Notes under the pieces: generated by a model
Told to the model about the DNA's origin: nothing
The model's database searches: none
What the model saw: only the letters and a program-made list of their open reading frames with translations
Made by a program: the position numbers and the translations under genes
Origin: a virus
Length of the DNA stretch: 35,081 nt
Virus record (IMG/VR): IMGVR_UViG_3300043469_002107
Location: 1-35,081 of that record
Reading direction: 5' to 3' (one strand)
Shown: piece by piece, positions 1 through 35,081 of the stretch
How positions within the stretch are numbered: the stretch's first letter is position 1
Layout: each line of letters opens with the position of its first letter

Positions 1-10
1 GTGGTCGTCT

Positions 11-29
11 CTGAGCTTAGACGTTAGGC
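11..29 (+). other. attC-like core site (integron cassette boundary)
   Basis: The sequence CTTAGACGTTAGGC ends with the 7-base core GTTAGGC at 23-29, which fits the integron attC consensus GTTRRRY. The preceding TTAGAC resembles the left half of the L'/R' simple site. A start codon follows 16 bases later, as is usual for cassette genes. Only the 3' end of a possible attC is inside the window, so the full folded site cannot be judged. A chance match is possible. Confidence 0.4.
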
Positions 30-44
30 AAAATAATACCCACT

Positions 45-374
45 ATGCCAATGCCCAAAGAACAAATTGAAGCAGTGACCGCACTGATGAACTTAGTTGC
101 CGCATCACTTGGTATCGGACTCGTATTTATTTCAGCCAAAAAGACTATCGAGTTCAGCAAAAGTGAGGCCGTAGTCAAAAATACTATTAAGGCCAGAATG
201 CATTTCTGGTTGTTTGAAGGTGTAACGCTAATTTCGGCGCTTACTTTTTTAGGAGTCATTGTTTATGGTGCCCCAGAGGCACCTTTAGTTATCGTGCTTG
301 GTGAATACCTTGCAAAGCAGCTTACGGCCCGGAGGGGTGGCGATGTATTGGGAGTAGAACGGCTCCGCCTCTAG
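45..374 (+). CDS. Small membrane protein, cassette-like, 3' end probably fused to phage DNA
   Basis: I do not recognise a family. The 109-residue product has two hydrophobic stretches, about residues 14-32 and 61-77, separated by a charged segment, so it is probably a small inner-membrane protein. It starts just after the GTTAGGC core at 23-29, as integron cassette genes do, and is clearly more AT-rich than everything to its right. The last 20 or so residues (QLTARRGGDVLGVERLRL) lie over GC-rich sequence that belongs to a minus-strand phage gene, so the natural C-terminus is probably lost. There is no clear ribosome-binding site. The opposite strand also has an 80-codon open frame here, but it lacks the cassette context. 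Confidence 0.35.
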   Translation: MPMPKEQIEAVTALMNLVAASLGIGLVFISAKKTIEFSKSEAVVKNTIKARMHFWLFEGVTLISALTFLGVIVYGAPEAPLVIVLGEYLAKQLTARRGGDVLGVERLRL

Positions 375-515
375 CATCTGTTCGCCGATGGCGATTAACT
401 CGTCGTCTTCGCTGCGGGCCTTGGGCGCGGGCTTGCGCTTGGTGAACTTAGGCCAAAAGCCCCACACTAGGGCAATGGCTCATGCCACCAATATGATGAG
501 GTCGGGTGTGCTCAT
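285..515 (-). pseudogene. Small single-pass membrane protein broken by an in-frame TGA
   Basis: The start codon at 515 overlaps the stop of the upstream gene (ATGA), the usual coupling in this operon. Reading gives MSTPDLIILVA, then TGA at 482-480, then AIALVWGFWPKF and a charged tail rich in Lys, Arg, Asp and Glu. Reading the TGA as TGG (Trp) would restore one continuous protein of about 75 residues with an N-terminal membrane segment. The other genes here use TGA as a normal stop, so a recoded code is unlikely. A nonsense mutation or a sequencing error is more probable. The 3' end (after about residue 65) runs into the AT-rich left-edge sequence, so the natural end may also be missing. Confidence 0.5.
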
Positions 516-856
516 CGGTACATGTATCCTTGGAGGGCTTCATTCTCCCTCTTCAATCCGTCTAGCTCGCTTTGCAGCCGTGCGTTCTGCGCCCGCTCCT
601 CTGCCATTTGCCGTTCAGCCGCCTCGAACTTGTGCCTCCATAACTCCGATACGTCGCGGAATTGGAGGAGTTTGGCGTTCTCGCTCTTAAGCCACTCCAC
701 CTTATCGGCATAAGCCCGAGAGCATACGCCCCCGAGTATCCACAGGCCGCGATAGCCGTTTACCTCCATCCACACGCGCACCGACTCGGCGGCGTCTCTG
801 ATGTGCTCGGGAGGGAGCAAGTCGCTTAGGTTCTGGCATGTTGGTGTCTCGCTCAC
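512..856 (-). CDS. Phage protein with C-terminal coiled coil
   Basis: This 114-residue protein has no family I can name. Residues 1-55 are mixed, with a short hydrophobic patch (RGLWILGGVCSRAYA). Residues 56-110 are a heptad-like run (SENAKLLQFRDVSELWRHK, then QMAEERAQNARLQSEL and LKRENEALQG) that predicts a coiled coil and so oligomerisation. The start is GTG at 856-854, which overlaps the stop of the upstream DUF3310 gene (GTGA) and has a purine-rich AGGGAAAGG before it. It belongs to the leftward early operon. Function is unknown. Confidence 0.8.
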   Translation of the reverse strand: MSETPTCQNLSDLLPPEHIRDAAESVRVWMEVNGYRGLWILGGVCSRAYADKVEWLKSENAKLLQFRDVSELWRHKFEAAERQMAEERAQNARLQSELDGLKRENEALQGYMYR

Positions 857-1086
857 TTGGCGGCCTTTCCCTGATCCAAGTTGAGCTTCCGGCGCTCGAT
901 CTCGTCCTTAATGTAAAACGCAGCCTTCTCTAAATCTTGGATCGCGTTATCTTTAAGGTCGGCACGCCAGATATATTTCATGGCATTTCCGAGGTTAAAC
1001 CCCATGTGCCGGGTGATGGTGATGCACTCCACGCCGCTCGGGTGGTTTGTGTAGTGCTTCGGGTGATTTACGGGATCGTGGCTCAT
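853..1086 (-). CDS. DUF3310 family protein
   Basis: The 77-residue protein begins MSHDPVNHPKHYT and contains ECITITRHMGFNLGNAMKYI followed by DNAIQDLEKAAFYIKDEI. This is the DUF3310 signature: an N-terminal NHPxHY motif, then the I(T)xHMxFxxGNAxKYxxR helix and a terminal helix. The family is common in phage replication modules, where it is often labelled a nucleotide-kinase-like protein, but its role is not settled. The start at 1086 is favoured over an upstream one because a strong ribosome-binding site (AAGGAGGT, 6 bases away) precedes it and its ATG overlaps the previous stop (ATGA). Confidence 0.88.
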   Translation of the reverse strand: MSHDPVNHPKHYTNHPSGVECITITRHMGFNLGNAMKYIWRADLKDNAIQDLEKAAFYIKDEIERRKLNLDQGKAAK

Positions 1087-1283
1087 GCGGCGACCTCCTT
1101 CATCTCGGCGAAAAGCTCGCTGTGCTTGCGGCGAATGTCGTCGGGCAGGATGCCACGCTTGAAACACAGGGTCTCGACGTGGTTTTTACCGCGCATAGCC
1201 GCAATGAGTTGAGCATCGGCGGCGGCGAGTAGTCCGGCCATGGTTTCCGTGCTTACGATTGGTGTTAGGTTAGTTGCTGTCAT
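1083..1283 (-). CDS. Small hypothetical phage protein
   Basis: The 66-residue product (MTATNLTPIVSTETMAGLLA...) is soluble, rich in Ala, Glu and Lys and probably helical. I do not recognise it. The ATG at 1283 lies inside the last codons of the DnaB gene (14-base overlap), and the stop overlaps the DUF3310 start, so it is embedded in the replication operon. A longer reading of the same frame would extend deep into the helicase gene and is unlikely. Confidence 0.7.
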   Translation of the reverse strand: MTATNLTPIVSTETMAGLLAAADAQLIAAMRGKNHVETLCFKRGILPDDIRRKHSELFAEMKEVAA

Positions 1284-2565
1284 GGCTTTGATTGAGTGGT
1301 GAGAATTTGAAACAGGGGCGGTCGAAGTGTAGGAGGGTGCCGACGCTCGCCGGTCCGGCGCGGCACTTGTCTTGCAGGAGAACGATGGTGTTCTCGTTGG
1401 GTACGCCCTCCCCGTCGTCGATCTTCTGGAAAAGCAGCCAAATGCGGTCGGCGTCCTGCTCGATGGCACCCGATTCGCGCAGGTCACTCTTACGGGGCGG
1501 GCGATTCTCCTTCTCGCTCTCGCGGTTGAGCTGGCAGAGCACCAGCACGGGGCACCCGATGCGCTTGGGCATGAGCTTTAACCGGCGCGACATTTGCGCC
1601 ACCTGTTGCTCGCGGGGTGACTTCTTCATGTCGGGCGACACCTCGATAAGCTGGAGATAGTCGATCACCACCAGCCCGAGCCCGCCCTTGTCGGCGGCGA
1701 GTAGCCGGCACCGGGCTTCGATCTCCTCCACGGTGACGTAGGGATCTTCAAACACCTTCATCGTGGGGATTCCACGGATTGCCTCGATGGCCTTGATGCG
1801 TGCATTGATCTCGGTAGGGTGCGAACCCACCCCATCGCGACCGGCTTCATGGACCGCCAGCCGTGCGACGAGTTCGATTCCTGCCATTTCTAGGCTGAAA
1901 ATCGCAACGGTGGCAGTCTTAGCCACCTCGCGGGCCATTTGCAGCGCCAGGGCGGTTTTCCCTGCGCCTGGACGGCCAGCCAATGCAATCATCTCGTGCG
2001 AACGGACCGGACTGGCCTTGGCGTCCCATGTCGGCAACCCGAGCGAAACCGTGCGGACCGCAGCCGGGTTTCGTTGCTCTGCGATGTAGGAATCACAGAG
2101 CTGGGCGAAGGTGGCGGTCTGCTTTTCAGCAGTCAGGGCAGAGATTTCCGTGAGCTTGGGGCTGATTACCGACCAAACGCTTTCCCAATCGCAGGCATCA
2201 GCCTCTTTGACCTCGGCCAAGGTTTCGATTAGCAGCGCCATTGCTCGGTCCGACTTGGACAGGGCCATTACGTTGTCCACCAGCTTGACGCGCTTGTACG
2301 TCGTGACCTCCAGCGATTCAATCGCCATGAGTTCGGACGGGCTACCGGCGCCAGCGAACGCGGACGCCATGACCGTTTCAATCGGCGGGGTATCAGGCGC
2401 GGAGTTGGCGGCGGATACGCAGGAGAGGAAGATTGCCCGGTTGGCCGGATCTCCGAAATGCTCGGCCTTGAGCCCGGAGGCGATGGCGGCGAGCACCTCG
2501 CTGGAATCTTTGAAAAGGCAGGACAGGGCGCGGCGCTCGATTTCGGTGCGAAGGGGGGTGTTCAT
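1270..2565 (-). CDS. dnaB: DnaB-type replicative helicase
   Basis: The protein (431 residues) is a hexameric replicative helicase that unwinds DNA ahead of the phage replication fork. An N-terminal helical domain (about residues 1-140) precedes a RecA-like ATPase. The Walker A motif GRPGAGKT is at 197-204, the SLEM motif at 224-227 and the Walker B segment VVIDYLQLI at 299-307. Near the end are LCQLNRESE and SGAIEQDADRIW, typical of DnaB motifs H3 and H4. Length is close to the usual 430-470. The ATG at 2565 was chosen because it aligns with the normal DnaB N-terminus and overlaps the stop of the upstream organiser gene. Lying next to that gene implies helicase loading by a phage protein. Confidence 0.95.
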   Translation of the reverse strand: MNTPLRTEIERRALSCLFKDSSEVLAAIASGLKAEHFGDPANRAIFLSCVSAANSAPDTPPIETVMASAFAGAGSPSELMAIESLEVTTYKRVKLVDNVMALSKSDRAMALLIETLAEVKEADACDWESVWSVISPKLTEISALTAEKQTATFAQLCDSYIAEQRNPAAVRTVSLGLPTWDAKASPVRSHEMIALAGRPGAGKTALALQMAREVAKTATVAIFSLEMAGIELVARLAVHEAGRDGVGSHPTEINARIKAIEAIRGIPTMKVFEDPYVTVEEIEARCRLLAADKGGLGLVVIDYLQLIEVSPDMKKSPREQQVAQMSRRLKLMPKRIGCPVLVLCQLNRESEKENRPPRKSDLRESGAIEQDADRIWLLFQKIDDGEGVPNENTIVLLQDKCRAGPASVGTLLHFDRPCFKFSPLNQSHDSN

Positions 2566-3389
2566 ACGAATATAATTGGTTGAGTGCGTTGAAACGCAGC
2601 GGGTTTTGGTTTCTTGGCCCATGCCTTCGCTCGGTCTATTTCGCCGTTCCAGTTGTTCAGCAGTTGCTCAAGCGCCTTGCGTGAAAAGGTCTCCTTTTGC
2701 GGGGCGGCGTAGAACGCTTCGAGGACAAGCCAATCGTCCTCCGTGGTGGCCTTGATCGCAGCAGATGCACCGGAGAACGCTTTACGTTCCTTCGGGGTCA
2801 GAGGGGTATCGGGCCTACGCCCCATGATCTTCTCGGCGCGGAGTTGCAGCGGCCCCTTGGCCTTGGGATCGGACTTGGCCTGCTCATTGGCCGGGGCTGG
2901 TTGGGCCTGTTCCGATTTTTGCTTAGACCCCTCCACATCCCCCGCAGGGGGTAAGGGGGTTTCTGTATTCCTTTCTCCTTCCCCTTCCATTCCATTCCCT
3001 TCCGCTTTCGGAGAAATAACCAACGTTGGTTCCTCCTTGGTTTCAGTTTTGGAACCAGTCTTGGGCCTACCTCCGGTTTTCCCGTTTAACCTAGCAGTCT
3101 CGCGCTTGTGTATGACCTCGGACTCCTTTTCTTTCGGATAACCCCACACAATAAGGCTTTCCCCATTCCATGAATAAAGGCGGCAGTCGCCGGAAACCTC
3201 CCTGAGTGTCACTCGGGCGAGCTGTTGCCATTGGCGATCCTTCCATGATTTGCAGCCAGAAATGGTTCCGCCATTCTCCTGTCCGATGCAGTAGCGAAGC
3301 AGTGAGAGCCATGTCCCGCGCTCTTTTGTGTCACTTCCAACGAACTCGGGGGAGTCCATTGTCGAGGCGTGTATGTTAAGCCACTCCAT
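2562..3389 (-). CDS. Putative replisome organiser / helicase loader
   Basis: This 275-residue protein sits directly upstream of DnaB and overlaps its start, the usual place for a phage replication initiator or helicase loader. Residues 1-110 resemble the winged-helix N-terminus of phage replication proteins (MEWLNIHASTMDSP..., then RGTWLSLLRYCIGQENGG). Residues 110-190 are a low-complexity, charged, proline-rich linker. The C-terminal 85 residues form a small helical domain (LTPKERKAFSGASAAI..., EQLLNNWNGEIDRAKAWA) that could bind the helicase. I see no ATP-binding motif, so it is not a DnaC-type AAA+ loader. The function is inferred from architecture and context. The linker-coding DNA contains repeats that may mark an origin. 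Confidence 0.65.
   Translation of the reverse strand: MEWLNIHASTMDSPEFVGSDTKERGTWLSLLRYCIGQENGGTISGCKSWKDRQWQQLARVTLREVSGDCRLYSWNGESLIVWGYPKEKESEVIHKRETARLNGKTGGRPKTGSKTETKEEPTLVISPKAEGNGMEGEGERNTETPLPPAGDVEGSKQKSEQAQPAPANEQAKSDPKAKGPLQLRAEKIMGRRPDTPLTPKERKAFSGASAAIKATTEDDWLVLEAFYAAPQKETFSRKALEQLLNNWNGEIDRAKAWAKKPKPAAFQRTQPIIFV
2939..3010. other. Candidate replication origin inside the organiser gene
   Basis: The plus strand shows a GC hairpin, CCCCC-gca-GGGGG (2939-2951), then about 45 bases almost wholly pyrimidine (2961-3006). On the minus strand this is a purine run with repeated GGAAT/GGAAG units. Phage origins often lie inside the initiator gene, as in lambda O. Skewed purine tracts also arise from coding Glu/Gly/Lys-rich linkers, so this is only a candidate. 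Confidence 0.25.
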
Positions 3390-3523
3390 TATGCGCTCCC
3401 CTTTTCGGAAAAAGTAAACCCGCCGCCCGCACGGCGTGATGTGGCCCCCAATGGAAAGGGCGCGGATATGCGGACGGCAGGTAAGTGGTGTGTATCCATT
3501 GAATCTTGGTCGCGGTTAGACAT
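3389..3523 (-). CDS. Small hypothetical protein linking nuclease and organiser genes
   Basis: A 44-codon frame fills exactly the gap between two larger genes. Its ATG at 3523 lies in the end of the nuclease gene (8-base overlap, ATGTCTAA), and its TAA overlaps the next ATG as TAATG. The peptide starts MSNRDQDSMDTHHLPAVR and ends AGGGFTFSEKGSA. No family is recognised. The double overlap matches the tight coupling in the rest of the operon and is the main reason to accept it. No clear ribosome-binding site is seen. Confidence 0.5.
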   Translation of the reverse strand: MSNRDQDSMDTHHLPAVRISAPFPLGATSRRAGGGFTFSEKGSA

Positions 3524-4784
3524 CACTCTTCCCCTCGACGTTATGACTGTTGGGTAAAGAGGCCCCTTGAGTCAAGACTGGTGCAACGGAATTGCCCAAC
3601 GCGCAGCGAATCATGGACTCGGCGTTTTTATCGCGCACCATCTTAAAGTACGCTTCGCCCTCGGCGTATATGCCGGCCCCGGAGAGGAGCTTTTTGACAC
3701 GGGTAGAGGCGGCAGTATCCCCCAGCTTGTGCGCCTTGCCGTAGGCTTTGGCTAGGCCGGTGACGGAGAGGGTTATCGCTTGGTCAAGGATCTCGTCGGG
3801 CACGCCAGCCTCGCGCATGACGTTCAGCGCGGCGCGGACACTGGTAAAGGTGCCCTTCCCTCGCCCATTCTGCTTATTGAACCCAGTGGGCATCATTCCG
3901 CGCTCCATCATGCCCTTGGCGACAAACTCGACGCCACCGCCCCACGGCTCGATAAACGATTTCCAGACGAAGAGGGCAGCGCCCAGCACAGCCGGATCGT
4001 TGAGCATTTCGCTGGAGTGCAGGCGCGGCAGCTTGAGAGGCCAATCCTCGCGGCGCTCCACGATTTCGGCTACCTGAACGGTGATGGCCTCGCAGCCGGC
4101 TTTATTGGCGCACCAACCGCAAAACTGGCAGGCGCGGGGGCGGCGGTGAGGGTCGGCACGCTTGGCAAGGATGCCGTAGGCCACAGCTTCGGCGGTGTCC
4201 ATGTCGATGACGTAGCTTTGCACACGGCGCGACCGGCCATATACGGTGTAGGCACGCCCTACCCGGTGCCCGCTGGCGATGAGCTTGGGCAGCAGGTAGC
4301 CGACCAACTGCGCAAAATAATCGCGGACTAAGCCAAACTTGGCATCAAAGATTATTGTCGGGCCGGCCTCCACATCGGCGGTGCCGAAGTAAAGGATCTC
4401 GAACGACTCGCCCTTAAACATGGTAACGCGCTGTTCAACGCGCAGCTCGTGCTGCTGATAGCCCAGCCCCTCGGCTATTTCATTGATCTTGGTGGCGACC
4501 CAACGCACGTCGTCGGCCTGCTTCTCGGTGATGAGAGCGAAGGCGGCGGCTCGGGCGGCGGCGTCCGGCATGTAGATCGAGGCGAGCGCAGCGTGTTGCA
4601 GGGTGCCGAGGGCTTTCGCTTCGGCTCCGGTGTCCTCGGCTTCGGCTAGGAGTTCGGCGTCAATGTCCTCGATGGATTTGCCGGTGCCCTCAAAGCAAGG
4701 GCAGTCGGACCACATCGGCCAGTTAGACGGGCCGAGAGGATGGTGAGCGGACGGAGCGGGAGGCTTGGTGAGAGTGGTGGTCAT
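3516..4784 (-). CDS. PD-(D/E)XK nuclease of the RecB/Cas4-like type, DUF2800-like
   Basis: This 422-residue protein is probably an exonuclease that resects DNA ends for phage recombination. His64 lies in GTLQH. The core reads GTADV (Asp137), IIFDAKFG (Asp147, Lys149) and AQLVGY (Gln159), which fits the RecB-family order. The cysteines match an iron-sulfur nuclease: Cys28 or Cys30 near the start (SDCPCFEG), then Cys222-x2-Cys225-x5-Cys231 in ACQFCGWCANKAGCEA. This is the pattern of Cas4 and AddB. Residues 240-422 form a C-terminal helical region typical of DUF2800-like phage proteins. The ATG at 4784 overlaps the previous stop (ATGA). It pairs logically with the annealing protein at 9619-10560. 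Confidence 0.8.
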   Translation of the reverse strand: MTTTLTKPPAPSAHHPLGPSNWPMWSDCPCFEGTGKSIEDIDAELLAEAEDTGAEAKALGTLQHAALASIYMPDAAARAAAFALITEKQADDVRWVATKINEIAEGLGYQQHELRVEQRVTMFKGESFEILYFGTADVEAGPTIIFDAKFGLVRDYFAQLVGYLLPKLIASGHRVGRAYTVYGRSRRVQSYVIDMDTAEAVAYGILAKRADPHRRPRACQFCGWCANKAGCEAITVQVAEIVERREDWPLKLPRLHSSEMLNDPAVLGAALFVWKSFIEPWGGGVEFVAKGMMERGMMPTGFNKQNGRGKGTFTSVRAALNVMREAGVPDEILDQAITLSVTGLAKAYGKAHKLGDTAASTRVKKLLSGAGIYAEGEAYFKMVRDKNAESMIRCALGNSVAPVLTQGASLPNSHNVEGKSDV

Positions 4785-5191
4785 GGGAGAATTGCGGGGT
4801 TTTCGAGGGGATGCCAGCCATAGGCGGGCGGTTGATGGAGGAGGAATAAATGGCGCATGTTGGCCACGTTCACTAAGCACTCGTCGGGCGGGTAGCACTC
4901 GACGGCCCAAAGGTAGTCATAGCCGGCCTCGGACTTGAGTCGTTGCAGTTCGTCCCAGGTGATACCGTCCTTCCAGCCACCTTGGGCGTTGAGCGCCGTG
5001 CGGCAGACGGTCAGGCGGAGGTAGCATTTATCCTGATAGACGCACAGCAGGAAGTCCTTGGATCGAAAGACGGCGATGGGTGTCGCCTTCTGGTCGTGGG
5101 GCCATTCCGAGATGGGCACCTGAACCAAGGCGGAACCGTATTCCTTGTTCTTATTGCGCAGGTAGATGCGCTTGGCCTTGAGGTCGTTCAT
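4781..5191 (-). CDS. DUF7694-like phage protein
   Basis: The 136-residue protein carries WKDGITWDELQRLKSEAG followed by AVECYPPDECLVNVANMRHL. This is the conserved half of a widespread phage family that I believe is DUF7694 (name from memory). The N-terminal 60 residues form a likely beta-rich part (PIAVFRSKDFLLCVYQDK). Its function is unknown. Members often sit in early operons beside replication and recombination genes, as here. Both ends overlap neighbouring genes by 4 bases. Confidence 0.75.
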   Translation of the reverse strand: MNDLKAKRIYLRNKNKEYGSALVQVPISEWPHDQKATPIAVFRSKDFLLCVYQDKCYLRLTVCRTALNAQGGWKDGITWDELQRLKSEAGYDYLWAVECYPPDECLVNVANMRHLFLLHQPPAYGWHPLENPAILP

Positions 5192-5454
5192 TTGACGGGT
5201 TCCCCCAGCTTCGACTTCGGGGTTGGGCTTGGCGCGGGGCTGTAATTACCCTTGGCCAATGCGGGAATACCGGCCTCGTCGCGCCAGTAGATCACCAATG
5301 GCTCAGGGACTTCCAGAAACCGGTAAACCCAGCCGCACGAGTGTTTTTTGCGAAGGAGGGCGAGCACTTCGCGCTTTTTGTGGGCGTGCGTGGCGATCAT
5401 CTTTGCGCCCGGAATGCGTTTCGTTGAACCCACTCGGATTGATACTTTGCTCAT
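5188..5454 (-). CDS. Small hypothetical phage protein
   Basis: The 88-residue product starts MSKVSIRVGSTKRIPGAKM and contains a basic segment (HAHKKREVLALLRKK) and VIYWRDEAGIPA, with a proline-rich tail. I do not recognise the family; the basic charge would suit nucleic-acid binding. The ATG at 5454 is supported by the ribosome-binding site AAGGAGGG 6 bases upstream and by the ATGA overlap with the ASCH gene. Confidence 0.7.
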   Translation of the reverse strand: MSKVSIRVGSTKRIPGAKMIATHAHKKREVLALLRKKHSCGWVYRFLEVPEPLVIYWRDEAGIPALAKGNYSPAPSPTPKSKLGEPVK

Positions 5455-5768
5455 GGCTCGCCCTCCTTCACTGCAAGGATCTCGATGCGGATGCAGGCGG
5501 CGGGGCCGCACTTGTCGCCATAACAGGCGTGCCAGCCGGGGATGTTCGCCACGTCCTTATCGCTGCGGTAGCCGGTGATGACGCCCTTGGCCCGGTGCCG
5601 GGTTCCATAGCCACGGGAAAGCAGCACCTTGCGACCGACCGGGCATGTCTTCGGGTTCCATTTCGGCCCCTCGATGCGGTACTCCTCCTGCTTGGTCCCC
5701 GCGATGAACTGGTCGTAGAACTCGCCATTGAGCGGGATAAATAGCGGCGACATTTCGGCGGGGCTCAT
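5451..5768 (-). CDS. ASCH-domain-like phage protein
   Basis: The 105-residue protein reads SPLFIPLNGEFYDQFIAGTK, QEEYRIEGPKWN, then VGRKVLLSRGYG and HRAKGVITGYR. This matches the ASCH fold: an N-terminal strand, the GxKxxExR-type helix turn, and a basic GRKVLL...KGVI barrel segment. ASCH domains are RNA-binding or modified-nucleotide-binding relatives of PUA domains; some act on N4-acetylcytidine. The substrate here is unknown. The ATG at 5768 follows a clear AAGGAGGG. It lies close to the methyltransferase, so a link to modified bases is possible but unproven. Confidence 0.75.
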   Translation of the reverse strand: MSPAEMSPLFIPLNGEFYDQFIAGTKQEEYRIEGPKWNPKTCPVGRKVLLSRGYGTRHRAKGVITGYRSDKDVANIPGWHACYGDKCGPAACIRIEILAVKEGEP

Positions 5769-6103
5769 TTCTTGCCCTCCTTCGCATTCTGCCAGCCCTC
5801 GCGGATCTCCTTCGACGGCTTGGCGCTGCCAGTTAGCAGCAGGTCCATCTTGTCGCCGGCAGCGATCAGGGCGGAAACCCGAGCAAGCATCTGATTGTAG
5901 TTCTCCTCGTGTGCGTCGGCCCGTGAACGCTGGCGAAAGAACTCGGTGCGGTAGCCGGCCAGCTCCGTGATCTTGGCGTCCGTGGCGGCGTCGTGCTCGG
6001 CGAGGAGATTCGCCACATGCGGAAACATGAAGGGATACTTTTCGCATATCGCCTCAGTTAAGGCCAGCCGTCGGGAGATGGCCTGTGATAGTTCTTCACT
6101 CAT
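5765..6103 (-). CDS. Hypothetical helical phage protein
   Basis: The 112-residue protein (MSEELSQAISRRLALTEAIC...) is hydrophilic and mainly helical, with regions such as LLAEHDAATDAKITELAG and NYNQMLARVSALI. No family is recognised. Its ATG at 6103 lies inside the end of the methyltransferase gene (8-base overlap), and its stop overlaps the ASCH start, so the three are co-translated. It could be a small partner protein of either neighbour, but nothing in the sequence shows this. Confidence 0.7.
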   Translation of the reverse strand: MSEELSQAISRRLALTEAICEKYPFMFPHVANLLAEHDAATDAKITELAGYRTEFFRQRSRADAHEENYNQMLARVSALIAAGDKMDLLLTGSAKPSKEIREGWQNAKEGKK

Positions 6104-7163
6104 GGGTGTTTATTTCGTTGAAAGTTTGGGAGATGAATGCCGCCGCTAGTTGCGGCACTATGCTGTTTCCGTAGCCACGCAGGCGCATGACCCGCGCTTC
6201 TGCCGTGTTTTCTGCGTAGCCCGGTGTGCAAGGATCGCAGCTTGGCACCACTCCACGGGGTAGCCCTGCAACCAGCGGGGCAAGGCCGGGTTCAATCCTC
6301 CGCGCTTTTCCGTCTGCGCAGGGGATGAGGTCGAAGCGGGACCACGCATCAGTCCGCCGATCAGAAGCTCGTCCTTCCGTGCCCCGCTCCTGCTCGTGTT
6401 CCCCGCATCTGCCCATGTCGCCGCTGGGGTCGGGTATCCCACGGGTGTCAGAAACATGGCTTGGCGACTGAGTTGATCCAGCCTCACCCGCGCAGTTCCG
6501 TCTGGATTCGTTGCGTTCACCTTCTGCCCCGGCGAGTCCTTCCAGTCTCGGCTGTTCGGCGTGACCCAGCCAGCCACGTCGATCAGAGACTTCCCCGGAT
6601 TGGCTCCGCGTGCTTTCTTCGCTTCGTCCGTCTCCGGCGAGCCCCGCGTTGCATCGCACACTCCCGGCGTTGGATACCCAGAATAGACGTTGCCTGATAT
6701 GGGGCGAGCCAAGGCTGTGTGCTCCCAATACCGCCGCCCCGCAGGCGTAACCTTCTCCTTCCAGGTCTGACGATATTCCATCGAGCCAACCTTTTCCAAT
6801 AGCACTCGAAACCTGCTCCCCAAAGACCCACTCAGGGCGGCATTCGCGGATGAGATTGAAGAACACGGGCCAGAGGTGGCGCTCGTCTTTGTCTCCAAGC
6901 TGCTTCCCTGCTGTGGAGAATGGCTGGCAGGGGCAGCTGCCCGTCCAAACAGGTTTAGTTGCAGGCCAGTTTGCGAGTTGCAGGGCAAGGGACCAACCGC
7001 CGATTCCGGCAAAGAAGTGGCATTGTGCGTATTTAGTAAGCTCATGTGGCTGTATTTCGGTGATGCTGCGTTCGTCCACGTCGCCCGCCGGTATCAGCCC
7101 AGCGCGGATAAGTTCGCGGAGCCAAGCGGCGGCTTTTGGATCAAATTCGTTGTAGAAGTTCAT
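6096..7163 (-). CDS. Orphan DNA (cytosine-5-)-methyltransferase
   Basis: The 355-residue enzyme transfers a methyl group from SAM to C5 of cytosine. The SAM-binding motif I is FAGIGG (51-56). Motif IV is GSCPCQPFS with catalytic Cys79. Motif VI is GEQV (115-118). Motif VIII is HIRQRLFW (155-162). Motif X is GYGNSIVPQLAAAF near residue 335. Between about 165 and 285 is a Gly/Arg/Ser-rich variable region with repeated VS(D/N)-type and RLEG-type segments, where target recognition should lie. No restriction endonuclease is adjacent, so it probably protects phage DNA. It is longer at the N-terminus than minimal enzymes. A second open frame overlaps it. Confidence 0.93.
   Translation of the reverse strand: MNFYNEFDPKAAAWLRELIRAGLIPAGDVDERSITEIQPHELTKYAQCHFFAGIGGWSLALQLANWPATKPVWTGSCPCQPFSTAGKQLGDKDERHLWPVFFNLIRECRPEWVFGEQVSSAIGKGWLDGISSDLEGEGYACGAAVLGAHSLGSPHIRQRLFWVSNAGSVRCNAGLAGDGRSEESTRSQSGEVSDRRGWLGHAEQPRLEGLAGAEGERNESRRNCAGEAGSTQSPSHVSDTRGIPDPSGDMGRCGEHEQERGTEGRASDRRTDAWSRFDLIPCADGKARRIEPGLAPLVAGLPRGVVPSCDPCTPGYAENTAEARVMRLRGYGNSIVPQLAAAFISQTFNEINTHE
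6158..7045 (-). CDS. Candidate dual-coding frame inside the methyltransferase gene
   Basis: A 295-codon frame without stops lies wholly inside the methyltransferase gene, shifted by one base. Its start, MSLLNTHNATSLPESAVGPL, overlaps the FAGIGG region. The product has ordered features: LNLFGRAAAPASHSP, MEYRQTWKEKVTPAGRRY, GYPTP, GWVTPNSRDWKD, and LNPALPRWLQGYPVEW near the end. I recall similar predicted phage proteins (TSLPxS..., TWKxxxTPxGR, GWPTP, LNPAxSRWLMGxP), which are probably the same frame in other methyltransferase genes. That memory cannot be checked here. There is no ribosome-binding site at the ATG. It may be expressed, or it may be an artefact of conserved codons. Confidence 0.3.
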   Translation of the reverse strand: MSLLNTHNATSLPESAVGPLPCNSQTGLQLNLFGRAAAPASHSPQQGSSLETKTSATSGPCSSISSANAALSGSLGSRFRVLLEKVGSMEYRQTWKEKVTPAGRRYWEHTALARPISGNVYSGYPTPGVCDATRGSPETDEAKKARGANPGKSLIDVAGWVTPNSRDWKDSPGQKVNATNPDGTARVRLDQLSRQAMFLTPVGYPTPAATWADAGNTSRSGARKDELLIGGLMRGPASTSSPAQTEKRGGLNPALPRWLQGYPVEWCQAAILAHRATQKTRQKRGSCACVATETA

Positions 7164-7192
7164 TTCATTACCCCGTAATCAACATAACTCAT
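7160..7192 (-). other. Ten-codon minicistron overlapping the methyltransferase start
   Basis: Just ahead of the methyltransferase a short frame reads MSYVDYGVMK and ends TGA, overlapping the methyltransferase ATG (ATGA). It could couple or attenuate methyltransferase translation. At this length it may be chance; no ribosome-binding site precedes it. Confidence 0.2.
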
Positions 7193-7207
7193 AGGGCATT
7201 TATTTGG

Positions 7208-7840
7208 TTAATATATAAGGGCTTGGTGGGCCTTGTGCATCGCCCGCTTGGCCCGCTCCAGGTCGCCAATCAGGGTGGCAACGGCCTTGGCGCCGTCCCC
7301 GCGCACCTCCAGCTTACTCAGGGCGGCGGTATCGACGTAGCTCAGGGCGTCATGGGCGCCGTCCACATGCGCGGCCACGTCCTCTATGCGCTGAATGGCC
7401 TTCTTGACCTTGGCGGTTACATGCCGGCCAGCGTCGGCGTAGCTCATGCCGTCCTCCGGCTTCATGCCTGCGGCCTTCATCACGTTGACCAGCTCATAGG
7501 CGACCATCGCCTCAACCGGGACGCCCTTGTTCGGCACAACGCCAACGGCGCGGTCGTCCCAAAGTTCGGTCATCTGGTAGTCTTTGCGGTTCGTCACTTC
7601 GGTAATCGCCTGGAGCCCGAGGTTGTCGAGCCACTTGCGGATTGCGGCGACGGCCTCCGGTTGGTCGGCGCGGGCGGTGAAAATCTTCACCGTCTTACCC
7701 TCGGTAAGCCACTTGCGCACCCGTGCCAGCATCGGCTGCACCGGCAGGCCGATATGCGTCGGGTCGTAAGCGCCGTCATTGTGAATGGCCAGCGTGCGGT
7801 CAAGGTCCACGCCTATCCAAGGCTTGTGGGTCGTGCTCAT
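7208..7840 (-). CDS. HAD-superfamily phosphatase-like protein
   Basis: The 210-residue protein has a HAD core in residues 1-95. Motif I is WIGVDLDRTLA, with the nucleophile and acid/base Asp residues. Motif II is KIFTARAD (Thr). The downstream acidic motif is TELWDDRAVGV. Phage relatives resemble the phosphatase half of polynucleotide kinases or small nucleotide phosphatases. The substrate cannot be read from sequence. Residues 95-210 add an unrelated helical region (NKGVPVEAMVAYELVN..., VKKAIQRIEDVAAHV), so it may be a two-part protein. The ATG at 7840 follows GGAGGG by 7 bases and overlaps the upstream stop as TAATG. Confidence 0.78.
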   Translation of the reverse strand: MSTTHKPWIGVDLDRTLAIHNDGAYDPTHIGLPVQPMLARVRKWLTEGKTVKIFTARADQPEAVAAIRKWLDNLGLQAITEVTNRKDYQMTELWDDRAVGVVPNKGVPVEAMVAYELVNVMKAAGMKPEDGMSYADAGRHVTAKVKKAIQRIEDVAAHVDGAHDALSYVDTAALSKLEVRGDGAKAVATLIGDLERAKRAMHKAHQALIY

Positions 7841-8079
7841 TAGTCTTCCCTCCTTGCTGCGATCATGGCGTCGGCAATCCGGTAACAAAAACGAGCCACC
7901 GCTTCAGGTCTTGGATCTCCGTCGCTTGTAGTGAATGAAGAAAGCCAACCGTTTAGGGCCTGCCCCGCGAAGTAGTCGCGCAGGTTCATACCCGGACGTA
8001 AGGCGTCAGCCACAAGTCCGCTGGGCGTGTTTATGTAAGCGGGAAACGCTGGGCCGCCGTTGTTGATTGGAGTGCTCAT
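7840..8079 (-). CDS. Small conserved phage protein (GGPAFP...LRDYFAGQAL type)
   Basis: The 79-residue protein shows NNGGPAFPAYI, then PGMNLRDYFAGQALNGWL, and ends CYRIADAMIAARRED. This three-block pattern is common in small early proteins of many tailed phages; its function is unknown. It overlaps both neighbours: ATGA with the upstream stop and TAATG with the HAD gene start. There is no clear ribosome-binding site, so it may depend on translational coupling. Confidence 0.8.
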   Translation of the reverse strand: MSTPINNGGPAFPAYINTPSGLVADALRPGMNLRDYFAGQALNGWLSSFTTSDGDPRPEAVARFCYRIADAMIAARRED

Positions 8080-8387
8080 TTGGACACGCGATGAAGTTCG
8101 ACGAACTTCTTGGCGCGGGCCTCGGCCTTATCGCCAGCGGCCTTCTGGCGTTGCTCGTGGCTGGTGACGGCACCACCCAGCGTCGTTTCGGCGACAACAA
8201 AGAACTTGGTCGCCATGTTCATTTTGCCGGGTTGCTTCTGCGTCACGAGCATCGTGTCCGACAGGATGCGAAAGCCGAAAATCAGCTTGATGCGCGAGCA
8301 CCAGTCGAGGCGCGGACTCAGCACATAGCCACGGCTCATGTACGGCAGGTTAGTGTTTTCGGTCGGTTCGTTTTGGTTTTGGCTCAT
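8076..8387 (-). CDS. Hypothetical phage protein
   Basis: The 103-residue protein has a polar N-terminus, a central hydrophobic segment (SRIKLIFGFRILSDTMLV) and a charged helical tail (EQRQKAAGDKAEARAKKFVE). I do not recognise a family. It is first in its run of overlapping genes and follows a 267-base stretch without a convincing gene. Its leader lacks a ribosome-binding site and reads CACTACC-ATG, like the leaders of some other run-starting genes here. Confidence 0.65.
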   Translation of the reverse strand: MSQNQNEPTENTNLPYMSRGYVLSPRLDWCSRIKLIFGFRILSDTMLVTQKQPGKMNMATKFFVVAETTLGGAVTSHEQRQKAAGDKAEARAKKFVELHRVSK

Positions 8388-8654
8388 GGTAGTGAAAGGT
8401 TGCGCCCTTTGTTTCGCGGCCTGGGCGCTGGGTCGGAGGTCTCGTTACCCTAAGACACGGGGGCTGGATCTCCGCGCCGCCTCCGCTTGTCCCCGTATTA
8501 TCGCGTTTCCACATGCTGCAATTCGGGGGGCGGCGATCAGCCGGAGAAATTTGAAAGGAGCACCGTGGGCCGCGTCAGTTCAGAGACGCTTAATCCATGT
8601 GGTGTTACTCGCCGGACTCTTATTTGCCCGCCGGCGACTCCCGAAAGTGGTAGG
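8388..8654. other. Stretch without a convincing gene
   Basis: Minus-strand frames here are short or stop early. One frame of about 55 codons (MWKRDNTGTSGG...) has unnatural composition. On the plus strand, AAAGGAG precedes a GTG, but the product looks like a shadow. It may hold a promoter for the run of genes that begins at 8387; I cannot pick out one with confidence. Confidence 0.4.
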
Positions 8655-8792
8655 TCAGGCCAGCAGCATGAACAGAGCGCCGAGGACAACACCGGCCAAG
8701 CAGGCGCGGCTAAGGTGGCGCATCGTGCGGCCTTGGTTGATCTGGCTCCGCTCGTGACGGTAGCGAAGGATGCGGTTGTCGAGGTCAGGCAT
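8655..8792 (-). CDS. Small single-pass membrane protein
   Basis: This 45-residue peptide has a charged N-terminal half (MPDLDNRILRYRHERSQ) and a C-terminal hydrophobic segment (LAGVVLGALFMLLA). That suggests a tiny inner-membrane protein with its N-terminus in the cytoplasm. No ribosome-binding site is obvious. A shorter start at 8723 (MRHLSRACLAG...) would keep only the membrane part. It lies between two regions with no strong gene, so it is less certain than its neighbours. Confidence 0.45.
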   Translation of the reverse strand: MPDLDNRILRYRHERSQINQGRTMRHLSRACLAGVVLGALFMLLA

Positions 8793-8826
8793 TGACTTAG
8801 CTGGTTTGACGTGGAAGATGGGGATT

Positions 8827-8895
8827 AAGGCCAGTCGGCTTGGATACATCCGTTCTGGTGAACGTGGTTGTTATAGCACCAATCCGGCTGGCCTT
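8827..8895. other. 69-base structured inverted repeat
   Basis: The arms AAGGCCAGTCGG (8827-8838) and CCGGCTGGCCTT (8884-8895) pair over 12 bp with one G-T pair. TTGG/CCAA extends the stem after one mismatch. The loop holds a second perfect hairpin, CGTTC-tggt-GAACG (8851-8864). On the plus strand a T5 run follows two bases later, as in an intrinsic terminator. It lies just past the end of the gene at 8912-9190. It could be a terminator, a small RNA or a protein-binding site. Confidence 0.5.
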
Positions 8896-8911
8896 GCTTT
8901 TTACCCGGTTC

Positions 8912-9190
8912 TTAGAGCGACGGAGGCGGCACGACGGCTCCGGTCCCGATATGAACCGTGTGGCCGGTCTTCTCCTCGATGTCGGCACGCGCTAACCGGA
9001 ATGCGTCTTCGATGATCTTGAAGGGACGGTTCAAAACATACGCGAAGGAGAGCTTGCCCTTGGCCTGCGAAACGGCGCAGGCGGCGGTGACTTCACGAAT
9101 GGACTCGTCGAGGTCGTTGATAACTCCGCCGTTATTGAGGGCGGTGAGGATTTGCAGGAAAACTCCGGTGATGGTCTTCTCGGTATTCAT
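8912..9190 (-). CDS. Hypothetical phage protein
   Basis: The 92-residue protein reads MNTEKTITGVFLQILTALNN, then NDLDESIREVTAACAVSQAKG and KLSFAYVLNRPFKI. It is soluble and predicted helix/strand mixed. I know no functional family for it. It stands alone between a terminator-like hairpin upstream (9231-9258) and the structured repeat downstream (8827-8895), so it may be its own transcription unit. The leader is AT-rich without a ribosome-binding site. Confidence 0.75.
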   Translation of the reverse strand: MNTEKTITGVFLQILTALNNGGVINDLDESIREVTAACAVSQAKGKLSFAYVLNRPFKIIEDAFRLARADIEEKTGHTVHIGTGAVVPPPSL

Positions 9191-9230
9191 TTCAATGGAT
9201 AGCAGTTGGGTGATCTAACGGGGGAAAGTA

Positions 9231-9258
9231 ACCCAAGGGGGGGCGAACCCCCTTGGGT
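9231..9258 (-). terminator. Hairpin terminator after the HU gene
   Basis: ACCCAAGGGGG (9231-9241) and CCCCCTTGGGT (9248-9258) form a perfect 11-bp stem with a 6-base loop, 11 bases past the HU stop. On the minus strand the downstream sequence is TACTTTCCCC, so the U-run is weak. It may pause or protect the HU transcript rather than end it fully. Confidence 0.7.
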
Positions 9259-9269
9259 GTTGGTTTCAC

Positions 9270-9593
9270 TCAGGCTTTGAGCTTCTTGAGCTGGGCCTTG
9301 AGCACCTTGCCGACCTTGAACTTAACGACGAGGCGGGCGGGAATGGTGACGGTTTGCTCGGGCTTGTTGGGATTGCGGCCGATGCGGGACTTACGGCGCT
9401 GCACCTCGAACACGCCGAAGTTGCGTAGCTCGACGTTGCGGCCCTCGGCGAGCGCGTCCTGAACATGGTCGAGCACGAGTTGGACGACATCGACAATCTG
9501 CTTTTGCGGAATGTCTTGGCGCTTCTCGTAGATCCCTAGCACGATTTCGCGTTTGGTGAGGTTGGGCAGGTTGGTTTGTAACTTATTAGACAT
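9270..9593 (-). CDS. HU/IHF-family DNA-bending protein
   Basis: The 107-residue protein is a dimeric, DNA-bending nucleoid protein of the HU/IHF type. TKREIVLGIYEKRQDIPQ begins the dimer helices. VELRNFGVFEVQRRKSR and GRNPNKPEQTVTIPA form the DNA-binding arm with its conserved GRNP tip, and VVKFKVGKVLKAQLKKL ends the fold. The RRKSRIGRNPNKP arm resembles HU of Verrucomicrobiota, which is the best host hint in the window. It may assist phage recombination, packaging or integration. It has no ribosome-binding site (leader AAACCTACC-ATG) and is followed by a strong hairpin. Confidence 0.93.
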   Translation of the reverse strand: MSNKLQTNLPNLTKREIVLGIYEKRQDIPQKQIVDVVQLVLDHVQDALAEGRNVELRNFGVFEVQRRKSRIGRNPNKPEQTVTIPARLVVKFKVGKVLKAQLKKLKA

Positions 9594-9618
9594 GGTAGGT
9601 TTGGTTGGTGAATGCGGC

Positions 9619-10560
9619 TTACTTGGCTCCGATAGCTTGCAGGAAAGCGTCTTTGTGTTTCAGCACGCGGGCAGCCTGCTTGAGATTGATCTTCCTCCAG
9701 TTCTGCCCCTCGGAAATATGGCCTTCCTGGAGGAAGTAGGCGGTCGCAAGGTCGCCGTTGTCGCCGATGACCTTGGAAACCGCGTCCAGAGTATCGAGGT
9801 CCATCTCGGCAGGCGCAGCGAGTGCGGCGGGCTTGGTCGTGATGTCGATTGCACCGGCACCGGCAGCGCCAGCCGGTTTCTCCGCAGCCTCGTCAACGTC
9901 GCCGTCCGTGATCTCGGTGCCGGTAATCAGCTCATAGATCCGGGCGAGGGTCTTGCGCTTGGCTTTGCCGAGAATGGCGTCACTCCCCTGCCCTTTGTTC
10001 ACTCGAATTGAGATAACCAAAGCCGGCTCACCTTGGGCGGGTATCAACATGGATTTCCATTCCTCGGTGTTAGTCTTGCGGAACTTGAAGGCAGCGGTGC
10101 AGGAAACATGCGCCTCCTCGCCAACCATCTTCGGCACGCTCTGTGTCATGCGGAGGTCGGAGAACAGGCCGCGCTGGGACAGGCGCTTAAACATCCCCTC
10201 GAAACCTTCCTTGGTGGGATAGAACCGAGCGCCGATTACGTTGGTCTGGTTGTTGGTCAGCTCGAAGCCCTTGATTGTGGCCTCGATCAGCACCTCGCGG
10301 ACGACATCGACGGAGTAACCGCCATCGCGGTCCTTGTCGGTCTTGAACCCGAGCGGGGAACCTTGGAGCTTCAAAAACTCCTTCATTAAATCATCATCGA
10401 GCAGGTTGCGAAGGGTGTTCATCGCGTTGGCGACGGCAATCGCCTTGGAGAATTGACCCTTGCCCTCGACGAGCGAGGCGAGCCCGTTTTCAGCCGCGAA
10501 CGTGTCGAGGCGGGCGAGCTTGGTATCAAGCGTTACGATCTGACTTTCTGATTTACTCAT
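9619..10560 (-). CDS. Putative single-strand annealing protein, RecT-like
   Basis: The 313-residue protein has the look of a phage recombinase: LKLQGSPLGFKTDKD, DVVREVLIEATIKGFELTNN, QTNVIGARFYPTKEGFEGM and then a beta-rich part (HVSCTAAFKFRKT..., SIRVNKGQGSDAILGKAKRK). This order resembles RecT-type annealing proteins, which pair a resected strand with its complement. Residues 220-255 are an Ala/Pro-rich linker before a C-terminal helical tail, as often seen in such proteins for SSB contact. It pairs with the Fe-S nuclease at 3516-4784. The family call is from pattern memory and needs a profile search. The ATG at 10560 has no ribosome-binding site. Confidence 0.55.
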   Translation of the reverse strand: MSKSESQIVTLDTKLARLDTFAAENGLASLVEGKGQFSKAIAVANAMNTLRNLLDDDLMKEFLKLQGSPLGFKTDKDRDGGYSVDVVREVLIEATIKGFELTNNQTNVIGARFYPTKEGFEGMFKRLSQRGLFSDLRMTQSVPKMVGEEAHVSCTAAFKFRKTNTEEWKSMLIPAQGEPALVISIRVNKGQGSDAILGKAKRKTLARIYELITGTEITDGDVDEAAEKPAGAAGAGAIDITTKPAALAAPAEMDLDTLDAVSKVIGDNGDLATAYFLQEGHISEGQNWRKINLKQAARVLKHKDAFLQAIGAK

Positions 10561-10586
10561 GTGTTTGGTAGTTGTAGGGGAGGAAA

Positions 10587-10934
10587 TTAGTAATGGGTCT
10601 TGGTGGGTAGCGTGTTGAACCACGCGAAGAAGTCGGAGGGGGTGACGAGCACCTTACCGTTGCGGCGCTCCAGGGTGAGCTTACCCGCAATCTCGGCATT
10701 GCGGATGGGCGGGTAAGAGCACCACGGCTTGAACAGAGCGATGGGAACAGGCCGGTCATCCAGCGCCGCAAGCAGCATAGCTTGAAGGTACTCACCATGC
10801 TTGCGCATCACGTTACCCAGCTCCTCGGCGCGATTTATCTCCTTGTCGCCAATCGCCGCAGGCTGGCTATGCAGCGCCGCCTTCAACTGCTCTACCAGTT
10901 GGGCGGGAGTGGCCTTTTGCTTGAGCCGCTTCAT
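10587..10934 (-). CDS. Hypothetical phage protein, possible DNA-binding tail
   Basis: The 115-residue protein begins MKRLKQKATPAQLVEQLKAA. Its C-terminal half reads IRNAEIAGKLTLERRNGKVL, VTPSDFFAWFNTLP, which looks like a small winged-helix or excisionase-type fold with a basic turn. I cannot assign it. It sits 4 bases after the coiled-coil gene and 26 bases before the annealing-protein gene, so it is in the same operon. An excisionase role is possible but speculative, as the integrase is far away. Confidence 0.65.
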   Translation of the reverse strand: MKRLKQKATPAQLVEQLKAALHSQPAAIGDKEINRAEELGNVMRKHGEYLQAMLLAALDDRPVPIALFKPWCSYPPIRNAEIAGKLTLERRNGKVLVTPSDFFAWFNTLPTKTHY

Positions 10935-10938
10935 ACTC

Positions 10939-12087
10939 TTATAGGCGCGAAGCCTTAGCGCGGATCTCGGCAACCAGTTCGGCGATTAACTCACCGATAG
11001 CCCCAGCAAGTTTCTCGCCGGCGAGGGTGTCCATCGCTGGAACCTCAAGCGACTGAACCAAGGCGGCGAAGGCGAGCAGCTTGTCCCGGTCAGGCGCGGC
11101 GGCGGCGCGGGCAATGGCGGCGGCTTCTTCATCCTGGCGCTTTTTCTCGGCGGCGACCCGATCAGCTTCGGCCTTTTCCAATGCCTCGCGCTTGGCCCGC
11201 TCCTCGGCGGCGATGCGGTCGGACTCCGCTTTCTCGGCTGCGGCCTTGGCCTCCAATGCCTCACGCTCGGCTTTCGCTTTGGCCTCGATCTCGTCGCGCT
11301 CGCGCTTGGCCTTGGCGGCAGCAGCAGCCTTTTCCTTGGCAACCTTCTCGCGTTCGGCCTTCGCCTCCGCTTCCGCTTTCTCGCGCTCGGCCTTGGCCTT
11401 GGCCTCGGCAGCGTCCTTCTCTGCCTGCAACCGGGCATTCTCGGCGGCAAGGCGCTCGCGCTCCTCCGCCTCCGCCTTCTCCTTCGCAGCCTTCTCCTCG
11501 GCGGCAGCACGTTCGGCCTTGATACGCTCGGCCTCGGCCACCAACTCAGCGGCAATCTTCGCCTCGTAGGCGGTCTTGGTGTCGGCCAGCAGGCGCTCGA
11601 ACGAAGCGGCGGGCATCGTGTCGAGGGCATAGAACTGGGTATCCACCTTGAAGGGGCGCAAAAGCTCCTCGCGCTCACCCTTGAGCGATGCACGGCGACC
11701 GGCCTCGGCAATCTCTTCGGCCTTCTCGATGGCCTCCAACCTGTCCTCAATCGGCTCAGTCAACAGAACGATGACGGCATTCACCCCATTGACTGCCTTG
11801 GTATAGCGAAGGGCTGATTCGTTGAGGGTCTTCCGGGTCTTCTCGGCGCCGACGCGCTCATCCTTGAGGGCGAGGCGCAGCGTGCGGGCGATCTTGGCGT
11901 CCGGCGCCGGATCATCGAGGAACAACGTGGCCTGGGCGACCAGCTTGCGGGCCTTGGCGTAGAACGGCGTGTAGGCGTCGAGCACCGTTTGCGCGGCAGG
12001 CGCATCCAATGCGTTATTACGGATCGTTACGATGAGATCATTGCTCACCGCTTGCTGCGGGGGGGAGAGTTCAATTGGTTCGGACAT
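10939..12087 (-). CDS. Long coiled-coil phage protein
   Basis: The 382-residue protein has three parts. Residues 1-115 form a helical head (YTPFYAKARKLVAQATLFL..., KDERVGAEKTRKTLNE). Residues 180-330 are an almost pure Ala/Glu/Lys/Arg coiled coil (AEEKAAKEKAEAEERERLA and repeats of the same kind). Residues 335-382 are a C-terminal helical cap (FAALVQSLEVPAMDTL). Similar proteins are common in phage early operons next to recombination genes and are sometimes labelled nuclease inhibitors; I cannot confirm that role. The repetitive codons also open long false frames on both strands. No ribosome-binding site precedes the ATG. Confidence 0.8.
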   Translation of the reverse strand: MSEPIELSPPQQAVSNDLIVTIRNNALDAPAAQTVLDAYTPFYAKARKLVAQATLFLDDPAPDAKIARTLRLALKDERVGAEKTRKTLNESALRYTKAVNGVNAVIVLLTEPIEDRLEAIEKAEEIAEAGRRASLKGEREELLRPFKVDTQFYALDTMPAASFERLLADTKTAYEAKIAAELVAEAERIKAERAAAEEKAAKEKAEAEERERLAAENARLQAEKDAAEAKAKAEREKAEAEAKAEREKVAKEKAAAAAKAKRERDEIEAKAKAEREALEAKAAAEKAESDRIAAEERAKREALEKAEADRVAAEKKRQDEEAAAIARAAAAPDRDKLLAFAALVQSLEVPAMDTLAGEKLAGAIGELIAELVAEIRAKASRL

Positions 12088-12128
12088 GGGGATAGCGGGA
12101 TTTATAGGGAAAGGACACCCTTGGGTCT

Positions 12129-12383
12129 TTATTTTGACCGAGGGGAAATTAGATGGAATGACTTGAGGATGGCCTTGGCGCAGGCCTTAGCCTCCAAGCC
12201 GCTCCCTTGGTGAACGGGAGCCATTGCCTTGACGGCTTGGTCGATCAGGTGGTCGGGTTCGCCGATGTCGATTACGGCGACCTTGCGACCATGCGCGTGT
12301 ATGTCTGAATGCTTTTTCGGGAACCAGGCATTGACGCCTGCGGTAGCAGGGACCGCCCGAACCATCGGCTTGGACTGGCTCAT
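12129..12383 (-). CDS. Small hypothetical phage protein
   Basis: The 84-residue protein (MSQSKPMVRAVPATAGVNAW...) contains HAHGRKVAVIDIGEPDHLI and a helical tail EAKACAKAILKSFHLI. No family is recognised. The ATG at 12383 overlaps the stop of the 59-residue gene upstream (ATGA). It is the third gene of the leftward early operon. Confidence 0.7.
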   Translation of the reverse strand: MSQSKPMVRAVPATAGVNAWFPKKHSDIHAHGRKVAVIDIGEPDHLIDQAVKAMAPVHQGSGLEAKACAKAILKSFHLISPRSK

Positions 12384-12559
12384 TTTGAGCCCTCCATGAC
12401 TTCGGCTAGGATCTCGGTGCGGCGCTTCTCGATAGCGTCACGAAGCAGCTTGGCCACGCTCTTGATCGTATCAGTTCCGCCGTGCTGGACGTGCAGGTTG
12501 AGGTGGCTCAGTTGCTCCTCGAACAGCGCCTTCGCGGCAATCTTCAAGAGGCCGCTCAT
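12380..12559 (-). CDS. Small helical phage protein
   Basis: This 59-residue frame starts MSGLLKIAAKALFEEQLSHL and ends LLRDAIEKRRTEILAEVMEG. It is predicted to be two amphipathic helices. Both ends overlap neighbours by 4 bases (ATGA), and this coupling is the main support for it. No family is recognised. Confidence 0.65.
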   Translation of the reverse strand: MSGLLKIAAKALFEEQLSHLNLHVQHGGTDTIKSVAKLLRDAIEKRRTEILAEVMEGSK

Positions 12560-12762
12560 TTAGCGAGTCCCTTTTGTGCGGCACGCGAGCGACGAGCTAT
12601 CTCCGTTAGCTTGAGTCGGGTCCACGCTGCGAGGCTTCTATTATCCTTTTTGGCGAGTACCGCCAACTCTGCTTTTAGCGATGCTGGCATAGGGGTGCTC
12701 ATTGTTGCTGTACCCTTCTTCCTCTTACCGTGTCTTGTCTCGTTGGTTGCGTTTTCGTTCAT
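12556..12762 (-). CDS. Ribbon-helix-helix regulator, first gene of the leftward operon
   Basis: The 68-residue protein has an RHH (Arc/MetJ-like) fold: a strand followed by PASLKAELAVLAKKDNRSLA and AWTRLKLTEIARRS. RHH dimers insert a two-stranded sheet into the major groove. It is clearly paralogous to the divergent gene at 12854-13162, sharing TRHGxR near the start and the KxELxxxAKxDxRSLxA core. That shared N-terminus supports the ATG at 12762 over the inner one at 12702. Two matching palindromes lie between the genes, so it probably represses its own and the divergent promoter. By position it acts like Cro or Arc. Confidence 0.8.
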   Translation of the reverse strand: MNENATNETRHGKRKKGTATMSTPMPASLKAELAVLAKKDNRSLAAWTRLKLTEIARRSRAAQKGLAK

Positions 12763-12780
12763 GCGATAAGTGGTGTTGTG

Positions 12781-12797
12781 TTGGTGTATAACACCAA
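12781..12797. promoter_or_regulatory. Operator palindrome 1 (GGTGT-N3-ACACC)
   Basis: TTGGTGT-ATA-ACACCAA is a perfect 17-base palindrome with a 3-base centre, 19 bases from the leftward RHH start. The core GGTGT-N3-ACACC recurs in operator 2. An extra half-site GGTGT lies at 12772-12776. It is the likely binding site of one or both RHH proteins. Confidence 0.7.
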
Positions 12798-12824
12798 TGC
12801 AACTTTTTTTTTAGTTTGCTGTCT

Positions 12825-12837
12825 GGTGTGGTACACC
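12825..12837. promoter_or_regulatory. Operator palindrome 2 (GGTGT-N3-ACACC)
   Basis: GGTGT-GGT-ACACC has the same arms and spacing as operator 1, and lies 16 bases before the rightward RHH start. The two centres (12789 and 12831) are 42 bases apart, four helical turns, with a T9 run (12804-12812) at the midpoint. The promoters cannot be placed with confidence. Confidence 0.7.
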
Positions 12838-12853
12838 TTTCCTCTTAAAACAA

Positions 12854-13162
12854 ATGAGCACTAAAACTAGACACGGGGTTAGATCGGAGGATAGCGACCT
12901 CCTTGCGACCATTGTCCCCAAGTGGGTTAAGTCTGAACTTAAACGTATGGCCAAAAATGACAGAAGAAGCCTGAGCGCATTCGTTGCTGTTCAACTAGAA
13001 GGGCTGGTAGCCAACGAGAAAAAGCTATCACCTCCAGACACAAAAACTCTCACGAAAGCCGAAAAAGAGCGCCTGCGCCGCAGTGAGTTGATTGACGTAT
13101 CCACCCTGCGACCACACCAACTAGACGCCCTGCATAAGCTCACTACAAAAAAGGCCAGCTGA
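12854..13162 (+). CDS. Ribbon-helix-helix regulator, divergent immunity gene
   Basis: The 102-residue protein has an RHH domain (IVPKWVKSELKRMAKNDRRS, LSAFVAVQLEGL) and a charged tail (TKAEKERLRRSELIDVSTLR) that may add contacts or stability. It is a paralogue of the leftward regulator and starts MSTKTRHGVRSED, matching that protein's TRHGKR. Transcription is rightward from the shared control region. By position it is the candidate maintenance repressor, with the shorter leftward paralogue as its opponent, but the roles could be reversed. Confidence 0.78.
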   Translation: MSTKTRHGVRSEDSDLLATIVPKWVKSELKRMAKNDRRSLSAFVAVQLEGLVANEKKLSPPDTKTLTKAEKERLRRSELIDVSTLRPHQLDALHKLTTKKAS

Positions 13163-13292
13163 GACTTAACCTAGAGTCCCGCTATCGTTATAGGCTTCGC
13201 GCAAGAAATGGTTACGCCAAAAAATTCAAGCGCTTGCAATTAAAGGTTTTACGTGCTCTTCATTCGCCGCCATTCCATCCCTCCAAGTTGCC

Positions 13293-13664
13293 GTGAACGC
13301 TATCGCCGCCACTGAACGGTTACAGCGGATCTCCATTTCCATCACTGAGATCATTAGCGATCTCAGTTCCAACTTTCAAATTGAGCCGCAATACTTAACA
13401 CGAGGGGAATTGGAGGATAAATGGATAATCCCTCCGCCAGCCCCAATCTTCAAATCCCCGAAATCAATCTACCGTTACGAGTCACTGAGAAGTTCGGCAC
13501 TCGGCATCGACGGGCTGATAAAAGACATTTTCGAGGGCCTTGAAACACACCCTGCTTACGAGGAGCAGATCTCCCGTAAGCTACACGCGGCGGCAGCTCG
13601 TAAATTGAGGCGAAGACAGGCCAGGGATACCCCAGGGCAGCAGTCGCTTAACCTGCCTCTGTGA
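13293..13664 (+). CDS. Hypothetical protein of the immunity region
   Basis: The 123-residue protein starts at GTG (MNAIAATERLQRISISITEI...) and has two helical regions and a basic C-terminus (AAARKLRRRQARDTPGQQ). I do not recognise it. It follows the rightward RHH gene by 130 bases and may share its transcript. Its end overlaps the end of the minus-strand HTH gene by 17 bases. There is no in-frame ATG, so the GTG is the likely start. Confidence 0.55.
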   Translation: MNAIAATERLQRISISITEIISDLSSNFQIEPQYLTRGELEDKWIIPPPAPIFKSPKSIYRYESLRSSALGIDGLIKDIFEGLETHPAYEEQISRKLHAAAARKLRRRQARDTPGQQSLNLPL

Positions 13665-14076
13665 TGCGCTTGGCCCAGCCGTCCATCGTGGTCATCATCT
13701 GGCGGAAGTCCTGATTCTTCTGCGCCGACTGCGTGAAGCGGCGCAGGCGTAGCTGCATCTCGGCATTGAAAGCACCCGTGGCCGTCTTCTCGTCAGGCGG
13801 ACGCTTGGCGCCGAACATGACCAAGGGACGCTCCTTGTCCGGCAGCATGTCGTAGCAGTAGGCCATGAGGCACGCGCTACGCTGTTCTGCGGTTTTGCAG
13901 GCGGCATTAAGGACGGCAACCAACCGCTCCTCGGGGATAACCTGCCAGCGCCCCGCCTTCCACTTGGAGAACTGGCTTTCGATGGTGCCAGAGGCTTTGC
14001 CAACCTCCGCCATGCTCAGGCGGTTTTCGCGCATAACCGCATGGATGGTAGTGCCGAAGTGAACTTTTCCGATCAT
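13648..14076 (-). CDS. Cro/CI-type helix-turn-helix protein
   Basis: The 142-residue protein opens with an XRE-like HTH: TTIHAVMRENRLSMAEVGKA, SGTIESQFSKWKAGRWQVIP. Such domains bind palindromic operators as dimers. After residue 75 there is no peptidase (LexA/CI) region, only a helical tail (RLRRFTQSAQKNQDFRQMMT), so it is not a self-cleaving repressor. It is the last of three minus-strand genes that begin just past the tRNA fragment. It could be a lysogeny regulator expressed after integration. Confidence 0.7.
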   Translation of the reverse strand: MIGKVHFGTTIHAVMRENRLSMAEVGKASGTIESQFSKWKAGRWQVIPEERLVAVLNAACKTAEQRSACLMAYCYDMLPDKERPLVMFGAKRPPDEKTATGAFNAEMQLRLRRFTQSAQKNQDFRQMMTTMDGWAKRITEAG

Positions 14077-14106
14077 GCCTCACCGTCACCAGTCTTTACC
14101 CATCAG

Positions 14107-14418
14107 TCAAGATTTAGCCGCAGTGACCGGTCGGCCCCGCTTGGTGTTTAGCCCAAAGCCACGCAGCCGCTTCCCAATCGTCTCCCTTGAAACCCCGATA
14201 AAAGAGCCAATGGTGCCGCTCGGGATCTGGCGTAGCGCCATGCCCACCATCATTCGCTCATGCTTGGCGAGCGCGGCCCCTACCTTTTTTTGCTCCTCAC
14301 CCTTGAGGTAATTTCCCTCCGGGCATTTTCGCCAGTCACCGGTCCATGTTGAAGGATCTCCCATGCGTTCCGCAAAGGTATCGCGACCACGGGCGATTGC
14401 GGACGGTTGCAATATCAC
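14107..14418 (-). CDS. Helix-turn-helix protein
   Basis: The 103-residue protein ends with MVGMALRQIPSGTIGSFIGV, SRETIGKRLRGFGLNTKRGR, a compact HTH followed by a basic tail. The first 50 residues (TFAERMGDPSTWTGDWRK) are polar and unassigned. The start is taken as GTG at 14418 because it overlaps the upstream stop (GTGA). It is a DNA-binding candidate for the immunity circuit. Confidence 0.65.
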   Translation of the reverse strand: MILQPSAIARGRDTFAERMGDPSTWTGDWRKCPEGNYLKGEEQKKVGAALAKHERMMVGMALRQIPSGTIGSFIGVSRETIGKRLRGFGLNTKRGRPVTAAKS

Positions 14419-14756
14419 GGGAAAAGCTGGGGATCGCGGCGCTTGCTCGGCATCTTAATGCGCTTCCTGGAGACAAACGGCGTAGGGATGAACTGCGGCA
14501 CGGTAGCCACGGTTACGCCCAAGTGCTCGGGGCGGAAACAGAACTCTACGCTCACGTTGAGCCGGATGTCGTGTGACTGACTTTCGTAGGCATAGCCACG
14601 CAAGCGGGCGACCTCTAGTTCCATCTTTTCACGGAACGCCGACACTGCGGCCTCCACGAAAAGCGGAGCCTGAACCCTGACATCATCGGCCAAACTGGAG
14701 GCCGAAAATCCCGATTTAGGCGAAACAGGAACCATGCGAAAACCGATAACACGCAT
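14415..14756 (-). CDS. Hypothetical protein near attP
   Basis: The 113-residue protein (MRVIGFRMVPVSPKSGFSAS...) has a helical middle (VEAAVSAFREKMELEVARLR) and a beta-like stretch (HDIRLNVSVEFCFRPEHLG) with a basic end. I do not recognise it. It is the first minus-strand gene after the tRNA fragment and terminator. Only 24 bases separate the terminator's T-run from the ATG, leaving little room for a separate promoter. Confidence 0.65.
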   Translation of the reverse strand: MRVIGFRMVPVSPKSGFSASSLADDVRVQAPLFVEAAVSAFREKMELEVARLRGYAYESQSHDIRLNVSVEFCFRPEHLGVTVATVPQFIPTPFVSRKRIKMPSKRRDPQLFP

Positions 14757-14780
14757 AAATGCAACCGGTCAAACTGAAAC

Positions 14781-14814
14781 AAAAAACCCCTCGCAAGTCA
14801 TTACTTGGGAGGGG
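14781..14814 (-). terminator. Intrinsic terminator just past the tRNA 3' end
   Basis: On the minus strand CCCCTC-C-CAAGT, loop AATG, and ACTTG-C-GAGGGG form an 11-bp stem with one C-C mismatch, followed at once by TTTTTT. It lies 9 bases after the tRNA CCA. After integration it would end transcription of the rebuilt host tRNA. Confidence 0.85.
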
Positions 14815-14823
14815 CTTATAGAA

Positions 14824-14870
14824 TGGCTGCCCGACTAGGGATCGAACCTAGACTAAGCGAGTCAGAGTCC
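14824..14870 (-). other. attP core: 3' half of tRNA-Gln(CUG)
   Basis: Read on the minus strand, the segment starts GGACTCTGACTCGCTTAG (anticodon loop CTCTGAC, anticodon CUG). It continues with a perfect T arm, CTAGG-TTCGATC-CCTAG, and ends TCGGGCA-G-CCA. The 5' half, including a matching TGCCCGA, is absent and the 5' side of the anticodon stem does not pair. This is typical of an integrase target carried by a phage. Phage genes flank it on both sides, so it is attP and not attL or attR. Confidence 0.85.
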
Positions 14871-15018
14871 ATCACTGGGGCTTAAATAAGGCGCAATGAG
14901 ACCACGCATCCTAGGTAATCACGAAAAAAGACTTCCCATTTCGCCCAATTTCATGAACATTAGCCCACACAAAACTGACAACACGCTTTTTTTAACGCCT
15001 AACAAAAAATGACCACAC
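14871..15018. promoter_or_regulatory. attP arm and integrase leader region
   Basis: These 148 AT-rich bases separate the tRNA fragment from the integrase start. Arm-type integrase sites and the integrase promoter are expected here, but I see no repeat pair clear enough to name. No gene is apparent. Confidence 0.4.
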
Positions 15019-16329
15019 ATGCCCCCCGTAAATGACCGCAAACCCGGCGTGCCTGAAAGCCGGAAAACTGACCATGAAGGCAAGCTAGTTCGATTCTCCA
15101 CTCGTGGCTTTGGCGTCACCGTATTCCGCCAGAGCATCACCAACCGCGACGGTTCCCTTCGCTTCTCCGGTCCTTTCTACTACCAGAAGCAGGTCGCTCG
15201 GGAGATCGAGCGATTCCCCCTTGGAATCGACGCCAAGGAGGCCGAGCGGCTGGCCGATGAGATTGCCGCCTTCGTCTCCATCCCGACCAACTCCCTAGCC
15301 ATGGCCCGCACCCGGTACAACCCCCGCGCCATTCAGCGGGAAACCCACTTTGCCACCATCGGCGAGGTCATCGACGCTTACGAGAAAGCCCGCCGCATCA
15401 TCGGTCGCAATGGCGGCGAGGTGTCCGAGACGACTTTCAAATCCTATGCCCGCTGCCTCATTGCCGTGATCCGTAAGGCCGAGGCTTTCGACAAAGGCGA
15501 GGCGTTCGCCTCCTTCATCGGCCGGCAGAAGCTCGATCTCACCCGCTGGCGCAAGCTGGGAACGGACATCCTCACACCCCGTCTCGTCGCCAGCTTCAAG
15601 CAGGGCGCCTTGGCCGTCGCCGAGGGCGAGCCCGAACTTGACGAGGAGGAATCGTTGACCGCCAAGATCACCGCCGACGCGGATCTACGCTCCGCCCGAG
15701 CCATCCTTGGCAAGAACGCGCTCCGCCACTTTAAGAACTCAGGGATGTTGCTGCCTGACCTGTCAGGATTCCTCCAGGAGCCGGACTACGGAGCCAAAAA
15801 ATACTTTGAACTCCTGCCCCCTGACGTGATCGAGTCCATCATGCAGTCGTCCGGCAAGCTCCGCACCGACAACGTGGAGCTATGGCGTGCATTCTTACTC
15901 TGCGCCCATGCCGGCCTGCGCAAAGCCGAGGCCATCGCCTTCCAGCTTGATTGGCTGCGCCATGAGGAGCGGCACATGATTTACGTCACGATTGGTGGGA
16001 AGTTCGCGCCAAAGGCCGGCCACGGTCGCAAGGTCGCCGTGGAGCCCTGGGTGTTCGACGCGCTCAAGGCACTAGGGCCGGTGCAGGACGCCGGCTCACT
16101 GGAAAAGCTCAAGGATTGGGTGGCCGCGCTCATACCCAAGCAAAGCAGGGTAAACAAGACGGTCCACGAACTGCGCAAGCTGTGGGTGTCGATGAAGGCC
16201 AAGACCGAGGGACTTATGGCAGCACAGCAGCAGGCCGGCCACCGTGACCCAAAGACCACCACAACGCATTATGGTGATTCGCTTATGGCCGAACGACTCC
16301 TTCCTTACTGGAAAAACCCACCGGCTTAA
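15019..16329 (+). CDS. int: Tyrosine integrase
   Basis: The 436-residue recombinase inserts the phage genome at tRNA-Gln. Catalytic residues are in order: Arg301 (AHAGLRKAEA), Lys332 (FAPKAGHGRK), His383 and Arg386 (VHELRKLW), His408 (QAGHRDP) and nucleophile Tyr418 (THYGDS). Residues 110-240 form the core-binding domain, and the N-terminal 100 residues are an arm-binding part. A tRNA fragment 148 bases upstream gives its target. Its TAA stop shares the TTAA palindrome with the converging gene at 16326. The codon use and GC content match the phage. Confidence 0.95.
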   Translation: MPPVNDRKPGVPESRKTDHEGKLVRFSTRGFGVTVFRQSITNRDGSLRFSGPFYYQKQVAREIERFPLGIDAKEAERLADEIAAFVSIPTNSLAMARTRYNPRAIQRETHFATIGEVIDAYEKARRIIGRNGGEVSETTFKSYARCLIAVIRKAEAFDKGEAFASFIGRQKLDLTRWRKLGTDILTPRLVASFKQGALAVAEGEPELDEEESLTAKITADADLRSARAILGKNALRHFKNSGMLLPDLSGFLQEPDYGAKKYFELLPPDVIESIMQSSGKLRTDNVELWRAFLLCAHAGLRKAEAIAFQLDWLRHEERHMIYVTIGGKFAPKAGHGRKVAVEPWVFDALKALGPVQDAGSLEKLKDWVAALIPKQSRVNKTVHELRKLWVSMKAKTEGLMAAQQQAGHRDPKTTTTHYGDSLMAERLLPYWKNPPA

Positions 16330-16931
16330 TCCATTCCCGCAGGAACGTAACCAAGGCGCATGTCGCGCATAATCATGCGGGCATCGTTGAAAACCACCAT
16401 GCAGATCCGCACGCGGAAGCGCACGCCGAAGATGTTCACGGCGGCGCGGAGCGGTTTGGTCCGGCCATGAGTTACGCCGCACCACTTAAATCGGCGTTGC
16501 CCGCGCTCGTTCTCCACGCACACCCCAACATAGGCTCGGCTGTCACGATCAAAGGTTAGCTCCACCTCCAGCAGATTCTTAAACTGCGCAGGTTGCCCCA
16601 TTTCCTGCCAAGGGCTTTCAAAGCGGGCGAGCGTGGCGTTGTTGTACCATTCGGTGATCGTGTATCCGGCTTCATCGACGTTACCTAGACGAAAGAACGG
16701 GTCATCTGCGCCAATCGTCACGCCCCCCAATTTCTCGATGCACCCACGGCGGTCTGCGGTCAGGCCCACCACAGGAATACCGGCGACGGGGGTTGGCTCC
16801 TCGCTGGTAGGCTCGAAGGCTGCGCCAAGGTTGGAACCGGGCGCTTCCACGTCCACAGCCTCGGTCTCGACGATGCGGTTGAGGTGGGCGTAGAGGACTT
16901 CCCCTGACTGAGTGATGACGGCGGCGATCAT
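16326..16931 (-). CDS. Late structural-region protein, unknown
   Basis: The 201-residue protein (MIAAVITQSGEVLYAHLNRI...) is beta-rich, with GVTIGADDPFFRLGNVDEAG, TITEWYNNATLARFESP and repeated VRF/VRI strands near the end. I do not recognise it. It is the last gene of the leftward late block and could be a tail or fibre-tip protein. The ATG at 16931 comes just after the stop of the upstream gene. Confidence 0.65.
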   Translation of the reverse strand: MIAAVITQSGEVLYAHLNRIVETEAVDVEAPGSNLGAAFEPTSEEPTPVAGIPVVGLTADRRGCIEKLGGVTIGADDPFFRLGNVDEAGYTITEWYNNATLARFESPWQEMGQPAQFKNLLEVELTFDRDSRAYVGVCVENERGQRRFKWCGVTHGRTKPLRAAVNIFGVRFRVRICMVVFNDARMIMRDMRLGYVPAGMD

Positions 16932-16932
16932 G

Positions 16933-17262
16933 TTACCATGTGGCGAGCGGTGAGCGAACCCACACGTTCGTAGCGCTGCAATAGTACACATAGCTCGCAT
17001 CAAATGCGATGGTGCCAGCGGTGCCGACGGAAGTTGACGTAGCAGGAGCGGCAACGACTGTGGCTTTTAGATCAATTAAGTCCTTCAACACCTTACCTTG
17101 CCGTGCATCGAGCACGAGACCGGTTGCGGTTGTCGTGACGTTGTTTGCCACGTCCTCTAAAAGACTGGCAAGGGTGTCGATAAGATCGGCGAACTGCGCT
17201 TGTGACGGACGGTCGCCAGTCTTGAAATACGTTTTGAGGGTGGTTTTTGCAGTAGCGGGCAT
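16933..17262 (-). CDS. Small structural protein, fibre-like C-terminus
   Basis: The 109-residue protein has an N-terminal helix segment TYFKTGDRPSQAQFADLIDT, a middle linker, and ends GTAGTIAFDASYVYYCSATN followed by VWVRSPLATW. This ending is common in phage tail-fibre or neck-fibre proteins. It lies among late genes. The role is inferred from that ending and context. Confidence 0.6.
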   Translation of the reverse strand: MPATAKTTLKTYFKTGDRPSQAQFADLIDTLASLLEDVANNVTTTATGLVLDARQGKVLKDLIDLKATVVAAPATSTSVGTAGTIAFDASYVYYCSATNVWVRSPLATW

Positions 17263-17269
17263 ATAAAAG

Positions 17270-18556
17270 TCAGGTAACGATAAAGGATGTAGTGATTTCC
17301 ATAGTGCCGATGCCGACGCCGACGCCTTCGAATAGCGGCACGCGCAACCGTCCTAAAACTGTCGATGCCACAGCGTCGGGATAATGAATTGGTCCGACAA
17401 TGGCTCGGGTGCGCTCGTAATAGGCCCAGAGCATTCCGAGGCCGCAGGAGGTCGGGGCAAAGATCCAGAATAGGCGCGTATCCACGTCGTAGATTACCGA
17501 GTAGCGGCAATCTAGTGAGCCGTCCTGCGGCAGCATGTCCCGGTTCCACACTTCGGCGGCTTGCGCGGTTACAATGTCTTGATCGCGGGCGGTGCGTTTC
17601 TCCCACGGTCCTGAGCGAACAGCTTGGTCGGTATAAACCTCTAGATCGGTGCCTAGGTAGAACGACGCATCCCCCATAACGTCACCAACGCAAGCTGGTG
17701 AAATGGCGGAGGCATTTGCAGAGCTGCCGGACTGTTGGCACTTCCACCCGTCAGAAGTGTTATCGACGCCATAGAGATTGATTGGCGCGGCGTCGGTATG
17801 GACCGTGATGTAACTGGTGAAAAGCGAAAGAGCGGTGATGCGTGTGGAGCCGCCGTGTGGATGCACGTCAATAAAGTCTCGTTCTAGCGATTGCAGGCCG
17901 GTAATGAACGGGTAAGGCTCGGTCGGGCTTGCCGTAACCCATACCCGCATTGGCTGCGCGGCATTGCCAGCGGCGAACAGATTGCGGCGATCATTCAGCC
18001 GGAATGATGTGCAAGGAGGGATGCGGAAGCGGGATCGGTCGTTGATGTCCTTCGGCAATTCTTGAGGTCCGAAAATCTTCAGCACTCCTGAGTTTACTAG
18101 GATGTTATCGTCAATGCCATTACCCAGAATCCAATAAGTCCCAATCCGCGACGCGTACCATTGGGCGGAAGAATCCTTGTTCATGTAGGGGTATCCTGGA
18201 CATAAAACCGTAACCCCGTCAGTGGAATCCAAGTCTTGATCTCCCAGCACAGATGCCACCTCGAAGAAGCCAAGGCATCGTGATTGCGGGACCGACCATG
18301 CGATTAGGAAGACACGCCCACCCCTCGAAAGCCTGACAAAGTGTGTCTTGGCCGCGTTCGCGCTGGCCAGAGCTACGGCGATGCGAGCAGGGAGATCCGT
18401 TATCCCCCAAAGCAACTGCCATTGAGGGCCATTCGATAGTGCCCCTTGCGGAACGTTAAGCAGGCCACTGCATTCACGGGCGACCGTGCGATCTTGGTCG
18501 GTCGCTTCCTCCTTGGTCTCGATGCCTCGGAATGACTTTACTTGGAAATACTGCAC
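17270..18556 (-). CDS. Tail/nozzle-type structural protein (putative)
   Basis: The 428-residue protein starts at GTG, with GGAGGG 12 bases upstream. It begins QYFQVKSFRGIETKEEATDQ and then has many short beta segments (FVRLSRGGRVFLIAW, YITVHTDAAPINLYGV, FYLGTDLEVYTDQAV). This layout suits the beta-propeller tail nozzle or DNA-stabilising proteins of short-tailed phages, but the sequence match is only impressionistic. It lies downstream of the capsid and adaptor genes, where such a gene belongs. Confidence 0.5.
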   Translation of the reverse strand: MQYFQVKSFRGIETKEEATDQDRTVARECSGLLNVPQGALSNGPQWQLLWGITDLPARIAVALASANAAKTHFVRLSRGGRVFLIAWSVPQSRCLGFFEVASVLGDQDLDSTDGVTVLCPGYPYMNKDSSAQWYASRIGTYWILGNGIDDNILVNSGVLKIFGPQELPKDINDRSRFRIPPCTSFRLNDRRNLFAAGNAAQPMRVWVTASPTEPYPFITGLQSLERDFIDVHPHGGSTRITALSLFTSYITVHTDAAPINLYGVDNTSDGWKCQQSGSSANASAISPACVGDVMGDASFYLGTDLEVYTDQAVRSGPWEKRTARDQDIVTAQAAEVWNRDMLPQDGSLDCRYSVIYDVDTRLFWIFAPTSCGLGMLWAYYERTRAIVGPIHYPDAVASTVLGRLRVPLFEGVGVGIGTMEITTSFIVT

Positions 18557-18623
18557 GGGGCTAAGTTGCCCTCCGATACGTCGGCAGGTTCGGTTGCATT
18601 AAAAGGCATGAGTCAAGTTCGGT

Positions 18624-19082
18624 TCACCACTTCCCCAGCGGACAAGCCGCCGAGGCCATGCGCAGTTTGGCTTGCGTCGAGCAGCCGCATTTTAGGCAGC
18701 GTCCGCCGAACTGGTCTTTCCAGAACTCGCAGGACTGGCAGGTGGCGAGGCGCGATTGGTACAACTCGGATTTGGCTACGGCGAAGCCCGACTTGGCCCA
18801 ATCGAAGGCGGCGGTGGTGGCAGTGGCGAGTTGGGTGGTCAGGGGTGGTGGAACCGCCACGGCGTCACCGAGGCCGCGCAGCTCGGTAAGTGCGGCTGAT
18901 TCAGCGCACGCGCCCCAGGTGTGCCAGCGTTGGGGGTACGCGGCATGTTCGAGCGGGCAGGCGGCGCAGGCGGTGGCGTGCCAAGCGGGGTTTTGCTGGT
19001 TATCGCAGGGCGTCGGGCAGCGCGAGCAGATGTCGGCGCGGATGCTCTGTACTGCGGCGGGGACACTCATGCGCTCGCTCAT
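18624..19082 (-). CDS. Cysteine-rich zinc-finger-like late protein
   Basis: The 152-residue protein has 12 cysteines in two clusters. The first is C19, C22, C26, C39, C42 and C59 (ICSRCPTPC, ACAACP). The second is C115, C118, C129, C132, C134 and C147 (CQSCEF, CLKCGCS, then CPLGKW). They suggest two or more metal sites. Proteins ending MA(S/T)xxCPLGKW occur in several phage late modules; their role is unknown. The ATG at 19082 overlaps the upstream stop (ATGA); an inner ATG is at 19070. Confidence 0.7.
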   Translation of the reverse strand: MSERMSVPAAVQSIRADICSRCPTPCDNQQNPAWHATACAACPLEHAAYPQRWHTWGACAESAALTELRGLGDAVAVPPPLTTQLATATTAAFDWAKSGFAVAKSELYQSRLATCQSCEFWKDQFGGRCLKCGCSTQAKLRMASAACPLGKW

Positions 19083-19726
19083 TCCAGCTCGTAAAACGTG
19101 GATGTCGCGGTAAGACCTCCGCCGGTAATAGGCATAACGTCGCCGATGCCATCCATATACCCCGCACCATGCCAATTAAGAGTGTACCCAAACAGGCTAA
19201 ATGTTCCGCTTCCGTTGCTGTCGTCCTCACTGGAACTTATGTAAACGCTAAAAAAATAGGGGTCACCCGGGAAATACTCACCAGCAAAAGTCCGAGCGCT
19301 AAAGGCAAACCGGTAATAAAGTCGCCACTCGGAGGATACGTAGGCTATTCTAAAGGTCGCGTCGTAACTCCACCCATCCTCACTGCCACCTCCACTATCG
19401 CCACTCCCCCCCAAGAACTCGAGATCGGTTGATGCGACCCTGTCAATCGGCTCGACAGAATTAGTGACCGTATGCACCTCGCTAAATGATGCCGTAATTG
19501 GAGGATACGGGGTCTGTGGATACTCTGAAGAACCCGTGGGCGTGAAAACGACCTCTTGGAGCAGCCACCACAACCGGCACGCCTCGGCCAATCCTTCGTC
19601 GCCGCTGGTTTCGGTCAGCGTCACGTATTTATAGCTTGAGCCTGGCGCTATCGCCGCGTCCCGATTGAACGGGAATGGGCAGCGCTTGTCAGGCCCGCGA
19701 TACTTGAATGTCGGAGACGTCGGCAC
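19079..19726 (-). CDS. Late structural-region protein, unknown
   Basis: The 215-residue protein starts at GTG (PTSPTFKYRGPDKRCPFPFN...) and is beta-rich with Gly/Ser loops (EFLGGSGDSGGGSEDGWSYD) and aromatic strands (YRFAFSARTFAGEYFPG). No family is recognised. Its base composition is less GC-rich than its neighbours. It lies between small late genes and is probably a tail-associated protein. Confidence 0.6.
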   Translation of the reverse strand: MPTSPTFKYRGPDKRCPFPFNRDAAIAPGSSYKYVTLTETSGDEGLAEACRLWWLLQEVVFTPTGSSEYPQTPYPPITASFSEVHTVTNSVEPIDRVASTDLEFLGGSGDSGGGSEDGWSYDATFRIAYVSSEWRLYYRFAFSARTFAGEYFPGDPYFFSVYISSSEDDSNGSGTFSLFGYTLNWHGAGYMDGIGDVMPITGGGLTATSTFYELE

Positions 19727-19727
19727 G

Positions 19728-19967
19728 TTAATCAGGATTGTCGGTCAGGAAATTGCGCGTCGTCACCACGCCGCCGTCGTACACGGTCCACTCCTCTGGA
19801 CCGTATCCTTCAGGCAGTCCGCCGCCGCCGCCATCTGCTGGGGCGGTCTCAGGCATCAGCAACTGGTCAATACCGCGCTGGCTCACATCGCTTTGGTAGT
19901 CGGTCTTGTTTTGCAGCAGGGGGACCGTTACCGATAGGTCGTAAATTACAGGTGTCTCATTCTTCAT
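19728..19967 (-). CDS. Small late protein
   Basis: The 79-residue protein (MKNETPVIYDLSVTVPLLQN...) has a polar N-terminal domain, a five-glycine spacer and the tail EEWTVYDGGVVTTRNFLTDN. Function is unknown. It overlaps the upstream gene (ATGA) and ends one base before the next gene's start codon, so it is translated in a coupled block. Confidence 0.6.
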   Translation of the reverse strand: MKNETPVIYDLSVTVPLLQNKTDYQSDVSQRGIDQLLMPETAPADGGGGGLPEGYGPEEWTVYDGGVVTTRNFLTDNPD

Positions 19968-21904
19968 GCGGGGGTGATCGTCGCTACGGTTATGGTTTTC
20001 TGGTAGATCTGGTTTCCATCCACGTCCTCCAGTGCCCGCTTAAAGTCTACGCCCAAGGTGAAGGTGCGGCCTGTCGGGTTCGTGGGTCCACCGGAGAGCG
20101 TCATGGTGCCGAGCCCGCCAGCGAGCACATTCCGCCCCTCGATCCACGCCGCAACTGCTCCTATTCCGAAGGTGTCTGATGTTGGGCTCCCACCGTAGTA
20201 GACGCTTTGTGATTCGGTTGCGGCGGGAAGGGTAACCCCGGCAGGCCATACGGCGGTAAACGGCGTGGGGGTATCGCCTGTTGCGGTATGTAGGGTGGCC
20301 TCACTGATGACCGCTGACCTGTTAGTGTAACTGTCGGCCCATGCTCCAGTCGCTTGACGGAAGACATAGATATTATCCCCACTGCCTGTACTCGGCATCG
20401 TGTCGGCGAGCGTGCGTGTCCAGCGTAACGACCACGCCGAACCCGTCCAGGAAACCACTGTATTTATAACCCCTTTCACGGTGAAGCCAGACCGGTAAAT
20501 TACTATACCGCCGCCAACAACCTGAGCTTGGTTCATCGAATCAACCAGGTGCGTGATTACACCTCGATAAACAGGTCTGCCGTTGATGAGTTCCCCCGCA
20601 GACTCGTCCAGTTTTACGACGGAGGGGGCGACGGTTTTGCCGGAAGATTCATAGGTCACTCCCGTCGACCCGTAGAAGGTAGCTACGGCAGATACTCGGT
20701 AACCGCGCAGGGCTTGCTGATTATAGTACGCCCCAACGGCTGTTCCCGTATCCGCCACGCCCGCTGTAACGGTGGCCTCCTTTGAGGCCCACTGACTGGG
20801 GTTCCACAGGCCCTCAGCTGAGTTAGTGGTGAAGTCTCCTGAAACCAACGCATCGGAGGTCTGGTAGTAGACGTAGACTCTCGCTGAAACAAGGAACTCC
20901 ACAGGCGCGGCCAGATCGGCGAACGCGCTAACAGACGCGCCGAACTGAAACTCCTTAATGTCAACGACGCCGGGAGCTTGAAATGTAACCAGTTTGGGAA
21001 AGCTGTAAGCGAGTTTTGCCGCTCCACCTACGCCGACCAAGGTTGATCCATCCTTGTTCGCGGCAGTGGTGACGTTGTAGGTACGCAGGCCCTGGTGATC
21101 CCCAATGTTGCGGGATAGAACGGTTCCAGTAACCGCGCCTTCGGTGCCTAGGAAAACGTAGGAGTATTGGACCACCCCATCGTTGAGGCTGCGCTTGCCG
21201 ATGGAAAGTGTTCCGGGCTGCAAATAAGTAGCCTTCACCTTGGTTGTAGCCTTGCTCTCCCTAATAGACAAGCCGGCCAAGATTAGCCCCGTGTCCGTAG
21301 GGTGCGCCGTCGTTCCAACGGTTCCCGTGAAGGCGACCCCACCCTTGGCAATCAAATTGCGCACGCGGCGCTTGAGGCCGTTAAGTTCGTAGTCGATCTC
21401 GTCCTCACCGACCTGAGCAAAGGCTTCACCGGCCTCGATGTAAGCCTCTGTGATAACCGCTCCTACCCCATTCTTAAAAATCTCGGCCCCATTGGCCACA
21501 TAAACGCCATCAACGATTCCTGATGCCGTGGCTAATCCTTCGGCCTCAGTCGCCAAGCAAACAAATTTACGGTAAAGCAGATTACGATTATGCTCATCCT
21601 TCTTAATGACATCCTCGCCAACCGACACCTTTTGCCCCGCCGTGAACTCTTGGTAAACCTCCGTCAGTATCTTGTCGGTTGCGCTGGCTCCGCTGGCTAC
21701 GGTGCTCAGGTTCTTGTCTATCAGCAGCGCCGTGGTAAATTCGTCATCAGCAGCGCCGTAGGCGCGGAAACACTGGTCTTCTACGGTCTCCGCTGTCGCT
21801 GCACGGCCCGAGGCCTTGAACATGCGCGTAATCGTCCGCAGCCCGCTAAAGCTCGGCTTGATGTCGGCAGATCCGAGGGGTGAGAGAAATTCGCGGTCGG
21901 CCAT
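19964..21904 (-). CDS. Large tail structural protein (putative)
   Basis: The 646-residue protein is a late virion protein candidate. The N-terminal 200 residues are helix-rich (VYQEFTAGQKVSVGEDVIKK, ELNGLKRRVRNLIAKGG). The rest is Gly/Thr/Ser-rich beta structure (FLGTEGAVTGTVLSRNIGD, YRGVITHLVDSMNQAQVVGG), like a tail-hub or fibre-anchor protein. It is not a tape measure, since coiled coil and hydrophobic segments are lacking. It follows the adaptor-like gene. No close family is recalled. Confidence 0.6.
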   Translation of the reverse strand: MADREFLSPLGSADIKPSFSGLRTITRMFKASGRAATAETVEDQCFRAYGAADDEFTTALLIDKNLSTVASGASATDKILTEVYQEFTAGQKVSVGEDVIKKDEHNRNLLYRKFVCLATEAEGLATASGIVDGVYVANGAEIFKNGVGAVITEAYIEAGEAFAQVGEDEIDYELNGLKRRVRNLIAKGGVAFTGTVGTTAHPTDTGLILAGLSIRESKATTKVKATYLQPGTLSIGKRSLNDGVVQYSYVFLGTEGAVTGTVLSRNIGDHQGLRTYNVTTAANKDGSTLVGVGGAAKLAYSFPKLVTFQAPGVVDIKEFQFGASVSAFADLAAPVEFLVSARVYVYYQTSDALVSGDFTTNSAEGLWNPSQWASKEATVTAGVADTGTAVGAYYNQQALRGYRVSAVATFYGSTGVTYESSGKTVAPSVVKLDESAGELINGRPVYRGVITHLVDSMNQAQVVGGGIVIYRSGFTVKGVINTVVSWTGSAWSLRWTRTLADTMPSTGSGDNIYVFRQATGAWADSYTNRSAVISEATLHTATGDTPTPFTAVWPAGVTLPAATESQSVYYGGSPTSDTFGIGAVAAWIEGRNVLAGGLGTMTLSGGPTNPTGRTFTLGVDFKRALEDVDGNQIYQKTITVATITPA

Positions 21905-21916
21905 GGTGAGGGTTGT

Positions 21917-22900
21917 TTACCAGCCTGGAGCCGTGCGGAACCCGCCGCCGTCGAAGCGTTGGGGCTTGGTCAGGCTTCGAAGTTGTTTGCGGGCGTTCTC
22001 CGCCGCCGCCATGATGAGCTGAACATTTCCACTAAACCGGCGCCCCGCGCTGTTCATCACCAGCTTTTCGCGGGCTATGGGCAGAAGAATGTTGTCCACC
22101 GAGTTAAACGGCATCGGCAACACTGTGTTATCGGAGGGAAGATCCCCCGTGGGAAGGAACTGGCCGCGCAGCGAAACCGTGTATGACCGGTCCGCCAAGG
22201 GATAGACATGCAGCCGGTTGGTGACGCCAAAAGATTGCGAGACGCTGGCGCTGTCGATGTAGTAAAACCACGGTTCTCCCGTAAGCAGGAGCGAAAATAG
22301 GTTGAACTGGAGCCGGTTGCCCCCGAACGGCTTTGATGCCAAGTCCCCATCCACCGAGCGGAAGTCGATGATCGAGGTTGAACGCATCATCAGCTCTTGG
22401 TCTGGGTCAGGCAACGGCGTGAGCGCCCCGAGGCCAAGGATCTCAGGGTATTGGGTGGCAGTTTCCAGCATAAGCCCAGGCAACTCCACCGCATTGTAAT
22501 AGACCGTCGCCCCATAGCTTCCCGTGGCGTCCTGCCAGGGTTGCACGAGGTGGTAGGTAGTCGTCGATTCACCCACCACTTTCTTGCCGTAGCGGTAGAG
22601 CCGTTCGCCGATCTTCACGAAGCTGCCGGCATACTTGTCCTCAAAAACGAAGCCAGTAACGACGTTGCTGTTCTGCGTCAGTCCCAGCGTGGCCGGCACC
22701 GGAGTCTTAATGATTTCGCTCCAATACTGCTCCCCATAGTTGGGGCGCGTGCCGTTGACCGGCGCGTAACAATCAAAAAGGGCGCCGTTGATGTAGCCCT
22801 CCACCTCGGCTTGATCCTGCGTGGAAAGCTCACCCCACGTCTCATAGCCCCACAGGCCAATGAGCGAAGTTTTGATTTGGGCGACGGTCTTGTTGGCCAT
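21917..22900 (-). CDS. Head-to-tail adaptor/tail-tube-like protein (putative)
   Basis: The 327-residue protein begins MANKTVAQIKTSLIGLWGYE with a helical segment and has a beta-rich middle. It ends with the helical NSVDNILLPIAREKLVMNSA and SGNVQLIMAAAENARKQLRS. A C-terminal helix with a small Ala-rich end is typical of head-completion or tail-tube proteins of short-tailed phages. Position, two genes after the capsid gene, supports this. The family was not identified from motif memory alone. Confidence 0.5.
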   Translation of the reverse strand: MANKTVAQIKTSLIGLWGYETWGELSTQDQAEVEGYINGALFDCYAPVNGTRPNYGEQYWSEIIKTPVPATLGLTQNSNVVTGFVFEDKYAGSFVKIGERLYRYGKKVVGESTTTYHLVQPWQDATGSYGATVYYNAVELPGLMLETATQYPEILGLGALTPLPDPDQELMMRSTSIIDFRSVDGDLASKPFGGNRLQFNLFSLLLTGEPWFYYIDSASVSQSFGVTNRLHVYPLADRSYTVSLRGQFLPTGDLPSDNTVLPMPFNSVDNILLPIAREKLVMNSAGRRFSGNVQLIMAAAENARKQLRSLTKPQRFDGGGFRTAPGW

Positions 22901-22923
22901 GATGTTTTACAAAGTTGAACCCC

Positions 22924-22976
22924 GCGCCGTGTGCTACCGGTGGACACTACCCCCGTAACAACCACCCACACGACGC
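22924..22976 (-). other. Intergenic RNA hairpin
   Basis: GCGCCGTGTG (22924-22933) pairs with CACACGACGC (22967-22976) with one G-U pair. Inside, GGTGG/CCACC (22939-22943, 22962-22966) adds a second stem. On the minus strand no U-run follows. It fills the gap between two late genes and may be a processing or stabilising element. Confidence 0.45.
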
Positions 22977-22987
22977 GGAGAATTGGG

Positions 22988-23533
22988 TTAGGATTTCGCT
23001 GCTTTCTTGGCGGCGTTGGTGGCCGCTCGTTTCTCGGCGGGCGTGAGGATGTGAACAGGTTCGGCGTCAGGTGCCTCGGGATGTGCGTTGGCAATCTCGG
23101 CAAACGCTTCGGCGCGACCCTTGACGATACCCTGGGCTTCGCCTTTGGCCTCCGCCTTCCGCGCTACCTTGAGCAATCGGGCCACTACCTCGGCGCTGTC
23201 GTCCTCGGTGATGACGACGCCACGGATGATGCACTCCTCTATCTCAGGCGTGATCGGCGCAGTGAAGTCAGTCTTGGCCGGCACAGGCTGCGGGGCGAGG
23301 TCGAGCGACACGGGAGCATAGGCGGCACCGGTCACGCGGCCAACGGTGGCGAAAATGTCGGCAGCCTCGTCCTCGGTCTTCGGGATGTAGGCGTAATGCT
23401 TAATCTTGTGGTCCCAGGTGAAAACGTAGCGCAGGCCGCTCATGCCCTCCACCTTTCGGATCGTGCCGTTGAGACGGTCATGGAGGAGCTTAATGCGGAA
23501 CGTGGGGGGGGTGGTGTTTACTGGTTTGGCCAT
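22988..23533 (-). CDS. Late protein next to the capsid gene
   Basis: The 181-residue protein starts MAKPVNTTPPTFRIKLLHDR and has a beta N-terminus, a linker with APQPVPAKTDF, and a helical end (SAEVVARLLKVARKAEAKGE) finishing in Ala/Lys. It may be a capsid decoration, head-stabilising or small head protein, but no motif proves it. Its leader reads CATCACTACC-ATG with no ribosome-binding site. It is bounded by hairpins on both sides. Confidence 0.55.
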   Translation of the reverse strand: MAKPVNTTPPTFRIKLLHDRLNGTIRKVEGMSGLRYVFTWDHKIKHYAYIPKTEDEAADIFATVGRVTGAAYAPVSLDLAPQPVPAKTDFTAPITPEIEECIIRGVVITEDDSAEVVARLLKVARKAEAKGEAQGIVKGRAEAFAEIANAHPEAPDAEPVHILTPAEKRAATNAAKKAAKS

Positions 23534-23554
23534 GGTAGTGATGGGTTTTCAGCC

Positions 23555-23590
23555 AAAAACCCCGCGCCGGCTGTGAGGCCATGCGCGGGG
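23555..23590 (-). terminator. Intrinsic terminator after the capsid gene
   Basis: On the minus strand CCCCGCGC and GCGCGGGG form an 8-bp stem with an inner GGC/GCC stem. TTTTT follows at once. It is 34 bases past the capsid stop, so it limits read-through to the genes downstream and favours high capsid output. Confidence 0.8.
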
Positions 23591-23624
23591 CGTGTTAGCT
23601 GGCGGTCAGGCCGCTCCCGCTCGC

Positions 23625-25100
23625 TTAGTTCAGGGCAACCAAGTTCAGGCGGGGATCGTTCACCGCACCCTCAATGAGAGTGAAGTTCGGGAAAATCCCG
23701 TCCGTGTTGGTGTAAGGCGAGTAGCCGATGATCGTCTGGATACCGACACCCTTCTTGGCGCCGAAATCGTCATCCTGCGTGATCTTCTGCGCCTCGATGC
23801 CACCCTTGCCGACCATGAGCGCATTACCGCCCATGTGCAGAGCGTAGCCAATCGGCACGCCAAACTTATTGCAGGGGATAACCAGCGAGCCCGAAGGATG
23901 CACGTTGGTATAACGCCCCGCAGCGGTCAGGGCGGTCTTCTGGCCGTTAGCGTTGATCTCACGAATGACGGTCAACGCATTGCCGTTGTTGCCAGCGGCC
24001 ACATAGGACACGATCTCGTACTTGTTCTTATCGGCACCCGACAAGTTGTAGATAATCGCGTAGTAAGTGTTGCTGTCAGCAGGCAGGCTCTCGGTGCTGA
24101 ACGTCTTCCAAGCGAAACCAGCGAAGTAGCTGAAGAAGTCGTACAGAATCGGGTTGGTGCGAGTACCGCCCGTGTTATAGCTGCCGCCACCGGTGATGGA
24201 GGTAGCAACACCATTCGCGATGGCCACGCCGGTGAGAGCGTAGGGCTGGAGCGGAGTACCTTGACGAACCGGGCCGGTCTCTCTGACGCCGATGTTGCGG
24301 AACACCGCGTTGCCTTCCCAGTTGGGATACTTGGCAGTGAATGGAGCACCCTCGGCGCCCTTGGTGGTGTTGGCAGCGATGACGGCCTCGCGATAACGCT
24401 GCTCATTTTTGAGCGGGTCCAGGAAGTTCTTCATGCCGTAAACCATGAAGTGAGGCACATCGGCACCGGCTGAGTCGGTTTCGATGGACATAGGCATCGC
24501 GCCGAGACCCATCAGGGTATTGGCGGAATCCTCGATCACAGCAGTGTCGAAGGTATTGCTCAGGGTGAGGTCATCGGAGGTTGCACCGTTGCCGATGCGA
24601 ACGACGTTGGGCTGATTGGCCGCGAACAGCGCCTTGTTACGCAGCACGATCTGCATGTCGTCGGCGTAGGTCTTGGACCACCACTTGGAGCACAGCGAAT
24701 AGATGTGTTCCTCGCGGTTGCCCTGAGCGCCACCCGGATTGGTGAAGAAGGCCACAAGATCCTCTTCGCCGATACCGAACCGTCGGCGGTCAACGGTGAG
24801 CGAGAAGCCTCCGTAGGTGCCAGTGGCAAGGTTTACCTTGAGTTCAGTGGTTCCCATCACGCCTTGGCCACCAACGGAGGCTTCGGTGTTGAAGTGGATC
24901 TTCTGGCCGCGCTCGATAACAGCGGCGCGTTTAGCCTCACAGATGGGCATGCCGGAATCCTCGGCACCGATGAAGTCGGCGAGCGGGTTTTTCTGGCGAG
25001 CATCGACAATGATGGACTGGGACCAAGCCTCTTGCTGAAGTTCAGGAGAGGCATTAATCATACCCTGGAGGGTAGTGTAATCTGCTAGTTCAATAGCCAT
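23625..25100 (-). CDS. Major capsid protein, N4-gp56-like (HK97 fold)
   Basis: The 491-residue protein is the likely major capsid protein. The N-terminus has QKNPLADFIGAEDSGMPICE, then GQKIHFNTEASVGGQGVMGT, a pattern I associate with the N4-gp56/DUF4043 capsid family. Later parts include HFMVYGMKNFLDPLKNEQRY and the C-terminal VPIGYALHMGGNALMVGKGG. The length is in the normal range for that family. It follows a scaffold-like gene and precedes a terminator, as capsid genes often do. The family call is motif memory; the capsid role is also supported by context. Confidence 0.8.
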   Translation of the reverse strand: MAIELADYTTLQGMINASPELQQEAWSQSIIVDARQKNPLADFIGAEDSGMPICEAKRAAVIERGQKIHFNTEASVGGQGVMGTTELKVNLATGTYGGFSLTVDRRRFGIGEEDLVAFFTNPGGAQGNREEHIYSLCSKWWSKTYADDMQIVLRNKALFAANQPNVVRIGNGATSDDLTLSNTFDTAVIEDSANTLMGLGAMPMSIETDSAGADVPHFMVYGMKNFLDPLKNEQRYREAVIAANTTKGAEGAPFTAKYPNWEGNAVFRNIGVRETGPVRQGTPLQPYALTGVAIANGVATSITGGGSYNTGGTRTNPILYDFFSYFAGFAWKTFSTESLPADSNTYYAIIYNLSGADKNKYEIVSYVAAGNNGNALTVIREINANGQKTALTAAGRYTNVHPSGSLVIPCNKFGVPIGYALHMGGNALMVGKGGIEAQKITQDDDFGAKKGVGIQTIIGYSPYTNTDGIFPNFTLIEGAVNDPRLNLVALN

Positions 25101-25108
25101 AGTGAAAG

Positions 25109-25124
25109 GCCGCTCTTAGGCGGC
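25109..25124 (-). other. Small hairpin in the capsid leader
   Basis: GCCGC-tcttag-GCGGC lies between the scaffold stop (25142) and the capsid start (25100). On the minus strand CTTTCACT and then the ATG follow. No ribosome-binding site is visible, so the hairpin may shape access to the start or mark an RNA processing site. Confidence 0.4.
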
Positions 25125-25141
25125 GCGTAGATTTGGTTTAA

Positions 25142-26293
25142 TTAACGGATGGGCTGTGGCCCTCGCATGAGCGCGAGCCGTTTCTTGGGACTTAACAGGG
25201 CGATCTGCGCCAATGCTTCCTCTTTGGTCATGGTAGCCGTAGGGGTAGAACCCGCTGCGGTCGTAAGAAGCCTGCCATCGGCACCGGTCTGGACTTGCTG
25301 GACTCGCGGCTTGGCCATGGACGCAGAGGCCGAAGCAGGGACGGCGCTTGCGGGGGGCGTTGCCGGGGAATTACCCGCCGGGTTGGCCGCGCCCTTTGCT
25401 CCGAATTTCTGCTTAAACTCCTTGGCGATCAGCTCGGGGAAATCAGCGCGTTGGAAAAACGCCTGACGCTCGGGCTTTGCCTGTTCCATGGTTACATAAC
25501 CGATAAGGCCGACATGCTCCGAACTGGTGGTATCACCAAGCTCGGGAAATTGGGTAAAGGCGCGTTCGCGGGACGCCATGACGGCGCTCTCGTGCGACTG
25601 CGCGGTTTGCTGTTCCGAGCGGCGAGCCTCGGCGGCAAGGATCTGCTTTTCTCCCTGAAGTGCGCCGATCTCAACCATGAGGTCGTCGGCCTTGTCGTGC
25701 TCCATGTCATCGCGGAGCTTTTTCACCTCGGCTCGCTTGGCGGCGATGTCTGCGTCGATCTCTGAAACGCGGGCCGCTTCCTGCGCAATAGGGGCAGGAG
25801 CGGGCGCTTGAGCTACTGGAGCGGCTGTTGCCTGCGCTTGCGCAGGGGGTTGAGTCGCACTTGCAGGATTGCGCAGCGTATCAATGCGGCGTCCGGCTTC
25901 GATGAGGCTGATTCCTTCGCGCTTGGCGAGGAGGGCAACCATCTTGTCATCGTCCGCCGTGAAGCGGAATCGGTCGGGCAGAGGCGCATTGGGATCTTCG
26001 CCGGCGACGGGTGCCGAAGGCGGAGCCTCGGGCTTGGCTGCGCTCGTCGCTGGCGTAGCAGCCGGCGCGGCATTAGGGGCGGCGCTCACTGATTTGCCCA
26101 ACGCGAGAGTCTTTAGCTGGGCCGGATCTGCCTTGGCTATCAGCTCTTGAAACGATGGGGCTGGACTTGCTGGGGGAACCGGTGCGGAAACAACGGATTC
26201 AACGGAGGAAACGACGACGGCGGGGGCCGATTCAGGGGCGACAAAAACCGGGGATGAACCCTCGGCTGATTGGGCATTGGTAGTGGTGCTCAT
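25142..26293 (-). CDS. Scaffolding protein (putative)
   Basis: The 383-residue protein is placed directly before the capsid gene. The N-terminal third is Ala/Pro-rich and disordered. Residues 165-235 form a charged coiled coil (ISEIDADIAAKRAEVKKL-like, then MVEIGALQGEKQILAAEARR). The C-terminus is basic (LSPKKRLALMRGPQPIR). This disorder, coiled coil and basic end is typical of phage scaffolds. A ribosome-binding site (GGTGGGG, 7 bases away) precedes the ATG. Confidence 0.7.
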   Translation of the reverse strand: MSTTTNAQSAEGSSPVFVAPESAPAVVVSSVESVVSAPVPPASPAPSFQELIAKADPAQLKTLALGKSVSAAPNAAPAATPATSAAKPEAPPSAPVAGEDPNAPLPDRFRFTADDDKMVALLAKREGISLIEAGRRIDTLRNPASATQPPAQAQATAAPVAQAPAPAPIAQEAARVSEIDADIAAKRAEVKKLRDDMEHDKADDLMVEIGALQGEKQILAAEARRSEQQTAQSHESAVMASRERAFTQFPELGDTTSSEHVGLIGYVTMEQAKPERQAFFQRADFPELIAKEFKQKFGAKGAANPAGNSPATPPASAVPASASASMAKPRVQQVQTGADGRLLTTAAGSTPTATMTKEEALAQIALLSPKKRLALMRGPQPIR

Positions 26294-26308
26294 TTACGAG
26301 CCCCACCT

Positions 26309-26340
26309 TGCAACCGCTCATGAAATAATGAGCGGTTGCA
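26309..26340. other. Perfect 13-bp hairpin ahead of the scaffold gene
   Basis: TGCAACCGCTCAT and ATGAGCGGTTGCA pair perfectly around GAAATA. On the minus strand the ribosome-binding site of the scaffold gene begins right after the hairpin. There is no U-run on that strand; on the plus strand TTTAAC follows. It may protect or process the capsid message. Confidence 0.6.
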
Positions 26341-26379
26341 TTTAACTCTTACCCAGTGATGCCGGCAGATGTGGTCTTC

Positions 26380-29300
26380 TCATAGCCCAGACGCGGCCAG
26401 GCCCATAATCGTCTGACTTGTGGCTTCCTTGGCGAGCACCGTGCTACCCTCGATTGCAGCCAGGGTAGGCGCGGCAGCCGGCAGGGCGGCAATTATCGCG
26501 GACTGCGCTGCGGTGACGTTCGCGGGGGTGGCTGGTGCGATGGCGTTGCGGCTTGAGATCGTCGCGTCGAGGTTGGCGAGTTTGGTCGAGTTGGTGTCCA
26601 TCTCCGTGCGGATCGCCGCCACGGTCGGGGGCGTGGTGTAATTGCTCGCCAGCAGCACGGCTCCGGTGACGCGAGTGAGCAGAGTGGTGGTGCCTGCGGT
26701 GTCGGCTCCGGCGTAGGTCGAGCGCGTACTGATTGCGGCGTCGATGCGTCCCAGCTCGGTGGTCAGCTCGGAGCGAACCGCAGTTGCGTTGGCGGCAGCG
26801 GTCGGCGCGGCTGGGATGGCCGCAACGTCGGCACCCGTGGCGGCGTCGTAGGCAGTGAGAGCGGCAGCGGCAGCGGCCTGCGTAGCCGTGGCGTCGAGCG
26901 GGGCAACCGCGTTCCGGCTGCTCACCGTCGCGTCGAGATTGTCGAGCCGAGCGTCGTTTGCGAGTAGCGGCGTGGTTGGGATCGCGGCAATCGCTGCGGC
27001 CAAAATCGACTGGTCGGCGGGGTCGGACGGCAGGTTGTCCGTCTTAACTTTGATCGCGGCGATGTCGCTGTTGGCGGGCGCAGTGTAGTTAGCGGCAAGG
27101 AGAGGTGTGGTCGGGATCGCATCCACGCTCGTCTGTGTGGCGCGGCTGGATACGGTCGCGTCGATTCGGCCCAACTCGGTCCCGAGTTCGGTGCGGACTT
27201 GAGTGGCTACGGCGGCAGAGGTGGGCGGGACTGTGTACCCTGCTGTGGCTAGACGTGAGGTGATAGCCGCATCCATGCGAGCAAGCTCAGTCGCAAGCTC
27301 GGCACGTACAGCGGCAGCAACAGCGGCGGCAGTCGGGACGTTCGCGGTGACGGCGGTTGCAGCGGCGGATAGATTTATCGTCACTTGTGGTCCACCCACT
27401 ATGTCCTCCACGGGATCACCAGCGATGCCACCTACGAGGTTTCCAGCCGTCACGCTGGCCTGTGCAACGCTGCCTGACGCCCACGAAACCTGCCACCCGA
27501 GGAGGTCAACGGTAATACCCGTATCAACGCCCGGTGACAACTCAACAAGCCCTGAGATATTCGCAAACTCGGCAAGCCTGATCCCGTCCTCGGTGGCCTG
27601 TTCAATGCAAATGATGTCCGCGATTTCCTGCACCGTGAAGGCGGCGCGTGCCCCTGTTGCACGAATCTTGAGGTTTGCGAAATCAACGGCGTAATTGGCT
27701 GGAGTTGCGCCGCTGCAATGGATGTCGGTTCCTTGGGATGGAAGAAAGCTGCCACCCGTAGCGGTAACGATGGTCGATAGCGTAACGGACTCCTGTCCGC
27801 GCTTGCGGATGCGAATGCGGATTTCGTCGCCAGTAGATGCTTCCGTGCCGTCGTAGTATTGGAAATTCAGCGACGTATCATCGACCACCTCATTAAACAT
27901 TTCCGTGTTCGTGGTTACGTTGTAGATCTGAACTCGACTGCCCGCAACAATAGGTGAAACGGTTATCGCTGCCGTGAATTGGAATGGATATTGGAGTTGT
28001 TGACTAGCCGTGTCGGAGACCGAGAGGAATCGGAGCATGGTCAGCGAGTTGTCTGCGGCTGCAACGGTAACGGTGGCGCGCACCTTTAGCTTGACGCCAG
28101 TAGCAGCGGCCCATGACCCAACGGCGGTCAGGTTCGCGGACGTGGCGGCGGCCCATGCGCTAAATCCGCTGCCTGTATCGACCTGGAATTCGTAGGAGAA
28201 GTTGCCAGGGTTCGTGGCGGTAACTGAAACATCCGAGGCCACGAACGCAGTGTGCCCGATGGCAAAATACGGCATCGTCCATGTGATTTGGTCGCCAAGC
28301 CCCGGCATTGCCACGATGCCCGCCGACGTGAAGCGCGGAGTTCCGGCAGTCACGGCGCATTGTGCAGCGGACGCGGCGGTTGGCTCGTTGCACTGTATTG
28401 AGATACGCCCTGTTGTCGCGCTATCAAACTGGTCCATCCAGTGAGAACCGTACACCGCAGCCTGCCCCGTCGAGAGCGTGGTGGCCCGCAGTCCGCGCAT
28501 GGTGGTGTTAAGCGGATTCACAAAACACGAAGACGCATAGCTGCCAAACACGTTATCGACTACACAACCGTTTGCGTTGTTCGCGCCGTTCACCAGGAAT
28601 GAACGAGCGTCATCCATATAAATACGGTTTACTTCGCAGTTGAAAACGTTGTTGAGAGTAATTGCACCAAAGCATTTATTCGCGCTTCCAGCGGGGAACG
28701 GCGATGCATATGTGCCGATGTTGCGAACCTTAACCCTTTCGCAGCTGGTTTGGACCGTTACCAGCGGGTTATACGGATGGACATTAGTCAATCCACCGAA
28801 AATAGTTAACCCCTCAATAACGCAGTCGGTGCAGCTGGCTTGGTATATGATAGGCGTCAGCGGGATCGTGGCGCTGGTGGTTCCATTGAGCCTGTCGGCG
28901 AATACATGGTTACGGGCATTGCATCGAATGCTAGTCGAGATGAGGAGCGAGCCACCGATGAACGAATTGTTGTCGAAGGTGCAATCGGTGAACCTAGTAA
29001 ATTCGACCATTCGGTTATCGCCGAAGCCGCGCTCAGTGCTGCCCGCCCCTGCAAAGTGTTCAAACTGGTTGTTATCCACGTTCAAATTAGCGCAGTCAGA
29101 CATCGAGATGGTGCGGTCTGCGATAGACACGTTGACACCGCGTGCAGCACGGTTTCTCTTGATTTCTCCACCGAATGGGATACCAGACCCACCAATACAC
29201 GAAAACGCAGGGAGACCTTCTAATCCTGCGCCGTTGTCGTTAAAAACCATAGGCGTTGCGAAGTTGCCCAGGTTGAAGCACAGGCAATGTGAGACACCGC

Positions 29301-30519
29301 AATTCGTCACTGAATAGGAATATGCGCCCGATACGTTGTGACACCACAACATAGATGCTTTATCTGCGCTGACGGTTCCTGCGTTAGAGGCGTTAAGTTC
29401 ATAGCGCGATGCCGCACTAAGGTGGCTTTGATTACCCGTCCACGAGGATGAGTCGGCTGTTGAGCAGAACACGTTGGGGATGCGCACGCGCAGTCCGCTA
29501 GCTGGCTTAAACCCACAGGAGTTGGTTGCGCGACGAGCAATGGTCAACGCAGCGGTAGGCGTGCGGATCACCGTCGCTGCGGTCGATGTGGCGTTCTTCG
29601 ACAGCGTGATGGACACACCGGGGTTGATCGCCGTGATGACGCTCCCGTCCGCGATGGGAGCGGTCACTGTGTTGTGGTGGTTGTTGACCGGCATGCCGAC
29701 AACAAGACCTGTCGTGGTGGCGGTCGTAATCGTTGGGCTCCCGTTCGTCGCGTTGCCGTTGATTTCGACCCATTGTCCAAAGTATTTACCGCGAGCATCA
29801 GTGGAAATAAACTGTGTTGAGGTGCCCCAGCGGACGCCACCATTAAGCCAGATTTCATATACCCCAGAAGCAACTCCGGTTTCGACCCATACGGCAGGAA
29901 TGTGATCGACCACGGGGATTGCAAAAGTTTGGTCGTCTGCTCCGTTCGTTGCGCCAAGCTCAAACCAATCACCAGTGGTTACGTGTGAGCCGAGGCGGGG
30001 CACACTGACGTTGTTAGCGGCCTCACCGACTACATGCAACCAGCCACGTTGTCCACCTGTTGCGCTGTTTACGACGATGGTTGCTCCGTTGGATAGCGTG
30101 ACAGTCTCGTTGTCTACGAACGTGCCGACCTTAGAGCGAAATTTGATCCAACCCGTCGCTGGAATTGCCGCAGCGGCAGCTACTGGGGCTCCAGGAATTG
30201 CCGACCAAATACCCAAAAACTCACCTGTTGCACCGCCTGCGGCAGTGCAGTTCTGTGTGCCCGCAGTGCCGAGTGCGGGGACGTTGCCACTTGGCGCATC
30301 ATAAGCCATCCACCAGACCGTGGTGCCGTCAATCGTGACATCGCCGCCAATCGTTGTTGAGTAGGTGGTGTTGCCAATAACCGCTGCTTGTTGCCCCCAG
30401 CGTGTATCGCTGTTTATGGTAAGGCGGAAGCCGGACAGCGTAACATCCTCGCCGTTGAGCAGTCCGCTGATTGCGGCATCATCATAATTTTGGTTCGCTG
30501 TGAGGGTTTGATTGGCCAT
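26380..30519 (-). CDS. Giant tail fibre/spike protein
   Basis: The 1379-residue protein is a receptor-binding fibre. Residues 1-330 hold beta repeats such as TVTLSNGATIVVNSATGGQR. Residues about 370-700 look like a right-handed beta-helix with short Asn-, Cys- and Gly-rich coils (DCANLNVDNNQFEHFAG, FTDCTFDNNSFIGGS), typical of spikes that bind or degrade surface sugars. Residues about 750-830 are an Ig-like beta domain. The last 280 or so residues repeat a helix-forming unit, VRxELxTELxRxDAxxSxR, that probably trimerises the stalk. No chaperone-cleavage motif is clear. It sits upstream of the capsid genes, which is unusual. Confidence 0.78.
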   Translation of the reverse strand: MANQTLTANQNYDDAAISGLLNGEDVTLSGFRLTINSDTRWGQQAAVIGNTTYSTTIGGDVTIDGTTVWWMAYDAPSGNVPALGTAGTQNCTAAGGATGEFLGIWSAIPGAPVAAAAAIPATGWIKFRSKVGTFVDNETVTLSNGATIVVNSATGGQRGWLHVVGEAANNVSVPRLGSHVTTGDWFELGATNGADDQTFAIPVVDHIPAVWVETGVASGVYEIWLNGGVRWGTSTQFISTDARGKYFGQWVEINGNATNGSPTITTATTTGLVVGMPVNNHHNTVTAPIADGSVITAINPGVSITLSKNATSTAATVIRTPTAALTIARRATNSCGFKPASGLRVRIPNVFCSTADSSSWTGNQSHLSAASRYELNASNAGTVSADKASMLWCHNVSGAYSYSVTNCGVSHCLCFNLGNFATPMVFNDNGAGLEGLPAFSCIGGSGIPFGGEIKRNRAARGVNVSIADRTISMSDCANLNVDNNQFEHFAGAGSTERGFGDNRMVEFTRFTDCTFDNNSFIGGSLLISTSIRCNARNHVFADRLNGTTSATIPLTPIIYQASCTDCVIEGLTIFGGLTNVHPYNPLVTVQTSCERVKVRNIGTYASPFPAGSANKCFGAITLNNVFNCEVNRIYMDDARSFLVNGANNANGCVVDNVFGSYASSCFVNPLNTTMRGLRATTLSTGQAAVYGSHWMDQFDSATTGRISIQCNEPTAASAAQCAVTAGTPRFTSAGIVAMPGLGDQITWTMPYFAIGHTAFVASDVSVTATNPGNFSYEFQVDTGSGFSAWAAATSANLTAVGSWAAATGVKLKVRATVTVAAADNSLTMLRFLSVSDTASQQLQYPFQFTAAITVSPIVAGSRVQIYNVTTNTEMFNEVVDDTSLNFQYYDGTEASTGDEIRIRIRKRGQESVTLSTIVTATGGSFLPSQGTDIHCSGATPANYAVDFANLKIRATGARAAFTVQEIADIICIEQATEDGIRLAEFANISGLVELSPGVDTGITVDLLGWQVSWASGSVAQASVTAGNLVGGIAGDPVEDIVGGPQVTINLSAAATAVTANVPTAAAVAAAVRAELATELARMDAAITSRLATAGYTVPPTSAAVATQVRTELGTELGRIDATVSSRATQTSVDAIPTTPLLAANYTAPANSDIAAIKVKTDNLPSDPADQSILAAAIAAIPTTPLLANDARLDNLDATVSSRNAVAPLDATATQAAAAAALTAYDAATGADVAAIPAAPTAAANATAVRSELTTELGRIDAAISTRSTYAGADTAGTTTLLTRVTGAVLLASNYTTPPTVAAIRTEMDTNSTKLANLDATISSRNAIAPATPANVTAAQSAIIAALPAAAPTLAAIEGSTVLAKEATSQTIMGLAASGL

Positions 30520-30526
30520 TTGGAAA

Positions 30527-30880
30527 TTAAGTGTAGGTGGTTAAGGGGATGACACGCCCGCCCGTAAAATCGTAGGTGCAGACGGTCGGGATGCCTGTAG
30601 GCAGGCCGGTGCCGGAAAGGGTCTTGGTGGTGGGCAGCCCACCCGAGAACAGCACGGTCATGGTGATGCTCGTACCCTCGCCACTATCCCAGGTCTTGAC
30701 GAGCGAGACTCCGGGGTCGAAGGCGCTGGCGATAACCGGGAACCCGCTGAGATTTTTAGCAATGCTCTCAAACGTGGACGCCCACGCCTCGCCCTGCGGA
30801 CCAGGCACGCCCTGTGGACCTTCGCCGCCAACGACGACGGGCACCCAGGCGGACCCGTTCCAATGTTTGAGTATGTTCAT
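30527..30880 (-). CDS. Short collagen-like fibre protein
   Basis: The 117-residue protein opens MNILKHWNGSAWVPVVVGGE and has a short collagen-like run (GPQGVPGPQGE). A beta-rich head follows (FSGGLPTTKTLSGTGLPTG). Such small proteins are common fibre or decoration elements in phages. Function is inferred. Upstream lies a terminator, so it may start its own unit with the giant fibre. Confidence 0.65.
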   Translation of the reverse strand: MNILKHWNGSAWVPVVVGGEGPQGVPGPQGEAWASTFESIAKNLSGFPVIASAFDPGVSLVKTWDSGEGTSITMTVLFSGGLPTTKTLSGTGLPTGIPTVCTYDFTGGRVIPLTTYT

Positions 30881-30885
30881 TTATT

Positions 30886-30921
30886 AAAAAAACGCCAACT
30901 GCCCTAGGTGCTGGGCAGGTT
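30886..30921 (-). terminator. Intrinsic terminator after the protease-like gene
   Basis: On the minus strand AACCTGCCC and GGGCAGTT form a stem with one bulge around AGCACCTA, followed by GGCG and seven T residues. It lies between the protease-like gene and the collagen-like gene and separates two late units. Confidence 0.75.
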
Positions 30922-30944
30922 ATGGAGTATACGCTCGATGCGGG

Positions 30945-32099
30945 TTAGTAGGTGTTGAAGCTCGATAAATCTGCGTAGCTGAGAGTCGAAGATGAGCTGG
31001 CCACCAGTGCGTCCATCGCTGAAACGAGCCCCGAGATATTGGAGGCGAGGAAGCTCCCCCCGTCGTCGTTGGTGCCCGGACCTGTCCAAGCATTTCCAAG
31101 AAATACGAAGTTGCCATTGATGACCGTGCCGAAGGGCGAGCCCGAGTCGCCGCCCACCCACTCCATGTACCATGAGGTGAGTTCAGCGGGGCGGGTGTAG
31201 GAAAGCCATGTGCCCCCATCGCCCACACCCATGCCAACCTTCCACGATGCGCCTACGCGCTTCCACTTCATGACGGGCACTCCTTGGCGCAGCTTCTGGG
31301 CTGGTGCTGGCTTGTATTTGTTGGCGAACGATGATGGGAGAATCTTGGCTGGGGTGATATCCGTAAAATCGGAGGCAAAGCATACAAGTGTTAGATCGCT
31401 CCCCAGGCTGGTTGAACCCGTCACGGAACGCGTTACCGCATTGCCAGAGTTGTCGTGGCAAGTGTAGCTGGTATCCACTCCAACATGCGATGCGACGACG
31501 GCGAAGCGTGGGGCGATTAAAGCGCCCTGCTGCCAACCGTTCGCAGCGCCTGTGATGATGCACGATAGGTCAACTGAGTTTGCCCAAATCGTGCCACTAC
31601 GGGCGCTGCCCGAGAGAAAATTCTGCGTTGTGTCCGAAGCCGTCTTGCCCGCCACGGCGGCGATGAACCAGTCATAGCAGTGCTTGGCTAGGGAACCCGT
31701 GGCGAAGCCTGTCACGATTAAGGCTGGGCTAAAGCTGACAAAATCAATTGCCGTGCGTACCTGCAAAACGAACTTCCCAAAAGCCGCGTTCACAAGCGAG
31801 GCTCCATTCGACACTCGAGTGAGTTGGCCCGTCGTCGTGTTCAGGGTAGCAACCGAGGGTGTCAAATTTATCAACGTGGGGGCGACCCCATCCAAAACGG
31901 CGGTCGCTGTAACCACGCCCTCCGTGGTCATACTTGTTGTATTGGACAAGACCAAGACGTCCTCATCGTACACGGTTAGTTGTCCATCCGTGTTACCACC
32001 CGTGTAATGCACGGTAGGCCTGCTCGTTAGCGTGAAGGGATAGTCGCTGATGTTGTGTCCACGCGACTTAACCCCAGTGCCATGACGACGGGTGGTCAT
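30945..32099 (-). CDS. Trypsin-like serine protease-like protein in the tail module
   Basis: The 384-residue protein has a C-terminal half built like an S1 (chymotrypsin-fold) protease. His205 lies in APRFAVVASHVG. Asp235 lies in LGSDLTLVCFASDF. Ser319 lies in EWVGGDSGSPFG, the classic GDSGSP motif. Order and spacing fit the S1 triad. The first 170 residues are beta-rich (TSRPTVHYTGGNTDGQLTVY) and look like a fibre or virion-anchoring part. There is no signal peptide, so it is probably virion-associated. Possible roles are trimming virion proteins or cutting host surface proteins. It overlaps the upstream sulfotransferase-like gene (ATGA). Confidence 0.7.
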   Translation of the reverse strand: MTTRRHGTGVKSRGHNISDYPFTLTSRPTVHYTGGNTDGQLTVYDEDVLVLSNTTSMTTEGVVTATAVLDGVAPTLINLTPSVATLNTTTGQLTRVSNGASLVNAAFGKFVLQVRTAIDFVSFSPALIVTGFATGSLAKHCYDWFIAAVAGKTASDTTQNFLSGSARSGTIWANSVDLSCIITGAANGWQQGALIAPRFAVVASHVGVDTSYTCHDNSGNAVTRSVTGSTSLGSDLTLVCFASDFTDITPAKILPSSFANKYKPAPAQKLRQGVPVMKWKRVGASWKVGMGVGDGGTWLSYTRPAELTSWYMEWVGGDSGSPFGTVINGNFVFLGNAWTGPGTNDDGGSFLASNISGLVSAMDALVASSSSTLSYADLSSFNTY

Positions 32100-32875
32100 A
32101 CAGTTGGCTTCGGGTATCGAAGTTTAATCGCCGCGACCTGCGCTTGGATGGTATCGAAGGCATCAGGTCGGCCCTCGCCAATTTTTTCGCGCAGGGCGAT
32201 GGTGATTGCGTCCGGGGTGATCCCTTCGTTGATGTAAGCCATTCGGCGCATCTCGGCGTAGTCTTTGGCTTCTGGTTGCGGCGGCGGGTTTACCGCTACA
32301 GCTCCGACTACCCGTCGGGCTACCTGTCCAGCCTCGGTTATTGAATCAAAAAGCGTAACATCATTCGCATAGATGGCGGTGACTCGGACCCTCTGAGCCT
32401 CGGTCAACACCAGGGGTTCACCCTTTGCTTCATTGATCGTGGGTAGCGGCCATGCAAATCCCGCCTCAGCGGCTAGCGATTCGAGATGGTCGGGGAACTT
32501 GTACAATTTGGTCGTGTTCAGGATCAGGTCCGACTGCGGGAGTAGGTGCGAATTCACCCAGTCGCCGGACTCGATTGCGGTAAGCACTGCGTCCACATCA
32601 TAGCGCCCTATGAACTGCATCGCAGATACGAAGCGGGCAAGCGGCTCACGCACGGTGAGGAGTACCACCTCGGGGTTCTTGATCTTAGGGCAAATGCTCT
32701 GCCACATGATGCGGTTTGGTCCGAGGCCATCGTCGGGATAAGTGATGCGCAATGAAGCGACATCAGGTGTTACCATAGCGAGAGCGCGAGACAGTGAGGA
32801 CGAGCCCACCTTTCGGTTGAAGGCGAGGCCCGTGGAATCGCTGATCCTGAAATAGATGTTGGGAAATTCTTTCAT
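32096..32875 (-). CDS. Sulfotransferase-like domain fused to a phage tail-assembly tail
   Basis: The 259-residue protein has a PAPS-sulfotransferase pattern. Near residue 20 is NRKVGSSSLSRAL, like the 5'-phosphosulfate loop. Residues 76-85 are REPLARFVSA, like the 3'-phosphate-binding RxPxxRxxSA motif. Then come HLLPQSDLILNTTKLYKFPD and VTAIYANDVTLFDSI, matching the later parts of family-2 enzymes. After a Pro-rich linker, residues 205-259 read DYAEMRRMAYINEG... and end VAAIKLRYPKP, a tail-assembly motif common in phages. The start is ATG 32875; a TTG at 32890 would add five residues. It sits between a fibre and a protease gene. Confidence 0.65.
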   Translation of the reverse strand: MKEFPNIYFRISDSTGLAFNRKVGSSSLSRALAMVTPDVASLRITYPDDGLGPNRIMWQSICPKIKNPEVVLLTVREPLARFVSAMQFIGRYDVDAVLTAIESGDWVNSHLLPQSDLILNTTKLYKFPDHLESLAAEAGFAWPLPTINEAKGEPLVLTEAQRVRVTAIYANDVTLFDSITEAGQVARRVVGAVAVNPPPQPEAKDYAEMRRMAYINEGITPDAITIALREKIGEGRPDAFDTIQAQVAAIKLRYPKPTV

Positions 32876-32882
32876 GGTAAAA

Positions 32883-35006
32883 TCAGCCAATTACGACGTA
32901 GCCCTTAGAGTTTGCGATAGAGGGTGTATCCCCAGAAACACCGGGGTTACCAACAACCAAGATAAAACCCGTGCCGTTAGCCAAGTCGCTGTACATCTGG
33001 TCTAAAGCTGCGGCGTTTAACGCGCAATTTTGAGCAGCTATGGCAGCGGCGCCGGAGTAGCCGCTGGAGTAGTATTGTCCGTTTATGGCCGAACCTATAA
33101 CACGGATCGAAGCAAGAGCGGCGTTGTACTGGAGGCGCAGTCTGGTCAACCCGCTCAACCCCGTGCAGCTGAACGACGTGAGTTGGTTGTGGTCGAGTTG
33201 CAGGATTGTCAACGAGGAGCTCAACCCCTCGCCGCTGAACGACGTGAGTTGGTTGTTGTCGAGTTGCAGGATTGTCAACGAGGAGCTCAACCCCTCGCCG
33301 CTGAACGACGTGAGTTGGTTGTTGACGAGTTGCAGTCTGGTCAACCCGCTCAACCCCGTGCAGCTGAACGACGTGAGTTGGTTGTGGTCGAGTTCCAGGA
33401 CTGTCAACGAGGAGCTCAACCCCGTGCTGCTGAACGACGTGAGTTGGTTGTTGACGAGTCCCAGGATTGTCAACCCGCCCAACCCCTCGCCGCTGAACGA
33501 TGTGAGTTGGTTGTTGTCGAGATACAGGCTGGTCAACGAGGGGCTCAACCCCGTGCTGCTGAACGACGTGAGTTGGTTGTTGCTGAGTTGCAACCCGGTC
33601 AACCCGCTCAACCCCGCGCCGCTGAACGACGTGAGCTGGTTGTCGTTGAGGCTCAGCGAGCCCAACCCGCCCAACCCTGCGCCGCTGAAAGACGTGAGCT
33701 GGTTGTTGGCGAGATACAGAAATCTATTACCCGTACCGAATGGGGCGATGTCGGGGGTAGTAAATTTGGTCAACCCCTCGCCGCTGAACGATGTGAGTTG
33801 GTTGTTGTCGAGGCGCAGTCTGGACACCCCGCCCAACCCTGCGCCGCTGAACGACGTGAGTTGGTTGTTGTCGAGGCGCAGCGAGCCCACCCCGCCCAAC
33901 CCCTCGCCGCTGAACGATGTGAGTTGGTTGTTGTCGAGATCCAACCAACTCACCCCGCCCAACCCTGCGCCGCTGAACGACGTGAGCTGGTTGTTGCTGA
34001 GGCGCAGCTCGATCGAGCCCACCCCGCTCAACCCCGCGCCGCTGAACGACGTGAGCTGGTTGTCGTTGAGATACAGAAATCTCAACCCGCTCAACCCCGT
34101 GCAGCTGAACGACGTGAGTTGGTTGTAGTTGAGTTTCAGGACTGTCAACGAGGAGCTCAACCCCCCCCTGCTGAACGACGTGAGTTGGTTGTTGTCGAGT
34201 TCCAGGATTGTCAACCCGCTCAACCCCGTGCAGCTGAACGATGTGATCTGGTTGTTGGCGAGTTGCAGGATTGTGATACTCCCACTTACGGTAGCACCAC
34301 CAGAGCCTACCGACATTATGCCGAAAGCGCGTAATCCGCTACCACTAGGCACAGTTAGAGTGAAGGTACTGTTAGCAGACCCACTACCCGCCTGCGTCCC
34401 AAGAGATCCGTCAGGGTTAATCAACCGAGCGTAACCTGTTGTTGTTGTTAAAGAAAATGTAAAACCGGTAATTCTGATCGTCGCAAAGTAAGCAGTGCCT
34501 GATGAATAAAACGGTCCTTGTAGTGCAGCGATAAGCCTATCGCCTAATTTAGATGCGACTGAGTAGGCAGTCTCTGCGGAAGCCGACCCCGCACTGGTAG
34601 TTGTCCCCGCACTGGTAGTTGGTTTGCCCCGCACCGTTACACCGTCACCCAAGCGGTACTCAATGGCCGTGGGTGCAGTTAGAGAATTTACCAACGCACA
34701 CAACTCCCCCAACGCGGGCACCACGTTATCCGACTCCAGCATCATGCGCCCAATGATCGGTCCCACCAGATCGCCGTTGGCGTCGAGTACTGGCACATTT
34801 CCGGCCGAAGATCCGGCGTTAAGCACAGCGGCAGTGCCGAGGCCCAGCGTTGTGCGGGACGCGCTGGCGTCGGCCTGCGTGAGTAGCGATCGCCCAAAGC
34901 TCGTCGTCGTAAGCGCGGCGATTGCGGTCAGGTCGGAGTCGAGCGGCTGGCAGGCAGCCTGCGCGGCGGCCAGCGCAGACATTTTAGCTAATTCAAAAGA
35001 GGGCAT
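32883..35006 (-). CDS. Leucine-rich-repeat tail fibre / receptor-binding protein
   Basis: The 707-residue protein starts with a phage fibre segment (LDSDLTAIAALTTTSFGRSL, RTTLGLGTAAVLNAGSS). Residues 243-622 are 17 leucine-rich repeats, each with N-x-Q-(L/I)-TSFS and spaced mostly 20-23 residues. One repeat has an insert of about a dozen residues (LTKFTTPDIAPFGTGNRF). The last 85 residues cap the stack (LNAAALDQMYSDLANGTGFI, ending GYVVIG). LRRs make curved binding faces, so this is probably a host-surface receptor-binding fibre. No signal peptide or membrane segment is seen. The repeats are nearly identical and likely to change number by recombination. Confidence 0.8.
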   Translation of the reverse strand: MPSFELAKMSALAAAQAACQPLDSDLTAIAALTTTSFGRSLLTQADASASRTTLGLGTAAVLNAGSSAGNVPVLDANGDLVGPIIGRMMLESDNVVPALGELCALVNSLTAPTAIEYRLGDGVTVRGKPTTSAGTTTSAGSASAETAYSVASKLGDRLIAALQGPFYSSGTAYFATIRITGFTFSLTTTTGYARLINPDGSLGTQAGSGSANSTFTLTVPSGSGLRAFGIMSVGSGGATVSGSITILQLANNQITSFSCTGLSGLTILELDNNQLTSFSRGGLSSSLTVLKLNYNQLTSFSCTGLSGLRFLYLNDNQLTSFSGAGLSGVGSIELRLSNNQLTSFSGAGLGGVSWLDLDNNQLTSFSGEGLGGVGSLRLDNNQLTSFSGAGLGGVSRLRLDNNQLTSFSGEGLTKFTTPDIAPFGTGNRFLYLANNQLTSFSGAGLGGLGSLSLNDNQLTSFSGAGLSGLTGLQLSNNQLTSFSSTGLSPSLTSLYLDNNQLTSFSGEGLGGLTILGLVNNQLTSFSSTGLSSSLTVLELDHNQLTSFSCTGLSGLTRLQLVNNQLTSFSGEGLSSSLTILQLDNNQLTSFSGEGLSSSLTILQLDHNQLTSFSCTGLSGLTRLRLQYNAALASIRVIGSAINGQYYSSGYSGAAAIAAQNCALNAAALDQMYSDLANGTGFILVVGNPGVSGDTPSIANSKGYVVIG
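33141..34280. repeat. Tandem LRR-coding repeats (about 60-69 bp units)
   Basis: About 17 near-identical units encode the LRR region; most are 60-69 bp, always a multiple of 3. Two successive units, offset exactly 66 bp (33201 and 33267), are identical across the whole unit, a mark of recent duplication. The periodicity also keeps long frames open on the plus strand; these are not genes. Confidence 0.9.
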
Positions 35007-35007
35007 T

Positions 35008-35081
35008 TTAGAGTGTGATAGTTACCGAGTTGTCCGTTTCGGAAGCGACAAAGTATGAACCAATTGCAATTGTTACGGAGT
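35008..35081 (-). CDS. C-terminal end of an unknown late gene (partial)
   Basis: Only the last 23 residues are inside the window: SVTIAIGSYFVASETDNSVT, then ITL and a TAA at 35010. The stop lies one base before the LRR fibre ATG. The beta-rich, Ser/Thr-rich end suits a virion protein. Its start lies beyond the right edge. Confidence 0.6.
   Translation of the reverse strand, partial: SVTIAIGSYFVASETDNSVTITL

Follow-up and report, generated by a model that had tools for sequence, protein, structure and literature searches.

A candidate phage tail fibre with leucine-rich repeats built from duplicated DNA units

A 707-aa protein of a phage carries a leucine-rich repeat (LRR) array whose units are copies of duplicated (or homogenised) DNA, and the residues that vary most among these units lie on a predicted strand whose free side would form the concave face of the solenoid. 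The protein is encoded at 32883-35006 on the minus strand of an IMG/VR record (IMGVR_UViG_3300043469_002107). The window, which is the whole stretch of 35,081 bases analysed here, spans this record, which is classed as linear and so is possibly a fragment. The presence of an integrase (15019-16329), a DnaB-type helicase, and a major head protein indicates that it probably belongs to a temperate tailed phage. We consider it fairly probable that the protein is a phage fibre or adhesin whose duplicated LRR array can gain or lose units, whose concave residues are under selection, and which could follow host receptors without a reverse transcriptase (RT).

Architecture of the LRR protein

A single base separates the ATG of the LRR gene from the TAA stop of a further ORF, which is cut off where the record ends, 75 bp upstream of the LRR gene. 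Pfam profiles match the protein strongly (LRR_4, E=1.4e-38; LRR_8, E=4.4e-35), the AlphaFold2 model contains a tandem LxxLxLxxN beta-solenoid, and Foldseek aligns this model to LRR structures, so that profile and predicted structure together show an LRR fold. The model was built from four aligned sequences and has a pLDDT mostly between 80 and 97 in its LRR part.

Four parts can be distinguished on the minus strand. The N-terminal attachment-like region (residues ~10-78; 34775-34979) resembles known tail fibres: the PHROGs tail fiber family phrog_36707 matches residues 10-76 (E=2.2e-5), and residues 19-78 (60 aa) share 46% identity with the HMO-2011 phage tail fiber protein. Directly before the repeats stands an N-cap beta domain (TTTGYARL...SGSIT; residues ~166-242; 34281-34511), for which AlphaFold2 predicts six strands and PHROG/Pfam assign no function. 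The 17 LRR units follow, with the consensus LxxLxLxxNQLTSFSxxGLxx (33153-34280); the array is split by an irregular 33-aa unit 8 carrying a EGLTKFTTPDIAPFGTG insertion (33732-33830), at which the pLDDT dips (residues 414-426). A degenerate unit 18 and a C-terminal cap (NCALNAAALDQMYSDL...NPG...SIA..KGY; 32883-33152) complete the protein; used alone as a query, this cap retrieved no phage match, and by eye it is similar to the ending of one phage relative, L013. The homology of the N-terminal region and the location of related genes in tail modules (see below) support the view that the 707-aa protein is a tail fibre or receptor-binding protein.

Repeat units and their common DNA origin

The sequence-only reading of this DNA had proposed 17 near-identical, recently duplicated units, two of them identical at a 66-bp offset. 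The ORF indeed holds 17 units matching NQ[LI]TSF, followed by a degenerate eighteenth (NAALAS). They are spaced by 21 aa (10 spacings), 22 aa (5), 23 aa (1), or 33 aa (1), and Tandem Repeats Finder reports periods of 63/66/129/132/195 across 33137-34274. Near-identity is true of few pairs: the DNA identity of the 51-nt unit cores averages 78.4% and ranges from 62.7 to 96.1. An exact-repeat search found the proposed identical pair as a direct tandem repeat 67 nt long, with an offset of 66, in the region of units 15-17 (33192-33258 and 33258-33324, together 33192-33324), and a further exact pair of 63 nt at offset 195 (33137-33199 and 33332-33394, spanning 33137-33394). These are the longest exact copies in the array.

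The codons carry the evidence for duplication. Leu is encoded by CTC at position -3 in 17/17 units and by CTG at -5 in 15/17, whereas Ser is encoded by AGC at +6 in 17/17 and by TCG at +4 in 16/17 (positions are numbered relative to the conserved Asn of NQ). When unit pairs share an amino acid in a framework column, they use the same codon in a fraction of 0.875, against 0.329 +/- 0.020 expected from random codon choice according to the phage's own usage (2000 simulations, maximum 0.408). Such codon identity lies far beyond codon bias, and the units therefore descend from duplicated or homogenised DNA rather than from convergence; the duplication proposed earlier is thus borne out. The strand half and the tail half of the units are moderately correlated (Mantel r=0.33, p=0.003), a value at which whole-unit duplication and divergence or exchange within units are not separable. 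A 434-aa antisense ORF opposite the repeats (33030-34334, plus strand) is most likely a by-product of the repeat codon pattern.

Variable positions, predicted structure, and selection

Variation among the units is concentrated in a few columns. The entropies are highest at -6 (2.77 bits), -4 (2.73), and -2 (2.04), followed by +8 (1.81), -7 (1.78), -8 (1.57), +7 (1.55), and -1 (1.32), and the units hardly differ in any other column between -5 and +10. The AlphaFold2 model assigns positions -6 to -4 to a strand in 17/17 units and positions -3 and -2 in 10/17, and a second short strand is formed at +4 to +6. The variable residues at -6, -4, and -2 are thus strand residues that alternate with invariant Leu. 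In LRR geometry, residues alternating with the buried Leu of LxxLxLxxN face the concave side. The strand assignment combined with this general rule places residues -6 to -2 on the parallel strand, the free side of which would be the concave face. By contrast, the variable +7/+8 pair (GE, GA, CT, or ST) comes after the second strand, on what is in the model the opposite side of the solenoid.

These placements divide the earlier claim, according to which both the substitutions before NQ and the GEG/GAG/CTG/STG part would vary the concave face, with structure prediction suggested as a check. The first half agrees with the model, since D/A/S/V/N and Y/H/N/D occur where the exposed strand ends, but the most variable positions, -6 and -4, had been missed; the second half is wrong, since +7 and +8 fall past the second strand and so on the far side of the solenoid.

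Between pairs of units, nonsynonymous divergence at -7, -6, -4, -2, and -1 reaches 0.472, compared with a synonymous divergence of 0.134 in the framework. The ratio of 3.5 (unit bootstrap 2.5-6.0) is to be read as an indication rather than as a formal test, multi-hit codons being saturated and units non-independent. Synonymous divergence by the Nei-Gojobori method is also raised at the exposed columns (0.374). However, pairs with the same amino acid at these columns have a codon identity of 0.869, like framework sites, which speaks for selection rather than for a mutational hot spot at these columns. The array combines a synonymously homogeneous framework with a few hypervariable exposed codons, the pattern associated with concerted evolution. 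These data support diversifying change on the predicted concave face of the array.

Phage relatives and changes in unit number

The N-cap is common to four phage contigs (L013, L015, L016, and L038), which probably represent three phages and carry roughly 6-14 units. Read by eye, there are ~6-7 units in L013, 7-8 in L015/L016, and ~14 in L038. L015 and L016, with 99.99% identity, do not differ in their arrays. The LRR locus of L013 comes after tail-tube-like genes, that of L015 follows a J-like central tail fibre protein at a distance of two genes, and in L038 the N-cap is joined to a collagen-like shaft. The array of L013 is fairly homogeneous, with a mean unit DNA identity of 73%, whereas those of L015 (50%) and L038 (53%) are old and diverged. 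Searches of IMG/VR with the LRR protein, the major head protein, and a 646-aa structural protein of the studied phage retrieved no relatives, and the major head protein retrieved none among GenBank phages. The near-exact repeat DNA pattern found no match in viral or bacterial collections. The search of bacterial genomes yielded LRR proteins of weak similarity, none of them recognisable as a prophage fibre.

Changes in unit number were found in a second family of phage LRR fibres, whose cap starts with TFITSK. This cap is distantly like that of the studied phage (hhalign probability 53%, E=1.3e-4), so that the comparison of copy numbers is made by analogy, with unit counts taken from metagenome assemblies. 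L032 and L034 carry 31 and 23 LRR units, respectively, whereas their downstream genes are 96.1% and their upstream genes 89.6% identical. L023 has 15+6 units in two genes and L030 has 20 in one, together with an additional, separate LRR-like gene of 6 units; their downstream genes are 97.3-99.1% and their upstream gene 83.5% identical, and high identity sets in 9-17 bp past the end of the LRR gene. L022 has 33 units in one gene, and its downstream gene is 95.8% identical to that of L023. Unit-level alignment of L032/L034, L023/L030, and L023/L022 reveals no simple one-event history, the units being interspersed. L034 (5971-8691) has three 63-nt units in a row without a single difference (exact repeat of 177 nt, offset 63) and thus shows a fresh expansion in a further LRR fibre of phages.

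The expectation from the sequence-only reading that relatives would differ in repeat number is therefore matched in this family (31 vs 23, and 21 vs 20 vs 33 units). Near-clonal contigs (L030/L031, L024/L025, L026/L027/L028, and L021/L022) have the same arrays across their shared length. This agreement suggests that the assemblies are reproducible, and it means that turnover is not rapid enough to make all assemblies differ. Polymorphism in unit number was thus observed between related phages of the TFITSK family, whereas the studied phage is known from a single genome, in which we infer gain and loss of units by analogy.

Alternative explanations and proposed mechanism

The most serious competitor, which we nevertheless regard as rather unlikely, is an ordinary LRR adhesin: an array that arose by duplication but whose repeat number now stays effectively constant owing to folding and function, whose strand variation is plain surface divergence, and in which copy number plays no role in host range. 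It would account for the identical arrays of near-clonal relatives and for the old, diverged arrays of L015 and L038 (50-53%), and variable strand residues are typical of LRR proteins generally. It fits less well with the exact 67-nt and 63-nt copies, with an exposed nonsynonymous divergence that exceeds the synonymous divergence of the framework, and with unit numbers that differ between close relatives in the TFITSK family. A different role altogether, that of a lysogenic-conversion or secreted host-interaction protein of a prophage rather than a virion fibre, appears improbable. The integrase makes such a role conceivable in a probably temperate phage, and proteins of the same fold include secreted internalins and Leptospira LRR proteins, but the N-terminal tail-fibre similarity speaks for the virion, as do the position of the gene upstream of, and on the same strand as, structural genes including that of the major head protein, and the occurrence of the relatives' LRR genes within tail modules or joined to collagen-like shafts.

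It is very improbable that the diversity comes from a diversity-generating retroelement with its RT beyond the recovered fragment. The record is linear and ends just upstream of the LRR gene, and the codons at -1 and -2 are NAC/VNC, which adenine mutagenesis could produce. However, those at -6 and -4 include TGG, GAG, TCG, CGC, and GGG and differ in their third positions, and are thus not reducible to A-substitution; unit lengths differ too, and variation extends across 17 units rather than being confined to one terminal variable repeat. The sequence-only reading had seen no signature of such an element, and a PF00078 search found no RT in the 35 kb of this linear, possibly fragmentary record.

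Repeat turnover combined with diversification is the reading that these data support, with some points to be set against it: turnover in the studied phage is deduced from a within-array comparison of one genome, near-clonal relatives have equal unit numbers, and ordinary LRR evolution also yields variable exposed residues. The fibre would consist of an N-terminal attachment region, a beta-sheet cap, a solenoid of 17-18 LRRs, and a C-terminal cap. As the codon identity shows, one or a few units were tandemly duplicated again and again to form the array. Unequal recombination or slippage between repeats of more than 60 bp could then keep the framework alike while adding or removing units, and selection, as the divergence ratios support, would retain substitutions at those strand residues that point to the concave side, the putative receptor-binding surface. 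Changing the number and order of units with different concave residues might allow the phage to keep pace with its host's changing surface receptors with no need of a reverse transcriptase.

Comparison with known systems

LRR tail proteins and repeat-based variation of fibres are already known. For the vibriophage P. lipares, the available text describes an LxxLxLxxN tail-module protein that exceeds all others in diversity among genomes and virome, and the weak hhpred match of this protein was read as a possible acquisition from coral (PMC10945359). It shares with the studied protein its nature as a phage tail-module LRR protein, but that text presents no unit-level DNA duplication or concave-face analysis (PMC10945359). 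In crAss-like phages, a tail-associated protein contains tandem BACON-domain repeats that arose by sequential domain duplication and were proposed to bind the host; both cases involve duplicated tail-associated repeats, of BACON domains there and of LRRs here (PMC6949934). As stated in a title, duplication of a small domain in the T4 tail-fibre adhesin expands phage host range (Tetart et al. 1996, cited in PMC9603124). That adhesin is a different one, and its host-range effect is experimental, whereas the fibre described here is known from its sequence. Leptospira LIC10831, LIC11098, and LIC12759 and Listeria internalin A belong to the same solenoid class by sequence and fold, but they are bacterial and have neither the phage N-terminal region nor the cap.

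The closest mechanism is that of the HNWD WD40 repeats of Podospora, which show concerted evolution, a changing repeat number, and few hypervariable interaction-surface codons under diversifying selection; these repeats are, however, >80% identical and belong to a fungal NLR sensor (PMC12222747). Short reads misassemble HNWD-type repeat arrays (PMC12222747), and short-read phage assemblies may likewise misstate fibre length. A search of largely open-access literature found no account of phage LRR fibres that combine DNA duplication at the level of units with diversification of the concave face. Tentatively, LRR fibres might constitute a recurrent RT-free diversification device of phages, in which recombination between 60-bp repeats lengthens, shortens, and reorders the array of units, selection diversifies the concave residues, and hypervariable loci arise between near-identical flanking genes, following a logic like that of the fungal HNWD repeats or lamprey LRR receptors; we hold this generalisation to be possible but doubtful. 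The LRR scaffold is already in use for engineered binders. If repeat turnover changes binding, phages could vary their receptor-binding surfaces with homologous repeats alone.

Other genes of the record

The 334-aa protein encoded at 9619-10623 had been taken, from resemblance by eye, as a candidate RecT-like recombinase acting on the repeats. This candidate was dropped: profile scans gave it no support, with E values up to 1 allowed in Pfam and up to 0.01 in PHROGs, its sole NCBIfam match is irrelevant (E=0.16), and it has no phage relatives. An exonuclease-family gene (3516-4910, minus strand; phrog_69, E=1.2e-10; DUF2800) may belong to a phage recombination system. Immediately following the LRR gene, a 264-aa gene (32096-32890, minus strand) contains the sulfotransferase-like motifs KVGSSSL and VREPLARF, with a Pfam Sulfotransfer_2 match at just E=0.29. 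In a 384-aa protein (30945-32099, minus strand), the motif GDSGSP hints at a serine protease of the trypsin-like type, and profile and PDB sequence searches with this protein gave no match. Finally, the gene at 6096-7163 (minus strand) encodes a C5 cytosine DNA methyltransferase (Pfam DNA_methylase, E=9e-19).
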